A stretch of DNA of 64,000 nt. Origin: Thermoproteota archaeon. Lineage in GTDB: Archaea > Thermoproteota > Thermoprotei_A > Sulfolobales > Ignisphaeraceae. Both the position numbers and the translations under genes were made by a program. Position 1 is the stretch's first letter; the number at the start of each line of letters is the position of its first letter. The notes under the pieces are model-generated. The model saw nothing but the letters and a program-made list of their open reading frames with translations. It was not told where the DNA came from and did not search any database. Positions 1 to 64,000 of this stretch are shown here, piece after piece. The DNA lies in the NCBI GenBank assembly GCA_030550585.1, contig JAUQPB010000002.1:206001-270000 (forward strand). The letters are read 5' to 3'.

Positions 1-1
1 T

Positions 2-94
2 AGAAGCGTAGACATAGCAGAAGAGGTTATAGACATATATGCTCTCAAGAAAATGGATAAGATACCGTCGAAAGCAGAGGAAAATGAAGAGTAA
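2..94 (+). CDS. 3' end of a gene entering from the left edge
   Basis: An open frame runs from the left edge to a TAA at 92-94, followed at once by a TAG. The 30 visible residues are rich in Glu, Lys, Ile and Asp, as in a real thermophile protein C-terminus. Nothing can be said about function because only the tail is present. The next ~200 bases hold no convincing gene. Confidence 0.5.
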   Translation, partial: RSVDIAEEVIDIYALKKMDKIPSKAEENEE

Positions 95-297
95 TAGGAA
101 ATAATATGCCAAGTAAAAATATGATGCTGTAATCTCAGTTTCAAGTTCAATATGACCATGTATGCATAACGCAGATTTTCAATATCTGTCAACAAAGATT
201 TTACATAGATATGTTTTTATGTTTTTGTAGAGTTTTTCAGAATGAGTTGTTGAACCACTAGTAATGTGGATATAGTCAAATGTTTCATTAGAATTTT

Positions 298-576
298 CTA
301 CAACGTAAGGTCTTTATACATAACTATTCTTTTAGCATCGAATCCCAGAACAACTGTAGCAAGCTTAATAATATTTTCAAGTGTAGGCTCTTTTCTAACA
401 CTCTTCACAAGTTTTTTATCGTCAAAGCCACTTGAAAGCAAAGCGAAGATTATTTTGTTGAGTAGTCTTCTACCATCGGAATTAAGAACAAGTCTCTTAT
501 CAAAATACTTGTCAACATTTGTCAAAAGCTCAAATAAAAGGCTCTTCACATATTCCAATGTTGTACACCGAAACAT
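298..576 (-). CDS. small hypothetical protein, 92 aa
   Basis: Not recognised. The product is a soluble, mostly helical protein with evenly mixed Lys, Asp, Glu, Leu and Val. The opposite strand also has a 105-codon frame over the same bases, but that translation is Ser/Leu-rich and looks like an antisense shadow, so I prefer this strand. The ATG lies 12 bp after the stop of the amidohydrolase gene on the same strand, so the two are probably co-transcribed. No motif, signal peptide or membrane segment is visible. Confidence 0.6.
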   Translation of the reverse strand: MFRCTTLEYVKSLLFELLTNVDKYFDKRLVLNSDGRRLLNKIIFALLSSGFDDKKLVKSVRKEPTLENIIKLATVVLGFDAKRIVMYKDLTL

Positions 577-588
577 GCAATAAATATT

Positions 589-1614
589 CTATGAGCTAAT
601 GTGGCTTAGCACCAATTCATACACCTTTTTAGCATTACTGAGATTCATATTTAAAGTCTCCGGTGAATCTCTATAAATGGTGTAGACCCTTTCAATGCCT
701 TGAAGCCCTTCTACAAAAGCTTTGAATCCATGTTCTAAACCAGTGCTATAACCACCCTCAAGAACGATTGCAGTTGGCAAACCAAATCTCTTAATATTCG
801 AGCCAAGTATATAGAAAGAGGAGCTTGTTAGAGCTAGGTCTGTTAAACCATCGTTTTTATAGCCATCGAAACCAGCGGATATCACAAGAGCTTCGGGGGT
901 GTAGGAACTGATCAAAGTCTCGATAAATGTTGTGATATGGGTCAGAGATTCATCTGTTGTTTTGGGCCTCAAAACAAAATTCGCCTTGTATCCATATCCA
1001 TCACCTTCGCCAACGTCTGTTGGGTAGCCTGTGAAGGGATATAGTGTCGAGGGGTCTTGATGAATGTCTATATGGAGTATCTTCTCTTTGTAGAAAATTT
1101 CCATAGTGCCGTTACCGTGGTGAGCATCGAAATCTATTATAGCAATTCTTCTAAAGCCTCTATCCCTAAATCCAAGAACACTAGCGGCAGCATTATTAAA
1201 AATGCAGAACCCATTTGTTGGTGCACCCATGGCTCTTCCAACTAATCCAGCATGATGACCTGGCGGTCTACCTAGAACCATGAATATGTCATTTATCGTA
1301 TTAGCCAATTTATATGAGTAGTATAGAGTCTCTAGCGCAAGTTCGCATGTATTACTAGTTACATAGGTATCTGGATCAAGTTCATAGAAATCCTTTTTGC
1401 AGTTATCGAGAATATAGTCCACATAACTTTTGGCATGCACTCTAGATGCTATTTTCATAGCCTCTTTCTCATCAAATCTATCGACCCAAAAATCTGCAGA
1501 AATGCTGAGTTTTTCAATTGCTTGTAGCAGTATATTTATTCTTAGCGGGTTTTCAGGATGGTAGTAAGGAGGGATATGCTTATTCAAAGCATTTTTAACA
1601 ACAACAATCAACAT
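589..1614 (-). CDS. histone-deacetylase-like zinc amidohydrolase (AcuC/acetylpolyamine amidohydrolase superfamily)
   Basis: An arginase/deacetylase-fold enzyme that removes acetyl groups from amines such as acetyl-lysine or acetylpolyamines. Visible motifs: GRPPGHHAG with the His pair at residues 120-121, DFDAHHGNGT at 161-170, SAGFDGYKNDGL near 246-256, and a Gly-rich LEGGYS near the end. By family analogy the zinc ligands are D163, H165 and D250. At 341 residues it has the usual length. It is the first gene of a leftward pair with the 92-aa protein and is divergent from the alcohol dehydrogenase. Archaeal members could act on chromatin proteins or on polyamines, and the sequence alone does not tell which. 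Confidence 0.9.
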   Translation of the reverse strand: MLIVVVKNALNKHIPPYYHPENPLRINILLQAIEKLSISADFWVDRFDEKEAMKIASRVHAKSYVDYILDNCKKDFYELDPDTYVTSNTCELALETLYYSYKLANTINDIFMVLGRPPGHHAGLVGRAMGAPTNGFCIFNNAAASVLGFRDRGFRRIAIIDFDAHHGNGTMEIFYKEKILHIDIHQDPSTLYPFTGYPTDVGEGDGYGYKANFVLRPKTTDESLTHITTFIETLISSYTPEALVISAGFDGYKNDGLTDLALTSSSFYILGSNIKRFGLPTAIVLEGGYSTGLEHGFKAFVEGLQGIERVYTIYRDSPETLNMNLSNAKKVYELVLSHISS

Positions 1615-1703
1615 ATAATTGTTACCATTGGCAATCTAAATCTGAAGCTTATTAGGTTTAGAGATAAAAACCCTTTTAAATACTTCTCCTTTGGTGAAAA
1701 TCT

Positions 1704-2873
1704 TTGGGTAATTTAAAGAGCTTTAAGATTAGGGTAGCAAGAACAATAGTACATTTTGGAGTTGGTGTTGCTAAGAACATTACAGATGTTTTGCAGAGAT
1801 TTAGAAGAGTCTATGTGGTTACAAGCAGGTCAGCAGCCAAGGTTAGCGGAGCTCTTGCTGATGTTGAAAATATTTTGAAGTCTCTTGGGATACGATACGA
1901 AGTTTTCGATGGCGTTACACCAAACCCTCTAGCATCTATGGTTAACAGCATCTCTGAAAAGGTTTGGAGGTTTGGAGCAGAGGCTATTGTGGCTGTAGGT
2001 GGTGGAAGCGTTATAGACACTGCAAAAATTGTTTCGGTCATTTCTCACTGTGGTGGTCTTGTAGAAGACTATGTTAGGGGTTATAGAGAGGCTTGTGGGT
2101 CTATACCTGTTTTGGCTGTGAATTTAACGCATGGCACAGGCTCTGAAGTTGATAGATATGCTGTGGTCACCTTAGAAAATCCGAAAACAAAATATGGTCT
2201 TACATCAGATTATATGTATCCTGCGGCATCTTTTGATGACCCTAGATACCTTGTTACATTACCGAAAAGCCAAACAATCTACACAGCATTTGATGCCTTT
2301 TACCATGCGTTAGAAGCTTCATGTGGTGTTGACTCATCTCCATATGTTGTAGCAATTGCTGAAGAGGCTGTTAAGAACATTGTTTACTGGCTTCCAAAAG
2401 CAGTTGAAAACCCTGGCGATGTGGAGGCTAGATACTGGCTTCTATATTCATCTATGCTAGCAGGTATAGCCATAGACAATAGCAGAGCCCATATAATACA
2501 CTCGGTTGAGAATGTTCTGAGCGGCATCAACACATCTCTTCCGCATGGAGCGGGCCTTGCAATGCTTGGGCCAGCGGCGGTCAAGCATCTCTATCAAGCA
2601 TCTCCAGAAACACTATACAGGATATTGAAATATATAGATCCACAGCTAGAGCCAGATCCGAAACATGCTGAGAAGGCCGCCGAGGCTGTTAAGAGGTTCC
2701 ACAAATCCATGGGATTCAACGAAAATCTTAGACAATACGGGTTCTCTGAAGCTGATGCAGACAAGATTATCGACATTGTTACAAACTATTTATCGTATGG
2801 TCTTAGGTTATCCCCTATAGAGCCCTCTAAAGATATTTTGAAAGAGATTTATCTCTCAGCCTTAAACTTCTAA
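1704..2873 (+). CDS. iron-containing alcohol dehydrogenase family protein
   Basis: An NAD(P)-dependent group III dehydrogenase that interconverts alcohols and aldehydes or ketones. The dinucleotide motif GGGSVIDTAK is at residues 99-108. The metal ligands expected for the family are visible as D197 and H201 (FDAFYHALEA), H266 and H281 (SLPHGAG). All four are present, so it should bind Fe2+ or Zn2+. The start is TTG at 1704, seven bases after GGTG at 1693-1696. It leads a rightward group of three with the PfkB-type kinase and a 75-aa protein. Its substrate is unknown; glycerol dehydrogenase and glycerol-1-phosphate dehydrogenase are relatives, but it looks closer to the general alcohol dehydrogenases. 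Confidence 0.9.
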   Translation: MGNLKSFKIRVARTIVHFGVGVAKNITDVLQRFRRVYVVTSRSAAKVSGALADVENILKSLGIRYEVFDGVTPNPLASMVNSISEKVWRFGAEAIVAVGGGSVIDTAKIVSVISHCGGLVEDYVRGYREACGSIPVLAVNLTHGTGSEVDRYAVVTLENPKTKYGLTSDYMYPAASFDDPRYLVTLPKSQTIYTAFDAFYHALEASCGVDSSPYVVAIAEEAVKNIVYWLPKAVENPGDVEARYWLLYSSMLAGIAIDNSRAHIIHSVENVLSGINTSLPHGAGLAMLGPAAVKHLYQASPETLYRILKYIDPQLEPDPKHAEKAAEAVKRFHKSMGFNENLRQYGFSEADADKIIDIVTNYLSYGLRLSPIEPSKDILKEIYLSALNF

Positions 2874-2884
2874 CGGTGTTTTTG

Positions 2885-3769
2885 TTGAAGACTCTAATAG
2901 TAGGCAACATAACTATTGACGAAGTTGGGGATAGGATTAGAGTTGGTGGGACAGGATACTATGGAGGCAGGGCACTTGCAGAGTATCTAGATGCTGAGGT
3001 CTATGTGGCTACAAACATTGGCGAGGCTTACAAAGGTCTTGTAAAAAGTGTTCTAGAGTCGCATGGAATAAAGGTCATCGAGATTGGCTACAGCTCTACG
3101 CCAGTATTTGTCATTAGAGATGGTAAAGCTGTCAGCTTCAAAGGTGAAAGCCCAAGAATAAGCCTATCAAATTTAGAGCCCTATGCAAGAATCTATAGAT
3201 TCGATGTGGTTATCCTAGGTCCAATCTTCAGAGAGATAGATTTAAATGAAATAGACCAGATACTGTCTTGGGGCTCCAAGGTAGTAGCGCTCGATATCCA
3301 GGGGCTAGTGAGAAGCGTTGCTGATGGCGAATTAAAGCTTGTTTGGGACTACAGCATCGAGGAGAAGCTTAGAAAAATAGATATTGTACATGGCAATGTG
3401 AAGGAGTTTTGCTTCTCAGACGACATAAAAAATGTTTTAGGTAAAGCAAGGGAGTGGAGCTCAACAACAAAAACGATATATCTTATCAGCTTGGATGAGA
3501 GGGGTCTATACATCGTGGCAAATAATGAAATATTGTATGTTAGGCCACCACCAACAAATCCTGTTGATGAGGTTGGTGCAGGAGATATTCTGTTATCTGT
3601 TACAGCATATTATATTGCGAAGGGCTTTAACACCATAGAATCTGTTCTCAGAGGAGTGGCAGCTGCTACCCTAAAAATAGAGAATGCATATAGAGAGTGG
3701 TTTGACAGAAACTCCTTAGAGTCTCTGGCAAAAGAGTTGGAAAGGTTTGTGGAGGGGGTGAATATATGA
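2885..3769 (+). CDS. PfkB-family carbohydrate/nucleoside kinase
   Basis: A ribokinase-fold kinase transferring phosphate from ATP to a sugar or nucleoside. The C-terminal signature VDEVGAGDILLSV matches the PfkB anion hole and catalytic base (GAGD), and the N-terminus has the Gly-rich GGTGYYGG loop. I place the start at TTG 2885 because GGTG at 2875-2878 is six bases upstream and the product then begins MKTLIVGNITID, the usual family start. GTG 2876 is the alternative. It lies 11 bp after the dehydrogenase and overlaps the next gene by four bases (ATGA), so the three form an operon. The substrate cannot be read from sequence. Confidence 0.85.
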   Translation: MKTLIVGNITIDEVGDRIRVGGTGYYGGRALAEYLDAEVYVATNIGEAYKGLVKSVLESHGIKVIEIGYSSTPVFVIRDGKAVSFKGESPRISLSNLEPYARIYRFDVVILGPIFREIDLNEIDQILSWGSKVVALDIQGLVRSVADGELKLVWDYSIEEKLRKIDIVHGNVKEFCFSDDIKNVLGKAREWSSTTKTIYLISLDERGLYIVANNEILYVRPPPTNPVDEVGAGDILLSVTAYYIAKGFNTIESVLRGVAAATLKIENAYREWFDRNSLESLAKELERFVEGVNI

Positions 3770-3993
3770 CATCAATTGATGAGCAGATCAAAGAGCTTTT
3801 AGCAAGAAGAGATCCAAATGGGTACTACATAGTCCCATCTGATAAGAGTGGTATTGATATTGTTAAGCGTTTTTATAGTGATGTAGAGTTTGAGGAGGTT
3901 GGCGATATTGTGTTCATAAAAACTAGGTCTAGAAGAGTTGCAGAAAGGATTGCAAGAATATTGATTCAGAAAGGTCTCATAAAGTCAATGTAA
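3766..3993 (+). CDS. small conserved-looking protein, 75 aa
   Basis: Not recognised. It is a charged alpha/beta protein with no membrane segment, ending in a basic helix (RVAERIARILIQKG). The ATG overlaps the kinase stop as ATGA and is preceded by GGAGGGGGTG, an unusually strong ribosome-binding site, so it is very probably translated and coupled to the kinase. It could be a small regulatory or partner subunit of the dehydrogenase/kinase operon, but nothing in it shows that. Confidence 0.7.
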   Translation: MTSIDEQIKELLARRDPNGYYIVPSDKSGIDIVKRFYSDVEFEEVGDIVFIKTRSRRVAERIARILIQKGLIKSM

Positions 3994-3995
3994 TT

Positions 3996-5267
3996 TTAAT
4001 AGATATATTCCTTCATTCTAGCTGTTACAATTGCTGAGGAAAGTCTCATTACAGCTGATATCATGTATGATATTCTAAGGCCTTGAACAAGCCCAAATAT
4101 GTCGATGAGATAGCCAGAGAGTAGACCTCCTAACATAGAACCTGCAAAACTTGCCAAGCCGATAGCTGTATTATAAACCCCGAAAAACGTTGCTCTATCT
4201 CCTTCTCTTGCACACTCTATTATATACATGGGGAATATTATATTTGTGAAACCATTGATGAAACCTGTGAAAATGTTCAATGCAAGTAGGCTTACATAGC
4301 TAGCTGAAAAAGCGTAAACCAGAGGCACTATAACAAGACCAAATCTGTTTAGCAATGTGTAGAACCTGTACCTGCTTCTCTCAACATATTTCCCAGCTAG
4401 ATATTGGCTTAGAACCATCGTTATATTGGATGCTATAGAGAGGGATGTTATCTGTGCAGGCGACAGATTTAAGACATCTTGCTGACTCAATATAAACAAA
4501 GGCCATGCTAACGACATGGAGAAGTTATACAAGGTGTTTGCATATACAAAGCCTTTGAATCCCGGATTAGACAAAGTGATTTTGAAGCTCTTTACAAATT
4601 CCTCGATGCCAAGACCAGCACGTTTATGGAGCACACTCGAATCACTATTAATATTTCTGTCGATAACAACCCCAGATATAGATAATGTAGCGAATACTGA
4701 TACAAATCCTAAGACAAGAGCCGAGAAGAATATTACAAGCAATGCTAAAAATGTGCTTGGCATACATTGAAACATAATTGTCGTTGCTATATTGCCAGCT
4801 ATACTGAATACAGCTGACAGATTTGAATGCATAGAATACACTATAGACCTCCTAGACTGTCCAGCAAGGTCGCTAATAACATCTCCAATCACAGGAGCCG
4901 ATGCCGAACCTATAAATGTTGCTATAGCTGATATAGCTATGATTTCATATGGATTCGCAGAACCGAACACGCCTATTAAAACTAGAGAAGCAATGGATAT
5001 GATTACTGTTGACAAGGCTCCCAATAAAAGCATGAGTCTTCGGCGCCCAGTTGAATCACTTATTCTACCCCACATAACTTGACCTATATTACCAAGTAGA
5101 TTGTTAGATGCTTGGAATATACCAGATTCTGTTGCACCCCCACCATAATAGACTATTAGATATGGCAGAATTGGTGATACAAGATTGTTTGAGAAAGAAA
5201 GTGCAGATATTCTAAGGTAGAGCTTTTTTATTGCATTGTCTCTACGGTTATTCAAATCGTACGACAA
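3996..5267 (-). CDS. MFS transporter
   Basis: A 12-helix major facilitator, 423 residues. The loop between helices 2 and 3 carries GRISDSTGRRR, the family motif A. A second, weaker copy (GKYVERSRYRF) occurs in the middle, as expected from internal duplication. It is convergent with the preceding operon with only 2 bp between stops. A related-looking facilitator lies at 55.6-56.8 kb. The substrate is unknown; drug or sugar export or import are all possible. Confidence 0.9.
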   Translation of the reverse strand: MSYDLNNRRDNAIKKLYLRISALSFSNNLVSPILPYLIVYYGGGATESGIFQASNNLLGNIGQVMWGRISDSTGRRRLMLLLGALSTVIISIASLVLIGVFGSANPYEIIAISAIATFIGSASAPVIGDVISDLAGQSRRSIVYSMHSNLSAVFSIAGNIATTIMFQCMPSTFLALLVIFFSALVLGFVSVFATLSISGVVIDRNINSDSSVLHKRAGLGIEEFVKSFKITLSNPGFKGFVYANTLYNFSMSLAWPLFILSQQDVLNLSPAQITSLSIASNITMVLSQYLAGKYVERSRYRFYTLLNRFGLVIVPLVYAFSASYVSLLALNIFTGFINGFTNIIFPMYIIECAREGDRATFFGVYNTAIGLASFAGSMLGGLLSGYLIDIFGLVQGLRISYMISAVMRLSSAIVTARMKEYIY

Positions 5268-5356
5268 TACGTATCACTATTGAGTACATGCTATTTTAAT
5301 AAGTTTTATTGTTTATAATTATAAGGCGATAAAAGTTTATTGCGCGGTGAATTATT

Positions 5357-5615
5357 TTGGAGTGTAGAAGATGTGGTTCAAAGAATATAGATGTTTTCAG
5401 ATTTAGATTGCCAGAATCCTTACCTATGGCAGTAGCTGTAGCCAATTCCCAAGAACGTTAGAGGTGAGCTTATGAGACTATTTGAAAATTATGAAAACTT
5501 TGAAATGTATATATGTAGAGACTGTGGCTATACTGAAATGAGATTTGTCAAAAGAAGTTTAAAGCCAAGTGACAAAGACGCTGACAGAAGCTTTTCCGCT
5601 AGCAACCTTCTCTAG
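5357..5615 (+). pseudogene. zinc-ribbon protein broken by a frameshift
   Basis: The first frame starts at TTG 5357, six bases after GGTGA, and encodes a CRRCG knuckle, then stops at TAG 5459-5461. A second frame takes over at AAG 5451 and runs KNVRGELMRLFENYEN, then a second knuckle CRDCGYTEMRF, and ends at TAG 5613. Two CxxCG half-sites about 45 residues apart are what one archaeal zinc-ribbon protein should have, so one intact gene was probably split by a one-base indel around 5447-5451 (run CCC AA). A sequencing error or programmed +1 shift would look the same. Its 3' end overlaps the opposite-strand aconitase fragment, which also suggests decay. Confidence 0.65.
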
Positions 5616-6077
5616 CTTAAGTCTAGCAAATGTATACAATGCCCTCTTATTATCTATTTCAATCGATTGCATAGAATGTCCATCTAAATCTCCAGAACTG
5701 TGTAAAATCCAATAGTCGTTGAATAACTCTATAAGAGTAGGTCTTCTTGTGACATATAAACCCCATTTAATTTTTGTGTCACCGCTATTAATTATATCCA
5801 TAGCTATTTTACCCTCTATAGCTGAAGTTGGTGCCATTGTAGGTGATGCTAAATAAACTCTGCTATTCTTATGACCCATTCGACTAGTGAAATACTTGTT
5901 CGATGTAGCGATGGCAACTTCACCTTCAGTGAGCAAACCCATGTGTGCTCCTACGCAAGGCCTGCAGGTAGGTGGGGTTATAACGCATCCTGCCTCAACA
6001 AGGATTTGAATATACCCTCTTTTAAGGGCCTCCATGTATACTCTTCTAGACAGTGCAAACCCCTTGCAACTATACAA
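5559..6077 (-). pseudogene. C-terminal fragment of a LeuC/homoaconitase-type dehydratase large subunit
   Basis: Residues 8-95 match the end of domain 3 of the 3-isopropylmalate/homoaconitate dehydratase large subunit: SRRVYMEALKRG, then PPTCRPCVGAHMG, TSNKYFTSRMGHK and VYLASPTMAPTSAIEGKIA in the family order. The first ~300 residues, including most of the Fe-S cluster ligands, are absent, and an in-frame TGA lies just upstream. The last ~75 residues do not resemble the family and are probably read-through into unrelated DNA. The fragment can start only at TTG 6077 or an internal ATG. It is a remnant of leucine or lysine biosynthesis and cannot be active. Confidence 0.75.
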
Positions 6078-6205
6078 AAAAGTTCAAGAGTTTACAGACA
6101 ACATTAGAAGGTTATGGAAGGCTATGAAAACGCTTCTTAAATTCCTGATAGAATTATTTTTAAAAAAATGTTATTGAATTGAAATCTCTTGCTTTATCAC
6201 GCCGT

Positions 6206-6457
6206 TTATGGGCATAAGTCTAGGTATATGGTATCGATCCAGAATGTTTTGTATTCCCACCACAACATCAAAATCGGAGTCGGACGACCCCACATTACGC
6301 CGTATTTGCCATCAACAAAGTATCCTATAGATTTTAACCTTTTCACACTGGGAAAGGTTTGGAGGATTTAAAGAGACTTGGGAGATGACATCAGAGTTGA
6401 CGGGAATAAGTACTGTCAGTAGCAAAGCAATTGATATGAGAGCTCTCACTGTCTTCA
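6206..6457 (-). pseudogene. small exported-protein gene, probably frameshifted
   Basis: ATG 6457 follows GGGAAG and opens with a signal-peptide-like stretch (MKTVRALISIALLLTVLIP), but the frame stops at 6312 after 48 residues. The neighbouring frame then reads on from about 6335 to TAA at 6206 with good coding character, including SIGYFVDGKYGVMWGRP and an aromatic, membrane-like tail. That suggests a one-base shift within roughly 6325-6345. It begins 9 bp after the stop of the other exported protein and could be co-transcribed. Family not recognised. Equally possible is a real 48-residue peptide followed by chance open sequence. Confidence 0.4.
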
Positions 6458-6465
6458 TATCTACA

Positions 6466-7029
6466 TTACTTCCCACTGTATCCACTGTACTCTGCGGAGG
6501 CACTTAGAAGATCTTTTATATCACCGTAAACCACGACCTCGAAGTTCTTCGAGACTTTTATGTATCCTATGCCTGCACCAGCATTCTCGGGGATTCTCGG
6601 GAATCTCGAAACACCTGTTTCATCTAGTATCTTTAGGAGTAGCCCTGCCTTAGGACCGCTGACGTATATCGGTGATCCTGCCTCAGCAAATGTCTTGATC
6701 AGCTCTTTAGTATCCTCCCTTTTGGCGTTGACCTCCAGCCACGCATCACTGATGATCACAACGGTGCCTCTATCCGCATACCTAGCAATGCTTACATCGG
6801 GCTTATCCACAGCCACAAAGTTCTTGACCTTCCCACCGAAAACCCTCTCCAACTCGGCCCTGAAGCCCGCTTCACCCAAGACAACCATGTTAGCCGGAAC
6901 AACATCACCTACACTATCTATATTTACCTTATTAGTAGATGAAGCTGCAGGGCGCATTGCCACCCCAGCAAACACCAGCCCAATAGCCGCTAGCAGGACG
7001 GGTATCGCTAGGAGGATGGGACGCTTCAT
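6466..7029 (-). CDS. exported or membrane-anchored protein of unknown function, 187 aa
   Basis: The N-terminus is a basic start plus a hydrophobic stretch (residues 5-26) typical of a signal peptide or anchor, followed by an Ala/Ser/Pro turn. The rest is an alpha/beta domain with a Rossmann-like flavour (VVIISDAWLEV, GSPIYVSGPKAG). The opposite strand has a 169-codon frame, but it is Ser/Thr/Pro-rich and looks like a shadow. A TATA-like AATTTTAAG around 7070-7078 would place the transcript start near 7048. The surface domain may bind a ligand outside the cell, but no family is recognised. Confidence 0.65.
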   Translation of the reverse strand: MKRPILLAIPVLLAAIGLVFAGVAMRPAASSTNKVNIDSVGDVVPANMVVLGEAGFRAELERVFGGKVKNFVAVDKPDVSIARYADRGTVVIISDAWLEVNAKREDTKELIKTFAEAGSPIYVSGPKAGLLLKILDETGVSRFPRIPENAGAGIGYIKVSKNFEVVVYGDIKDLLSASAEYSGYSGK

Positions 7030-7527
7030 TACGAGTCACACACCTCATATAGAAACTTTCTTTGCATAGCTTAAAATTTTTTGCTTTAATGCTATCTGGG
7101 GCTAGTCTAGGCACATAAATTGTCAATTACTTTCTTAGCAGATTTTTTATCGAGATGCTGGTCTAAATGTGTCATAACCAGCAACCGCCCTCACACCTTG
7201 CTCTCATCAACATCCCCTGTAGAACAGCTTCTTGTAATGCAAATCACCAACAACAACCTTCACCTCTCTAACTCGCTAATTAGCTCTAGAAATGTTGTAT
7301 GGTATGTGCATAAGGGCCTTCCAGCCATGGATAGCATCTGTCGTAGGTTTTTGTCAGTAAAACGCTGGTTTTAGACAAGGGTGGGAGATGTTTTACAATT
7401 TCATAATTTTTTGGAGAGGTATTACTGTTAGAGATGCTGGGTAAAAAGAAATAGAGAAATATTTTGGGATTGTTTAACTAAATCAATTCTTTAATTCAAA
7501 TATTTTCAACTACATTAATAACATTGT
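7030..7527. other. 498-bp region without an intact gene
   Basis: The right part of the promoter for the exported protein lies near 7045-7080. The rest holds only short frames. On the minus strand, pieces such as VKVVVGDLHYKKLFYRG followed by two stops, then GVRAVAGYDTFRPASR in the same frame, hint at a dead gene that I cannot name. A long plus-strand frame at 7120-7374 is Ser/Leu-rich and unlikely to be coding. Confidence 0.4.
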
Positions 7528-7989
7528 TTACACGCTAAATATCACGATGGCGCTTACCAGAGCTATTGTAAATGCTATAACATCTAGAAGCTTGCCATAA
7601 AATGGAATATTTCTTGCTAAGTTCATAATTCCTGTAACTAAAGATAGTCTATATAGCGCTTTAAGAGAAAACCTAGGTTCAGTTTCCTTTACCACTCTTT
7701 CTATAGTCTTTAGCGTAATGTATAAGGTGTAAAAGGCCATAAACATGGGTATAGCTATGAACTTTCTGTCCACAAGTTCAAGTAGTTCGTATACTGCACC
7801 CAGATCAGCATTTTGCACAACTAGAAAGTCGCCTCCAAAAGAATTAGAGTGTATGCCACTTGCTGCAGAGCCAAATATTCTAGAGATCTTTGCGGCGTTA
7901 GCCAATGGTATATTCCAAACAGTTTCCCCATCATATCTAACCCTCCTCACAAAACCGCCATAGCCGTGGCAAAATTTATATGACTGCAT
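7528..7989 (-). pseudogene. 3' half of a beta-propeller membrane protein split by an insertion
   Basis: The translation starts abruptly inside a propeller-like repeat (GYGGFVRRVRYDGETVWNI, then GIHSNSFGGDFLVVQNADLG) and ends with two hydrophobic segments near residues 76-92 and 135-152. It reads as the direct continuation of the 5' half at 8921-9382, which ends in VTDYGSGGF on the same strand. The block between them holds the TnpB element. ATG 7989 is therefore probably a chance start near the insertion joint. Propellers of this kind (NHL or arylsulfotransferase-like) bind ligands or partners outside the membrane. The function of this one is unknown. Confidence 0.7.
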
Positions 7990-8040
7990 ATAAAAGCATA
8001 TGCTCTTCGTGGCTTAGCTTATGTTCCCATCTGATTGTTT

Positions 8041-8184
8041 TTAATCACTTTCTTCTATTACCACCACCTTAACCTTCTTTCCGTGTAGTTTTGATAGCTT
8101 TTCTTGGTATTCTTTTGGTGGGTATATCAGGTATTTCCTCATGGTTTTTACAATCTTTGCCTCAAATACGTATATCGAGACCAT
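8041..8184 (-). CDS. AbrB/antitoxin-like small protein, 47 aa
   Basis: The product resembles the short beta-rich SpoVT/AbrB-like proteins common in crenarchaea: a strand-forming start, then RKYLIYPPKEYQEKLSKLHG and a valine-rich strand near the end. I chose ATG 8184 because a TATA box (TTTATAAGC, minus strand, about 8217-8225) would start transcription near 8195. The longer frame from GTG 8232 would begin upstream of that. It lies inside the insertion and is divergent from tnpB with the promoter region between them, so it could regulate tnpB or be an orphan antitoxin. Family assignment is by pattern only. Confidence 0.6.
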   Translation of the reverse strand: MVSIYVFEAKIVKTMRKYLIYPPKEYQEKLSKLHGKKVKVVVIEESD

Positions 8185-8216
8185 AACTCTCACTGCATAA
8201 ACTGTAGAGTGTAAAA

Positions 8217-8225
8217 GCTTATAAA
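8217..8225 (-). promoter_or_regulatory. TATA box in the divergent tnpB / AbrB-like promoter region
   Basis: TTTATAAGC on the minus strand lies about 26 bp before the likely start of the AbrB-like transcript. The same 75-bp spacer separates the two divergent genes of the element, so a DNA-binding product of one could control both. Confidence 0.45.
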
Positions 8226-8259
8226 TTTGCACTCTGAATAACTAATGTTGTGAGCTCCG

Positions 8260-8868
8260 ATGAAGGCGTTTATCCACCTAATCGGTAGGTGGATGTCTGA
8301 GGGTACATACTACAAAGCCTTTAAGGCAGAGGCTGAGGTTGTTGGTGGAGATGCAAATGGTTTGCTGTGGGATTTAACGATATATAGGTATGCTCTGCAA
8401 AAGGTTGTAGACGCTCTATGGGATTTTGATGGGCTTCCGAAGAAGAGTCAGCTACACCAAATGTTCTACCAAATGCTTAGAGAACATGGTTTTAGAGCAC
8501 ACGTAGCTAGAAACATCTACAGCTATGCACTGGCTCTAGAGGATTTAGAGCATCTGAGAGAGTCAATCAATGGCAAAAACAATGGTGTTAGGTGGAGGCT
8601 AAAGCTATTTGCCTATAGAAAGCTTCAACATGCAATCATAGCCAAATCCATTGAATACAACGTTCCAATACTCATTATAGACCCTAGGAACACCTCATCT
8701 ACATGCCCAAGATGCGGCTCTAGGCTAGTCTATGTACATAGACTAGCTATCTGCAAGACATGTAAATTCAAAAGAGATAGAGATTTTGTTGGAGCAATAA
8801 ACATCTACCTACGGGGGGATGTGGGGAAGCCTTGGGTCTTCCCCCAACGGGGATGGAATGAAGAATGA
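8260..8868 (+). pseudogene. TnpB (IS605 OrfB) with the RuvC-I segment deleted
   Basis: Residues 1-90 look like the N-terminal helical part of crenarchaeal TnpB. Residues 91-98 jump straight to LALEDLEH, the RuvC-II Glu motif (E94). Then come LIIDPRNTSSTCPRCG, the zinc finger C149, C152, C165, C168, and RDRDFVGAINI with the RuvC-III Asp (D175). The 200-odd residues between, including the RuvC-I Asp, are missing, so the 202-residue product cannot be a working RuvC nuclease. The join is in frame, so a stable protein could still be made. It may be a dead relic or a binding-only derivative; a relic is the simpler reading. Confidence 0.8.
8823..8844 (+). ncRNA. hairpin at the tnpB 3' end, possible omega-RNA part
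   Basis: GGGGAAG (8823-8829) pairs perfectly with CTTCCCC (8838-8844) around an 8-base loop, within the last codons of tnpB. TnpB guide RNAs (omega RNA/reRNA) are known to overlap the gene's 3' end and run into the element's right end, so this hairpin may belong to one. The RNA's limits and its guide cannot be set from this single copy. Confidence 0.4.
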
Positions 8869-8920
8869 AACCCGACAAACCACCCCAAACAGAGATGAGC
8901 CGATGACCACTTATATAAAA

Positions 8921-9382
8921 TCATATACAAACATATAAAGAGGTGAACCCTCCAGATCCATAGTCTGTGACTATGAAACCTCCATCAACATGTAGTATAT
9001 CGTGTGGCCACTCACTATCACTAAGATGCAGAACCCACTTGATCTTGCCACTATCCCTATCTATCAAAACCCATCTACCATCTCTATCAGGGCAAATCAA
9101 ATCCCCTGCCACACCACCGATTCTGGGAATATCCTCTAGAAGCATGTGGGCCAAGTGGGGATTGGGAATCGATTTGCCTGGAACCGCAAACTCTTCTATA
9201 GAGTTTCTCTCTATATCGTATATGATTACGCTAAACCTGTTGTGAGGATCTGCCATAACAAGCTTTTCTCTGTGGTCAGTTGGATCAATGATATGCTCTG
9301 CGTAGTGAACAGCGAAGCCATGGCGATAAAAAGCACTCTGAACTTGAAGCTGTTGAAACCATAGATCATGGTGTTCATGGAT
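8921..9382 (-). pseudogene. 5' half of the beta-propeller membrane protein
   Basis: The frame is open from just after a TGA at 9383-9385 down to 8921. It has propeller-like blades: GFAVHYAEHIIDPTD, LVMADPHNRFSV, DIERNSIEEFAVPG, DRDGRWVLIDRDSGKIKW and WPHDILHVDGGFIVTDYG. It then stops eight codons after GGF, where the insertion begins. The only in-frame ATG is at 9256, yet good coding character extends ~40 codons upstream. Another frame there starts ATG with a signal-like stretch (about 9260-9376), so a second lesion, a frameshift near the N-terminus, is likely. The rest of the protein is at 7528-7989. Confidence 0.65.
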
Positions 9383-9418
9383 TCACATTAGAACAGTAAT
9401 TGAATTGCAGATAATAAG

Positions 9419-9426
9419 TTTATATA
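9419..9426 (+). promoter_or_regulatory. TATA box for the FUN14-like gene
   Basis: TTTATATA, about 26 bp before a transcript start near 9448. This supports translation from ATG 9466 with an 18-base leader holding GGGGTG. Confidence 0.5.
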
Positions 9427-9465
9427 GTAGAGTAATGCAATAATGTAATGTTTGGGGTGAAAAAT

Positions 9466-9783
9466 ATGGCTGACGTTATAGGAGCTGTGCTTAGCAACTA
9501 CCAAAGCTATATAGTGATTTTCATTCAATTTCTGCTTGGGCTGGCGCTTGGCTATGTATCTGTAAAAGCGTTGAAATATATCTTAGCATTCATAGCGATA
9601 CTAGCCCTAGGAACACTTCTATCTGTATGGTCTCTGGGAACAACACCATCGGATGTGCTGAAAACCGTTGGGCTAACGGTAGAGGGTCTAAAGAGCCTAG
9701 CTATTCTACTTGGGTTAATGACTATAGGGCCAGTATCCGTAGGCTTCATAATAGGTGCTCTAATAGCTTTGCTAAGAAAGTAA
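9466..9783 (+). CDS. small membrane protein, FUN14-like
   Basis: A 105-residue protein with three or four hydrophobic segments (about residues 14-35, 37-54, 72-89 and 85-102) and Gly-rich helix faces (GLALGYVSVKALKYILAF), resembling archaeal FUN14-family proteins. The start is ATG 9466 because GGGGTG lies six bases upstream. The earlier ATG 9448 would coincide with the transcript start. It stands alone, with its own TATA box. The role in archaea is unknown, and the family match is by pattern only. Confidence 0.7.
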   Translation: MADVIGAVLSNYQSYIVIFIQFLLGLALGYVSVKALKYILAFIAILALGTLLSVWSLGTTPSDVLKTVGLTVEGLKSLAILLGLMTIGPVSVGFIIGALIALLRK

Positions 9784-9904
9784 AACAAATATGTTTTTCA
9801 TCACAATATTAATGCAGAAGGTTTTCTTCCACACATAACTGTCTCACAATATCATCGACGGCTGAAAGCCATTGCTTCACAGAAATGCATTTGCATAAGC
9901 TATA

Positions 9905-9957
9905 TCAGCGTTTGCACCGCTCATCACATTGCTCAGCCCCGGATACTCGATCATCAC
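9905..9957 (-). ncRNA. C/D box sRNA (2'-O-methylation guide)
   Basis: Read on the minus strand: C box GTGATGA (9957-9951), 14-nt guide, D' box CTGA (9936-9933), 5-nt spacer, C' box GTGATGA (9927-9921), 12-nt guide, D box CTGA (9908-9905). All four boxes match the archaeal consensus exactly and the spacings are canonical. Such RNAs bind L7Ae, Nop5 and fibrillarin and direct ribose methylation at the base paired with the fifth guide position upstream of D or D'. The guides are TCGAGTATCCGGGG and GCGGTGCAAACG. Targets were not identified. Confidence 0.85.
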
Positions 9958-10015
9958 ACAGCATTTCAGCAAATCTTATATTAGAGCTAAACCTTATACC
10001 TTTTTCTGTGATTTA

Positions 10016-10525
10016 ATGAGTCTAAGATACATACCCATTTCGATTAATTCGTTTGGGAATACAAAGGCGAATCTAAGTGCTACACCGTTTAATGTTTCTT
10101 CAGAGCCGATAGAAATTGTCCAATACCCTGGGTCGGCACCCTCTTCATATGTAGTCACAAATTTTCCTATAGAATATGTTCTTCTATTCATTGGCTTCGC
10201 CCTCATATTTCTCATAGTATTGCTCTATACAAGGAGCTGGTACAGAGGGGGACACGATGTTTATGTTGTGCTTGGGGAGAAAGAACAGCGTGAAAGGGGG
10301 ATCAAGGTTGAATATAGCTACCACGGCATTAAAAGAATTTTAAGAGACTACTTTGTCAAATTCAGGAACAGGATAAGATGCCCCTACTGCACACCTAGAG
10401 AGACCTTAAACAAGCTGATATTTCTGAAAAAGTTCGTTGAAGTATACGAAGATGTTGTTTATGGAGATAAACAAAGATTAGATGCAGAAAATGTAATAGA
10501 TGAGGTAAAGAGGTTTGAGAAATAA
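10016..10525 (+). CDS. membrane-anchored DUF4129-like protein
   Basis: One strong membrane helix (about residues 53-73, IEYVLLFIGFALIFLIVLLY) separates a short outer N-terminus from a basic, helical cytoplasmic part. The end, FLKKFVEVYEDVVYG, resembles the DUF4129 domain (..F..LYE..RYG), usual next to DUF4350, MoxR and DUF58 genes, as here. I start at ATG 10016: a TATA-like CTTATATTA at 9975-9983 fits, and the longer frame from TTG 9929 would run through the opposite-strand sRNA. It is short for the family, lacking the transglutaminase part. It overlaps the next gene by 11 bp. Confidence 0.65.
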   Translation: MSLRYIPISINSFGNTKANLSATPFNVSSEPIEIVQYPGSAPSSYVVTNFPIEYVLLFIGFALIFLIVLLYTRSWYRGGHDVYVVLGEKEQRERGIKVEYSYHGIKRILRDYFVKFRNRIRCPYCTPRETLNKLIFLKKFVEVYEDVVYGDKQRLDAENVIDEVKRFEK

Positions 10526-11471
10526 GCTATTAGTATTTACCTTGATACTTCTATCCCTCGTAATATTTTCTCAGTACCAGAAGCCAATCGCAAGTATTCT
10601 AGATCTCGATCCACCATCCATCTACAATATTGGTCCAGGTGGCATCACATTTTTCTACAACTATGAAAAGACCAGAAGAAGTGTGCAGATAATTTACAGT
10701 CTTGATGAGCTAAAGTATTTTGACTCTCGAAACAATGTATTACTAATTCTAGGTCCTGATAAAGATGTGGGTGATATAGACACTTTATTTTCTTGGATAG
10801 AAAAAGGTGGGGTAGCTGTAGTAGGAGATGAGCTTAACCACAGCAAGCAGATATTGGATTATATAGGCATTGAACAAGGCAATGTCATACCCGGGGTAGG
10901 AGAAGCTTGGTGTATCATTGGCAATAAAGCCATTGAGATAGTCATAGATGTTGCCAAAGCATTGCAGTCATCTAATAGTAGATCAAACGTGTTATGTCTC
11001 TATGGTTCAATGCCTGTAGCTTATAATGTTAGTTACGGCAATGGATATATTATTGTCATTGGCGACTCAAGTATTGTTATTAACGAGATTCTAGCTAAAC
11101 CGAGCATCTCAGTCAATAACAGTCTTTTTATGGACTATATAATCGGTGGTAAAGGGCTCATAATATATGAGGGTGGCAGAGTCTATAGACCTGTAGAAGC
11201 CCAGGTAATTGCACAAGCAATGAGTTTTATTGTCGATGGATTATCGGATGCATTACAATGGCTATTATTTAGACAAGGTGTTTTAAGCTTGCTAGGGTTT
11301 TTTACTGGGTTGGCAATACTGTCAATGCTTTATCTAACTATAAGGTTTGGCATCGTGTCTAGCCCAAGAAAATATTTAAGTAGTGCTGTGCAGATCGATA
11401 GGAAATTCATTGAAAACATTCGCAGACAGATTTTAGCTGGTGTTGATAAATGGCAGAGCACTCGAAGATAA
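10515..11471 (+). CDS. DUF4350-like membrane protein
   Basis: An N-terminal signal/anchor helix (residues 5-20), then a large outer domain in which NNVLLILGPDKDVG and WIEKGGVAVVGDELNHS resemble DUF4350 (a GATase-like fold without the catalytic Cys), and a C-terminal helix around residues 258-280 followed by a basic tail. It sits between the DUF4129-like gene and moxR, with overlaps of 11 and 22 bp, so translation is probably coupled. In bacteria and archaea this gene set is thought to form a MoxR-dependent membrane complex. Its substrate is not known. Confidence 0.7.
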   Translation: MRNKLLVFTLILLSLVIFSQYQKPIASILDLDPPSIYNIGPGGITFFYNYEKTRRSVQIIYSLDELKYFDSRNNVLLILGPDKDVGDIDTLFSWIEKGGVAVVGDELNHSKQILDYIGIEQGNVIPGVGEAWCIIGNKAIEIVIDVAKALQSSNSRSNVLCLYGSMPVAYNVSYGNGYIIVIGDSSIVINEILAKPSISVNNSLFMDYIIGGKGLIIYEGGRVYRPVEAQVIAQAMSFIVDGLSDALQWLLFRQGVLSLLGFFTGLAILSMLYLTIRFGIVSSPRKYLSSAVQIDRKFIENIRRQILAGVDKWQSTRR

Positions 11472-12400
11472 GATTTTATGGTTCTATGATTGAAAAGGTT
11501 ATTGAGAATATTCAGAGAAAGGTTGTGGGTAAGAGAAAAGAGCTTGAGTTGATACTTGCAACACTCTTTTCAGAGGGTCACATTCTTCTTGAGGGTGTTC
11601 CAGGTGTTGCAAAAACTCTCATGGCTAAATGTGTGGCGCTATCTCTTGGGCTAGACTTTAAGAGGGTTCAGGCAACGCCTGACATGCTCCCATCTGATAT
11701 AATAGGTTTCCAGTTTTTTGATGCAAAGGAATCCAAGTTTGTGTATAGGAAAGGACCTATATTCACAAATATTCTATTTGTTGACGAGATAAATAGAGCG
11801 CCGCCCAAAACCCAAGCAGCTTTGCTTGAGGCTATGCAGGAGAGGCAGGTTACTGTAGAGGGTGTTACATATGCGCTACCCAAGCCATTTCTGGTTATAG
11901 CAACTATGAATCCAATAGAAATGGAGGGCACATTCCCGCTTTCAGAGGCTCAAGTGGATAGGTTTTTAGCAAAGGTTGTTATAGGGTATCCAACAATTGA
12001 TGAAACTGTTGAGATACTAGACAAATTTGAATCTATATCAAGTCTAGATGATATGCAACCCGTTTTGAATAGGGAAGAGGTTTTGACAATGATTAGACTT
12101 GTTAAGGACGTTTATGTGGAGCAAAACATTAAGAAGTATATTGCGGCTATAGTGGAGGCTACGAGGAATCACAGATTTGTTAAGATAGGCGCATCTCCAA
12201 GAGGTGCAATAGCGCTATACCTTCTGTCTAAGTCGATAGCAGTCATGAGGGGAAGAGAATATGTCACACCAGATGATGTGAAGTATGTTGCTCATGCTGC
12301 TCTCTCGCATAGGATAGTGCTCAGAGGAGAGGCTAAGGTATCTGGTGTGACGGTAGAGAATGTTATTAACGATATTCTTGAAAAGGTTGATGTACCCTGA
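11450..12400 (+). CDS. MoxR-family AAA+ ATPase
   Basis: A cytoplasmic chaperone-like ATPase, 316 residues, normal for the family. Walker A is GVPGVAKT (residues 49-56) and Walker B is LFVDE (109-113). Sensor 1 (IATMNP) and the arginine-finger region (SEAQVDRF) are in order, with the C-terminal lid domain complete. MoxR proteins work with von Willebrand-like or DUF58 partners to assemble or activate membrane or metal enzymes. Here the DUF58 gene follows directly, with a four-base overlap. Confidence 0.95.
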   Translation: MAEHSKIRFYGSMIEKVIENIQRKVVGKRKELELILATLFSEGHILLEGVPGVAKTLMAKCVALSLGLDFKRVQATPDMLPSDIIGFQFFDAKESKFVYRKGPIFTNILFVDEINRAPPKTQAALLEAMQERQVTVEGVTYALPKPFLVIATMNPIEMEGTFPLSEAQVDRFLAKVVIGYPTIDETVEILDKFESISSLDDMQPVLNREEVLTMIRLVKDVYVEQNIKKYIAAIVEATRNHRFVKIGASPRGAIALYLLSKSIAVMRGREYVTPDDVKYVAHAALSHRIVLRGEAKVSGVTVENVINDILEKVDVP

Positions 12401-13647
12401 AAATAACGCTCTATGGACTTTCACACATTGTTTTATCTATAGCAGTACTTGTATACGGTTATTCTGTAAAAAATGTTTTTCTATACTCTATAGGACTGGG
12501 ACTTGTAATAATATTCTTTAAGGAGTATGCATCATTTAATAGAATAAGAAGAGTTGTATCACAATTATCGGTTAAGAGAATGTGTGATAAAAGTATTGCT
12601 AGAGAATTGGAAGATGTTACTATGAGTATTGTTATCAAGAATAGCAGTGGAGAGCCTATTTCAAGAGTTCTTGTAATAGACAAGACCCCCAGATACGCAA
12701 AGTCGACCAGCGATCCAATAGCGATGATCTCCATACCACCGAATTCAGCGGTGACCATCTCATATAAGGTTAAGTTACTTGCTCCAGGGACACACACATT
12801 TAGTGATGTGGTCATTATTGTTAGCGATTTCTTAGGATACTTTGCTGAGGAGCTGAGCTATAGTGACAGATTAACTGTTGTAGCATTGCCACAAGAGATC
12901 AGGGGAGAGCTGGGTATGAAGTCGTTGCAGAAGGTGGTAGGAGTCTATACAGCTGGCAAAGCAGTTGGCGGTCTTTATGACCTTGCAAATATAAGGGATT
13001 ATACTCCTGGAGACAATGTCAAGAAGATTATTTGGAGTGCTTATGCGAAAACAGGCAAACTCGTGGTTAGAGAGGATCTGGGGGAGACGAGAGCAAAAAT
13101 ACTACTACTAATAGACATAAGGCCACATGCATGGCTCATTGGCGAAACTCCTAATACCCTCGCCCATATCCAGTTAAGGTTTGCTGCTTCATTAGTTAAT
13201 TTCCTAACTAGGAATGGAATGGAAGTCGATGCCATTGTATGCAGTGGGATAATGCCAAAGGTTGTTGCAAACCTCAGGGGAGGTGAAGAATCTCTCTATA
13301 GAATATTCTCACTCATAGACGCTGGTGGCGGATGTAACTCGCAGCTAAATGGCTTCATAAATGCTATTGGCTATATCGATAAAGAGCTTTCGCAATACGA
13401 TATAGCAATCCTTTTGACAAATCCAATAACTCTTTCACTTGATGAGCCAACCAATTTGAGAGGCTTGGTCACATCACTTGAAAGACTGTTCATAGCGATG
13501 CCTATGTTTAAATACGATAATGTTATGGGGAGAGATGATATTGCCAAGCTTTTAAATGGGGTTTCAGAAACATTGGGTGAGACATTGATTGGCATGGAAT
13601 TTAGTGAAGAGGGTTTTGAGATAATATATGGTGGGGAAAAGCCTTGA
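12397..13647 (+). CDS. DUF58 protein, apparently with a CTG start
   Basis: The core signature GLYDLANIRDYTPGDNVKKI, then IWSAYAKTGKLVVRE, is diagnostic for DUF58, the MoxR partner with a vWA-like fold. ATG 12580 would give 355 residues and cut off two hydrophobic segments that the family has at its N-terminus. The open frame reaches back to a TGA at 12388, encoding those segments, but has no ATG, GTG or TTG. CTG 12397 overlaps the moxR stop as CTGA, 3 bp after the AAGGTTGATG purine stretch (12383-12392), the same geometry as other overlapping starts here. A CTG start giving 416 residues is my inference; a lost start codon is the alternative. Confidence 0.8.
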   Translation: MKITLYGLSHIVLSIAVLVYGYSVKNVFLYSIGLGLVIIFFKEYASFNRIRRVVSQLSVKRMCDKSIARELEDVTMSIVIKNSSGEPISRVLVIDKTPRYAKSTSDPIAMISIPPNSAVTISYKVKLLAPGTHTFSDVVIIVSDFLGYFAEELSYSDRLTVVALPQEIRGELGMKSLQKVVGVYTAGKAVGGLYDLANIRDYTPGDNVKKIIWSAYAKTGKLVVREDLGETRAKILLLIDIRPHAWLIGETPNTLAHIQLRFAASLVNFLTRNGMEVDAIVCSGIMPKVVANLRGGEESLYRIFSLIDAGGGCNSQLNGFINAIGYIDKELSQYDIAILLTNPITLSLDEPTNLRGLVTSLERLFIAMPMFKYDNVMGRDDIAKLLNGVSETLGETLIGMEFSEEGFEIIYGGEKP

Positions 13648-14297
13648 ATGTAATATTTGTAGCGATTATGATAATTGTTGAATTTATAGCCTCGATATAC
13701 GATTATAAGACAAAGAGAGAGGTTCTACCACTAACAGCAATAGCATTTCTGTTTATAGCTCTTATCATGTCCAATCCAATAGCTCTCTTAGCAACTGTTC
13801 TTGTAATTCCGATTAGCAGATTGCTGGCAATCTTTGTATTTAGAGGATTTGGCAAAGGATCGGTCTATCACATACTCTTAGATGTAATACCCACAATACT
13901 TGTTCTAGTAATGGCTTTTGCAGCATCTCTAATAAGTAAAAATGTTGAATTCTTGGGGATGAGCAAATGGAGCTCGCAAGTAATGTTCTCAACTCTATTC
14001 TTACTTTTATTCTCAATAGCTCTAGAACCATCTATAGAACTACCTGGCACTCTAGGGTTTGTAGCTCGAGCAGAAATAGACCATGTTATAAATATTGCGA
14101 AGGGTCTAGCACATATAGCAGGATTTATAAGCATAGTGATGCTATCTCAATTCTATGGAGCATATGCAGGTATATTAATGTTGATGTGGATCTTAATGCT
14201 ATTGGTTAGAGGCAGACTGGCTGGCTATATGAAAACATTTGTTGAAATAACTCCATACGCCATAACATTTTTAATAGCTTTAATCAAAGGTCTGTAG
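13644..14297 (+). CDS. polytopic membrane protein of the MoxR operon
   Basis: Not a recognised family. The 217 residues hold about six hydrophobic segments (near 1-15, 28-60, 70-95, 108-125, 148-165, 170-215) with short basic loops. TTG 13644 overlaps the DUF58 stop (TTGA), as do the other joints of this operon. It is probably the integral membrane component of the MoxR/DUF58/DUF4350/DUF4129 system. Confidence 0.7.
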   Translation: MNVIFVAIMIIVEFIASIYDYKTKREVLPLTAIAFLFIALIMSNPIALLATVLVIPISRLLAIFVFRGFGKGSVYHILLDVIPTILVLVMAFAASLISKNVEFLGMSKWSSQVMFSTLFLLLFSIALEPSIELPGTLGFVARAEIDHVINIAKGLAHIAGFISIVMLSQFYGAYAGILMLMWILMLLVRGRLAGYMKTFVEITPYAITFLIALIKGL

Positions 14298-14310
14298 AAA
14301 TGCAGAAATT

Positions 14311-14532
14311 TTGAAACAATATATACAGGTGTTGATAGTGTCTAGACATGCGAGCAGCAGGCTTGGGGCAGTATATGCATTATTGCTCTTGATTTGTGGT
14401 TTGGCTTTTCTATTCATATCAACATATTATATCTACATAGAGAAATATATTCAGTTTCTAGCAACATTTGCAATAGGTCTAATTTTGCTAAGCACTTCAA
14501 TAGCACTTTACAGGGAAATGCAAAAAACCTAA
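14311..14532 (+). CDS. small two-helix membrane protein, 73 aa
   Basis: Two hydrophobic helices (about residues 20-40 and 48-65) after a basic start. TTG 14311 lies 14 bp after the previous stop. It looks like the last gene of the MoxR operon and faces the ABC ATPase gene tail to tail. No family recognised. Confidence 0.55.
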   Translation: MKQYIQVLIVSRHASSRLGAVYALLLLICGLAFLFISTYYIYIEKYIQFLATFAIGLILLSTSIALYREMQKT

Positions 14533-14557
14533 ATTTTTCGGCAGTTCATCAGCCATC

Positions 14558-15622
14558 TCATTCAGACTTGAAAGCTAGGGCCTTGTCAGCGCTAAAACAT
14601 ATTTCAACAGAGTCTTTGTTTCCTACCATAGCTGGTTCCGGCAATAGAACTGTTAGAATCCCTATGTCAGTTTCCATTTCTGCTTCAATGGCATTTCCCA
14701 AAAAGCTCGTCCCTATTACCCTACCTGTAAACCTGTTCTCCATTGCATTGTCGCATTTCGTTGATATGTGGTGAGGCCTGATAACAATGTTTATAGAATC
14801 TCCTGGTCGAATCTCTTCGTTTGCTGTCTTCACAGCTTTGATAAGTTTGTTGCCTATTCTAGCTTCAATATACCTATTATCTATTCTAGTTGCTACACCA
14901 TTTATAACATTGGCTCTGCCAATGAATGTAGCTACAAAAACGTTTTTGGGGTTGTTGTAAATCTCTGTAGGTGTTCCGATCTGCATCACCTTGCCCTTGT
15001 TCATTACAGCCAATCTATCGGCTATTGCCATAGCCTCCTCCTGGTCATGTGTAACATATATAGCGGTTATTCCCAGTTTCTTTATGAGATTCCTAAGCTC
15101 TTCCCTCATATCTATTCTAAGTCTTGCATCCAAGTTGCTGAGAGGCTCATCCAAAAGAAGAATCTCTGGCTCAACCACAATAGCTCTTGCCAATGCAACC
15201 CTCTGTTGCTGTCCGCCAGAAAGCTGGTGTGGATACCTCTTCTCAAGGCCCTCGAGCTTTACAAGCTCCAAAGCCCATTTAACCCTTCTAGCTATCTCAT
15301 CCTTTGGCACACCCCTTATCTTTAATCCGTAAGCAATGTTATCAAATACTGTCATGTGCGGCCATAGAGCCCAGTTTTGGAATACCATCACAGCTTTTCT
15401 ATTCTGGGGTTTTTCAAAGGTTATATCAACTCCATTAACAATGATTCTCCCAGTATCAGGCACCTCTAGACCAGCTACAATTCTTAGAAGAGTTGTTTTT
15501 CCACATCCTGAAGGGCCTAGAATAGCGAACAACTCTCCTTTATCTATATGGAGAGTGACGTTGTCGAGAGCAATTGTGTTGCCAAACCTCTTGCTAACGC
15601 CAAGAATTTCTAGAAAAGCCAT
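14558..15622 (-). CDS. ABC importer ATPase, Fe3+/polyamine/thiamine type
   Basis: A 354-residue nucleotide-binding subunit with Walker A GPSGCGKTT, Q-loop FQNWALWPHM, signature LSGGQQQR, Walker B ILLLDEP and the switch His (THDQEEA). The C-terminal ~110 residues form a TOBE-like regulatory domain, as in PotA, FbpC and MalK. The ATG overlaps the permease stop (TAATG), so the three genes of this leftward operon are coupled. The set matches FbpABC/ThiBPQ-like importers; the substrate (iron, thiamine, polyamine or phosphonate) is not resolved. Confidence 0.92.
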   Translation of the reverse strand: MAFLEILGVSKRFGNTIALDNVTLHIDKGELFAILGPSGCGKTTLLRIVAGLEVPDTGRIIVNGVDITFEKPQNRKAVMVFQNWALWPHMTVFDNIAYGLKIRGVPKDEIARRVKWALELVKLEGLEKRYPHQLSGGQQQRVALARAIVVEPEILLLDEPLSNLDARLRIDMREELRNLIKKLGITAIYVTHDQEEAMAIADRLAVMNKGKVMQIGTPTEIYNNPKNVFVATFIGRANVINGVATRIDNRYIEARIGNKLIKAVKTANEEIRPGDSINIVIRPHHISTKCDNAMENRFTGRVIGTSFLGNAIEAEMETDIGILTVLLPEPAMVGNKDSVEICFSADKALAFKSE

Positions 15623-17445
15623 TATCTAACACCGAAGACGCTATAGCCCTTTAACAGAAACGTTGATATTGTTACAGCTATTAGTTGAAGAACTATTAGC
15701 ACAGCCCCTAAGGCACCAACTATCTGGGTTCCCTGAGGCGTCTCTAGATAGTTCTGCATAACAAACGTTATTGGTGCGGCATGTCCTATCGAAACACCCT
15801 TCAAGCCGCCTAGCATAACCCCTACACTTGTTTCGCTAATGCAGTAAACAAATGTTGTTATAGCACCACCAAAAATGTTTATCGCTATAGCTGGTAGTAT
15901 AACAGTGGCTATAGCCAAAAACCTTGAGGCTCCTAGGTTGATAGCAGCCTCCTCAAGAGATGTGGGTATTTGCTGTAAGCCAGCATAAATTGCTCTTACC
16001 ATAAATGGCATTCTCCTTATGGTATAAGCTATTGTAATTGCTATTCCAGGTGAGTATACGACAGGGTCAAAGACGCTGTTTTTGAATGGTGGTGTAGTGA
16101 ACAATAGGAAGAATCCAGAGGCTATGGCGATTCCAGGGATTGCAACAGGTATTGTGGCTAGCGTATCCAAGATATATGAAATAGCCCCTCTGGCTCTTGT
16201 AGATGAGTATGCAATGAGTATGGATATAACTAATATTATGCCTAAGGCTGTTATAGAGTACAATAAGCTGTTCCTTATTGCTGTTGAAACTATTGGATCT
16301 GTTAACATTGAGACAAAATTATCCGATGTAAACCCCTCTGGCAATGCACTATACCACCTAGATGAGAATGCCAATACAAAAACACCTATCTGTGGAATTG
16401 AAGAGAATAACAGAAACGGCAACAGAAACAAATATACAATTGCTGTACCAATTCTCGATAACTTAAATGGCTTCAAGGGCTTTGCACCCCTTCCTATAGA
16501 TGCATAGCTCTTTAGCGAGACATAGCCCCTTATGAGTATGAATATTATGGCGCTTACCAAAACAACGATTACAGTCATCAATAATGCGGCAGGGGATCTA
16601 GCCCCAGTCGTTGGATCCTGAAAACTTCTGAATATCTCATACGATATGAGCCTATCCTCTCCAAAAACAATGGGGTTTGCTATATCCTCAAGAGATAGTA
16701 TGAATGTTAGTGATGCTCCAGTGGCGATACCAGGGAGGGCTAGAGGTAATACAACATCTTTTAACACTCTAAACGTTGATGAGCCAAGATTCTGAGCCTG
16801 TTCAATTAAGGTATAGTCGATGTTAGCTATAGCTGCAGAGACATTTAGATAGACAATTACATATAAACCCAAGATTTGTGCTATAACAACTCCTGCCAAC
16901 CCCTCTAAGCCTATTCTAACTGGGATTCCAAGAACGTTGTCTATCATATATGAGAGTAGACCATACCTCCAATCAAAGAACTTTCTAACAACATAGCCGC
17001 TTGCGAATGGCGCTGCAAATAGTGGTAACATGGCTAGAACCTGGAGGAATCTTCTTCCAGGAAAGTCGTATAATGTTAGCACAATGGCTATTAGAGTTCC
17101 CACAGCGGTTGATACGACCATTGTTATTGTAGCTACTATAAAGCTGTTTATTATCGAGCCATAGCTAACCCCGCTAAGCAGAATCAAAGTAATATTGCTT
17201 CCACCGAAAACAACATTCCTTATACTAATTACATTTCCAATAGGCTTGGTAGAGACATACCTCGGATTTTGGAACACAAGCTCAGCTATTCGCATTGGAT
17301 TGGATTTTAATAGCTCTGATAACGGTAGTGCTAGTGGTATTAGAAGAAATATTGCTAGGTAGATTAGTGGAAATATTGTTGAGAAGAGCATGAAGGGGTC
17401 TGAGAATAAAAAATGGATTTTGTTTCTAATTTTTCTCATTCTCAT
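15622..17445 (-). CDS. ABC importer permease, two fused membrane domains
   Basis: The 607 residues contain two homologous binding-protein-dependent permease domains, about 12 helices in all. EAA-type loops are visible: EQAQNLGSSTFRVLKDVVLP in the first half and EEAAINLGASRFLAIATV in the second. Fusion of both halves in one chain is typical of FbpB/ThiP. It starts 7 bp after the binding-protein gene. Confidence 0.9.
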   Translation of the reverse strand: MRMRKIRNKIHFLFSDPFMLFSTIFPLIYLAIFLLIPLALPLSELLKSNPMRIAELVFQNPRYVSTKPIGNVISIRNVVFGGSNITLILLSGVSYGSIINSFIVATITMVVSTAVGTLIAIVLTLYDFPGRRFLQVLAMLPLFAAPFASGYVVRKFFDWRYGLLSYMIDNVLGIPVRIGLEGLAGVVIAQILGLYVIVYLNVSAAIANIDYTLIEQAQNLGSSTFRVLKDVVLPLALPGIATGASLTFILSLEDIANPIVFGEDRLISYEIFRSFQDPTTGARSPAALLMTVIVVLVSAIIFILIRGYVSLKSYASIGRGAKPLKPFKLSRIGTAIVYLFLLPFLLFSSIPQIGVFVLAFSSRWYSALPEGFTSDNFVSMLTDPIVSTAIRNSLLYSITALGIILVISILIAYSSTRARGAISYILDTLATIPVAIPGIAIASGFFLLFTTPPFKNSVFDPVVYSPGIAITIAYTIRRMPFMVRAIYAGLQQIPTSLEEAAINLGASRFLAIATVILPAIAINIFGGAITTFVYCISETSVGVMLGGLKGVSIGHAAPITFVMQNYLETPQGTQIVGALGAVLIVLQLIAVTISTFLLKGYSVFGVR

Positions 17446-17452
17446 CTAAGCT

Positions 17453-18868
17453 TCATCCAATTTTTTGAAGTTCATTTAGTATCGAGTTGAATTTCTCAAC
17501 AGCCTTCTGCGTCCATATAGTCATGAGTTGTTGTTCCAAAGTTTTATCGCCAGCCATTTTGCTGGCAATACCTTTGGCATAATCCTTTGTGAATGTGACT
17601 TCAGAACCTGTTATGGGGTCTGTGAATGTTAAAGGCTTTGAAAGTTGTGTTACATAGTAGTCAAATTGTTGTTGTGTTATCAAACCTCTTGTGTATAGGT
17701 CGACAAGCTTCTTCCAAACTTCTACAAGCTGGTCATGAGCATCTATAAGTACAGCTTTGAAGTATCTTGCAACAGCATATTCATACTTCATAACATCGGA
17801 ATCGTTGAACGGCATTGGGGTTAGACTCAGAGTCTTGTAGTAAATCTCTTTGAGATCAGCTCTCTGCTGCCCCTCGGGAGTGTTCCAAACATCTGGATTT
17901 ACAGGAAGCCTGTTAACCTTCTTATCTAGCAAAATCCTTTGCCCCTCTGTCAAAGCCCAGGCTATGAAGGCTTGTGCAGCCTCTCTATGCTTTGAGGTGT
18001 TGAACAAGGCTATAGGGTCTCCATTAACTATTGTTTTCAGCGGTATGACGAAGCTGCAGTTGGGGTTTTGAACCATTGCTATGTAGCCATAGTAGTCAAC
18101 AGCTATTGTAGCAGCAAACTCACCTCTTATGACATAGTCTCTCGCATCTGACGCAGAGTCAATTATCTTTGAGTTTGCCGCTAGAAGCGTGAGGTATTTC
18201 CACCCGTTGTCCCATCCATAAGCCTCTAAGATGATTTCGTATATTCTTAGATGGCTTGTACTCTTAAGGGGGTTTGCAATAACTATTGCTGGAGAGCCAT
18301 AGACATTTATAACCCTTCCATATTCGGGGCTTGTCAAGTTACTCCAATCAATTGGCTTTGGAATGCCATAGTCTTTCAACAGCTTGTTGTTTGTGATTAT
18401 CCCAAAGCTTGATATCGCCTGTGCAACCCAATACACATTTCCATCGCTTCCATATCTCTTCATCGGCGCTCCAAGTATTGTGTCCGGTATCTTGCTTAGA
18501 GCCTCTCTAACCTCGTTGGATGTTAGAGGAGCTAGCCAACCCTCTCTGTAAAGCGAGTCGAAGAGTGAGGGGCCACCACCCCAGCCAACATCTGCACCAT
18601 GACTCTTGAGATAGTCTCTCCACTGTCCAGAGTCTAGAGAGAGGAACTGTACATCAACGATATTATACTTCTTGGCAATGTCGCTCTTCAGAAATGCGTC
18701 GCGAGCCAAATTGAGAAGGTCTTGGGGATGCCTTGTTAATACAACAAGTGTGATCGCTTCTTTTTTGCTACCTGCGACAAAGAGATAGTATATTGAGGCT
18801 CCTGCAACAACAATAAGAACTACTACTATTATAACGACAACTGTTTTTGATACACCCTTCAACAACAT
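17453..18868 (-). CDS. ABC importer solute-binding protein
   Basis: A family 1 extracellular binding protein, 471 residues. Residues 9-32 form a hydrophobic anchor (VVVIIVVVLIVVAGASIYYL). The body has two-lobe features such as HGADVGWGGGPSLFDSLY and NPLKSTSHLRIYEIILEAYG, seen in Fe3+/2-aminoethylphosphonate-type proteins. It has an unusually long helical C-terminus (from about residue 360). It is the first gene of the operon, with a TATA box ~30 bp before the ATG, so the mRNA has almost no leader. Confidence 0.9.
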   Translation of the reverse strand: MLLKGVSKTVVVIIVVVLIVVAGASIYYLFVAGSKKEAITLVVLTRHPQDLLNLARDAFLKSDIAKKYNIVDVQFLSLDSGQWRDYLKSHGADVGWGGGPSLFDSLYREGWLAPLTSNEVREALSKIPDTILGAPMKRYGSDGNVYWVAQAISSFGIITNNKLLKDYGIPKPIDWSNLTSPEYGRVINVYGSPAIVIANPLKSTSHLRIYEIILEAYGWDNGWKYLTLLAANSKIIDSASDARDYVIRGEFAATIAVDYYGYIAMVQNPNCSFVIPLKTIVNGDPIALFNTSKHREAAQAFIAWALTEGQRILLDKKVNRLPVNPDVWNTPEGQQRADLKEIYYKTLSLTPMPFNDSDVMKYEYAVARYFKAVLIDAHDQLVEVWKKLVDLYTRGLITQQQFDYYVTQLSKPLTFTDPITGSEVTFTKDYAKGIASKMAGDKTLEQQLMTIWTQKAVEKFNSILNELQKIG

Positions 18869-18897
18869 AGACCATCAAGTATATCAGTTTTGCAGAA

Positions 18898-18906
18898 GGG
18901 ATATAA
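18898..18906 (-). promoter_or_regulatory. TATA box of the Fe3+-type ABC operon
   Basis: Minus-strand GATTTATATCC centred near 18902, about 26 bp before a start site just upstream of ATG 18868. This predicts a near-leaderless mRNA. Confidence 0.55.
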
Positions 18907-19021
18907 ATCTTTGTTTTCTACAGCTATACACAATTTTACATGAGCTATGTTACATATACCTCTATATAAAATAAAATCTCTAAGCGATATCGAATCTTTG
19001 GGATGAAGAAACGCATCCTTA

Positions 19022-19210
19022 ATGATAGATGATTGGGAGGACTCCTCTGACCACGCAAAAGATGTTACTATGTGGGCTTTGGTGTTTAAGCCGAGAGCTG
19101 TTGTTTACATAGCTGGCTCAAGTTTGTTTCTAATAAATCAAGGTGTTGAAGGTATTGCTTATGGTCTAGAATTAAATGAGGTTGTTCATATGTGTAGTGA
19201 ATACATTTAA
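19022..19210 (+). CDS. doubtful small ORF, 62 aa
   Basis: Lies alone in a 395-bp gap between divergent operons. A TATA-like TCTATATAAAA around 18960-18971 lies upstream. The middle (KPRAVVYIAGSSLFLINQG) looks like a beta-alpha fragment of a larger enzyme, so it may be a gene relic rather than a gene. No family recognised. Confidence 0.3.
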   Translation: MIDDWEDSSDHAKDVTMWALVFKPRAVVYIAGSSLFLINQGVEGIAYGLELNEVVHMCSEYI

Positions 19211-19263
19211 TAGCTGAGGTTAAGCTGCTGCAAAAATCTATGTAGAGTTTCTAAAGCTTCTAG

Positions 19264-20259
19264 CTATATCCAAGCGAATTTTTCCTTGCCTAGAAACTCT
19301 CTAACAGTTTTCCTTACAGCTTCTTTCGATGAGAGCCTAGGCCTCCACTGGGTCAAGCTAACAATCTTTGATATGTCGAGAAGCATGAACTTTACGTCGC
19401 CTGGCCATCCTCTGCCGTCAGGAGTTACCCGGACATACTTATACTGTACATTCTTGAGGTTCATTTCGTCGACCACTATGTCTGCTATCTCCTTAACTGT
19501 AATCCAATCGTTATTCCCAATGTTGAATACATGGAACCCTTTATTGTTTTTAGCATATAGCGTAATGGCCATTGTGGCTTCTATGGTGTCTGACACATGT
19601 AAATAGCTTTTTCTTTGCGTGCCATCGCCAAGAATCTCTAGCGTAGTTGGATTATTCCTCAACTTATTTATGAAGTCTATTATAACCCCATGGTTGGATC
19701 TATAGCCGATAATGTTAGCATATCTTCCAATAGCAATACTAAAACCATATAGATGAGAGTAAGAGTGGTAGAGCATTTCACAAGCAGCCTTAGATGCTCC
19801 ATAGACAGAGATAGGCCTTAGAGCATAGTCTTCAGGTGTCGGGATCTTCTCTGCATCTCCGTAGACAGTTGAGGAACTTGCAAAGAAATGCAACTTAACA
19901 TCATTTAATCTAGAAGCCTCTAGAACATTAAATGTTGCAACAACATTTTCATTGAAATGAGTTCTAGGTTCAATAGATGATACTCTAACTTCTGGATTGG
20001 CAGCAAAATGAAAAACAGTATCAGCCTCTCTGAAAACATCAACCCACTTTCTATCAAAAAACTTTAAATCTGCATTAACTAAAACAAAATACTCTTTTCC
20101 AAGGTGATGCTCAACATTTTTGAGAGAGCCACTGCTAAAGTTATCTATAACAACAATTTTCTTAGCCAAACTCTTTGCAACAAGATAATCTACTAAGTGA
20201 CTACCGATAAAACCAGCCCCACCAGTAACAACAACTTTCTCAAAAATCTCTTGTTTCAT
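19264..20259 (-). CDS. NAD-dependent sugar-nucleotide epimerase/dehydratase (GalE-like)
   Basis: An extended short-chain dehydrogenase acting on UDP- or dTDP-sugars. The NAD motif TGGAGFIGSH is near residues 13-22. SSSTVYGD and the catalytic YGASKAACE (Tyr-x3-Lys) follow at normal spacing. I chose ATG 20259 (MKQEIFEKVVV) over the upstream GTG 20271. It is monocistronic. Likely a UDP-glucose 4-epimerase or UDP-glucuronate epimerase supplying surface glycans; the exact substrate cannot be read. Confidence 0.88.
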   Translation of the reverse strand: MKQEIFEKVVVTGGAGFIGSHLVDYLVAKSLAKKIVVIDNFSSGSLKNVEHHLGKEYFVLVNADLKFFDRKWVDVFREADTVFHFAANPEVRVSSIEPRTHFNENVVATFNVLEASRLNDVKLHFFASSSTVYGDAEKIPTPEDYALRPISVYGASKAACEMLYHSYSHLYGFSIAIGRYANIIGYRSNHGVIIDFINKLRNNPTTLEILGDGTQRKSYLHVSDTIEATMAITLYAKNNKGFHVFNIGNNDWITVKEIADIVVDEMNLKNVQYKYVRVTPDGRGWPGDVKFMLLDISKIVSLTQWRPRLSSKEAVRKTVREFLGKEKFAWI

Positions 20260-20435
20260 AGTTAAACACACTTAACAACCCAGAAAGTGAAGATAAAGAA
20301 AATTTAAGCATTTTTCTCTTAAAAGTTTGAAATATTATAAACCTGTTCATAAGCCAAGTTCTCTCTATCAAATACCTATAGCCTTTAATATCATAGAATA
20401 GAAATTAAATGAACTATTTCAATTTGAAGAAAACT

Positions 20436-21401
20436 CTATTTTTGATAAAGCCAGCATTTAACAATAACATCTCCTATTGCAATAGTTGGAGGCTCTGATT
20501 TAAAGCATATGTCTTTTGCATGTGGGCATCTACCAGCATATTTACATCCTTTTGCAATAAACTCTTTCTCTTCAATTGTTGCTGAAAGTTTTATAGCACT
20601 TAGCCACTTGTTTCTCAATCTAATATCTGGTATTGGAACTGAAAGCAATAGTGTTTGGGTATAGGGGTGTAGTGGCTCGCTTAAAACCTTTTCAACAGGT
20701 CCTTGCTCAACAACCCAACCTCTATACATTATAGCTATCCAGTCACTTATATAGTAAGCTGTTGAGAGATCGTGCGTTATGTATATAAAAGATATTTTTA
20801 AATCATCTTTCAATTCTTTGAATAAATTAACAATATTTATTCTTAGAGATGCATCAAGCATTGAAACGGGTTCATCAGCTATTATAAGTCTTGGCTTTGT
20901 AATTAATGCTCTTGCAATTGAAACTCTCTGAAGCTCTCCACCAGAAAACTCATGTGGATACTTACCAACAACCTTCTCAAGATTTAGCCCAACTCTTCTC
21001 AAAACCTCGTCTATATAACCATCAATTTCATCTCTACTTAAACCAGCAACGTTCTTAGCAGTGTCATAGAGATATCCATAGACCTTTCTAAGGGGGTTAA
21101 AAGCTGCGTAAGGATCTTGGAAAACAGCTTGCACTTCCTTTTTAAACCACTTCATTTCACTTGAAGATAACTTGAAAATATCTTTACCCTTATACAAAAC
21201 ACTTCCATATTCGGGTCTATGAACACCTAGTATTATTCTAGCAAGTGTTGTTTTACCGGATCCGGATTCCCCAGCCAACGTAAATATAAATGGCTTATCC
21301 TCTAATGAAATATTTATATTGTCTACAGCCTTAAATGAAAATCCGAAAAAGCCATATCTAAAAATCTTTGTTACATTCTTTAATTCTAAAAGCATAGCCA
21401 T
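20436..21401 (-). CDS. peptide/oligosaccharide ABC ATPase (OppF/DppF-like)
   Basis: Walker A GESGSGKTT, signature FSGGELQR and Walker B LIIADEP are intact. The C-terminal extension contains the Cys cluster of OppD/F proteins (GCKYAGRCPHAKDICF), which usually binds an Fe-S cluster. The ATG follows GGAGGTG by seven bases. It is the last gene of a five-gene leftward operon. In hyperthermophilic archaea such importers often carry oligosaccharides such as cellobiose or xylooligomers as well as peptides. Confidence 0.9.
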   Translation of the reverse strand: MAMLLELKNVTKIFRYGFFGFSFKAVDNINISLEDKPFIFTLAGESGSGKTTLARIILGVHRPEYGSVLYKGKDIFKLSSSEMKWFKKEVQAVFQDPYAAFNPLRKVYGYLYDTAKNVAGLSRDEIDGYIDEVLRRVGLNLEKVVGKYPHEFSGGELQRVSIARALITKPRLIIADEPVSMLDASLRINIVNLFKELKDDLKISFIYITHDLSTAYYISDWIAIMYRGWVVEQGPVEKVLSEPLHPYTQTLLLSVPIPDIRLRNKWLSAIKLSATIEEKEFIAKGCKYAGRCPHAKDICFKSEPPTIAIGDVIVKCWLYQK

Positions 21402-21407
21402 GTAAAT

Positions 21408-22397
21408 TCACCTCCTAATATATAGCCAGCATGAAACAAATCTATTCTTTTCAATTTCAATCATAGGCGGCTCCTCCTTTCTACAAATATCCATTGCAAA
21501 TGGGCACCTAGGATGGAATCTACAACCAGGTGGAGGATTCCTCAAATCTGGTGGAGACCCAGCCAAACCTGTTCTAAGCGTTTTGTCACCTATTCTTGGA
21601 AGAGAGTCTATTAAAGCTTTTGTGTATGGATGTAGAGGTTTTTCAAATATGTCTTCTGTTCTTCCAATTTCAACAACTTTACCAGCATACATGACAGCCA
21701 GTTTATTTGTGACCATAGCATGAACACCCATGTCATGCGATACCAAAACCACTGTGTTTTTTAATTCACTTTGCTTATTGAGAAGTATTTGAAGAACACC
21801 TCTCTGTACAACAACATCAAGAGCACTCGTAGGCTCATCAGCTAAAACGACCTTTGGTTTAAGCAACAATGCAAGCGCTATAACAACTCTTTGCCTCATA
21901 CCACCTGAAAGCTGGTGGGGATAGGCATCCAAAACAGATTTGGATAGTCCAAAACTTTCAACATATTCAGTGGCAATTTTCAACGCATCATCTTTATCTA
22001 TTCTCTCATGTGTTGTTAAAATCTCTACAAAATGATCTTTTATTTTCTCAACAGGATTCAAAACATTCATTGCATTTTGAGGAATCCATGAAATCTCCTT
22101 CCACCAAACTCTGGATCTCCTTAGCTCAGATGAAATTGAGAGAACATCAATATAACTATCATTAGATGTGAATATTTTTATATTACCTCTTAAAACTTTT
22201 AATGGTGATATGATATATCCATACATAATTTTTAGAAGAGTTGATTTGCCACAACCAGATTCTCCAGCAATACCAAACACAACATTATCATCAATACTAA
22301 TACTTACATTGCTTACAGCATCAACATAAATCTTCTTCCCCAAAGACTCAAACTCATAACCTCCAACAACATTCTCAACAGACAATAATACACCCAT
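21408..22397 (-). CDS. peptide/oligosaccharide ABC ATPase (OppD/DppD-like)
   Basis: Walker A GESGCGKST, signature LSGGMRQR and Walker B VVLADEPTSALD are intact. The oligopeptide/dipeptide C-terminal motif GCRFHPRCPFAMDICRKEEPP is present apart from normal variation. Start at ATG 22397, four bases after GGGGTGG. It pairs with the OppF-like gene 6 bp downstream to form the heterodimeric motor. Confidence 0.9.
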   Translation of the reverse strand: MGVLLSVENVVGGYEFESLGKKIYVDAVSNVSISIDDNVVFGIAGESGCGKSTLLKIMYGYIISPLKVLRGNIKIFTSNDSYIDVLSISSELRRSRVWWKEISWIPQNAMNVLNPVEKIKDHFVEILTTHERIDKDDALKIATEYVESFGLSKSVLDAYPHQLSGGMRQRVVIALALLLKPKVVLADEPTSALDVVVQRGVLQILLNKQSELKNTVVLVSHDMGVHAMVTNKLAVMYAGKVVEIGRTEDIFEKPLHPYTKALIDSLPRIGDKTLRTGLAGSPPDLRNPPPGCRFHPRCPFAMDICRKEEPPMIEIEKNRFVSCWLYIRR

Positions 22398-22407
22398 AAA
22401 ACCACCC

Positions 22408-23301
22408 CTATCTTTGTCTCAGCCTTGGATTGAAGTACTCCTGAAGAGAGAAGGAGATTAGGTACAGTGATATAAAGATCAGTATCAATACAACTATAGG
22501 AGGCATTATCCACCACAGCTTACCTCTATAAAGCGCCCCATAGTGCTGAGCCCAATAAATCATTGTACCCAATGTATCTTTATCTAATATGGAAAGTCCT
22601 AGAATTGCTAATCCAGCTTCTGAGCCTATAGCATATAAAACAGTATTAGTCGCATTTATTAAATGCCAACCTAGAATAAATGGCATGAGTTCTGCTACCA
22701 CAATTTTAAATGTGCTAGCACCAGAAAGTTTAGCTGTTAACACAAAATCTCTTTCTCTTAAACTTAACACAATCGCTCTTACTTGTCTGGCAGGCCAAGG
22801 CCAAGACGTTATCGATATCATAAGTCCTAGTATAGGAATAGTAATATGATCTTTAAGTACAAATGCCAAGACCAGTAGTAGTGGAAAGCCAGGAATAGTA
22901 ATAAATGTATCTGTGACTAACATAAGTAGTCTATCGATTAAACCGCCTTTTAACCCGGCTATAAGCCCTATTAACAATCCAACATTGGCTGCTACAAGTG
23001 TTATTATAGTTGCTATTATCAATGAGTTCACTATTGCATTCGTTAAACTCCAGAAAACAGATCTGCCATTACTAGTTGTACCTAATATCAAATCGATTGA
23101 TTGAAGCGATGGTGGCAGATCCTTTCTAAAATAATACCAAAACGTATAATATGATGGAGAAAATATTGATATTAAACCTAAGGCAAGTATACCTAAAAAC
23201 ATTGTGAAGCCCAGCCTAAACTTCAAGTCTCTTCTATACAACTCTTTGAACCCTTTTAATATACCTTTTAATATATTGTAAAACGATACCAGATTAACCA
23301 T
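22408..23301 (-). CDS. peptide/oligosaccharide ABC permease (OppC/DppC-like)
   Basis: A 297-residue permease with an N-terminal cytoplasmic helix, one early membrane segment (about 31-50) and five more. The EAA-type loop is SGASTFKIVVAELMP. DLILGTTSNGRSVFWS and the PxxG-rich GFPLLLVLAF region match the family. Intact, unlike its OppB partner. Confidence 0.88.
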   Translation of the reverse strand: MVNLVSFYNILKGILKGFKELYRRDLKFRLGFTMFLGILALGLISIFSPSYYTFWYYFRKDLPPSLQSIDLILGTTSNGRSVFWSLTNAIVNSLIIATIITLVAANVGLLIGLIAGLKGGLIDRLLMLVTDTFITIPGFPLLLVLAFVLKDHITIPILGLMISITSWPWPARQVRAIVLSLRERDFVLTAKLSGASTFKIVVAELMPFILGWHLINATNTVLYAIGSEAGLAILGLSILDKDTLGTMIYWAQHYGALYRGKLWWIMPPIVVLILIFISLYLISFSLQEYFNPRLRQR

Positions 23302-23310
23302 ATTGATAAC

Positions 23311-24144
23311 TCACCTATACCTAACTCTAGGATCTATGAATGGGTAAATTAAGTCTATTATTAATGTAGCTGTAGCGACACCAATTATAGATAGAGACAA
23401 TATAGTCATAGCAGTAGCGTAGTCGCCCATTCCAACAGCTCGATAAAGTAGTTGACCAAGACCTGGATAGGCAAAGATGACTTCGGTTAATAGCGCACCA
23501 CCAAATATATTACCTAGTGATAGAGCCAATGCTGTTGTTTGAGGCAACAAAATATTTCTCATAATATATCTCCTGAATATTAAGTCTCTTGGCAATCCTC
23601 TCAACTCGGCATACAAATAATAATCCTCTGACATAACATTAAGTGTTAATGTACTTGAGCTTAAAAACCACCACCCAAGCATGCTAGGCAAGATTATTGA
23701 TAAAGCTGGTAAGAAAGATCTATATATTATATCAAATATTGTTGTTAGAGATATTTCGCTAACTGGAGCGCCACCGGTGAGAGGGAAAAGAGGGATTAGG
23801 TAGGCAAAAAGATAAACTAAAACCAAAGCCATTATGTAATAAGGAATTGGATACAGTGTTAATGCCATCGCTTGCAACACCTTTGAGATCCTAGATCCTC
23901 TTCTAAACGACGAAATAGCGCCCAAAACATTACCTATAACCCATGAAATTATGGTAGTTGTTGCCAACAAGCCTATTGTCCATGGTAGTTGTCTCCACAC
24001 TAGGTACTTGGCGGGGGTTGGAAAAGATATAGTCGACGGACCAAAATCCATTGTGAGAAACCTTCTTAGAAAAGTTATGTATTGATCCCATAAACTGCCC
24101 TTTAAACCAAAAATCTCATATAAACTCTCTCTAAGGGCTATCAA
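23311..24144 (-). pseudogene. peptide/oligosaccharide ABC permease (OppB-like), N-terminally truncated
   Basis: The frame is open from just after TAA 24163-24165. It begins within what is normally residue ~60 of OppB (VDPQALIALRESLYEIFG, the loop after helix 1), so helix 1 and its loop are missing. The rest is normal: GLLATTTIISWVIG, the EAA loop ELRGLPRDLIFRRYIM and the C-terminal DPRVRYR. TTG 24144 could initiate a 277-residue product, but one lacking helix 1 is unlikely to work. The left side of the break coincides with the premature end of the binding-protein gene, so one deletion probably removed both ends. Confidence 0.75.
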
Positions 24145-24155
24145 TGCCTGAGGAT

Positions 24156-25184
24156 CTACGGCTTATCTGCATATATGTATCTAACTAATGGTAATACATT
24201 AGGTATTGGAGCAGAGCCATCTGGTCCTACAAATGCATTGTATATCGCATAGAAGTCTATCGCAAATGTAAGAGCTCTCCTAACTTCTGTTATATTATAT
24301 GGGTATCTTAAAACATTGAATCCAATACCCTTTACACAAGCATCAAATGGCCACGCAAATGGCGGTTGACTCCTCCAACCGCCTATATATGGATTGGCCT
24401 TCCAAACAATTTCGAAGTTTTCTGGTAGGAAGGTTCTAATAGCATCCAATTCATGTCTTGACATAGCCAGGGCTTTCTTTTCTTCTGGGCCTTGATGTAT
24501 GAACAACACATATTTTGGCCCAGGCTTTATACCATATAGTTTTGTGCCCCACCAATTCTCATTTCTCTCCCATAGGAACCAAGTACCGCCTGGATCAACA
24601 TCTTTTAGAACATATGGCCCTAGACATACTGGTGGATAGAATTTATATGCAACTGGATCCTCAACCTTTTCCCATATATGTTTTGGAAGTAGATGTGGAA
24701 TTGATGCTCCATATATTATCACTGTCCAGTAATAGTGGAATCTTGGATTAGGCTGTTTAAGTTCTATAACAACCGTATAGTTATCAAGTTTATAGTATTT
24801 ATCAACCCACGGCGTTAAGGTGTAATAACAGCCAAACTTTGGATTCTTCATACATATGTCAATGGTGAATAGTACATCATCTGCTGTGAAAGGTGTTCCA
24901 TCACTCCATGTAACACCTTTTCTAAGGTATATCTTCACAGTTTTGAGATCTGGTGAGTATTCTGGTGGTGCTGCAGCTGCATATGATATTAATTCGCTAT
25001 TTGTTGTATTAATATACCATAAATGTCCTGCACATACTTGGCTCATACCATTGCCTCCAATAGAAGGCTTACCTGGTACAAAGAAGTTAAAGTCGTATGG
25101 ATCTACAAATACACCCCAGTGATTTTCGACAACAAGAACATCTCCTCTTGGAACTCCTGGTGGCAGAGGTAACTGTGCTTCAAC
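24156..25184 (-). pseudogene. peptide/oligosaccharide-binding protein (OppA-like), truncated at both ends
   Basis: The family 5 binding-protein signature is clear: VKIYLRKGVTWSDGTPFTAD, then DVLFTIDICMKNP and ITEVRRALTFAIDFYAIYN. The coding sequence runs back to 25184 (VEAQLPLPPGVPRGDVLVVE) without a usable start or signal peptide, and a TAA precedes it. It stops at TAG 24156 after about 340 residues, where the family has about 550-700. The first in-frame ATG (25046) lies well inside the mature domain. The protein could not be exported or complete. The end abuts the truncated permease (see findings). Confidence 0.8.
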
Positions 25185-25416
25185 TTATATATGATTTAAC
25201 CCCCTAGTTGCTATACATAATTGTTAGAGTCTGTAATCTTTTTATAGTGGTGGTGAATATCTAAAGCTTAAATTTGTATATTTCAAAAGTATTAGCAAAG
25301 GATTTTGTTGACTGGATTTTGTAGTTGTATAATAAATAGAAAGTTGAATTACGTAAACAGACGCCTGTTTGTAGATGAACTAAGTAAAATATGCTCTTCA
25401 CGGGGGTAGAGATCTT

Positions 25417-26439
25417 ATGCCACTAGCTATAGTTGTTGGTGGCTTCTTTGGCGATGAGGGCAAGGGCAAGGTGGCAGCATATCTTGCACTAGCTGATAAC
25501 CCGTCTATTGCTGTTAGGTGTGGCTCTATAAATGCTGGTCATACAGTTGTCTATGGCGGTAGAACATGGAAGCTTAGACTCGTTCCATCGTTTTTTGTCA
25601 ACAGAAATGTGAGGCTTATGATTGCGGCAGGGGCTTTGATAAGACTCGACGTGTTCTTTAGTGAGGTTGAGGAGACTGGTGTTAGGGACAGGATATTTGT
25701 TGACAGAAATGCTGGTGTTATTGAGGATAGGCATGTTGAGGCTGAGAAGAGGGATGCTTTTTTAGTCAAAGACGTTGGCTCAACATTGCAGGGAGTAGGA
25801 TTTGCGATGTCTGACAGGGTTTTGAGGAGGCTTAGGCTTGCCAAAGATTTTGATGTGTTAAGAGATTATCTTGTAGATGTATCGCTGGAGGTTAATAGCG
25901 CTATCGATAGAGGGGAGATTGTCTATATAGAGGGTGTTCAAGGAACCTTTCTAAGCCTGTATCACGGCACATACCCATATGTTACAAGTAGAGATACAAC
26001 AGCATCAGCCTTTGCTTCAGAGGTTGGTGTCGGTCCTAAGAAGGTTGACGAGGTTATAGTTGTTTTCAAATCATATGTCACAAGAGTTGGTGGAGGCCCT
26101 CTAGAGGGTGAGCTCCCACCCGAGGAGGCTGAGAGGCTTGGACTAGTTGAAGTAGCTACTGTTACCGGTAGAAGAAGAAGGGTAGCGCTATTCAATGTAG
26201 AGCTTGCTAAGAGAGCAATAATGCTGAATTCCGCAACCCAAGTGGCTATAACTAGACTCGACGCCCTCTATCCAAACGATAAGTGTGTTAGAGAGTGGGG
26301 CAAACTATCAAAAGAAGCTAGAAACTGGGTAGAAAACATAGAGAGTTCTCTAAAAACTCCAATAACAATTATTGGCACAGGAGAAGATGCTTTATGCACA
26401 ATCGATAGACGAAAAGAGCTTGGATTGGGGTGGAGATAA
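25417..26439 (+). CDS. purA: adenylosuccinate synthetase, short archaeal type
   Basis: Makes adenylosuccinate from IMP, aspartate and GTP, the first step from IMP to AMP. The P-loop GDEGKGK starts at residue 12 with catalytic D13; the partner His is H42 in INAGHTVVYGG. At 340 residues it is ~90 shorter than the bacterial enzyme, as usual for the archaeal form. Start at ATG 25417 after GGGGGTAGAG. The TAA overlaps the next gene's ATG. Confidence 0.93.
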   Translation: MPLAIVVGGFFGDEGKGKVAAYLALADNPSIAVRCGSINAGHTVVYGGRTWKLRLVPSFFVNRNVRLMIAAGALIRLDVFFSEVEETGVRDRIFVDRNAGVIEDRHVEAEKRDAFLVKDVGSTLQGVGFAMSDRVLRRLRLAKDFDVLRDYLVDVSLEVNSAIDRGEIVYIEGVQGTFLSLYHGTYPYVTSRDTTASAFASEVGVGPKKVDEVIVVFKSYVTRVGGGPLEGELPPEEAERLGLVEVATVTGRRRRVALFNVELAKRAIMLNSATQVAITRLDALYPNDKCVREWGKLSKEARNWVENIESSLKTPITIIGTGEDALCTIDRRKELGLGWR

Positions 26440-27866
26440 TGGAGAAGCAATACGATGTTGCAATAATTGGTGGGGGTGTAGCAGGGCTTTTTGCAGCATA
26501 TGAGCTTTCAACCCATGGATTTGGAAAGCTGAGGGTGGCCATCGTTGAGATGGGTAGCGAAAATCCGTTTAGAACATGTCCAATGCTCAACCTAAAGAAG
26601 CTTGCAAGAGATAAGGAATGTGCTCTGTGCAAACCGTGCAATGTTATGTCAGGTGTTGGAGGGGCTATAACATTTAGTAGTGGAACCATGAATCTTAGAC
26701 CAGATGTTGGAGGGGATCTGGACAAGCTCCTCGGCAGCTGGGAAGAGGCTGAGAAGCTGATACAATATGTTGACAGCGTGCTGGTAAAGTTTGGTGCTCC
26801 AGATAACCTATATGCGATTGACTATGAGCAGACCTCGGAGCTCGAGAGACTAGCTGCAAAAGCCGGTGCAAAGTTTGTTCCAACGCCTCAGAGGCTCATA
26901 GGCTCTGAGAACATGCCCAAGGTCATAGCAAACATGGTTGACTATTTGAAGAGCAGGGGTGTGGAGATACATGGGCATACAGAGGTTACAGACATCGAGC
27001 ATGCAGAGAATAGGATAAGGCTTAAAACAACAAAGCTAGACATAGTATCTAGATATGTTATTATAGCACCTGGAAGAATTGGGGCTGAATGGTTTTCCCA
27101 ACTAGCAAAGAGAAGGGGTATAGATGTTGAGCCCGGCCCACTGGACATTGGTGTAAGGGTCGAGGTTCCAGCATATGTCACTGAGCCTATAACAAAGCTT
27201 GTCAGAGATCCGAAGATAATAATGTATACGAAGAGCTATGACGATAAAGCAAGAACATTTTGCACAAATCCAAATGGGCTTGTTGTTGAGGAGAGGTATC
27301 CAGACGACTCGGTTGGTGTGAATGGAGAGAGTTTTGCAACAATAAAAAGCAAGAACACGAACTTTGCGTTGCTAATAACAGTTAGGCTCACAGACCCCTT
27401 TGAAGATACCATAGCATATGGGAAAAGCATAGCCAGACTGGCGACAAAGCTTGGCGGTGGGAGACCAATCATCCAGAGGTTTGGCGATTTAGAGGCTGGG
27501 AGAAGGAGTACATGGTCAAGAATAGAAAGGAGTGTTGTAGATCCGACACTAAAATCTGTAACGCCGGGAGACATAGCCATGGCCTACCCCTACAGAGTAG
27601 TTGTCAATATAATAGAGGCTCTAAAGAGGTTAGACATAATAATGCCTGGAATAGCATCGCCACAAACACTCCTATACGCACCAGAAATAAAATTCTACAG
27701 CACGAGAGCCAGAGTCAGCAGAGAACTTGAAACAAACTTGAAGAACGTCTTTGTTGCTGGGGATGGGGTAGGGCTCTCAAGAGGTATGAACGTAGCAGCT
27801 GCAACAGGAGTAATAGCCGCCAGATCCATACTAAAGAGAGAGGGTATCGAGTTTGAAGACGGCTAG
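26439..27866 (+). CDS. FAD-dependent dehydrogenase, COG2509-like
   Basis: A flavoprotein of about 475 residues. The ADP-binding motif IIGGGVAGLFAAYEL is at the N-terminus; FVAGDGVGLSRGMNVAAATG near the end closes the FAD site. A Cys cluster (RTCPMLN, then CALCKPC) follows the first motif. ATG 26439 is six bases after GGGGTG and overlaps the purA stop (TAATG), so the two are co-transcribed. The substrate is unknown in the family; geranylgeranyl reductase and NADH:flavin reductase are distant relatives. Confidence 0.85.
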   Translation: MEKQYDVAIIGGGVAGLFAAYELSTHGFGKLRVAIVEMGSENPFRTCPMLNLKKLARDKECALCKPCNVMSGVGGAITFSSGTMNLRPDVGGDLDKLLGSWEEAEKLIQYVDSVLVKFGAPDNLYAIDYEQTSELERLAAKAGAKFVPTPQRLIGSENMPKVIANMVDYLKSRGVEIHGHTEVTDIEHAENRIRLKTTKLDIVSRYVIIAPGRIGAEWFSQLAKRRGIDVEPGPLDIGVRVEVPAYVTEPITKLVRDPKIIMYTKSYDDKARTFCTNPNGLVVEERYPDDSVGVNGESFATIKSKNTNFALLITVRLTDPFEDTIAYGKSIARLATKLGGGRPIIQRFGDLEAGRRSTWSRIERSVVDPTLKSVTPGDIAMAYPYRVVVNIIEALKRLDIIMPGIASPQTLLYAPEIKFYSTRARVSRELETNLKNVFVAGDGVGLSRGMNVAAATGVIAARSILKREGIEFEDG

Positions 27867-27907
27867 AAATAAGAACAATGATGGCCGACTATATTAAGGT
27901 AGCGTCT

Positions 27908-27957
27908 ATGATGATGGGCCTAAGCACTGATACTATGATGATAATTGCACGTGCTGA
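27908..27957 (+). ncRNA. C/D box sRNA (2'-O-methylation guide)
   Basis: C box ATGATGA (27908-27914), 12-nt guide, D' box CTGA (27927-27930), 4-nt spacer, C' box ATGATGA (27935-27941), 12-nt guide, D box CTGA (27954-27957). Every box is perfect and both guide spaces are exactly 12 nt, the archaeal optimum. The guides are TGGGCCTAAGCA and TAATTGCACGTG. It sits in the 97-bp gap between two convergent genes, possibly processed from the 3' end of the purA operon transcript. Targets not identified. Confidence 0.9.
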
Positions 27958-27963
27958 TTAGAG

Positions 27964-28848
27964 CTATTTCCTCTCTTCTGTACTGGGCTCTATATGAACT
28001 GTGGCCTCCCAGCCAAGCCTCTCCCTAATCCTCTTTTCTATTTCAGTTGCTATCTCATGAGCCTTGTCCAGACTCATGTTTGGGTCTAATCTTATGTGGA
28101 GAGTTACCTCAGTATGCACGCCATATCTATGCACATGTATGTGATGCAGATCCTTGGCCTGCGGACTTACCTCGCTAACTATCTTTTCAAGCTCCTTAAT
28201 CTCTTCAACCGTCGGTGCCTTTCCAAGTAATTCGCTACCTGATTCGATAACAAGTTTTACTGCAACAGCTATTATCATTATCGAGACTATAATTCCGAGA
28301 ACACCGTCAAGCCACCATAACATCGCACCGAATAATATTGCTACGGCTAGAAGTGCTGATGCTATGGCATCGCTTCTGTGATGCCAGGCATCAGCAATAA
28401 TGGAAGATGCATTATATTTTTTACCTAGCCTTATAGCCCAAATCGCTAAAAGTTCTTTAGCTATAGCCGACGATGCCAGGACTATAACGAGTATCCAGCT
28501 GAAAATGAGGCCTTCTCTTGATAGAAGTTTGTTAAAGCTTCTCTGTATAAAGTCTATACCAACCATTATAAGCATCGCTCCAATAACAGTTGCTGCAATG
28601 GGCTCTGCTCTCCCATGTCCGAATGGATGCTCTTTGTCAGCTGGTTTATATCCTATCCAAAATCCTAGTATAACAACAACTGAGGTTAGAGAGTCTGATA
28701 GTGTGTGGATAGAGTCTGCTATAACAGCTATTGAGTTGAATGTAACACCATAGTAAAACTTTACTATAAAAAGCAGGGTGTTTACAATTATCGAGACTAG
28801 ACCCTCTAAATACCCTGCATATTTTCTCTCATCTCCTTTACTATACAT
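27964..28848 (-). CDS. cation diffusion facilitator (Zn/Fe/Mn efflux)
   Basis: A proton-coupled divalent-metal exporter of 294 residues with six hydrophobic segments and a C-terminal cytoplasmic ferredoxin-like domain of ~90 residues. The transport-site residues are visible: DSIHTLSD in helix 2 (HxxxD) and DAWHHRSD in helix 5 (HxxxD). The C-terminal domain keeps DLHHIHVHRYG, a metal-binding stretch. A TATA-like ATTTAAAAAC just upstream predicts a near-leaderless mRNA from ATG 28848. Confidence 0.92.
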   Translation of the reverse strand: MYSKGDERKYAGYLEGLVSIIVNTLLFIVKFYYGVTFNSIAVIADSIHTLSDSLTSVVVILGFWIGYKPADKEHPFGHGRAEPIAATVIGAMLIMVGIDFIQRSFNKLLSREGLIFSWILVIVLASSAIAKELLAIWAIRLGKKYNASSIIADAWHHRSDAIASALLAVAILFGAMLWWLDGVLGIIVSIMIIAVAVKLVIESGSELLGKAPTVEEIKELEKIVSEVSPQAKDLHHIHVHRYGVHTEVTLHIRLDPNMSLDKAHEIATEIEKRIRERLGWEATVHIEPSTEERK

Positions 28849-28958
28849 GGCTATTCAGCAACATGTTAGAGGATCAATAGGTTTTTAAATAATTACAGGA
28901 TTAGACTAGTCAAAACTATTGGGCTGTTTTTGTAGAGGATACTGTTTTTAGATGTAAG

Positions 28959-28967
28959 CTTATATTT
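28959..28967 (+). promoter_or_regulatory. TATA box for the cysteine desulfurase gene
   Basis: CTTATATTT, which would start transcription near 28989. This lies downstream of the possible start at 28970 and so supports ATG 29006. Confidence 0.5.
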
Positions 28968-29005
28968 CTTTGGAGAAGAATATTCTGATGCTATGGTGTC
29001 TACTT

Positions 29006-30337
29006 ATGCTAAACGTTGATGAGATTAGAAAGGATTTTCCAATACTGAATAGACTGATTCATGAGAGAAAGCTTGTCTACTTCGATAATGCAGCCTCCAC
29101 GTTGAAGCCTGTCCAGGTTATAGATGCAATAGCAAATTTCTATAAGAATCACTATGCAAATGTTCATAGAGGCTTTCACACTCTTAGCCAAGAAGCTAGC
29201 CAAATGTATGAACAGGCGCATGAAACGCTGGCTAGGTTTATAAACGCTTATTCATGGGATGAGATAATATTTGTAAATAACACTACAGAAGGTCTAAACC
29301 TAGTCGCATATTCTTGGGGGCTTCACAATATCAGCGAAGGGGATGAAATAGTTCTAACTGTTATGGATCACCACAGCTCCATGTTGCCATGGAGACACAT
29401 AGCCAAGATGAGAAATGCAAAGGTAAAGTATGTGAACGTTACGCCTGATGGCTACCTAGACTACAGCCACCTAGATGAGATAATTACTGAGAAGACAAAG
29501 GTCGTTGCATTTCCCATTGCAAGCAACGTTCTTGGGACGATAAACGATGTTAGCAGAATAGTTAAGAGGGCTAAAGAGGTTGGGGCACTCGTGGTTGCCG
29601 ATGGTGCTCAAAGCGTTCCACATATTCCAACAAATGTTAGAGAGCTTGGAGTAGACTTCCTGGCATTTAGTGGCCATAAGATGCTTGGCCCCACAGGTAG
29701 CGGGGTTCTGTGGGGCAGGAAAGATTTGCTCCAAGAGCTAAAACCGTTCAAGGTTGGTGGAGACACTATAAGAGATGTGACATTAGATGACGTTGTATGG
29801 CTTGACCCGCCGTGGAGATTCGAAGCAGGTACACCAAATATAGAAGCGGCGATAGGGCTTGCAACAGCGGCTGAATATCTAATGAGAATTGGTATGGAGA
29901 ATGTTAGGAGACATGAGATCGAACTAGTTGAACACACACTAAAGTTGTTTTCTGAGACTTTTGGAGATGAGATAAGGTATTATGGCCCTAGAAACCCACA
30001 GCATAAAACAAGTGTTGTGGCATTCAATGTTAGGAATCTTCATTTCCACATAGTTGCGCAAGCACTAGACTACTTTGGTATTGCTGTTAGGTCGGGTATG
30101 CACTGTGCCCACCCACTTCACTATGCTCTTAGAATAAGTCATGAGGATCCCCCGCCAACATCAATACCTAGTAGTGTTGATGAGAGGCTCAAGAGATTTG
30201 GTAGCGTGAGGGCAAGTTTCTACATATACAACACTAAGGAGGAGGTAGAATACTTCGTAGGAACGCTGTCAATGATAATATCGTTGAGAGAGCAGCTGAA
30301 GACAAAGCCTGTAGAGGCTGTTTGTACAGGAACGTAA
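29006..30337 (+). CDS. cysteine desulfurase, SufS/CsdA type
   Basis: A class V aminotransferase-fold PLP enzyme that takes sulfur from cysteine for Fe-S cluster and thio-cofactor assembly. Visible: DNAASTLKP near the start, TMDHHSSMLPW-like VMDHHSSMLPW, the PLP lysine in SGHKMLGPTGSG, and the catalytic Cys in RSGMHCAHPL. The longer frame from 28970 is excluded by the TATA box; GGTG at 28996 precedes ATG 29006. No sufBCD gene is adjacent. The MobA-like and FdhD proteins in this window may need its sulfur. Confidence 0.93.
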   Translation: MLNVDEIRKDFPILNRLIHERKLVYFDNAASTLKPVQVIDAIANFYKNHYANVHRGFHTLSQEASQMYEQAHETLARFINAYSWDEIIFVNNTTEGLNLVAYSWGLHNISEGDEIVLTVMDHHSSMLPWRHIAKMRNAKVKYVNVTPDGYLDYSHLDEIITEKTKVVAFPIASNVLGTINDVSRIVKRAKEVGALVVADGAQSVPHIPTNVRELGVDFLAFSGHKMLGPTGSGVLWGRKDLLQELKPFKVGGDTIRDVTLDDVVWLDPPWRFEAGTPNIEAAIGLATAAEYLMRIGMENVRRHEIELVEHTLKLFSETFGDEIRYYGPRNPQHKTSVVAFNVRNLHFHIVAQALDYFGIAVRSGMHCAHPLHYALRISHEDPPPTSIPSSVDERLKRFGSVRASFYIYNTKEEVEYFVGTLSMIISLREQLKTKPVEAVCTGT

Positions 30338-30341
30338 AGGG

Positions 30342-31052
30342 TTATATCCTGTTTTTCCTAAGAACCTCCACCCTATCGGGATACCCAACAATAACCTCGT
30401 CAGCCATATCCACAAATAGGCCTGTTTCAACAACTCCTGGAATGCTCTTTAGAGTTTGTGCGAGCTCTCTAGCATTGAATTCTTGAGAAGGTCTAACATC
30501 GATTATAACACCTCTTGTATCTGAAATGACATAGCCGTACTTCCCACTTTTCGCAAATCTTATCGTTGCTTCAAAACCCATCTCCCTAAGTCTCTTATAG
30601 ACAATGTTGAGGGCCTCGGGCAGAACCTCTACTGGTATTGCATGCTTTTCTCCAAGTCTATTCACAAGCTTTGTATAATCAACCATGTAGATTCTGTAGT
30701 TGGATGCATATGCAATTATCTTCTCTAGTGTTGATGCCCCTCCACCACCTTTAATCATATTCAATTCTCTGTCAACCTCATCAGCTCCATCAATATAGAC
30801 GTCAACCCCGTCAACAGTACTTAGTTGCATAACATTAAAGCCGCTTTCTGCAAGCCTTTGTGCTGTGTAGAGAGAGGCACATACAAACTTTGCATCTACA
30901 AGCTCTCGCCTCTTCACTAAAAGATCTAGAAATATGTCTACAGTAGACCCAGTTCCAACACCCAGTATCCTAGGCCTCAAATTTAATATCCTCTTCACGG
31001 CCTCTTCAGCCGCTTTATACTTGGCAACATCAATAGAGCTGGTCATGGGCAT
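30342..31052 (-). CDS. rpiA: ribose-5-phosphate isomerase A
   Basis: Interconverts ribose 5-phosphate and ribulose 5-phosphate for nucleotide synthesis. All three family motifs are present: GVGTGSTVDIF, YIDGADEVD and KGGGGASTLEKI. At 236 residues it has normal length. It overlaps the MobA-like gene by 23 bp, with ATG 31052 or 31046 as start; either way translation is probably coupled. Confidence 0.95.
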   Translation of the reverse strand: MPMTSSIDVAKYKAAEEAVKRILNLRPRILGVGTGSTVDIFLDLLVKRRELVDAKFVCASLYTAQRLAESGFNVMQLSTVDGVDVYIDGADEVDRELNMIKGGGGASTLEKIIAYASNYRIYMVDYTKLVNRLGEKHAIPVEVLPEALNIVYKRLREMGFEATIRFAKSGKYGYVISDTRGVIIDVRPSQEFNARELAQTLKSIPGVVETGLFVDMADEVIVGYPDRVEVLRKNRI

Positions 31053-31656
31053 CGCCTAACAGTATATAAAATTGTTTTAGATCTTTAGGTGTATTCAAAT
31101 TGAACAGCTCTTTAGAGGGATCCATAAAAATTTTGTTGACGTCTATATATAGGATGTTTGCCAATCGACTAGAATTATCTAAGCATTTGGCTATGCTAAG
31201 CTCATCTCTATGGAAACACTGTTCCAATAAACCCAAAAGACTGTTTCTGTAAATAGCGAAAAGAGGTTCCTTATATCCTGTTGACCCCCATTTTGGTATA
31301 CACGCATCTACATCATCTGGACACATAGAGACCATTCTTTCAATGCTACTCACATCAACCAAAGGCATGTCACATCCAACAATAAAGACATTGCTAAACA
31401 TATTAAGAGCTTGGTACACAGCTGGTAGAGGCCCTGCCAAATAATTGTCGATTATAACCTTCAATCCTAGGCTGTGGACCTCTTCAGCATCATTCATTGA
31501 GACAATAGCATATGCATCCACAAAAAATCTTGTTTTCAAAACCTTGCTATATATGTAAAGGATCATGGGTTTGCCAAGAATTGGATAAAGACATTTGTTA
31601 ATGCCAAACCCAAACCGCGATGATTTTCCACCTGCAAGAACAGCTGCAACCAACAA
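31030..31656 (-). CDS. MobA-like nucleotidyltransferase
   Basis: An NTP-transferase-fold protein of 208 residues. AVLAGGKSSRFGFGINK is the nucleotide-binding loop with its Lys. DNYLAGPLPAVYQAL and FIVGCDMPLVD are as in MobA, which attaches GMP to molybdopterin. Start TTG 31656. MobA or a related NTP transferase (for example MocA or a sugar-phosphate type) cannot be separated with certainty; FdhD elsewhere in the window favours MobA. Confidence 0.8.
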   Translation of the reverse strand: MLVAAVLAGGKSSRFGFGINKCLYPILGKPMILYIYSKVLKTRFFVDAYAIVSMNDAEEVHSLGLKVIIDNYLAGPLPAVYQALNMFSNVFIVGCDMPLVDVSSIERMVSMCPDDVDACIPKWGSTGYKEPLFAIYRNSLLGLLEQCFHRDELSIAKCLDNSSRLANILYIDVNKIFMDPSKELFNLNTPKDLKQFYILLGDAHDQLY

Positions 31657-31661
31657 CTTGT

Positions 31662-31970
31662 TTACACTACTCCATGTTTTTCGAAACCCCTTTGGAGATC
31701 ATTTCTAATACTTCTATATATAATGTGTCCAAAGATCATCACTATAAGTGCAAGAATTAGTGCTACTATAATTAGCAGAACAGCTTGCGATCCCACACCA
31801 AAACATATTGGTATAAAGAATAGTAGAATGCAACCACCTCCACCAATCTCGACACCACCCATACCTGTAGCAGGGTTCAGGAGATAGATGATTAATGGAA
31901 GGAGAGCGGCAATGAACAGTAGGATAAACCCCGCTATAATTAAGATTATTCCAGCTTTATACAAATCCAT
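31662..31970 (-). CDS. DUF131-family membrane protein
   Basis: About three membrane helices; the central GGVEIGGGGCILLFFIPICF is a variant of the DUF131 motif (GGG-V--GPIP--FG). ATG 31970 is preceded by GAGGTGG; the TTG 31994 start would overlap the upstream gene. It follows its paralogue 10 bp downstream, so the pair may form one membrane complex. Function unknown in the family. Confidence 0.7.
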   Translation of the reverse strand: MDLYKAGIILIIAGFILLFIAALLPLIIYLLNPATGMGGVEIGGGGCILLFFIPICFGVGSQAVLLIIVALILALIVMIFGHIIYRSIRNDLQRGFEKHGVV

Positions 31971-31980
31971 AGCCCCACCT

Positions 31981-32262
31981 CTAACTAGGTGCAAGAAGCC
32001 GGTTTAAGACTATAAAAGTAATGGCAACAACTATCGTTAGTACAATGGCTAGTATCACAAGGATTTTAGAAACCTCTTTGTTTGTCCCAAAAACAAAGGG
32101 TATTGGCCCAATAATGACGACAGCCCCACCTTCAACCCTCTTTTCTTCTTCTCTATACCCCTTTAAAGATTCTATGAAAATGAGTAGAAAGCCAAAGAGA
32201 ACTAGCGCCAATGCTGTAGTGAGCAACACCATAAATACTGTGAGTATAGCGTCCATATCCAA
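31981..32262 (-). CDS. DUF131-family membrane protein
   Basis: A helix at each end with the clear family motif VEGGAVVIIGPIPFVFGTNK between them (about residues 41-60). It is the first gene of a leftward run with the second DUF131 protein, mobA-like and rpiA. DUF131 is almost exclusively archaeal and has no known function. Confidence 0.8.
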   Translation of the reverse strand: MDMDAILTVFMVLLTTALALVLFGFLLIFIESLKGYREEEKRVEGGAVVIIGPIPFVFGTNKEVSKILVILAIVLTIVVAITFIVLNRLLAPS

Positions 32263-32314
32263 AGCCCAGCATCATAAGACATTGTTGCCAGACTTAAAAC
32301 ATTTTCTGTTATGC

Positions 32315-32860
32315 CTAGCATTCACCGCTTTTAGAGCAGTTCAGGTATAGAAGGATTGCAGCTAGAGACTTTAAATCGGCTATGCCATTGCCGTTCAAAC
32401 TATTCAAATATTCTTGGGGAGTCATATAAACAACATTTATTATCTCCCCAGCCTCTGGCTGAGCACCAACAAATCTAAGCTTCTTAGCAACAAAAATTGT
32501 TTGAATCTCGTCGCTGTAGCCTGGAGATACAAAAGCTTTTGCAAGGGGTATGAGTTCCTCGGCTACGAACCCAGTCTCTTCTCTAAGCTCCCTCAAAGCA
32601 GCGTCTTTCAAATCTTCATTATTTTCAACTCTCCCAGCAGGAACTTCCAAAACCCAGGAGTTGACCGAGGCTCTCCACTGTTTGACAAAAACAATTCTGC
32701 CATCATCAAGAACAGGCACTATGACCACAGCTCTGCCAAACCTCACAAGATCTTTCTCAATAACGCTGTTCCTCCACTTGACAATCCTCCTATACAGAGC
32801 CACCCTCCTACCTTTGCACACAAACTCGTCGCGAAGTATAGTGGGCTCCTCGTCAAACAT
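32315..32860 (-). CDS. NUDIX hydrolase, ADP-ribose pyrophosphatase type
   Basis: The NUDIX box is perfect: G76, E82 and RELREETGF at 90-98 (GX5EX7REUXEEXGU). Upstream, VKQWRASVNSWVLEVPAGRV is typical of ADP-ribose pyrophosphatases, and EGxxPG-like SPGYSDEIQTIF follows. I moved the start to ATG 32860 because a TATA box lies near 32910 and GGGGCTG precedes the ATG. Longer frames begin upstream of transcription. 181 residues. It cleaves ADP-ribose or a related nucleotide, probably for housecleaning. Confidence 0.88.
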   Translation of the reverse strand: MFDEEPTILRDEFVCKGRRVALYRRIVKWRNSVIEKDLVRFGRAVVIVPVLDDGRIVFVKQWRASVNSWVLEVPAGRVENNEDLKDAALRELREETGFVAEELIPLAKAFVSPGYSDEIQTIFVAKKLRFVGAQPEAGEIINVVYMTPQEYLNSLNGNGIADLKSLAAILLYLNCSKSGEC

Positions 32861-32906
32861 TTTTACAGCCCCAATGAATTCTAATGCAATGAGAGTGCAA
32901 TTAATG

Positions 32907-32914
32907 TATAAAAG
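32907..32914 (+). promoter_or_regulatory. TATA box of a C/D sRNA gene (and perhaps the divergent NUDIX gene)
   Basis: TATAAAAG, a near-ideal archaeal TATA box, about 26 bp before a start at ~32936, three bases upstream of the C box. Its reverse complement may serve the NUDIX gene. Confidence 0.6.
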
Positions 32915-32935
32915 ATGTTTTGACCAATAAAAACT

Positions 32936-32990
32936 TTGATGATGAAAACCGGTTTCAGTTGATTGATGAGATGGAGTTACCCATCTGAAT
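32936..32990 (+). ncRNA. C/D box sRNA with its own promoter, D' degenerate
   Basis: C box ATGATGA at 32939-32945, C' box TTGATGA at 32963-32969, 15-nt guide GATGGAGTTACCCAT, and D box CTGA at 32985-32988. The D' box is not a clean CTGA (CAGT at 32956-32959 is the best fit, leaving AAACCGGTTT as first guide). The TATA box sits at the right distance, so this is probably transcribed alone. Targets not identified. Confidence 0.7.
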
Positions 32991-33051
32991 AAAAGCAACG
33001 AAGCAATTTCTAAAGAGATTAAATGTAATAAGAGCTGTAATGTTGTATAAG

Positions 33052-33059
33052 TTTATAAC
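33052..33059 (+). promoter_or_regulatory. TATA box of the TIM-barrel isomerase gene
   Basis: TTTATAAC, which predicts a start near 33081, 12 bases before ATG 33093 with GGTG in the leader. Confidence 0.5.
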
Positions 33060-33092
33060 TCTCCCACAACAATAGTTTTTGGTGTGGTAGAA

Positions 33093-33998
33093 ATGGCGAG
33101 AATAGTACTCGGCTCAAATCTAAGCTGGGCTGTGAAAAGATGGCCAATGCCAGAGGATTGGAGCGAAATCGTGGCGAAGCTTGATATAAAATATGTGCAG
33201 TTTTCATTTGATCTCCTAGACCCGCGCTCTACACAAGATGCTGTAGACCATATGGCGGGGCTCATACTAGATGCTGTCAAGAGATATGGCATAGTTATAC
33301 ACTCGACATTCACAGGGCTCGCAGCATACTCATTCAACCTTCTATCACATCCAGACCCTGTTATGAGGATGGATGCCCTCGACTGGTATATGAAGGCAGT
33401 TGACTTTACAGCGAAGATAGGTGTAAAGGCTACGGGAGGGCACATAGCAGCGAAAAGTGTTAAGGACTACAACAACCCAGGCAGAAGAGCATACATAGAC
33501 TCAGCTCTCTATGATGCTGTAAAGGCTCTGAGAAGATATGCTCAGGCAAAGGGTTTGGAAATGATTCTCTGGGAGCCAATGCCAGTCCCAAGGGAGACTC
33601 CGTGGACAATGACCGAAACAGAAGAGGTTTTGAAGAAAGCCAACGAGGGCCCGGGAGCAGCTGTCAAGCTCAATATTGATGTCGGCCACCAATGTACTTT
33701 GCAAGGCGCAGAGGCAAGTCCATATGAATGGCTAAAAAGATTTGCACCACAGTCTCCGAGTATACACATACAGCAAACCGATGGAAAAGCCGATAGACAC
33801 TGGCCATTCACAGAAGAATACAACAAAATCGGAATTATAAAACCAGATAAATTGGTTGAGGCAATAGATCAGTCAGGAGCTAAAGAAGTATACCTCCTCC
33901 TAGAATATATACCACCATTCGAAGCGCCAGACGATGAAGTTCTAAAGAATCTGGAGACATCAATCAAATACTTAAAACAGTTCATACCAACGGCATAG
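33093..33998 (+). CDS. sugar isomerase/epimerase, xylose-isomerase-like TIM barrel
   Basis: An AP-endonuclease-2-fold isomerase of about 301 residues. Metal-site motifs in order: GGHIAAKS, ILWEPMPVPRET (Glu ligand), KLNIDVGHQC (Asp, His) and IHIQQTDGKADRHWPF (His and Asp), then LLLEYIPPFE. This matches sugar-phosphate isomerases such as those acting on erythrulose phosphate or tagatose. It has its own promoter and stands upstream of the GH3 glucosidase. The substrate is not known. A second, distinct barrel is at 41694. Confidence 0.85.
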   Translation: MARIVLGSNLSWAVKRWPMPEDWSEIVAKLDIKYVQFSFDLLDPRSTQDAVDHMAGLILDAVKRYGIVIHSTFTGLAAYSFNLLSHPDPVMRMDALDWYMKAVDFTAKIGVKATGGHIAAKSVKDYNNPGRRAYIDSALYDAVKALRRYAQAKGLEMILWEPMPVPRETPWTMTETEEVLKKANEGPGAAVKLNIDVGHQCTLQGAEASPYEWLKRFAPQSPSIHIQQTDGKADRHWPFTEEYNKIGIIKPDKLVEAIDQSGAKEVYLLLEYIPPFEAPDDEVLKNLETSIKYLKQFIPTA

Positions 33999-34276
33999 AA
34001 ATGAAAGCAAACTTCACACATTTTTTATTCTAAATCAAAAATATTGAAAAGAGCTTTCATATCCATTCATCGCTGATTATCCGAATACATTATATTACTC
34101 TACAAAAATGGTTTTATTACTATTTCAGCTTTGTTTGTATTCTAGGTCAAGTCTTTTCTGGTTTTGTTTGTAGTATAGAAATAGAAGTGGATGATGCATT
34201 AACCTAGGTTTCGAATGTACTGAATCTCATCAAAGTTTAAATTTAGTAATCTTTTAATACTGCTATCGTGTTATAT

Positions 34277-36568
34277 ATGAGTTCAAAAATTGTAGCTGAA
34301 ATTGAGAAGAGAGTAGATGAAATATTGAGAAAAATGTCTGTAGAAGAGAAGGTTGCTCAAATCCAGTCTATACCTGTCGACAAATTGGTGAGCGGTAGAG
34401 AATTTTCAGAGGAGAAGGCCAGCCAATATCTGAAATATGGCATTGGCCAGATTACAAGGGTTTGTGGCTCGCCTATAAGTTTTACACCTAGGGAGGCAGC
34501 AAAAATTGTGAACAGTATTCAGAGGTTTCTTGTCGAAAAGACCAGGCTTGGCATACCTGCCATAGTTCACGAAGAGTGTCTAGCAGGTTTGCTGGCACCC
34601 GGTGCTACTGTATTTCCACAGGCAATTGCATTGGCCTCTACATGGGATCCAGACCTTGTTTACAGAGTTGCCTCGGCTATCAGACAGCAGGTTGTCTCTG
34701 TCGGGTCTAGACACTGTCTATCCCCTGTTTTAGATCTCTGTAGAGACCCTCGCTGGGGGAGATGTGAAGAGACGTATGGTGAAGATCCATACCTTGTCTC
34801 AGCCATTGGCTTGGCATACATTAGAGGGCTTCAAGGAGACGACATATCAAAGGGGGTCATAGCTACTGTAAAGCATTTTGCAGGCCATGGATTTCCAGAG
34901 GGAGGTAGAAATACTGGTGTTGTTCACATAGGTTTGAGAGAATTTTTAGAGGATCATCTAAAAACATTTGAGGTTGGTATAAGAGTTGGCGGAGCATTAG
35001 CGGTTATGCCAGCTTACCACGAGATAGATGGCATTCCATGCCATGCAAACAAATGGCTCCTAACAGATGTCCTGAGATACCAGTGGGGGTTCAAGGGCAT
35101 TGTCGTATCTGATTATGATGCTGTTAACCAGCTCCATACAATCCATAGAATTGCGAGAAACTGTGTCGAAGCTGTTAAAATAGCTTTGGAGGCTGGTGTC
35201 GACATTATCTTTCCTGATATTCTATGCTTCGACGATGTTGTCAAAGCGGTTAAGGAGGGGATTATATCAGAGTCTCTCCTCGATAGAGCAGTTAAACGAG
35301 TTTTGACTGTCAAAGCTCTTCTAGGGCTGTTAGACAACCCATTTGTTGATGAATCTAAGGTTCCTGAAACCTTTGACAACCCGGAACACAGAAAACTAGC
35401 TTTAGAGGTTGCTAGAGAATCTATAGTTCTCCTCAAAAACGATGGTATTTTGCCACTACCAAAGAATCTAAGAGCCATAGCCGTTATAGGACCCAACGCA
35501 AACGAGCCTAGAAACATGCTGGGGGACTACCACTATGACGCCCATCTAGCAAGAAGCACAACATCTGTAAAGGTTGTAACAGTTTTGGAGGGGATAAGGA
35601 ACAAGGTCTCGAAGGATACAAAGGTTTTGTATGCCAAGGGCTGCGACATTGCCTCAGAGGATAGAAGCGGATTTGAGGAGGCATTGAAGGTCGCTAGAGA
35701 AGCAGATGTTGTAGTAGCTGTAATGGGCGAGAAAAGCGGTTTGGATCCCGCATGGTTTGGGCTAAACCGGAGGGAGCTGCAACACACCAGTGGTGAGGGT
35801 GTTGACAGAACTCATCTAGGGCTTCCAGGAGTTCAGGAGGAGTTGATAAGGGAGCTGCACAAAACTGGCAAACCAATAGTTCTCGTGCTTATAAATGGCA
35901 GACCACTAGCAATAACAAATATTCTCCCATACGTTAATGCTGTTGTAGAGGCCTGGCTACCGGGCGAGGAAGGGGGCAACGCAATCGCAGATATACTCTT
36001 CGGCGATGCCGAGCCAGGTGGGAGGCTCCCAGTATCGATACCGAAATCAGTTGGACAGGTACCGGTATACTACTCTAGAAAGCCATCGTCATTTAGAGAC
36101 TATATAGACATGGATTCAAAGCCTCTATTCCCATTCGGATTTGGTCTCAGCTACACGCAATTCAGATACAGCAATCTCATCATCAAGACGCCGGAGGTTA
36201 AACCATTTGGTGTTGTAGAGATCGAGGTTACTGTAGAGAACATTGGGAATAGACCAGGCAAAGAAGTTGTCCAGCTATACATATCAAAAGAGTTCTCCTC
36301 TGTAACAAGACCTGTTAAAGAGTTGAAGGGATTCAAAAAGATATATCTAATGCCTGGGCAATCAAAGAGGATAGTCTTTAGAATACCGACAGAGGTTCTA
36401 GCATTTTACGACAGCGACATGCATCTTGTCATAGAGCCTGGAGAATACAAGGTGATGATCGGCAGAAACAGTGAGGATATACAGCTAGAAGGGAGATTCA
36501 AAATAGTGGGCGAGAAGCAAATCGTTTACTACCGCCAACACTACTTCAGCGAGGCACTAGAATCATAG
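34277..36568 (+). CDS. glycoside hydrolase family 3 (beta-glucosidase/beta-xylosidase)
   Basis: A 763-residue retaining beta-glycosidase without a signal peptide, so intracellular. The nucleophile is D279 in IVVSDYDAV. TVKHFAGHGFPEGGRN, DPRWGRCEETYGEDP and the second-domain ARESIVLLKNDGILPLP are in order. A C-terminal fibronectin III-like domain (from about residue 650) closes with VQLYISKEF and RPVKELKGF. Start at ATG 34277: a TATA-like GTTTAAAT at 34235-34242 gives a ~12-base leader. GTG 34268 is an alternative. It cleaves imported beta-glucosides or xylosides. Confidence 0.93.
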   Translation: MSSKIVAEIEKRVDEILRKMSVEEKVAQIQSIPVDKLVSGREFSEEKASQYLKYGIGQITRVCGSPISFTPREAAKIVNSIQRFLVEKTRLGIPAIVHEECLAGLLAPGATVFPQAIALASTWDPDLVYRVASAIRQQVVSVGSRHCLSPVLDLCRDPRWGRCEETYGEDPYLVSAIGLAYIRGLQGDDISKGVIATVKHFAGHGFPEGGRNTGVVHIGLREFLEDHLKTFEVGIRVGGALAVMPAYHEIDGIPCHANKWLLTDVLRYQWGFKGIVVSDYDAVNQLHTIHRIARNCVEAVKIALEAGVDIIFPDILCFDDVVKAVKEGIISESLLDRAVKRVLTVKALLGLLDNPFVDESKVPETFDNPEHRKLALEVARESIVLLKNDGILPLPKNLRAIAVIGPNANEPRNMLGDYHYDAHLARSTTSVKVVTVLEGIRNKVSKDTKVLYAKGCDIASEDRSGFEEALKVAREADVVVAVMGEKSGLDPAWFGLNRRELQHTSGEGVDRTHLGLPGVQEELIRELHKTGKPIVLVLINGRPLAITNILPYVNAVVEAWLPGEEGGNAIADILFGDAEPGGRLPVSIPKSVGQVPVYYSRKPSSFRDYIDMDSKPLFPFGFGLSYTQFRYSNLIIKTPEVKPFGVVEIEVTVENIGNRPGKEVVQLYISKEFSSVTRPVKELKGFKKIYLMPGQSKRIVFRIPTEVLAFYDSDMHLVIEPGEYKVMIGRNSEDIQLEGRFKIVGEKQIVYYRQHYFSEALES

Positions 36569-36851
36569 AAAATCCCACCACTTTTTATCAACTGCAGACA
36601 GATGCTTAGACGCTATTGCTACACGCCTCAAAAACCGGGGTCTGCTAGCAGAGTTTCTGCAAAAGGGGTATACATACCTCACTTGCAGCTTATGCACCAT
36701 CTACACCACCACACGCCAAGCCCTTTCACCATCTGTATATGGGGCTTCTGTGCTGTGGTGCTAGTCGAACTGAACACCCCATCAGATGCGCATCGGGTCT
36801 AAGGTATTTGGGTTATTAAATGTAATGCTCATGATTTAAAAAATAGAAGAT

Positions 36852-37572
36852 TTACTGAGTAACGTATCCTCCATCGACTATTATTAGCTGACCTGTTATG
36901 AAACTTGCTTCATCTGAAGCTAGAAAAGCCACCACAGCAGCAACCTCTTCGGGGGTGCCTAGTCTGCCAACAGGTATACTTCTTCTGAGTAACTCTATCT
37001 GTTCTCGTACAGATTCACTAGCTCTAGCTGTCCCAGAAGTAGCTATAGGACCCGGCGCAACAGCGTTTACAGTTATGTTGTATCTAACCAACTCTAAGGC
37101 TAATGCCCTTGTGAATCCTACTATAGCTGCCTTAGAGGCGCAGTAATGGGTAAGCCCTTGAAAACCGACTACCGGCCCAGCTATCGACGCTATGTTGATT
37201 ATAAACAGCTTTGGTAAAGTAGAATGTCCCTTTAACATTAACATTCATCACCTTATCCCAGTCTTCTTCCGTTATCTCCAGAAATGGTTTGAAAGGATAG
37301 ATGCCAGCGTTATTTACGAGAATATCTACCTTACTCAACTTCTCAATAGTTGTTTCAACCGCTTTCATCACATCACCTTTATTTGTAACATCTCCCTTAA
37401 AAGCTAGAACCTTAACACCCAGCTTCTCAATCTCTGAGGCGGTTTCAAACACCTTATCCGATATGTCGAACAATACCACATCAGCGCCTTCTCTAGACAA
37501 TCTTAGCGCAATAGCCTTACCAATACCCATAGCACTACCAGTAACAATTGCCACCTTATTTTTCAATCTCAT
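36852..37572 (-). pseudogene. short-chain dehydrogenase broken by a small deletion
   Basis: The N-terminal frame (37572-37132) has VTGSAMGIGKAIA and DILVNNAGIYPF, then EEDWDKVMNVNVKGTFYFTK. At about 37210 the sense passes to another frame that continues IINIASIAGPVVG, HYCASKAAIVGFTRALALE (catalytic Tyr-x3-Lys) and the closing ITGQLIIVDGGYV to 36852. About ten residues that normally lie between TKAV and IINIAS are missing. The 721 bases are what a ~250-codon gene would leave after losing roughly 30 bases out of frame. No product could have both cofactor site and catalytic site, so it is a pseudogene unless the assembly is wrong. Confidence 0.8.
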
Positions 37573-38263
37573 ACTTACACACCTTCTTCAGTAATAAGCT
37601 ATTATTTGATGAAATGCTAAAAAACTTTTAGCTATTAACATCAAAAAAGTTTATGCTACCCTAGAACCTCTCTTGTAGCTATGGAATTGATACCATTAAG
37701 CTAAAACTTGGGAATGCTTAGCGAAAGATTTAAAATTATAGGAAAACAAGGTTAGTTCCCAATGCTATGAAGATGAGACCTGCAGAAACTGATTGGAAAA
37801 CATCGTTAGGAGTGAGTCGGATAGAGGAAGCCGTATACAGGCTAGTAGTTTCTTTGTGCACGCAGATTAAGTCTTCTAGGAAAGCCCGTTGCCCGCAGCT
37901 GTGATACGATTTGGAGCTGTTGGCAAAAGGATGTTAATGGCAACTCCATTGCCACATTTTTAACCAACACGTTTTTCCTATCATTGCTGACAACACTGTA
38001 TATAGATGTTTCCTACATCTCCTCTCAGCATGCAAAGAGCTAATACCGTTACAAAAAGCTGTTTATACAGGTGTCGCTGGTGGATGTTACAACAGTTGTT
38101 TTCTGTTTCCTGTAACCTGCTCAGAACAGCTGGCTTCTTCAAAAATCTTGTCATTGTTTATGTTTAATTTGAGAGGATGGATGTGGCAACAATTCTTGAT
38201 ATAGCAAAACTAAAGCTTAAAGGTTACTTATTCAATTCACTATACTATTACAATTAACATCTA
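37573..38263. other. 691-bp region without an intact gene
   Basis: The left end is the promoter of the broken SDR; the right end carries promoter-like AT-rich stretches for the MFS gene (TATACTATT near 38241). Between lie only short frames. One plus-strand frame near 37769 gives about 45 charged residues before a stop. Another near 37970 gives hydrophobic NTFFLSLLTTLYIDVSYIS-like pieces. I read these as possible remains of a dead transporter or regulator, unidentified. Confidence 0.4.
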
Positions 38264-39709
38264 TTGGCTAGCGACGCTGGGATGAGGTATATGGCTAGAG
38301 ATTACATCTCTAAGATGGATATATACATGGTTCTCTCTGTAACAACTTTAGTAAACTTTCTAACAGGGTTTAATGCAAGGCTTGCTGTTGTTGGTCTACC
38401 AACTATTGCAAGGGATTTGGGTGCTGATATATATCAGATTATATGGATTGTCCAAGGATATATGCTTGGCTCGACAATTATTCAGCTTATTGTTGGGAGA
38501 TTATCTGACTTATTTGGAAGGGTCAGGCTATTCAATTTAGGGATAGCGATTTTTGGTTTAGGAGCCTTTGTCTCTGGCTTAAGCAATAGTCCAATAGTAT
38601 TAGTTGCTTCAAGATTTGTGCAAGGCATTGGAGCAGCGTTTCTAATATCGCTAACTGTAACGATTCTAACAGATTATGTCCCTCCTGATAGGCTTGCTAC
38701 ATGGCTTGGTATAAACCAGGTTTCCTGGAGGGTGGGGGCCTTGCTTGGGCTAACGCTTAGCGGCTTTATAATTGATTATCTTGGGTGGAGGTGGATCTTC
38801 TTAATCCAAGTGCCTCTTAGTCTAGCAATTCTTTTTTGGAGCGTTAAAAGACTTAGAGAGAGGTACAAACCTGTTGAAAAACCATATATAGATTGGCCTG
38901 GCTTCGCAGTATTTACAGTTGCTATTGCTTTGCTGCTTGTTGGGTTAACGCTCTATGGATATGGATTCTCAGAGTACTCTTTATACACTATGGCATCTAG
39001 CATCGCTCTACTGATAATATTCTCCCTATGGGAGCTAAACACAAAACATCCTGCACTAGATCTTAGCATATTTAAGATATGGCAATTTAGTGGAGGGATA
39101 ATCGCACAGCTTCTATACTCAATAGGTTTTGGAGCCTCCATGACACTTCTGGCTATATACCTCCAATCAGTTGAGGGATTTACAGCTACACAAACAGGCC
39201 TGCTTTTAATACCATATGAACTAAGCTTCCTAGTCTTTGGCGTTGTTGGCGGTAGGTTCTCAGATTCCATAGGCTTTGCCCCCGTTGCTGTAGCCGGTCT
39301 TGTCGCAGGCTCGGCAGCCCTCTATCTAATCTCTATAGTCTCTTCACTCAAGGCACTAATAGTAGCAGAAATTTTGCTAGGTGTTGGAACAGGCCTTTTC
39401 GTTTCTCCAAATACAAGCTCAATCATGAACTCTGTGCCTCCGCATAGAAGAGGTATCGCATCATCTATAAGAACAATATCATTTAATGTGGGGTTTGCGC
39501 TGAGTCTAAATATAGCTGTTCTATCGCTTACGCGTGTACTGCCATACAGAATAGTTTCAATGTTAATCATGTATGAGGGCATGCAAGAAAATAGTATTTC
39601 AATGGAGGCATCCATGCTCTCAAATGCAATTAGAGAGTCATTTAAGGTGCAATCCATTTTAATGGCAATGGCAATACCATTTACAGTTTCACGCACCAAA
39701 AAGCGGTGA
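38264..39709 (+). CDS. MFS transporter, DHA2/EmrB-QacA type
   Basis: About 14 hydrophobic segments in 481 residues. Motif A is GRLSDLFGRVR after helix 2, and motif C-like GIGAAFLISLTVTILTDY follows. 14-helix members are usually drug/H+ antiporters. The start is uncertain (TTG 38264, ATG 38282 or 38291); the last lies just after GATGAGGT, too close for a normal ribosome-binding site. The C-terminal helix looks short compared with the family. Confidence 0.85.
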   Translation: MASDAGMRYMARDYISKMDIYMVLSVTTLVNFLTGFNARLAVVGLPTIARDLGADIYQIIWIVQGYMLGSTIIQLIVGRLSDLFGRVRLFNLGIAIFGLGAFVSGLSNSPIVLVASRFVQGIGAAFLISLTVTILTDYVPPDRLATWLGINQVSWRVGALLGLTLSGFIIDYLGWRWIFLIQVPLSLAILFWSVKRLRERYKPVEKPYIDWPGFAVFTVAIALLLVGLTLYGYGFSEYSLYTMASSIALLIIFSLWELNTKHPALDLSIFKIWQFSGGIIAQLLYSIGFGASMTLLAIYLQSVEGFTATQTGLLLIPYELSFLVFGVVGGRFSDSIGFAPVAVAGLVAGSAALYLISIVSSLKALIVAEILLGVGTGLFVSPNTSSIMNSVPPHRRGIASSIRTISFNVGFALSLNIAVLSLTRVLPYRIVSMLIMYEGMQENSISMEASMLSNAIRESFKVQSILMAMAIPFTVSRTKKR

Positions 39710-39927
39710 TAAAGATGAATTGGAGGCAGGGTAGACATGATATGCAATGCCGCATGAGCTAGTCTCTAGACCCAATTAACATATTAGCTACAACAACTTA
39801 GTAATACCCTCTTATATTGTAGGTGGGCAACCCAGCAAACTTTTTATTGTTTAAAATTCTTTGCCAAATCTAAGGTTGGGCGTAAACCTCTAAATGCACC
39901 TCTTTGTAGATTAGAGATGGTAGTTGT

Positions 39928-41274
39928 ATGCCTATAAAAAACTTTGGTGAATTGGCTGTATCAGATTTGCATAGACTGGCTCTCGAGCTTGCTGAGCATG
40001 GTTTGGCTGTGGCGGATCCCTACAACGCTGTTAGAAGCTCTGTTTCGCTTGATGGTAAAAGGATTCTAGTTGGTGGCGAGGTTATTGAGGCTGAGGGGCA
40101 GATTCATGTAATCGGCTTTGGGAAGGCATCTAAAAGAATGGCTATGGCTTTAAACGATCTGTTAGGGGATAGAATAGTTGGTGGGGTTGTTATAACACCT
40201 GATGAAATTGGCTATATTGGTAATATAAAGCTTGTTAGAGGTAATCATCCGATTCCAGGTAAGGATACTTTGAACTCATCTCAATTGCTACTAGATTATG
40301 TATCCAGCAATGTTTCTGAAAACGACATTGTCTTTGTAGTCATATCGGGAGGTGGTTCAGCGCTTTTCGAGGTTCCAGAAGATGGGATATCCTTAGACGA
40401 TATTGCCTGGATTTCCAGAGAGCTTATGAGAAGAGGTGCAGATATATTCGAATTGAATGCTGTGAGGAAGAGGTTTTCCAAGGTTAAGGGTGGTAAGTTG
40501 CTAAGGTTTTTAAAGGCGAAGAAAGTTGTATCGCTGATAATAAGCGATGTTATTGGGGATAGGCTAGACACCATAGCCTCGGGGCCTACAGCACCAGATG
40601 ACACGACTTTTAGGGATGTATACAATATATTGAAGAGACGTGGTGTTTGGGGCTATATGAAAGATTCTATGAAGAGAATAGTGGAACTAGGATTAGAGGG
40701 GATAATAGCAGATACTCCAAAGAGAGGTGATAACATCTTCAACAAGGTTTTTAACATTATTATTGCAAGCAATAAAATGGTTTTGGATGCCATGGCAGAG
40801 AAGGCGAGGGGCCAAGGGTTTAACACACTCATTCTGACATCCATGCTTGAGGGGGAGGCTAGAGAGGTTGGGAAGGTGCTAGCATCTGTAATGAGAAGCA
40901 TAGACGTCTACGGCATGCCACTGAAAAGACCTGTGGCAATACTTGCAGGTGGAGAAACTGTTGTAACTGTTCGTGGTAATGGTATTGGTGGGAGAAACCA
41001 AGAGCTATGTCTATCACTCTCAATATCGATTAGAGGCATGAACAACGTAGTAGCTTTATGTATGGGGACAGATGGGATTGATGGTATAAGCCCGGCAGCT
41101 GGAGCTATAGTTGATGGCAAAACATATTACGAGGGATTGGAACAGGGCTTGGATCCACAAGAGTGTCTAGAGAACAATGATAGCTACACCTACTTCTCAA
41201 AACTCAGAAGAGCTATTATAACAGGCTATACTGGGACAAACGTTAACGACATATTCATAGCCTTGATGAAATAG
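39928..41274 (+). CDS. glycerate 2-kinase, MOFRL type
   Basis: Phosphorylates glycerate to 2-phosphoglycerate in the non-phosphorylative or branched Entner-Doudoroff routes of archaea. Marks: HVIGFGKASKRMA, VVISGGGSALFEVP, LIISDVIGDRLDTIASGPT and the C-terminal MOFRL part VAILAGGETVVTVRGNGIGG, then GTDGIDGISPAAGAIVDG. At 448 residues it has normal length. A TATA-like CTCTAAATG lies ~35 bp upstream of ATG 39928. Its presence here with sugar isomerases fits sugar-acid breakdown. Confidence 0.93.
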   Translation: MPIKNFGELAVSDLHRLALELAEHGLAVADPYNAVRSSVSLDGKRILVGGEVIEAEGQIHVIGFGKASKRMAMALNDLLGDRIVGGVVITPDEIGYIGNIKLVRGNHPIPGKDTLNSSQLLLDYVSSNVSENDIVFVVISGGGSALFEVPEDGISLDDIAWISRELMRRGADIFELNAVRKRFSKVKGGKLLRFLKAKKVVSLIISDVIGDRLDTIASGPTAPDDTTFRDVYNILKRRGVWGYMKDSMKRIVELGLEGIIADTPKRGDNIFNKVFNIIIASNKMVLDAMAEKARGQGFNTLILTSMLEGEAREVGKVLASVMRSIDVYGMPLKRPVAILAGGETVVTVRGNGIGGRNQELCLSLSISIRGMNNVVALCMGTDGIDGISPAAGAIVDGKTYYEGLEQGLDPQECLENNDSYTYFSKLRRAIITGYTGTNVNDIFIALMK

Positions 41275-41308
41275 CCTTTACTAGCAAATTGAAGCGTCAT
41301 TACAGTCT

Positions 41309-41620
41309 CTATGTACTCGCATTGAATATTGTGAGTGCGTCTCTCATTATCTCCTCCTCGGATCTGCCACTTTCAACAAGCTGGAATTCGGCATAGCCAG
41401 GCTTTCTATTGTCAACCTTCATCTGAATACACTCTACAGCCCTCTTAGTCGGGTGGGCAACTATGTTAAGATATGTTCTTGCAATTGCTGCAACTGTTGC
41501 TTCTTGCAAGACTATTGTCTGGTCTTTGAAAACTATAGCCAATCTCATATGCCTGTGATTCGGCGGTATAAACCCTATGATCTTCAGTACATCGCTATTC
41601 GAATAGACTTTAACACTCAT
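41309..41620 (-). CDS. hypothetical protein, 103 aa
   Basis: Not recognised, though it has the look of a conserved crenarchaeal protein: mixed alpha/beta, with HRHMRLAIVFKDQTIVLQEA and an acidic helix at the C-terminus (SGRSEEEIMRDALTIF). ATG 41620 or GTG 41629 may start it. A TATA-like stretch near 41656 predicts a very short leader. It is divergent from the isomerase/IolB pair and could share its regulatory region. Confidence 0.6.
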   Translation of the reverse strand: MSVKVYSNSDVLKIIGFIPPNHRHMRLAIVFKDQTIVLQEATVAAIARTYLNIVAHPTKRAVECIQMKVDNRKPGYAEFQLVESGRSEEEIMRDALTIFNAST

Positions 41621-41693
41621 TTTAGACACACAACAATATGCCTAGACAAAAACATATTTTAATCTTCATTGATTTTACTGAAAAGAGATTTGG

Positions 41694-42473
41694 GTGTGGT
41701 TTACGATAGCCTTTTCAACAATGGTGCTACTGAACCTCGACCCATTTGAGGCTACAGCAAAACTCATTGAAAGCGGTTTCCACGTCGAGGTATGCTACGA
41801 CAATTTCCTCGTGTTTGGAGGTAGGTATGTGGAGGATGCTCTATTCAAAAAGTTTCTCGACAGCATACAGTCAATTAGAAAGACATATATAAAGTCTGTT
41901 CATATGCCATATGACGAACTAGATGCTGATACTATCCCCCTTGAACATATTCTAAACAGAATGGTCAAGTGGCTTAGATTCGCACACGAGATAGGGGCTT
42001 CAATAGCTGTTTTCCACACACTAAAAACATCCTCAGACCCTCTAAACACAAACCTACACTTCTTTAGGGAAATTGCTAGAGAGGCTATGGATAGGGGAAT
42101 CAGAATCGCTGTCGAAAACAGACTCGAGAGGGAGTTGTTCGGCTCAAAGCCCGAAGACCTCAAAAACATTGTTGAAAGCGTTGGCGAGGGAATTGGGATC
42201 TGTTTAGATGTTGGTCATGCAAACATAAATAAAAACCTAGATGCGTTCTTAAAAACATTAGAGAACAGTATAATTGAGCTCCATCTCCATGACAACAACG
42301 GTTTTAGGGATGAGCATAAACCCCCATTCACAGGCTCTGTTGACTGGAACGCTGTTATAAGGCTGATTAAAAGGAAAGGAGATATTTTACCTGTTTTCGA
42401 AATTGCATGCAGAGAACCGGTGACAGGTTGTCTGTCGATTGCAAGCAGAGTTAAACAAGAATTTGAAATGTGA
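41694..42473 (+). CDS. sugar isomerase/epimerase TIM barrel
   Basis: An AP-endonuclease-2-fold protein of 259 residues. Metal-site parts: IAVENRLERELFG (Glu), GICLDVGHANINKN (Asp, His), IIELHLHDNNGFRDEH (His) and VFEIACREP. Start GTG 41694, with a TATA-like CATATTTTAAT near 41658. The IolB-like gene follows 22 bp later, so the two probably act on the same substrate; IolE/IolH are relatives of this barrel in inositol breakdown. Confidence 0.85.
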   Translation: MWFTIAFSTMVLLNLDPFEATAKLIESGFHVEVCYDNFLVFGGRYVEDALFKKFLDSIQSIRKTYIKSVHMPYDELDADTIPLEHILNRMVKWLRFAHEIGASIAVFHTLKTSSDPLNTNLHFFREIAREAMDRGIRIAVENRLERELFGSKPEDLKNIVESVGEGIGICLDVGHANINKNLDAFLKTLENSIIELHLHDNNGFRDEHKPPFTGSVDWNAVIRLIKRKGDILPVFEIACREPVTGCLSIASRVKQEFEM

Positions 42474-42495
42474 AAATAGTTAGAGGGTGTCTAAA

Positions 42496-43200
42496 ATGCT
42501 GTTTAAAAAGCCGAATATCTTTGATAAACCTGTCGAGGTTTTTAGACTCGACGACATATCTCTTCTGCATATCCATATAAAGAATCTGACAAAGTTTGGC
42601 TTAGATCTATGCAGAGACTGTGAAAAGGTTTTGGCTTTGCTGAGGGGGAGATGCAGAGTTAGCGGCTATGAACTCTTTGAAAAAGACCTGCTCTACATTC
42701 CAGCAGATGTAAGCCACATGGATATGGAGTGCACAGAAAACGCCATAGCATACATTGTTCAGGCTAAGACCTCAAGAAAATTTGGCTCATATCTAAAGAG
42801 GTTTGGAGAAGCTGAAAAGATCGTTATAGAAGATGCTGAGTCTCGCAGGACTAGATACACATTGATAGGAGAGAAAGATAAGAGCGAGAGGATATTAGCT
42901 GGCTACACATTTTGCGAGCCAGGCTCCTGGGGCTCGTACCCCCCGCACAGACACGATGATATGTATGAGATCTTCATATACTTTGATCTGAGCCCATATT
43001 TCGGCATTCAAACAATATTCGACGAGTCTCAGGAGAGTGTATACATAGTTAGAGACTATGACACTGTTTTAGTTTCTAGGGGATACCACCCCAATGTCTC
43101 AACCCCTATGAGAGGCATGAAATACCTGTGGATAATGGTGTCGAAGAGAGGCTCTAAAACACATAAGATGGAGATTCACCCACTATACGCCAAGTCCTAG
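42496..43200 (+). CDS. IolB/KduI-like isomerase (5-deoxy-glucuronate isomerase family)
   Basis: A cupin with two barrels, 234 residues. The C-terminal barrel has PPHRHDDMYEIFIYFDL (metal His, His, Glu), and VSRGYHPNVSTPMRGMKYLWIM, which matches the end of IolB. The N-terminal barrel (RGRCRVSGYELFEKDLLYIP) is more divergent. ATG 42496 is six bases after GGGTG. In bacteria IolB isomerises 5-deoxy-glucuronate in inositol breakdown and KduI acts on a pectin product. No other iol gene is in the window, so the real substrate is open. Confidence 0.8.
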   Translation: MLFKKPNIFDKPVEVFRLDDISLLHIHIKNLTKFGLDLCRDCEKVLALLRGRCRVSGYELFEKDLLYIPADVSHMDMECTENAIAYIVQAKTSRKFGSYLKRFGEAEKIVIEDAESRRTRYTLIGEKDKSERILAGYTFCEPGSWGSYPPHRHDDMYEIFIYFDLSPYFGIQTIFDESQESVYIVRDYDTVLVSRGYHPNVSTPMRGMKYLWIMVSKRGSKTHKMEIHPLYAKS

Positions 43201-43216
43201 AAAGTCTTGGCAACAG

Positions 43217-43912
43217 CTATAACTCGACTAGCTCAAAGCCACTATACACATTAAATCTATCCCCTCTAACATGTCCTATTAAAGCCATGTTACAGCTTCT
43301 AGCAATTTCAATAGCTTTCCGTGTTGGTGCACCTCTGAATACTGCTATGGGTATGCCCATAGCAGTAATAGCCTTGACCATCTCCGAGCCTGCTCTAGAC
43401 GATAAAACAACGACTGTTTTTCTAAAGTCGACCCCACTCTCATAAGCTTTTCCTATCAGCTTGAGCAGAGAGCCAAGCCTAGATATATCCTCTACAATCT
43501 CTATCAGCACACCATCTAAGGTAAACAAAGCTGAGAAATGGAAGCAGCCAGTCATGGTAAACAGCTTCGCGCTTTTGCTCGCTTCTTCAAACATCTTCAG
43601 AATGTCTCGAGACCTCACCTTGATCTTCAGATCCGTGGAACACTCGTCTACCTCTCTTGCAAAAGGTTTTGCATAGAAAAGAAGAACATTGTTATTTTCG
43701 ACAATGGTTCTAGCCTCTGTCAGATCAAATCCATGTGTAACTGCATATCCTATTCCAAGATATTTGAGCATATGAGGAGATGTCTGAATCCTAAAAACCT
43801 CGACACCGTCTACGTAAACCCTTCCCTCAATTTCCTCAGCAACGATATCGTCTATCTCTTCATAGCCACTCAAGGAAACTCTGACTATCTTTGTTGTTGA
43901 GTAGCTGTCCAC
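43217..43912 (-). CDS. fdhD: FdhD-like sulfurtransferase for formate dehydrogenase
   Basis: Transfers sulfur from a cysteine desulfurase to the Mo/W cofactor of formate dehydrogenase. Marks: FTMTGCFHFSALF (near residue 118), IEIVEDISRLGSLLKLIG, VLSSRAGSEMV, and ALIGHVRGDRFNVYS at the end. Start GTG 43912 has GGTG six bases upstream; GTG 43921 is the alternative. About 231 residues, slightly short. No formate dehydrogenase gene is nearby; the MobA-like and desulfurase genes of this window fit the same pathway. Confidence 0.85.
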   Translation of the reverse strand: MDSYSTTKIVRVSLSGYEEIDDIVAEEIEGRVYVDGVEVFRIQTSPHMLKYLGIGYAVTHGFDLTEARTIVENNNVLLFYAKPFAREVDECSTDLKIKVRSRDILKMFEEASKSAKLFTMTGCFHFSALFTLDGVLIEIVEDISRLGSLLKLIGKAYESGVDFRKTVVVLSSRAGSEMVKAITAMGIPIAVFRGAPTRKAIEIARSCNMALIGHVRGDRFNVYSGFELVEL

Positions 43913-44130
43913 TATCAACACCTTTTACAGCTACAATTGGAGGCTTATTAAAAGTTTAAATGGTTTATATATGCTTATATCACATATAGTATATTTTAGA
44001 GTAGTCGATGCTCTTCATCAATAGAAAATCAATGGGATACCCCTGCAATGTCGATACATGGAGATACATTGAAGTGGACTACAATCTCTGGCTCAGTATT
44101 TAGGTAGTGCATCCTTTTAACAGATGTGTG

Positions 44131-44538
44131 CTAGGTGAAGGGTACAATTGTTTTTACTCCATTAGCTTGGGCAACCCTAGCCTGTTTCTCGTCTAATGTG
44201 GCTAGCGGCAGTTTCTTCTCTATTGCTAGTGCGATGTACAGAGCGTCGTAGACTGTAATACCTGTTTTCAAGGCTATTTCGAATGCCTTTGAAAGGTATT
44301 TGCCTTCGGGCTCTATCTCTATATTTATACCTATCATAGAGAAGAGTATTTCTTGCAACTTAAAAGCTGTTTCGATGTTTATAGTCCTCTTAATCGTTGC
44401 ATCCTTCCATATAGCATTTAACACCTCTTTTAACACCAGGTCAATGGTTATACATAGCCTCACATAGTTAACAAGCTTTTCCCAGCCAGGCTCCTTTCTA
44501 ATAAAAGCTGCTAGCAAGGAAGCATCAACGACTATCAC
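44131..44538 (-). CDS. VapC-type PIN-domain toxin
   Basis: A PIN-fold RNase of 135 residues. The four acidic active-site residues are visible: D5 (VVDASLL), E38 (VLKEVLNAIW), D97 (TVYDALYIALA) and D115 (LATLDEKQA). It overlaps the small upstream gene by 14 bp, the usual antitoxin-toxin arrangement. An intact pair. Confidence 0.9.
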   Translation of the reverse strand: MIVVDASLLAAFIRKEPGWEKLVNYVRLCITIDLVLKEVLNAIWKDATIKRTINIETAFKLQEILFSMIGINIEIEPEGKYLSKAFEIALKTGITVYDALYIALAIEKKLPLATLDEKQARVAQANGVKTIVPFT

Positions 44539-44755
44539 GGTCCTCCCTTATAGATGTAACTGAGGAGCCCCTAGGAGACTCTATTGGCAGTTGTGAAAGC
44601 ATGTTGACGACATTCCTGATATTATCATCAGCTTCGATCTCTCTTAACTTAGATTCTATGAACCTCCTCACCTCCTCAGCCCAGTTAACCCTATCTCTAT
44701 ATCTATCCATCTTCTCCTTAATCTCCCTCCTAAGCTTAACACTAAAAACACTCAC
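44525..44755 (-). CDS. VapB-type antitoxin
   Basis: 76 residues. The N-terminus, SVKLRREIKEKMDRYRDRVNW, has the ribbon-helix-helix look of crenarchaeal VapB; AEEVRRFIESKLREIEADDN is the long helix, and the C-terminal tail would wrap the toxin. It precedes and overlaps vapC. GTG 44755 is the likely start. Antitoxins of this class repress their own promoter. Confidence 0.85.
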   Translation of the reverse strand: MSVFSVKLRREIKEKMDRYRDRVNWAEEVRRFIESKLREIEADDNIRNVVNMLSQLPIESPRGSSVTSIREDRDSR

Positions 44756-45144
44756 AGCTGGTTACCACAATATATTTTTTAAGTAGACCTAGGTATTTAA
44801 ACCTAATGGTATACCCCAAAGGTTTACTATAAACACGTCTCTAGTGTAGAGCAATATCAATTAAAAATCAAAATAATGCAAAATCTTTTCTCCCCACATC
44901 CAAACATTTCTATGATTGATTCTATTAGATGTAGTCGATACCTATCTGCAATACCCAGGCACCTCATCTCTTAACACACTTCTTTCTCTGTCCCACATAT
45001 GCTGAAATTCATATCTTAGTGAAGATAGCGAAGGAGGTGGAGTCCTTCATAGCGAGCGGTATACATGAGAGTAAATCGTGACCATTGTTATCGTCAAACT
45101 CAAAAACTTTTCTAGGCTTCTCGGTAGATATGTGAAGATATTCT
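44756..45144. other. 389-bp region without a gene
   Basis: The left end contains the AT-rich vapBC promoter (TTTAAATACC and TTAAAAAATATA on the minus strand). Near 45019-45081 a 20-codon frame, VKIAKEVESFIASGIHESKS, looks like the start of an antitoxin-like protein but stops at TGA. I see nothing else. Confidence 0.4.
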
Positions 45145-46236
45145 ATGGGCTTGGGTATGAGAGGCTATAGAGATAGAGACTTTATAGAAACTTTTGAGGG
45201 GCTCGTATTCTGTGTTATAGGAAATATTCATCCTAGGGGCAGGGTTCTCAGCTATTTAAAGTATGTGGCTAATCTAGAGTCTGGTGTAAGGGTTAAGTGG
45301 TCTAGGAATGGGGTTGTATATGGAAGGATACTGCCATTCTATAGTGCTGTAGGTGTTAAGAGTGTTTTAGAATATTTGAAGAGGAATCATCTAGACTATG
45401 TCGTATTTGATGAGTATAGGGGTGTGGAGCTTATAGAGGTTCCAGAGAACAGGATATCGATTCACTACAAGCCCGAGGAGAGACTGAGTCAAATGGTTAA
45501 GGAGCCTGGCGACCCTCTGGAGAGGCTTGCTGTGGAGCTCGTATCTAGAATATCTAACGAGTCTGGGGTTTCCTTAGAGAACTTTGGTGTAACAGGCTCC
45601 ATACTCCTAAGGATACACAACCTTCGGTATTCTGACATAGACCTTGTTGTGTATGGGGTTGAAAACTCGTATAGAGTTAGAGATGCTTTGAAGAGGCTTT
45701 ACAGCCGTGAAAACTCGGGGTTCTCACTACCATCAGGAGAGACCTTAGAGTCTTGGGCTGCTGAAATATCTAGGATACATCCACTAACAGTTGAAGAGGC
45801 GAAGATTCTATACAGCAAATATAAATGGAATAGAGCTTTGTATAAAGGGAGGCAGTTCTCGATACACCCAGTAAAACTTGAAAACGAGGTTGACGAGGTG
45901 TGGGAGCAGAAGAGGTTTAGATACAGGGGGCTTGCAACAATTAGAGCAAAGGTTGTGGACTCAAGAGACTCTATATTCATGCCAGCAACGTATTTGGTGG
46001 AGGATGTGAAGGTATTGGAGGGCGTTGAAGAGGCCAAAAAGATTAGCAGGATTGTGAGCTACGAGGGTCTGTACATAGATATTGCTAGGGAAGGGGATGA
46101 AATAGTTGCTATGGGAAAGGTGGAGGAGGTTCAAGACATCAAAAGAAATGAAACATTCTATCAACTGACAATAGGAACCTTCGAAGCAGGCGGAAAAGAC
46201 TTCATAAAACCTTTGAGCTGGGTCAAAAGCGGTTAA
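45145..46236 (+). CDS. predicted archaeal nucleotidyltransferase, COG1665-like
   Basis: 363 residues. The nucleotidyltransferase signature FGVTGSILLRIHN followed by RYSDIDLVVYG (GS...DxD) lies near residues 146-173. The N-terminal ~120 residues and the C-terminal beta-rich domain (from about 250) are family-specific extensions. ATG 45145 or 45157 may start it. It is monocistronic. The substrate is unknown; the fold is that of polymerase-beta-like enzymes, which can modify RNA, proteins or antibiotics. Confidence 0.8.
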   Translation: MGLGMRGYRDRDFIETFEGLVFCVIGNIHPRGRVLSYLKYVANLESGVRVKWSRNGVVYGRILPFYSAVGVKSVLEYLKRNHLDYVVFDEYRGVELIEVPENRISIHYKPEERLSQMVKEPGDPLERLAVELVSRISNESGVSLENFGVTGSILLRIHNLRYSDIDLVVYGVENSYRVRDALKRLYSRENSGFSLPSGETLESWAAEISRIHPLTVEEAKILYSKYKWNRALYKGRQFSIHPVKLENEVDEVWEQKRFRYRGLATIRAKVVDSRDSIFMPATYLVEDVKVLEGVEEAKKISRIVSYEGLYIDIAREGDEIVAMGKVEEVQDIKRNETFYQLTIGTFEAGGKDFIKPLSWVKSG

Positions 46237-46343
46237 ATGCAATTAAAAATCTTTGCCAAGGTCAATTAAAAGCATATGAAAAAGAGTTTCAGGGAAGCCC
46301 TAAAATAGTGTTGGTTTGTCACTTTGCTAAAAGGTGTTGATAT

Positions 46344-47576
46344 TTGGTCACCCTACTGACTATTGTGCAAAGAAATTTTAGTAGAAGAAAAATCAGAACG
46401 GTATTAACTATAATAGGCATTTCAATTGGCATTGGGCTCACATTCTCTTTGCTATCAATAACGGCTACAGGTACACAAAGATCAGCTGAGCTCATTAGGA
46501 GGCTGACCGGAGCTGATATAACAATCTATAACGCTACTAGAGGGGCTATGCAACAAGGCTTTGTGGGTAGAAGGATAGGAGGGTTCTTCCCTATGGATAT
46601 GCCAACAAATCTAATCGATCTTAGTATAATTGATACACTTAGCATGATACCCGAAATCGAGGTTATATCGCCTCTCCTATCGTTTAGAGCATATCTAAAT
46701 TCTGTCACTATGGTCACAGTCTATGGTGTTGACATATCCACATATAGAAATGTCTCAAATTTAGATATTGTTGAGGGGGCTTTCCTGCAGAACCCAACTG
46801 CTTTCCAGGTCATCATCGGAAAAAGTCTTTCAGACGACTATAATATCTCTGTTGGGGATGCGATATCACTTCAAGTAGGCAACTCTACATGGAGCTTCAA
46901 AGTTGTTGGAGTATTCCAAAGTGGGGAGAGGTTCCAGGAATACGCTGTTTACATACCTATAGAAGTTGCACAGAATATAACAAATAGTGTTGGTAAGGCA
47001 TCACAAATAATGATTAAGTTGAGGGATCCAAGATACCTATCCGATGTAATACAAGCGATCCAGTCCTCTTTCCCCGGACTTGCAGTTTTCTCACCACTTA
47101 ACATGATTCAAAATGTTCAGCAAGCACTGAACACGATAACAATGTTCTTCTCGTCGATAGGGCTCGTAGCTGTAACTGCTGGTGCATTTGGCGTTGCCAA
47201 CACCATGATTATGAGCGTTGTTGAGAGAACTAGGGAGATAGGGATTCTCAGAGCCATTGGTGCAAGCAGAAGCTTCATACTGATGCTATTTCTATTAGAA
47301 TCCTTTTTAATCGGTTTTATAGGGGGTGTTATCGGGGTGTTAATCGGCATTGTACTCTCATACATTATAGCCCCTCTGGCATCATATAATCTGAGAGGTG
47401 GTATAGTCTCAGCCAGGGGAGTTTTTCAGCAGACATTTTCGGTGTACCCCACCATAACACCTATGAACATAGCTATTGCTATACTGCTTGGGATTGTGGT
47501 AGGGGTTGTAGCAGGGATATATCCAGCCTATAGAGCATCGAAGATAAAGCCTGTGGAGGCGTTGAGATATGTCTAA
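46344..47576 (+). CDS. MacB/FtsX-type ABC permease
   Basis: 410 residues in the usual plan: one N-terminal helix (residues 17-42), a ~230-residue outer domain (MacB periplasmic-core-like, with VVGVFQSGERFQEYAVYIP), and three C-terminal helices with the FtsX motif ERTREIGILRAIGASRSFIL. Start TTG 46344, six bases after GGTG. It overlaps the ATPase gene by 8 bp. Such systems move lipoproteins or export peptides or signals by mechanical force, not by classical transport. Confidence 0.9.
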   Translation: MVTLLTIVQRNFSRRKIRTVLTIIGISIGIGLTFSLLSITATGTQRSAELIRRLTGADITIYNATRGAMQQGFVGRRIGGFFPMDMPTNLIDLSIIDTLSMIPEIEVISPLLSFRAYLNSVTMVTVYGVDISTYRNVSNLDIVEGAFLQNPTAFQVIIGKSLSDDYNISVGDAISLQVGNSTWSFKVVGVFQSGERFQEYAVYIPIEVAQNITNSVGKASQIMIKLRDPRYLSDVIQAIQSSFPGLAVFSPLNMIQNVQQALNTITMFFSSIGLVAVTAGAFGVANTMIMSVVERTREIGILRAIGASRSFILMLFLLESFLIGFIGGVIGVLIGIVLSYIIAPLASYNLRGGIVSARGVFQQTFSVYPTITPMNIAIAILLGIVVGVVAGIYPAYRASKIKPVEALRYV

Positions 47577-48288
47577 AGTGGACATTGTGATAGTAAAGAA
47601 CGTTGTCAAGGTCTATAGATATGGGAAGACGTTTTTCGAAGCGTTGAGAGGATTGAGTCTAGCAGTGCAAAAAGGTGATATAGTTTGTATCGTAGGCCCA
47701 TCAGGATCTGGAAAAACAACGCTACTGAACATCATAGGTGGGCTAGACAAGCCTGATAGTGGAGAGGTTATAGTTGATGGCATGGATATTACAAGGTTGA
47801 GCGAAAAAGAGTTGAATATGTACAGACTGTACAAGGTTGGCTTTGTTTTCCAATCATTCAATCTAATACCAACACTAACAGTCCTTGAAAATGTCGAGCT
47901 ACCTATGTATCTAGCGAAAATAGATAAGGAGAAGAGGAGGCAGAGAGCATTGGGGCTTCTAAAAGCTGTGGGCCTCGAGAAACTAGCTAACAAGACGCCA
48001 GATGCTTTAAGTGGTGGTGAGCAACAGAGGGTTGCAATAGCGAGGGCACTTGCAAACAACCCATCTATAGTCTTAATGGATGAGCCAACAGCGGCTCTAG
48101 ACACTGAAAACACAAGGGTGTTGATGAACATCATAAGAAAGTTGAATAGGGAATATAATCAGACATTCATAATAGCAACACACGATGTTTTAGTTGCTAG
48201 AGGTTGTACAAAAATATATGGAATTAGGGATGGTAGGATAGAGGGGGTTTATAGCGCATCAGAGATAGGTAAGCTATTCCAGATATAG
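47569..48288 (+). CDS. LolD/MacB-type ABC ATPase
   Basis: 239 residues. Walker A GPSGSGKTT, Q-loop VFQSFNLIPTLTV, signature LSGGEQQR, Walker B IVLMDEPTAALD and switch His ATHDVLVA are all intact. The spacing and the FQSFNLIP segment are typical of partners of FtsX-type permeases. ATG 47569 lies within the permease gene, so the pair is translated together. Confidence 0.93.
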   Translation: MSKVDIVIVKNVVKVYRYGKTFFEALRGLSLAVQKGDIVCIVGPSGSGKTTLLNIIGGLDKPDSGEVIVDGMDITRLSEKELNMYRLYKVGFVFQSFNLIPTLTVLENVELPMYLAKIDKEKRRQRALGLLKAVGLEKLANKTPDALSGGEQQRVAIARALANNPSIVLMDEPTAALDTENTRVLMNIIRKLNREYNQTFIIATHDVLVARGCTKIYGIRDGRIEGVYSASEIGKLFQI

Positions 48289-48294
48289 CATCTA

Positions 48295-49197
48295 CTACAC
48301 CGCGAACCTCGCTACATATTTGTCTATAGCATCTTCGCTTAGCTCTGTAGAGCCTATGTGAACAAGTCTCCAAATCTCTGTATGGGTATTTACATCGCCT
48401 GGATTAACCGTTTTTAGAGGTCCTAGGGTTTCAAGCTCTAGAATCTTGTCATTTGTGTAGACCTCTATAAATGAGTTGAAGTCTGGATATGGTTCAGAAA
48501 CCTTCTTTGTTTTCTTTACAAATAGGTGTTCATCAACGTAGTAAGCAACCCACGGCTCATGGGCATTCACACCTATTTTTAGGGGATCCAGTGTTTCAGG
48601 GTCTTGCCTAATGAGTATATATCTATCCCCTAGAACAAGCCTTTTATCAGTTAGCTTTGTGTATGGCCATAAAGCTATTGATCTATCCGGCAAAAGGCAT
48701 TTCCCATCTACACATCTAGACCTTATAGGTATTATTGCAACTCCCCTTTGCTTCATTACTGTTAAAGCCCAACAAGAGAATTGTATTGGCCATCTACAAA
48801 TATTCTCAATTTTGTGTACAACCTCTAGGCTGTTGTCGTCAGGGCCTCTTCTAATAACAATTCTCTTCAGCACGCAGTTTTGTGGTTCTGGATTGCCCTC
48901 AACAACTATTTCACCCTCTTTCACATATATTTTAACAGGCTTATCCTCGATGGAATATGAGCGTGGGAAAGCCTCTGGGGAGGTCCATAGCCTATGGCCA
49001 CCATATATTCTCCAAACACCGTCAGGAGTCTCCAAAGAGATTTCGGGAACTACTCCAAAAACATTTAATTCTCTCTTGTCTTTGCGAGCAAGATACAGAA
49101 TACGTGGTCCAATCTCTTTTGCTATACCAACTACAAGGTTACCCATCTCTATAAACAGGACTTTGAAATTATTTAAAACACCTTCTTCTACATGCAT
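48295..49197 (-). CDS. galactose-mutarotase-like beta-sandwich protein (DUF4380-like)
   Basis: 300 residues, all-beta. Segments VGIAKEIGPRILYLARK and WRIYGGHRLWTSPEAFPRSY resemble aldose-epimerase-like proteins of unknown substrate. VVHKIENICRWPIQFSCWAL and GVNAHEPWVAYYV continue that fold. There is no signal peptide. It is convergent with the ABC pair and divergent from FmdE. It probably binds or epimerises a sugar, but the catalytic residues are not obvious. Confidence 0.65.
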   Translation of the reverse strand: MHVEEGVLNNFKVLFIEMGNLVVGIAKEIGPRILYLARKDKRELNVFGVVPEISLETPDGVWRIYGGHRLWTSPEAFPRSYSIEDKPVKIYVKEGEIVVEGNPEPQNCVLKRIVIRRGPDDNSLEVVHKIENICRWPIQFSCWALTVMKQRGVAIIPIRSRCVDGKCLLPDRSIALWPYTKLTDKRLVLGDRYILIRQDPETLDPLKIGVNAHEPWVAYYVDEHLFVKKTKKVSEPYPDFNSFIEVYTNDKILELETLGPLKTVNPGDVNTHTEIWRLVHIGSTELSEDAIDKYVARFAV

Positions 49198-49289
49198 ACT
49201 AAGTCACATGGAGGTTTTGCATACAAAAACTTTTAAATGTTGCGCGCTAATTTCGTGTTGTACACATGTAAACTGAATTGGTGCACCTT

Positions 49290-49979
49290 ATGGTAAGTAA
49301 AGAGCTTATAGAAAAGGCGAGAGAATTTCACGGGCATATATGTCCATTTCTAGTTTTGGGTCTTAGAGCATCTGAAATAGCTATGAAAAGACTTGGTATT
49401 AGCAAAGCCGGTGTTGGAGAGACTATTAGTGAGGATATTGTGGCTATTGTTGAAGCCAATAACTGTTTTGCTGATGGAGTTCAAATAGCGACTGGCTGTA
49501 CTTTTGGCAACAACTCTTTGATGTATATAGATACTGGGAAGAATGCTCTTACACTTTTTAGGAGGGGTAACAGGAGAGGTGTTAGGGTCTACATAGACGC
49601 TCAAAAGCTTAGAGAGAAATACTTTTCTAAAGAGGCTCTCGAGTTATTCCAAAAGGTTGTAGCTGAGAGAAGAGGTAGTAGAGAAGATGTTGAGAAGTTA
49701 CACAGGCTGTGGACTGAGATAGGCTATAGAATGGCTGACATTCCAGAAGAGGAGTTTGTTGTCCAAGAGGTTGAAATTGTTGAGGAGATAGAGAGGGCAC
49801 CGATATTCGAGAGCATTAGGTGTTCCAGGTGTGGTGAGCTTGTGATGGCGCCAAAGATTGTGTATGTTGATGGGAAGCCTCTATGTCTTCAATGTGCAGG
49901 TAGAGAGGCTCTGGCTGTCATAGGAAGGGGTATAACATACACAAAAATCCCATTCAGGTTGGTTCTCCATGGTCCTTAG
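49290..49979 (+). CDS. FmdE-family zinc protein
   Basis: About 229 residues. The N-terminal FmdE domain shows FHGHICPFLVLGLR (H14, H16, C18 of the metal site) and IVEANNCFADGVQIATGCTFGNNSL. The C-terminal zinc finger is IRCSRCGELV followed by CLQC. ATG 49290 is six bases after GGTG. It overlaps the binding-protein gene by 11 bp and so heads an operon with a FecBCD-type importer. FmdE copurifies with molybdenum formylmethanofuran dehydrogenase in methanogens. Here it may handle a metal or cofactor taken up by the importer (inferred). Confidence 0.88.
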   Translation: MVSKELIEKAREFHGHICPFLVLGLRASEIAMKRLGISKAGVGETISEDIVAIVEANNCFADGVQIATGCTFGNNSLMYIDTGKNALTLFRRGNRRGVRVYIDAQKLREKYFSKEALELFQKVVAERRGSREDVEKLHRLWTEIGYRMADIPEEEFVVQEVEIVEEIERAPIFESIRCSRCGELVMAPKIVYVDGKPLCLQCAGREALAVIGRGITYTKIPFRLVLHGP

Positions 49980-51129
49980 AGGGGTTGCTAAAACAACTTT
50001 GGTTATAGTCATCGTTATAGCCATCGCAATCGCAGTTATTGGAGTTTCTTACCTGCTTCTTCATATGGAGAGAACCAGCAAGGAGGAGGCAGAGACACAG
50101 ACATACTTTACTGTTACAGATATTTTGAATAGATCTGTTAAAATTCCGAAGAACTTAAGTAGGGTCGTTGCTATAGGCCCAGGCGCGCTTAGGTTGATAG
50201 CATATCTAAATGCGACTAATCTTCTCGTTGGTGTGGAAGAGGCTGAGCTAAGTTGGAGCCCAACTGGAAGAGACTACGCAATGGCCTACAGCACAATATT
50301 TAAGAGCCTACCTGTAATAGGGCCTGGAGGTCCCAATAGACCGCCAGATCCAGAAAAGCTGAGAACCGTAAAGCCACAGCTGATAATAATGTCGAGAACA
50401 TATGCAGATCTTTACCCACCTGATAGACTAGCTGAAGAGGTTAATGCAAGTGTTTTTGTAATTGACTATGGGGTTGCAGGATACCTAGATATTGATGGAA
50501 TCAAGAACGCTTTGATGATCCTTGGAAAGGTTTTGGGGAGAGAGGAGAGAGCCAAAGAACTTGTTAACTATATCAACCAATTGGTAAGCGATTTGAATAA
50601 TAGGACTAGAGATATAGCTTCTAGGCCAAAGGTCTACGTAGGCGCGATATCATATAAAGGTGGACAGCCGTTCACATCAACGCAAGCTAGGTTTGCCCCT
50701 CTACAGCTTCTAAACACACCGTCGATTGTGGATTCGATAGCTGGTAAAGCAGGTTTTACAACAATAGATTTCGAGTATCTGTTAAAGCAACAGCCAGACT
50801 TCATATTCATAGACGAAAACAACTTGAATACAGTTTTAAGCGACTTCAGGAAAGATCCGTCGATGTACTGTAGCTTGAATGCATTTAGAGCTGGAAGAGT
50901 CTACGGCGTTCTGCCATTCAACTACTACCACACAAATGTTGCTACAGCATTTGCAGATGCGTATTTCATTGGGAAGGTGCTCTACCCAGACAGATTCGCT
51001 GATGTCGATCCGGTTGCCAAAGCAGATGAGATATTCAAGGTGTTTCTCGGTAAGCCACTATACCAAGAGTTTGTCGCCGGCGGGTACCCAGGATTTGTGA
51101 ATCTAAGCAATATGTTTCCATGTGGATGA
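49969..51129 (+). CDS. metal/siderophore/cobalamin-type ABC binding protein
   Basis: A 386-residue FepB/BtuF-like protein held by an N-terminal helix (residues 8-30). The long single-helix backbone lies around residues 185-210 (KNALMILGKVLGREERAKEL). VVAIGPGALRLIAYLNATN and LKQQPDFIFIDENN are typical of the two lobes. The start overlaps the FmdE stop. The ligand is unknown; iron complexes, cobalamin, haem or molybdate/tungstate chelates are candidates. Confidence 0.9.
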   Translation: MVLRGVAKTTLVIVIVIAIAIAVIGVSYLLLHMERTSKEEAETQTYFTVTDILNRSVKIPKNLSRVVAIGPGALRLIAYLNATNLLVGVEEAELSWSPTGRDYAMAYSTIFKSLPVIGPGGPNRPPDPEKLRTVKPQLIIMSRTYADLYPPDRLAEEVNASVFVIDYGVAGYLDIDGIKNALMILGKVLGREERAKELVNYINQLVSDLNNRTRDIASRPKVYVGAISYKGGQPFTSTQARFAPLQLLNTPSIVDSIAGKAGFTTIDFEYLLKQQPDFIFIDENNLNTVLSDFRKDPSMYCSLNAFRAGRVYGVLPFNYYHTNVATAFADAYFIGKVLYPDRFADVDPVAKADEIFKVFLGKPLYQEFVAGGYPGFVNLSNMFPCG

Positions 51130-51135
51130 ATATAA

Positions 51136-52164
51136 ATGGTTATAGAGAGAATTTTTAGGGCTAGGAAAATCTTTATACTGATATCTATAGCCATACTGTT
51201 GCTTATAATACCATTTTCCCTTTCTGTAGGCGCATACAATGTGACTTATCTAGACGTGCTAAAGGCTCTATTTTGGGGCAACAGCCTATCGCCTGACACA
51301 ACAAGTGTCCTCTTAATCAGACTGAGGAGAGTTTTAGCAGGGATTTTGATAGGGTCTGTCCTTGGGGCCTCTGGCACGGCGATGCAGTCTGTGCTCAGAA
51401 ACCCCATGGCCTCCCCCTTCACGCTTGGCATATCTAACGCAGCCGCACTTGGGGTTGCAGTAGCCTTGTTAACAGGTTTTGGAGGTTCTGTAAGAGGTGT
51501 AATTATCTCATATTCAAACCCATATATAATACCTATATTTGCATTTGTTTTCGCATTAATTCAAACAGCCATCGTTTTGCTTCTAGCATACAAAGCTGGG
51601 TTGAGTGAAAGAGCCCTAGTCTTAGCTGCTATAGCAATGAACTTCTTCTACCAAGCACTGCTAAGCCTCATCCAATACCTCAAGCTGAACGAACTTCAAA
51701 TAGCACTAATAGTTTTCTGGAGCTTTGGCGATGTTGGTAGGGTTGGATGGGAGGAGCTGAAAATACTCTTCATAAGCGCCTTTGCACTCTCGATATACTT
51801 CATCGCTAGATCCCTAGACTTCGATCTGATGAGTCTTGGAGATGATGTTGCCTATGCCAGTGGTGTAAATGCTAAGAGGGTTAGACTAGAAACATCGGTT
51901 GTAGCAGCGCTTGGAGCCTCTATTGTAACAGCATTCTCTGGTGTAATAGCCTTTCTATGCCTAGTTTCGCCACATATTGCAAGGCTGGTTGTTGGAAACA
52001 GCCATAGATATCTCGTTCCACAGTCAATGCTTGTAGCGGCAATTCTTCTTGTGGCGGCTGATAGTATTGGTAGGTTTATACTCTCTCCTGTCACACTACC
52101 CGTTGGGATAACACTATCTTTGATTGGCTCACCTCTGCTTATATACCTTCTTTTGAGGAGGTGA
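51136..52164 (+). CDS. FecCD-type ABC permease
   Basis: 342 residues with about ten helices. The motifs LRRVLAGILIGSVLGASGTA (as in BtuC/FecC) and GVIAFLCLVSPHIARLVVGN, the cytoplasmic coupling loop, are intact. DSIGRFILSPVTLPVGITLS completes the family pattern. Starts 6 bp after the binding-protein stop. Confidence 0.93.
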   Translation: MVIERIFRARKIFILISIAILLLIIPFSLSVGAYNVTYLDVLKALFWGNSLSPDTTSVLLIRLRRVLAGILIGSVLGASGTAMQSVLRNPMASPFTLGISNAAALGVAVALLTGFGGSVRGVIISYSNPYIIPIFAFVFALIQTAIVLLLAYKAGLSERALVLAAIAMNFFYQALLSLIQYLKLNELQIALIVFWSFGDVGRVGWEELKILFISAFALSIYFIARSLDFDLMSLGDDVAYASGVNAKRVRLETSVVAALGASIVTAFSGVIAFLCLVSPHIARLVVGNSHRYLVPQSMLVAAILLVAADSIGRFILSPVTLPVGITLSLIGSPLLIYLLLRR

Positions 52165-52168
52165 TAGA

Positions 52169-52927
52169 GTGGTTATTATAAGAGTTGTTGATGTGGAGGT
52201 TAGATACGATAGTGTTAAGGCTTTGGACAGCATATCTTTCGATGTTTTTGAGGGGGAGATTGTAGCTGTTGTAGGCCCGAATGGATCGGGGAAGACAACA
52301 CTTCTAAAAATAGTGGATGGCATACTAAAGCCTGTGAAAGGATCTGTCTACATAGATATGAAAAACGTTGTCGACATCCCTAGAAAGCAGCTTGCGAAGG
52401 AGGTATCACTAGTGACGCAGTCTACATATGTGGTACCGGGTATCAAGGTAATAGACTTTGTCTTAACCGGAAGAAGGCCACACATAGACTTCATGCCAAC
52501 TAGAAAAGACATTGAAATCTCGTTGAATGCGCTTAAAGCTGTCAAAGCTGACAACCTTGTTGACAGGGACTTGACGGAGCTAAGTAGTGGCGAGTTGCAG
52601 AGAATTCTAATTGCAAGAGCCTTAGCAGCAGAGCCGAAGGTGCTGCTACTCGACGAGCCCACGTCAAATCTCGATCTGAGGTTTCAGATAGAGATACTCA
52701 ATCTGGTTAAGAGTCTTAGCAGAGAGAAGAGTCTCGCAGTAATAATGTCGCTTCACGATCTAACACAAGCATATAGGTTCTCAGACAAGGTTATTGTGCT
52801 GAAAAATGGGAGGGTCTACACGATTGGAAGGCCAGACGAGGTTCTAACCGAAAATGTTATTGAGGATGTGTATCAGGTTAGAGTAAGAATTGACAGGGTT
52901 TTGAAGGCTATCATACCGGTGGTGTGA
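52169..52927 (+). CDS. FepC/BtuD-type ABC ATPase
   Basis: 252 residues. Walker A GPNGSGKTT, signature LSSGELQR (an LSSG variant), Walker B VLLLDEPTSNLD and switch MSLHDLTQA. GTG 52169 is five bases after GGAGGTG. Last gene of the fmdE-fecBCD-like operon, convergent with the radical SAM gene 10 bp away. Confidence 0.92.
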   Translation: MVIIRVVDVEVRYDSVKALDSISFDVFEGEIVAVVGPNGSGKTTLLKIVDGILKPVKGSVYIDMKNVVDIPRKQLAKEVSLVTQSTYVVPGIKVIDFVLTGRRPHIDFMPTRKDIEISLNALKAVKADNLVDRDLTELSSGELQRILIARALAAEPKVLLLDEPTSNLDLRFQIEILNLVKSLSREKSLAVIMSLHDLTQAYRFSDKVIVLKNGRVYTIGRPDEVLTENVIEDVYQVRVRIDRVLKAIIPVV

Positions 52928-52937
52928 CATGGTTAAA

Positions 52938-53978
52938 TTAGAGGAGGGTTTTCTTCCACGGTATGTACAATCCTTTTATGGGTATCTCATATCCGCATCT
53001 AGGACACCTGTACTTCCTGTCATCTCTTTCTAGATGCCACTCCCAAACTCTGTACCACCTCCTGTAGATTAGGGTCTTGCCACACCTTGGGCATTTGGTC
53101 GACTCTAGTTCTGGATCCCCAACATTTCCAATATAGATAAACTCGATTCCGCTCCTCCTAGCCTCTTCAGCCACACTAAGAAGCTTTTCCTTTGGTGTTG
53201 GAGGCTCACCCCATTTGTGCGCTGGGTAATACCTGTTTATGTGTAGGGGTGTCTTCTCCCCCAGCTTGCTTATATGCATATCTATGATCCAATCGATGCA
53301 CTCATCAAAATCATTTGTGTTTGTGACCACCAGATAAACCATCTCCACATGCCCACCTAGATCTAGAACAGCTTTTGCATTTCTATAGACTACGTTGTGG
53401 TCTATGTTTGGCAAGGCCTTTCTCATCTTTGGACAGCCCTTAATATCTATGCTCCAGCCATCGACACCAGCACCAACAAGTTTTTCAATGGCATCAAGTG
53501 TTTGATAACCATTTGTAACAACCATGAAGTAGAGATCATTTCTCTTTGCAAGCTCTGCCAAATCGATTAGATAGTCGAAGTTTACAGTTGGTTCATTGAA
53601 ACTTGCACTAAAACCCTCGTCACCAAACCTTATCGCCAATTCCAACAGCTTTTCAGGGGGTATATATTCATCGTCATCTTTAGGAAGTCTAAAGCTTAGA
53701 TGGTGGTTCTGGCACCACGGACAATAGAAATTGCAACCCCATGTCGAAAACGTTAAGGCTGTACTATTTGGCCAGTAGTGGAAAAGGGGTTTAATCTCTA
53801 TAGGCCTACTCTCAACAGCGCTTATTCTTCCATAGCCAATGTGTATGAGAACCCCATTAAAATTTTTATATGATCCACAAATCCCCACTCTATTAGGTGG
53901 TATAACACATTTTCTTTCACAAACCATGCAAACAATTGAATCGTTGTGTTTTCTCCAAAGTCTAGCAACCTTATTCAT
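52938..53978 (-). CDS. radical SAM protein, AmmeMemoRadiSam/PflA-like
   Basis: About 346 residues. The radical SAM cluster is CNFYCPWC (C-x3-C-x2-C) in STWGCNFYCPWCQNHH. The N-terminal CMVCERKCVIPPNRVGICG adds a Cys knuckle, and the C-terminal zinc ribbon has CPRCGKTLIYRRW and CPRCGYEIPI, all as in the AmmeMemoRadiSam system. The usual Memo and AMMECR1 partners are not in this window. ATG 53978 is preferred to TTG 53987. Substrate unknown; distantly related to pyruvate-formate-lyase activators. Confidence 0.88.
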   Translation of the reverse strand: MNKVARLWRKHNDSIVCMVCERKCVIPPNRVGICGSYKNFNGVLIHIGYGRISAVESRPIEIKPLFHYWPNSTALTFSTWGCNFYCPWCQNHHLSFRLPKDDDEYIPPEKLLELAIRFGDEGFSASFNEPTVNFDYLIDLAELAKRNDLYFMVVTNGYQTLDAIEKLVGAGVDGWSIDIKGCPKMRKALPNIDHNVVYRNAKAVLDLGGHVEMVYLVVTNTNDFDECIDWIIDMHISKLGEKTPLHINRYYPAHKWGEPPTPKEKLLSVAEEARRSGIEFIYIGNVGDPELESTKCPRCGKTLIYRRWYRVWEWHLERDDRKYRCPRCGYEIPIKGLYIPWKKTLL

Positions 53979-54026
53979 ATCTCTCAACGCTATCTACTTT
54001 CATAAAAACTTATTGTTTTAATGAAT

Positions 54027-54764
54027 TTAAACGTTTATTTGTTGGCATGGGTAAGGCACTAGAATCTCTAAATCCTCATTTATAGGGGTTTTAATTGGTT
54101 GGGGCCACAGGTAGAAGTGTATAAGTATGAGCTTTTTTACATTACTTTTAATAGCGATATTTATAGCGTCTTTGTATGTGCTATGACCATATCTATGAGC
54201 CTCTTCGCTATATGTGGAAGCCTCGTGAATTAGAATATCACATCCTCTAGCAAATTCTATTAGCTTGGGATTATACGATGTGTCACCACTATAAACAATA
54301 CATTTACCGTCAACTATGATCTTAATTGATGCAGCAGGTGTTGTGTGTATAGCCTCTAGAAACTCTATTTCGAAATCGCCAACCCTAACCCTTTTATCAA
54401 AACCAATCTTGATAAAGTCTACTAAGTGTAGTAGGTTTAGGGAGCTGGAGGCCTTTAAAAGTTCTACAATAGCTTCAATTACATCGTCTATGGATACTAT
54501 AAGCATCTTTCTATAGCCTAGGTGATTAGCTATTTGAAGTAGTGTTGGCAAACCCAAAACATGGTCTCCATGTCTATGCGATATTACAACACCTTTAAAA
54601 TTATCATCTATTTGCAAACCACATTTCCTCATAGCTCCATAGACTCCTTCACCAGCCTCAACAAGAATCCAGTTGCCACTAGAATTCACTATTACAAATG
54701 ATGTATAGCCTAGGAGAGGGTCTGAAATCCAGCCGCCAACACCAAGAAAAACAATTTTGGTCAA
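54027..54764 (-). CDS. MBL-fold hydrolase, RNase Z-like
   Basis: A zinc metallo-hydrolase of 245 residues. SHRHGDHVLGLP is the HxHxDH motif, IVYSGDTSYNPKLIEF the second-site Asp, IHEASTYSEEAHRYGHST the third motif with the RNase Z-like His, and LILIHFYLW the last His. The start is TTG 54764 (six bases after GGTG, product beginning MTKIVFLG); GTG 54773 is the alternative. It may process tRNA 3' ends or hydrolyse another phosphoester; length is short of classic RNase Z. Confidence 0.85.
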   Translation of the reverse strand: MTKIVFLGVGGWISDPLLGYTSFVIVNSSGNWILVEAGEGVYGAMRKCGLQIDDNFKGVVISHRHGDHVLGLPTLLQIANHLGYRKMLIVSIDDVIEAIVELLKASSSLNLLHLVDFIKIGFDKRVRVGDFEIEFLEAIHTTPAASIKIIVDGKCIVYSGDTSYNPKLIEFARGCDILIHEASTYSEEAHRYGHSTYKDAINIAIKSNVKKLILIHFYLWPQPIKTPINEDLEILVPYPCQQINV

Positions 54765-54775
54765 TAGAAACACCT

Positions 54776-55540
54776 TTACCTCTTCCCAGATTTCTTCTTT
54801 GATTTGGCCTGAGATGTTTTAGAAAAGCCTATTCTAGGCATCTTCACAGTTTCTATAAAAGCACCTGCTACAATCATTGAAATACTTACGCCAACAACTA
54901 TCGAAGATGCTATAGCCTGTGCGAAGCTGACACCACACACATAATCTATTTTTATTTGCTCATAGGATGATTCAGAGACTGGCGCAAGAGTTATTACTAT
55001 TGCCTGCACCTCAACCTCTTTTGAACTAGGGCCATAGACCAAAAGTCTTGATATATTAACATTTGTATTAAAGTTTAGGGTGAGTCTATAGAGCCCAGGC
55101 TCTAACTCCTTTTGGTAAAACAGTGTTGTATTTAATGTTTTGCCAAAAATTGCTTGTCGCGGGCTTAGCGAAGAGTAGACAATGGTTTGGTTATTTGAAG
55201 TATTCAAAATTGCTACATAACCTTCGTAATTCTCATCTTTGGGCTTTCCAACAATCTCTATGTATATATAGCCAATAGTGTTATTCACCTTGAATGTGTA
55301 GTTAAATGGCTTGTTAGCCTCAATCACAATATTTGAAAGGTTTACTGGTGTACTTCGCCAATAATACCACTCACTATACTTAGGACTCATCTTTCCAACA
55401 AATTCTTTGGGAACGTAAACATATGTTGAACATGTCTTAACCTCAACACCACTTAGTAGCAATAGCCACCCGATAACGAATAGAAGTATCCCTAGACTAA
55501 TCAATGCAATTGATTTGCTTGACACCTTAATCAACCTCAA
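54776..55540 (-). CDS. two-helix membrane protein with outer beta domain
   Basis: 254 residues: an N-terminal helix (about 12-32), a ~170-residue outer domain rich in beta strands and N-glycosylation sequons (NTSNNQT, NTT), and a C-terminal helix (about 210-230) ending in a Lys-rich cytoplasmic tail. Family not recognised. TTG 55540 is the apparent start. It lies 11 bp before the MBL gene and is probably co-transcribed. Confidence 0.65.
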   Translation of the reverse strand: MRLIKVSSKSIALISLGILLFVIGWLLLLSGVEVKTCSTYVYVPKEFVGKMSPKYSEWYYWRSTPVNLSNIVIEANKPFNYTFKVNNTIGYIYIEIVGKPKDENYEGYVAILNTSNNQTIVYSSLSPRQAIFGKTLNTTLFYQKELEPGLYRLTLNFNTNVNISRLLVYGPSSKEVEVQAIVITLAPVSESSYEQIKIDYVCGVSFAQAIASSIVVGVSISMIVAGAFIETVKMPRIGFSKTSQAKSKKKSGKR

Positions 55541-55625
55541 ATAATTTGGAGAAGTAAAGATTTTTAAGGTTATGAGGTCTTATTGAGCCCTTGCAATATG
55601 CAGTTACTATTTGAAATTAATTGAA

Positions 55626-56831
55626 TTAATTAAGGTGCATTTCTATTTTATTTGTTGTCTTCCTCATCTCATAGTAATAGTAGAACGTAACAGAGGATGC
55701 TACAAGCAAGAGACTTAGAAATGAGAAATTGGTTTTGTAGCCCATTGAAGATGATATGTAACCTCCAAGAGGATTATATAAGATGCTGGCAAGAGGTATG
55801 CTAGAATTCAATAAGCCTAGCGAAGCTGATTCATCGCCTTTTGCCAACTCAACTGCTAAAACATAGGCCGAAGAAGCGTAAGAACCCCAAACAATGCTAT
55901 AAAAAGCCATGGTAGCAAAAGCTGTTGACATATCCTTCACAATAAAAATGTTTAAAACCATGAATATGGCCATAGATGCTAAGCTGAAGATGTATACAAT
56001 CTTTGAACCCAGTTTATCGACAATGTATCCAAAAGCTATGAGCATTGGGATTTCAAACCAACTTGCAATACTCAGCAATAGCGTTGCATAGACTTCTCCA
56101 AGTCTAATCTCATAAGCGTAGTATTGAGGTACATAGATATTCTTGGCAACGTCAGCAGCCCCAAAAATTATTGAGGAAATGAAAAACAATAGATAAAGTC
56201 TATTCCTTAGAAACAAAAAAGACCTTCTTTTAATGCCGTTGAGACGTACAATGTTACCTAAATTTCCAACATCTTTAATGTATTTGCTTAAAGCAATTGA
56301 TAGTAAGACTATCAGTAGAGATACAAGTATGGCGATGTGAAATATAGATTCGATTCCAAATCTATTTAGGAAGTATCCAGAGAAGGTCAGGGGTGTGGCC
56401 CAACCCAGAGAACCTGCAGCCCAGAAAACCCCCATACTTCTACCAACAACTTGACTTGAGCTAATTAACGATACTAGAGTTGTTGATGAGACTAATGTGC
56501 ATGAGGCTCCAATACCGGTAAGAGAGAAGAAGATAGATAGTAATAGAATGTCATTGGAGAAAAAAGATGCTAAACTAAAGAATATTGCTGTTACCAGTCC
56601 TCCAAATCCAGAGAAAAATGTCTCTCTACCCCTAAACCTATTTAAAATATATCCCCATATAATGCTAAAGACAAAGCTAGTGAGAGATGATAGAGATGCT
56701 ACAACACCTGAAATAAATGCGGAGTATCCTTTATGTCCAACTAGATATAATGGTAGTAGTGGGTAGGTTAAACCTGATATGAACATGAGTAAGGCGTTTA
56801 TAGTTGCCAGCAACACAATGGCTTTATTCAT
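55626..56831 (-). CDS. MFS transporter
   Basis: 12 helices in about 401 residues. Motif A-like stretch WGYILNRFRGRET is after helix 2. ATG 56831 follows GGTGATT (spacing eight); TTG 56837 is too close. It precedes the GH38 gene on the same strand in gene order and may import its substrate, but the substrate is not shown by sequence. Confidence 0.85.
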   Translation of the reverse strand: MNKAIVLLATINALLMFISGLTYPLLPLYLVGHKGYSAFISGVVASLSSLTSFVFSIIWGYILNRFRGRETFFSGFGGLVTAIFFSLASFFSNDILLLSIFFSLTGIGASCTLVSSTTLVSLISSSQVVGRSMGVFWAAGSLGWATPLTFSGYFLNRFGIESIFHIAILVSLLIVLLSIALSKYIKDVGNLGNIVRLNGIKRRSFLFLRNRLYLLFFISSIIFGAADVAKNIYVPQYYAYEIRLGEVYATLLLSIASWFEIPMLIAFGYIVDKLGSKIVYIFSLASMAIFMVLNIFIVKDMSTAFATMAFYSIVWGSYASSAYVLAVELAKGDESASLGLLNSSIPLASILYNPLGGYISSSMGYKTNFSFLSLLLVASSVTFYYYYEMRKTTNKIEMHLN

Positions 56832-56907
56832 ATGCAAATCACCTACATAGAAGATATTTCAATAAAACTTTGAATCATTTATTCTGTTAAAAAAAGTAAT
56901 TGTATAT

Positions 56908-59900
56908 CTATTGTATTATTCTAAGCGTCCTTACCTCAAAGGGCTTTATCTTCAATTCTATTTCAGAGGTATTTCTACCTAACTCACTTATGTTGCTAAG
57001 CTCTATCAAATCTGTTTCAATAATTTGAGATGCTTTAATCCCTAGACTTATTTTTATTTTAACTTCGTCTTTATATGGATTGTAAAGCCTCAATATATAT
57101 CCATTTCCATCATATGCAAGTTTAAATGTTGATATAATTGCTTTTGGCGGGTCTATAGACAGCACACTCTCTTCAACTTCTTTACCATAGACGATTTTAG
57201 CCAAAGGCCCAAATATAATTTCCTGGGCTATTTTCGGCACCTCAGCTTGTTGATAGTCTCCTTTATGTGGATATATATAGTATGTTACATTATAGTCTCC
57301 TATATCGCTCCATGGATTTGGAAATAGAGGTGATCTAATTACAGTTAAAGCTATGTCGCCGCCTTTGGCAGAGTATCCATGTCTAGATGGAGCTATTATA
57401 GCAAGACCCTTTTCACCATCTGATATATCTGCCCATCTAACAGCAGGCACTTCAAACTTTGCTCTCTCCCAACTTGTCTCCATCTTCGTTGACCTCTCCA
57501 CAACACCAAATGGAATGTCATAATGGGCCTTCAAAGCCTTTGTAGATGTCTTGAACCAGTGTTTAACCATTGCACCCTTATCCCTCCAGCTAATGCTGTT
57601 CTCAATTACTATGTATAGAAGCCCTTTGTACAGACATATCCTTTGGATTATCCTAGAGTTCTCAAAGCCCTTTGAAACCTCTACACAAGCTTTCAAAGGC
57701 CCTCTAGATATAATCTTAGGCTTTTCAATTACATTCATTTCAATTCTATTCATAAAGAAGTCGCTTGTAACATCCCACGCATCAAATCTCCCAGGTTTAT
57801 CGATATGCACAACAAGTTTCGCTGACTCTCTCAGTAACTCAACATCTCCTTCCTTAATCTTAATAGACTCTATATCACCTCTCTCATCAATTTTAACAAC
57901 AAGCATCTCATTTTCTAAATATATCCCATCTTTCTCGAAAACCTTAACACCATCCTCACCTCTACAAATGTTTTCTCCAAGGCGATAAGACTTAATGCCC
58001 ATAGGGGTAGTTTCAACAAGTAGATAATATCCATCGACATCTTCTTGACATTCCACATTATCTGGTACTCCAAAGCCCTTTGGTATCTTAACAATTGATT
58101 TGAATTTCCATGGAACCACACTAGTTACAGCAAGAATCTTCTCCTTCTTATCTCTACCCACAATGCCCTCTATAGAGCTGTACGATATTGCATACGATTC
58201 TTCGACTACTTTCCTCAAATCATTTACAGCATCATCATAAACCTCTTTTATTGATGAGCCAGGTATTATATCATGGAATTGATTGAATAGAAGGAGATGC
58301 CATAGAGAATCTATTTTCTCTTTATCAATGCTATAACCGAAAAGCATCTTTGCAATAGTTGATAGTATTTCAGCTTCTCTTAGTGCTTTCTCAGCTTCAG
58401 CCATAGCGTTTTTAACGGCTATATTTGTTGTATATGTACCTCTATGAACCTCTACATAGAGCTCATCATTCCAAACAGGCATTGAGTCTTTGACTCTCAT
58501 CACATTTTCTATATACTCCTTCTCATTGACGTGTTTAACAAATGGTATATGGGGTAGTTTGTTAACAAGCTCTATATACTCCATCATCTCTCTTGTTTGT
58601 CCACCACCACCATCTCCATATCCATATGAATACACCGTAAATGGTATTGCATCTTTTTGTCTATACCTTTCCCAGTATCTGTAGATTGATGTGGGTGTCA
58701 TAGTCTCATTATAGCTTGTTATGAGTATTTGTACCGGTATCTCTGTTCCATCAATACCTCTCCATATGAATGAATGATAGGGAAACTCGCTTGTGTCGTT
58801 CCACATAACTTTATGTGTAATGAAAACCTCTATACCACTCTTCCTCATAATCTGTGGGAGATTACCTGAAAACCCAAAGCTATCCGGTATCCAGCCAATC
58901 TTAGCTATTCTACCAAACCTTTCTAAGAAATATCGTTGACCATACAGAAACTGTCTTGCAAGCGACTCCCCATCAATTAGATTTGTATCGCTTTCTATCC
59001 ACATACCCCCGACAATAACCCATTTACCACTATCAACCAAACTCTTTATCTTTTCAAACAACTTTCTATCTATTTCCTCGACCCATTTATAGTATTGAGC
59101 GGAGCTTTGAACAAAGGTAAGTTCATACTCATCTGCAAGTCTTACAATAGTTGAGAATGTTCTCAAAACCTTTTCAACTGTTTCGCTTTTTGGCCATAGC
59201 CAAGCTGCATCAATGTGGCTATGACCCATAATATAGATTGTTCCGATTTTTGGATGCTTTTTCCTGAGAGCCTCCAATCCCTTCTCCAACTCACTATTAA
59301 TCCTGTTAACCTCTTCGAGAACCTTATCTATGTTTTGCTCTGGTAAGTCATTTAGATATCCCTTTAAAACCCCTATCCCATATACATTAGCAAGCCATGC
59401 ATAATCTCCGTAGGGTTGCCTCAAATCCCCTCTTCTAAAATAGATTGGCTGTAAACCAGATTCGTATAGCAGAGATAGAGCTAATGTTATCTGCCTTAGT
59501 GATGGGTTTAGCCTTAGAAAAGCTGTTGTATTAAATAAGAGGTTTTGAAGATCTTCCCTAACACCACTATTCTGAGGCAGACTTTCGATAAGTCTTATCA
59601 GCTCAAGTATTCTAAGACCAGTTTTCACAGCATCCCAAGCAACTTCAACAATAAATGCTTTTTGAAATGTTAATGCCCATCCATGCAAACCAAAAAGAGT
59701 TCTTGGAGAAACTATCAACTCTATATCATGTGCACCAGGTGATATTGGGATATAGGTATGGGCCTCATCAACTCCCGCATAGTTTTCTCCATCAACTCTA
59801 ACCCTGGCATTCCCACTTACAACAAACTTCATAAACCATCTAAACTTTGTTTGTGGCACATCAACTCTCGTCTTAAATACATGAATTTTACTAGGCTCTG

Positions 59901-60024
59901 TCTCTATGCTGAATGGCAACAGGATTTCTCTGTCGCCATAAACCCATTTACTCACATCTACTACTCTTAGAATAGAGGATGCTATTAAATCAAAAACCCT
60001 CCTTTCAACATCAGCTAAATTCAA
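56908..60024 (-). CDS. glycoside hydrolase family 38 alpha-mannosidase
   Basis: 1038 residues without a signal peptide, so cytoplasmic. The catalytic domain has IYIMGHSHIDAAWLWP (H268, H270, D272 metal site) and GWIPDSFGF (nucleophile D381), with a GHLPQ-like GNLPQIM after it. The N-terminal 250 residues and the C-terminal beta-sandwich (from about 640) complete the normal architecture. Start TTG 60024, four bases after GGTGATGGG. It is divergent from the GH4 gene, with ~160 bp of shared promoter. Likely degrades mannosides or glycan debris. Confidence 0.93.
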   Translation of the reverse strand: MNLADVERRVFDLIASSILRVVDVSKWVYGDREILLPFSIETEPSKIHVFKTRVDVPQTKFRWFMKFVVSGNARVRVDGENYAGVDEAHTYIPISPGAHDIELIVSPRTLFGLHGWALTFQKAFIVEVAWDAVKTGLRILELIRLIESLPQNSGVREDLQNLLFNTTAFLRLNPSLRQITLALSLLYESGLQPIYFRRGDLRQPYGDYAWLANVYGIGVLKGYLNDLPEQNIDKVLEEVNRINSELEKGLEALRKKHPKIGTIYIMGHSHIDAAWLWPKSETVEKVLRTFSTIVRLADEYELTFVQSSAQYYKWVEEIDRKLFEKIKSLVDSGKWVIVGGMWIESDTNLIDGESLARQFLYGQRYFLERFGRIAKIGWIPDSFGFSGNLPQIMRKSGIEVFITHKVMWNDTSEFPYHSFIWRGIDGTEIPVQILITSYNETMTPTSIYRYWERYRQKDAIPFTVYSYGYGDGGGGQTREMMEYIELVNKLPHIPFVKHVNEKEYIENVMRVKDSMPVWNDELYVEVHRGTYTTNIAVKNAMAEAEKALREAEILSTIAKMLFGYSIDKEKIDSLWHLLLFNQFHDIIPGSSIKEVYDDAVNDLRKVVEESYAISYSSIEGIVGRDKKEKILAVTSVVPWKFKSIVKIPKGFGVPDNVECQEDVDGYYLLVETTPMGIKSYRLGENICRGEDGVKVFEKDGIYLENEMLVVKIDERGDIESIKIKEGDVELLRESAKLVVHIDKPGRFDAWDVTSDFFMNRIEMNVIEKPKIISRGPLKACVEVSKGFENSRIIQRICLYKGLLYIVIENSISWRDKGAMVKHWFKTSTKALKAHYDIPFGVVERSTKMETSWERAKFEVPAVRWADISDGEKGLAIIAPSRHGYSAKGGDIALTVIRSPLFPNPWSDIGDYNVTYYIYPHKGDYQQAEVPKIAQEIIFGPLAKIVYGKEVEESVLSIDPPKAIISTFKLAYDGNGYILRLYNPYKDEVKIKISLGIKASQIIETDLIELSNISELGRNTSEIELKIKPFEVRTLRIIQ

Positions 60025-60187
60025 ATCCCATCACCCACATATCTACAGCAAGTCTAGCTAAAAGCCACATACTTAAAAACTTATTAAATAATTATTTGCT
60101 GAAACCCATACAAAGGAATTTTTATTTGTTATGATATAGCCAAAAACTTAAATACTTTCGGATTTAGCATAACTTTAGGTGAGTCGA

Positions 60188-61702
60188 TTGGAAAGAATTA
60201 AGGTAGCTTTTATTGGTGCTGGAAGTGCTGTTTGGTCTAGTAGAATTGTAATAGATCTTTTGATAAATAAGGATCTTCAAAATAGAGTTGATATTTGGCT
60301 TATGGATATAAGTGATTGGAGACTTGATTTAATTTACGGCTTTGCTAAAAGATATGTTGACGAGTTGAAGGTCAATGCCAAGATTTTCAAAACTAAGGAC
60401 AGAGTCGAGGCTATAAAAGATGCTGATTTCGTTATAAACTCTGCTATGGCTGGTGGTCACAGCTACTATGAGAGAATGAGGGAGATATCGGAGAAGTATG
60501 GATACTACAGAGGTATAAACTCTGTTGAATGGAACTATGTCTCAGACTATCACACCATATGGGGTTACTACCAATTCAAATTGATGTTGGATATAGCAAA
60601 AGATGTTGAGGCTTATGCACCAAATGCATGGCTCATAAATGTTGCTAACCCAGTATTTGAACTAACAACTCTTGTCACAAGAGAGCTCAGAAAGGTTAAA
60701 TTTATAGGTCTTTGTCATGGGCATCTGGGCTTCGTTAAAGCTGTTGAAGTCCTTGGCATGAGGCTTGCCAAGGAGAAGCTTGGTAGAGATATAACAGCTC
60801 TTTGCGCTATGCACGACCCAGAATGATACAAGATCTTGGCGCAAATCATAGACTTCAATTCATTAGATGTTGAGATGTCTGGTTTCAACCATGTCATTTG
60901 GTTGACTAGATTTAGGTATATGGGTGACAACGCTTATAGATATGTAGATGACTGGATTAGAGAAGATGCTGAAAAGTATTGGAGTATATGGAGAGAATAT
61001 GTTGCAAACCCATTCGATGTAGATCTATCCCCAGCTGCAATAGACATGTATAGAACATATGGCCTTCTACCAATAGGAGACGCTGTTAGGGGTGGTACAT
61101 GGAAATACCACTGGGATCTACAAACAAAGAAGTATTGGTACGGGCCATTCGGAGGACCAGACTCAGAAATAGGATGGGCCATGTATATGGCTGCACTAAG
61201 AAGAAGCCTAGACCAGCTTGCGCAAGCAGTTTACGACGCATCAACCCCCTTGGTGCATAGATACCCACCGGAGCCTAGTGGAGAGTCGATTGTTGAGATA
61301 ATAGATTCTATAGTAAATGATAAGCCAAAAGAGTTCTACTACATAAATGTGGGAAAGGCCTTAAAGATTCCAGCACCGTTACAGGTTAATATACCGAATG
61401 AGGGTGTATTATCTGGTATACCAAATGATGTAGCAGTTGAGATACCTGTGAAAATAGATGGCAAGGGAGTTCACAGAAAACCATTAACACAAATACCATC
61501 AAAAATACTGAGATATGTGTTGTTGCATAGGCTTATGAGGGCTGAGTGGGCTTTGGAGGCTTTTCTTAAGGGTGGTAGAGACACTTTATTCAACTGGCTT
61601 ATAGTTGATGTCAGAACAAAAAGTATTCAGCAAGTAAACGATGTTATAGACGCAATACTGAAAATGCCAGGCAACGAAGAAATGGCAAAACACTTCAGCT
61701 AA
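60188..61702 (+). pseudogene. glycoside hydrolase family 4 with one in-frame TGA
   Basis: GH4 enzymes are NAD- and Mn-dependent alpha/beta-glycosidases. The NAD motif FIGAGSAVWSSR begins the protein; FIGLCHGHLGF carries the family Cys and His; GFNHVIWLTRF follows. At TGA 60824-60826 the reading MHDPE stops, but the same frame continues as YKILAQIID for 292 more codons to 61702. All other positions are sound, so a single TGG-to-TGA change (Glu-Trp-Tyr) would explain it. It would otherwise be about 504 residues. Start TTG 60188, six bases after GGTG; GTG 60179 possible. Confidence 0.8.
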
Positions 61703-62106
61703 AAGACTAATCCACACATCGCATTATAGAGCCCGAGATGAAACATATTTTCAGTTTTTAGTTTTATTTACACCTTCATTCCTCTACCTCCAAAGTCCTA
61801 TATTATCTGGGTAATCTATTTTATATTTAAAGAAATGCATGGGTTATAGCCTTCCAAATCTAGAACTAATATAGGAATCAAGGAGACCTCATCATTCGAA
61901 TGTAGAAACATTCTAAGAAACCAGAGGTGGGGTTTAAAAGCAGATGTCACATGTATATGCATAACATTGCAAATATAATGAAGACGATAATACTATATTC
62001 ACTATAAATATATGGTCATCCGTTGCTACAACACCCAGAAACCTAGATTTGAAAAGGCGTTCCTCGATGATGTCAGGGACAATATGTAATGAAATTAAAT
62101 TGAGGT
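61703..62106. other. 404-bp region between GH4 and glycosyltransferase genes
   Basis: No tRNA, no repeat array. The left part is AT-rich and may carry terminator or promoter sequence. The right part may hold the small ORF 61934-62110 on the minus strand, or the decayed remainder of the glycosyltransferase gene. Confidence 0.4.
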
Positions 62107-62110
62107 TCAT
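61934..62110 (-). CDS. doubtful small ORF, 58 aa
   Basis: ATG 62110 overlaps the stop of the truncated glycosyltransferase as ATGA, a common coupled start. The product has VPDIIEERLFKSRFLGVVAT and a hydrophobic part, but no family. It could be a genuine tail gene or decayed sequence. Confidence 0.3.
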   Translation of the reverse strand: MNLNLISLHIVPDIIEERLFKSRFLGVVATDDHIFIVNIVLSSSLYLQCYAYTCDICF

Positions 62111-62853
62111 ATACTCAGATATTGTGGAGAAGGTACAGTAATGACAAGATCGTCTTCGTCTAGAGATACTCCAGGATCGAGAGAAACCACTTTGTTAGTC
62201 CATTCATCGCCCATCTCATGGGGGATTGCTTTAGAGACTGCGAGCAGGGTGTTGTATCTTTTCAAAAGTTTTGCAAATTTCATGTGGCTTAACTTGTGAA
62301 TTGTGGTAAACTCTGCTATTGCCTCTAGCTCAAAGGCTTTTTCAATCAGCGTGTTGTCTGTTAGAAGGTGTCGCCATAGAACAGACGCTTTTAGTATATT
62401 GCGGAGCCTCTTCTTGGAGCTGTAGAAAGGTGGTAGCTGGAGCAGCCCAATCTTTGGGATCTCCAAAAGATCTCCAATGGCATTCCCAATGTAGATGGCG
62501 TCAAAGGTTTCATGCAAAGCCACAACAGCTTCGAAGTTGCCGACCCCTATATGGAGTCTTAGAGTTGCTGGAAAGAGGAGCTGTGTCACCTCGCCAAAGA
62601 ACCTTATCTTTCGAATAAAATTGGGGTGTTCAATGTAGCCAACCACCTTTATGTTGCTGTTCATCAACTCTTTGACAACCTCTCTAACCTCTTTCCCAAC
62701 CTCCTTCCTAGACTTGGATAGTGGATGTGAGAAGAATAGATGTGTGTTGAAGTGTTTTGAATACTCTTTCAACGACCTCAAAGCCCTTAAACCTCCGCCA
62801 GTATAAGGCAAAGGGTTTGACACGCATATTATACTAGGCTTTTCTGCAGCCAT
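62107..62853 (-). pseudogene. glycosyltransferase, C-terminally truncated
   Basis: The 248 residues are an N-terminal GT-B Rossmann domain: PSIICVSNPLPYTGGGLRAL, GVGNFEAVVALHETFDAIYI, then the linker TLLAVSKAIPHEMGDEW. It stops at VSLDPGVSLDEDDLVI where the sugar-nucleotide-binding second domain should begin, leaving about half a normal enzyme. It follows the complete-looking GT4 gene by 2 bp. A truncated relic, or a domain serving a partner, are both possible. Confidence 0.65.
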
Positions 62854-62855
62854 AC

Positions 62856-64000
62856 CTACAAGACCCTCGTCAACATATTTGACAGCTTCTCAACGAATTT
62901 CTCTAGCGTCAAATTCTTTGCTTTCTCAACGGCTTTTGCTGACAGTGTTTTCCACATGCCTTCATCTGTTAAGAGCTTTGATATAGCCTCTACAGCTTCT
63001 TCAGAGTTTGTATATCCTAGTGCATATGCCCCCTCTTCTGCTAGGTCGCTCCAAGCACCGCCAGACTTGTGTAGCACTACAGGTAGACCCCTAGCCATTG
63101 CCTCTGCTACCGCTATTCCCCAGTGCTCGTTAACTGTTGCATGTAGAAACACCTTTGCCCTATCCATGACAGCGTTTATTGTTTTTCTCGGTGCGTCTGG
63201 AATCAGATAAACATCTGCATCGACATCGACCACCCTACTGGTTTTGAACTCATTTTTAGTCGCTATTTTTTCAAGCCTTGTCAAATAGTTTAAGGCGGTC
63301 TTTGTTTTTGCACCGCCAAATATATACAGCTTTGTGTTCGGCACCTCTCTTCTTAGCCTCGGCAAGACCTCTTCTATGACCCAGTGATACCTCTTCTCTT
63401 CGGAGAACCTGCCAAGCATAACAACAGCATTCTCTCTTTCGCTAAACTCTCTTGGTTTTTCAACAATCTCTACATTTGGTGCTATTGGAGGATTTAAAAC
63501 CTCTGGACTCTCGCCATAAACCATTTTCGCTAGATTTGCTGTCCACCTAGAGTTTGCCAGAACAAGAGATGCTATCTGGAAGGGGTTCTCCCTCAAATAC
63601 CTCGGCAAGAGCTTCACATAGATTTTCCAGTATATATTCAATGGAAATCTGCTGTACCTCTCAAGAACATATGGATCCTCTTCGTAGTGTAATCCAAGCC
63701 CTTTAAACTTCTTGTCGATCGACACCTCATGCGGAAAGTGTATATACTCGATAAGCTTTGTACCGCTCTTCACAATAAACCCTTCAACAGGCTTGTACGT
63801 GCCATCGTCCACAAAGACTATGTGTGCGCCAAACCTCTCAACAGCCCTCCTAATGGTCTCCCCCATCAAAAACCTCAGATATATGCCAAAAGCCCTGAGC
63901 CCAACCGAATACAAAGAGACCTTTGGATATCTACTCAAGTCAATTCCAAACCAATCGACATACCCACCAACATCGACTCTAACAGGAGATGCCAAAACAG
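62856..64000 (-). CDS. GT4-family glycosyltransferase, 5' end beyond the window
   Basis: Open from the right edge. The usual Gly-rich start of GT4 enzymes is missing, so the true start lies beyond 64000; TTG 63995 is probably internal. The second domain is clear: AVVMLGRFSEEKRYHWVIE, LYIFGG, and FLHATVNEHWGIAVAEAMARG with the ExxG(x)xxxEAMA-type signature, then PVVLHKSGGAW. The middle VLANSRWTANLAKMVYG resembles ALG11-type mannosyltransferases. It probably adds hexose to a lipid-linked or surface glycan. Confidence 0.88.
   Translation of the reverse strand, partial: VLASPVRVDVGGYVDWFGIDLSRYPKVSLYSVGLRAFGIYLRFLMGETIRRAVERFGAHIVFVDDGTYKPVEGFIVKSGTKLIEYIHFPHEVSIDKKFKGLGLHYEEDPYVLERYSRFPLNIYWKIYVKLLPRYLRENPFQIASLVLANSRWTANLAKMVYGESPEVLNPPIAPNVEIVEKPREFSERENAVVMLGRFSEEKRYHWVIEEVLPRLRREVPNTKLYIFGGAKTKTALNYLTRLEKIATKNEFKTSRVVDVDADVYLIPDAPRKTINAVMDRAKVFLHATVNEHWGIAVAEAMARGLPVVLHKSGGAWSDLAEEGAYALGYTNSEEAVEAISKLLTDEGMWKTLSAKAVEKAKNLTLEKFVEKLSNMLTRVL

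Follow-up and report, generated by a model that had tools for sequence, protein, structure and literature searches.

The gap between two convergent genes in the window analysed here, a 64,000-nucleotide stretch of archaeal DNA, raises the question of whether the 50 bases at 27908-27957 on the forward strand encode a functional RNA and, if so, which molecules its guides would address. Read directly, these bases run ATGATGA-12 nt-CTGA-TACT-ATGATGA-12 nt-CTGA. An earlier sequence-only reading had described C, D', C' and D boxes at consensus and two guides of 12 nt each, and we find the coordinates and the sequence exactly as claimed. The terminal C (RUGAUGA) and D (CUGA) boxes, together with internal D' and C' boxes held apart by a short (4-nt) spacer, are the marks of an archaeal box C/D sRNA. 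On this sequence evidence there is little doubt that 27908-27957 is a gene for a methylation-guide sRNA of the box C/D type, with the following features.

27900-27907, + strand: 5' flank TAGCGTCT, possibly one arm of a short terminal stem (a weak, by-eye reading)
27908-27957, + strand: box C/D sRNA core from C box to D box, assigned from its sequence, from boxes beyond chance expectation and from its retention in four species of the genus
27908-27914, + strand: C box ATGATGA, assigned from sequence, with TGATGA present in all four orthologs
27915-27926, + strand: D' guide TGGGCCTAAGCA, 12 nt, whose nucleotides 2-11 pair with tRNA-Leu(UAG) nucleotides 31-40
27927-27930, + strand: D' box CTGA, assigned from sequence
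27931-27934, + strand: D'-C' spacer TACT, 4 nt, assigned from sequence and variable among orthologs
27935-27941, + strand: C' box ATGATGA, assigned from sequence
27942-27953, + strand: D guide TAATTGCACGTG, 12 nt, whose nucleotides 2-11 pair with 23S rRNA GACGUGCAAUUC
27954-27957, + strand: D box CTGA, assigned from sequence
27958-27966, + strand: 3' flank TTAGAGCTA, which shares 27964-27966 with the cation-efflux gene's stop codon (- strand)

The combination of C, D' and C' boxes alone occurs twice in the 64-kb window against an expectation of 0.00 (100 dinucleotide shuffles, with no match in any). A terminal stem, TAGC-G-TCT against AGAGCTA (27960-27966) with one bulged G, could form in the window and partly in the related genome G009 but not in G008, and this by-eye reading is weak. 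An Rfam search of the window returned no family matching the element. Archaeal C/D sRNAs that are short and lineage-specific normally lack such a match. The second occurrence of the pattern in the window is a perfect C/D-like element at 9905-9957 (- strand), which reads GTGATGA-TCGAGTATCCGGGG-CTGA-GCAAT-GTGATGA-GCGGTGCAAACG-CTGA. Its two guides have no good target in 16S rRNA, the 23S rRNA of G009 or the tRNAs of the window genome, and from their sequences both look like orphans or aim elsewhere.

For the D' guide of the sRNA at 27908-27957, the scan covered 43 ARAGORN predictions made from 42 tRNA locations identified in the genome. Its best partner among all tRNAs found is the genome's own tRNA-Leu(UAG). 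Guide nucleotides 2-11, counted from the D' box, form 10 uninterrupted Watson-Crick pairs with the anticodon-loop stretch GCUUAGGCCC, and guide nucleotide 5 faces the wobble U34. The remaining leucine tRNAs have other bases in the anticodon and at position 38. We predict from this pairing that the D' guide directs 2'-O-methylation of U34 in tRNA-Leu(UAG). A study of S. acidocaldarius reports Um34 or s2Um34 in tRNA-Leu(UAG) of that organism and names a C/D sRNA for U34 of tRNA-Gln(UUG) (PMC7668247). No guide for U34 of tRNA-Leu(UAG) is named in the texts covered here, the passages of that study among them. The Ignisphaera genome G002 contains a C/D-like element (L067, around 1472-1525) whose D guide pairs at 10 of 10 positions with the tRNA-Gln(UUG) anticodon loop, the tRNA being that of the window genome, again with U34 at guide nucleotide 5. 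This fit in the same ten-pair register suggests that position-34 guides exist in Ignisphaera.

The tRNA target of the D' guide may not be unique, because tRNA-Pro(UGG) pairs with the same guide nucleotides 2-11, with a single G-U pair at nucleotide 6 and with U34 likewise at nucleotide 5. The element could thus be a real C/D sRNA whose main D' substrate is tRNA-Pro(UGG), or one that serves both tRNAs. We regard this as unlikely, although it survives best among the alternatives. The sole base that separates the two substrates is guide U6, which lies opposite A35 in tRNA-Leu(UAG) and G35 in tRNA-Pro(UGG), and it favours the leucine tRNA, where the match is perfect. It is also tRNA-Leu(UAG) for which the methylated U34 of S. 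acidocaldarius is on record.

With tRNA-Leu(UAG) as the preferred D' target, the second guide can be considered. In the window genome, N masking covers the rRNA operon apart from the last third of the 23S rRNA gene. Because the own-genome 23S is masked at the target, sister-species 23S sequences were used for the D guide. Its nucleotides 2-11 form 10 uninterrupted Watson-Crick pairs with GACGUGCAAUUC in helix 35/35a of the 23S rRNA of G009, G010 and G011, all of the same genus. The site is identical in these three sister species, whose sequence is unmasked in this region, and most of the order shares it. The D guide is predicted to place Um on the U of GACGU, which is U904 in the 23S rRNA of G009, the nearest complete relative; by alignment this is about position 749 of E. 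coli, a number with a possible error of a few bases, because the alignment is loose in the helix 35/35a loop. Helices 35/35a of 23S rRNA are described as a predicted hotspot of archaeal 2'-O-methylation (PMC4644070). The D guide has no partner in the tRNAs, in 16S rRNA or in the available 3' third of its own genome's 23S rRNA, and the D' guide likewise has no target in that third. Neither guide pairs convincingly with 16S rRNA in 30 genomes of the order, three of which belong to the same genus.

The sequence-only reading had predicted rRNA or tRNA partners for the guides. This expectation is borne out in the correct register for both, with 10 pairs between the D' guide and tRNA-Leu(UAG) and 10 between the D guide and sister-species 23S rRNA. 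Each guide falls within the 10-12 nt range and its duplex includes at least 9 Watson-Crick pairs with nucleotide 5 among them, the complementarity threshold being that of PMC4644070. How readily such matches arise by chance was estimated with shuffled cores against 8,265 bases, comprising the 23S and 16S rRNAs of G009 and the own-genome tRNAs. An exact complement was found for 1.0% of shuffled D' cores and 0.1% of shuffled D cores. Both complements would arise together by chance in about 1 in 100,000 cases, as the product of the two rates taken as independent.

A search for the exact core of either guide in 229 genomes of the class gave matches in 4 of the 11 Ignisphaera genomes (G000, G005, G008 and G009) and in 0 of the 218 others. 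In the alignment of the four orthologs, the D' guide core GGGCCTAAGC (nucleotides 2-11) is invariant and nucleotides 1 and 12 vary; in the D guide, TAATTGCACGT (nucleotides 2-12) is invariant and nucleotide 1 varies. The D'-C' spacer, which is 3 or 4 nt long, drifts in sequence as well, and the flanks have diverged too. The S. solfataricus enzyme is reported to work best with a 10-bp duplex (PMC7089733 citing Yang 2016), and invariant cores with drifting guide ends are the pattern that this 10-nt substrate rule predicts. The frozen core, set against the drifting nucleotides 1 and 12 of the D' guide and nucleotide 1 of the D guide, gives the rule, known from work in vitro, independent support from sequence. 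Box anatomy, base pairing and conservation are all direct observations in these genomes.

The anticodon loop of tRNA-Leu(UAG) matches the D' guide perfectly in all four carriers, including C38. Where this tRNA could be read in non-carriers of the genus, G002 and G010 have A38, while G003 and G011 have C38. The association between the sRNA and C38 is suggestive only, because the non-carriers are divided in this way. The exact guides are absent from 7 of the 11 genus members, among them G003 and G011, which keep the matching tRNA loop; these two would either lack the U34 methylation or achieve it by another route. Looser patterns gave further matches in G231, G185, G012 (contig C20) and G015, which look like chance and lie mostly in apparent coding sequence. 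Elements in G202 (L156) and G227 (L157) look like real C/D sRNAs and were not counted; on inspection they make 6-7 pairs with their own tRNA-Leu(UAG). The second of these, near position 1500 in a genome from another family of the order, is a C/D-like element with a D guide that forms 11 Watson-Crick pairs with 16S rRNA near 1366.

The conservation also bears on whether both guides are in use. Conceivably only one is functional, and the match of the other is a coincidence, that guide being an orphan or a chaperone that acts free of methylation. There is a precedent in Pyrobaculum, where tRNA-targeting sRNAs have one targeted guide and another without a target (PMC7994747). Still, we consider this very improbable here, as both cores are unchanged at the same 10 positions throughout the four species and neither complement is likely to have arisen by chance. 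That the boxes are a chance arrangement of motifs in an intergenic region, with no gene at all, can be dismissed as barely credible: the motifs are short and lack an Rfam match, but 0.00 occurrences are expected by chance, two perfect 10-nt target matches are found, and the core is kept in four species amid partly different surroundings.

We return to a double-guide sRNA with both guides probably in use, and to its setting in the genome. The position between convergent genes given by the sequence-only reading holds, since the sRNA lies in a 97-nt gap flanked by an FAD-dependent oxidoreductase gene upstream (26430-27866, + strand, with its stop ending at 27866) and a CDF-type cation-efflux gene downstream (27964-28848, - strand, with its stop codon at 27964-27966). 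The sequence after the D box runs into this stop codon. The best relative of the cation-efflux protein is from an Ignisphaera MAG, at 66% identity. A locus (L003) on the same MAG contig holds the sRNA too, and on these grounds we assign the window to Ignisphaera. In G008 and G005 the sRNA again follows the same FAD gene, whose UGA stop codon sits inside the C box: the FAD ORF ends at L197:3162 in G008, where the sRNA starts at 3159, and at L198:2925 (- strand) in G005, where the sRNA spans 2880-2928. In both genomes a different gene follows the sRNA, and then the cation-efflux gene. The contig of G009 starts 450 bases before the sRNA and has no recognisable FAD gene end, and the next gene after the sRNA is the cation-efflux gene, just as it is in the window. 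Archaeal C/D sRNAs commonly share their C box with an upstream stop codon, and the majority of them lack a promoter, according to PMC7994747 (on Tripp et al. 2017). We therefore prefer the view that the sRNA is made as part of the upstream mRNA and then processed.

Two further observations concern this neighbourhood. A short adenylosuccinate synthetase gene (25417-26439 in the window; 340 aa, Pfam PF00709) lies upstream of the FAD oxidoreductase gene and overlaps it, and the adjacency of the two is kept in G005 and G008. G005 has another C/D-like element (L198:5575-5624, - strand) immediately before its adenylosuccinate synthetase gene, on the upstream side and two genes away from the conserved sRNA; the D' guide of this element fits 16S rRNA with G-U pairs.

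Taken together, the sequences make it highly probable that the element is an Ignisphaera double-guide box C/D sRNA gene, with the D' guide aimed at U34 of tRNA-Leu(UAG) and the D guide at 23S helix 35/35a. Expression, RNP assembly and methylation would follow the known biochemistry of the family. The transcript would be cut from a longer RNA and would form two kink-turns, C/D and C'/D', to which L7Ae, Nop5 and fibrillarin would bind. These three proteins are general in archaea. By pairing with the tRNA-Leu(UAG) anticodon loop, the D' guide would direct a 2'-O-methyl group to wobble U34, and the D guide would direct another to the U of GACGU by pairing with the helix 35/35a loop of 23S rRNA.

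The sRNA appears to be a well-made, ordinary member of a known RNA kind, whose two targets make a somewhat unusual combination. It resembles the archaeal double-guide box C/D sRNAs of the Sulfolobus, Pyrococcus and Pyrobaculum sR families in its C, D', C' and D boxes and 12-nt guides, in its 10-bp duplexes, in methylation (here predicted) opposite the guide nucleotide five positions upstream of D or D', and in its location, which is near the ends of neighbouring genes or overlaps them. Like the position-34 C/D sRNAs named in the sources available to us (Pyrococcus Leu-CAA, Leu-UAA, Met and Trp; S. acidocaldarius Gln-UUG), it pairs over the anticodon loop and addresses the first anticodon nucleotide, but its target is tRNA-Leu(UAG). 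Its D guide is like those of sRNAs aimed at 23S helices 35/35a in that the target lies in the hotspot region (PMC4644070), a comparison by region and not by exact nucleotide. In contrast to the Pyrobaculum tRNA-targeting sRNAs, whose other guide is targetless according to a review of that survey (PMC7994747), this sRNA combines one tRNA target with one 23S target, contrary to the pattern reported there. We found no statement of a tRNA-Leu(UAG)/23S guide pair in the partial literature covered, and do not claim mixed guides as new. On balance, we lean towards the view, drawn from these sequences, that one sRNA here joins a tRNA-Leu(UAG) wobble guide to a helix 35/35a guide, so that one RNP would modify both a decoding tRNA and the ribosome, and that this arrangement arose within Ignisphaera. 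The findings offer two precise, testable methylation sites in a hot-spring archaeal genus with little RNA work. In particular, U34 of tRNA-Leu(UAG), which is reported as 2'-O-methylated in Sulfolobus acidocaldarius, gains a candidate Um34 guide, here joined to an rRNA guide.

Two C/D sRNAs from the sister genus, in G012 (L069, near 1406, - strand) and G017 (L080, near 1483), have D guides that end in GCACGTG, as in the Ignisphaera sRNA, and that make 7 pairs with the 23S site of the Ignisphaera D guide. Their D' guides fit 23S rRNA about 25 nt upstream with 9-10 pairs, and that of L069 also fits tRNA-Ser. As far as sequence comparison goes, this pattern is a hint that D' guides have been exchanged during evolution.
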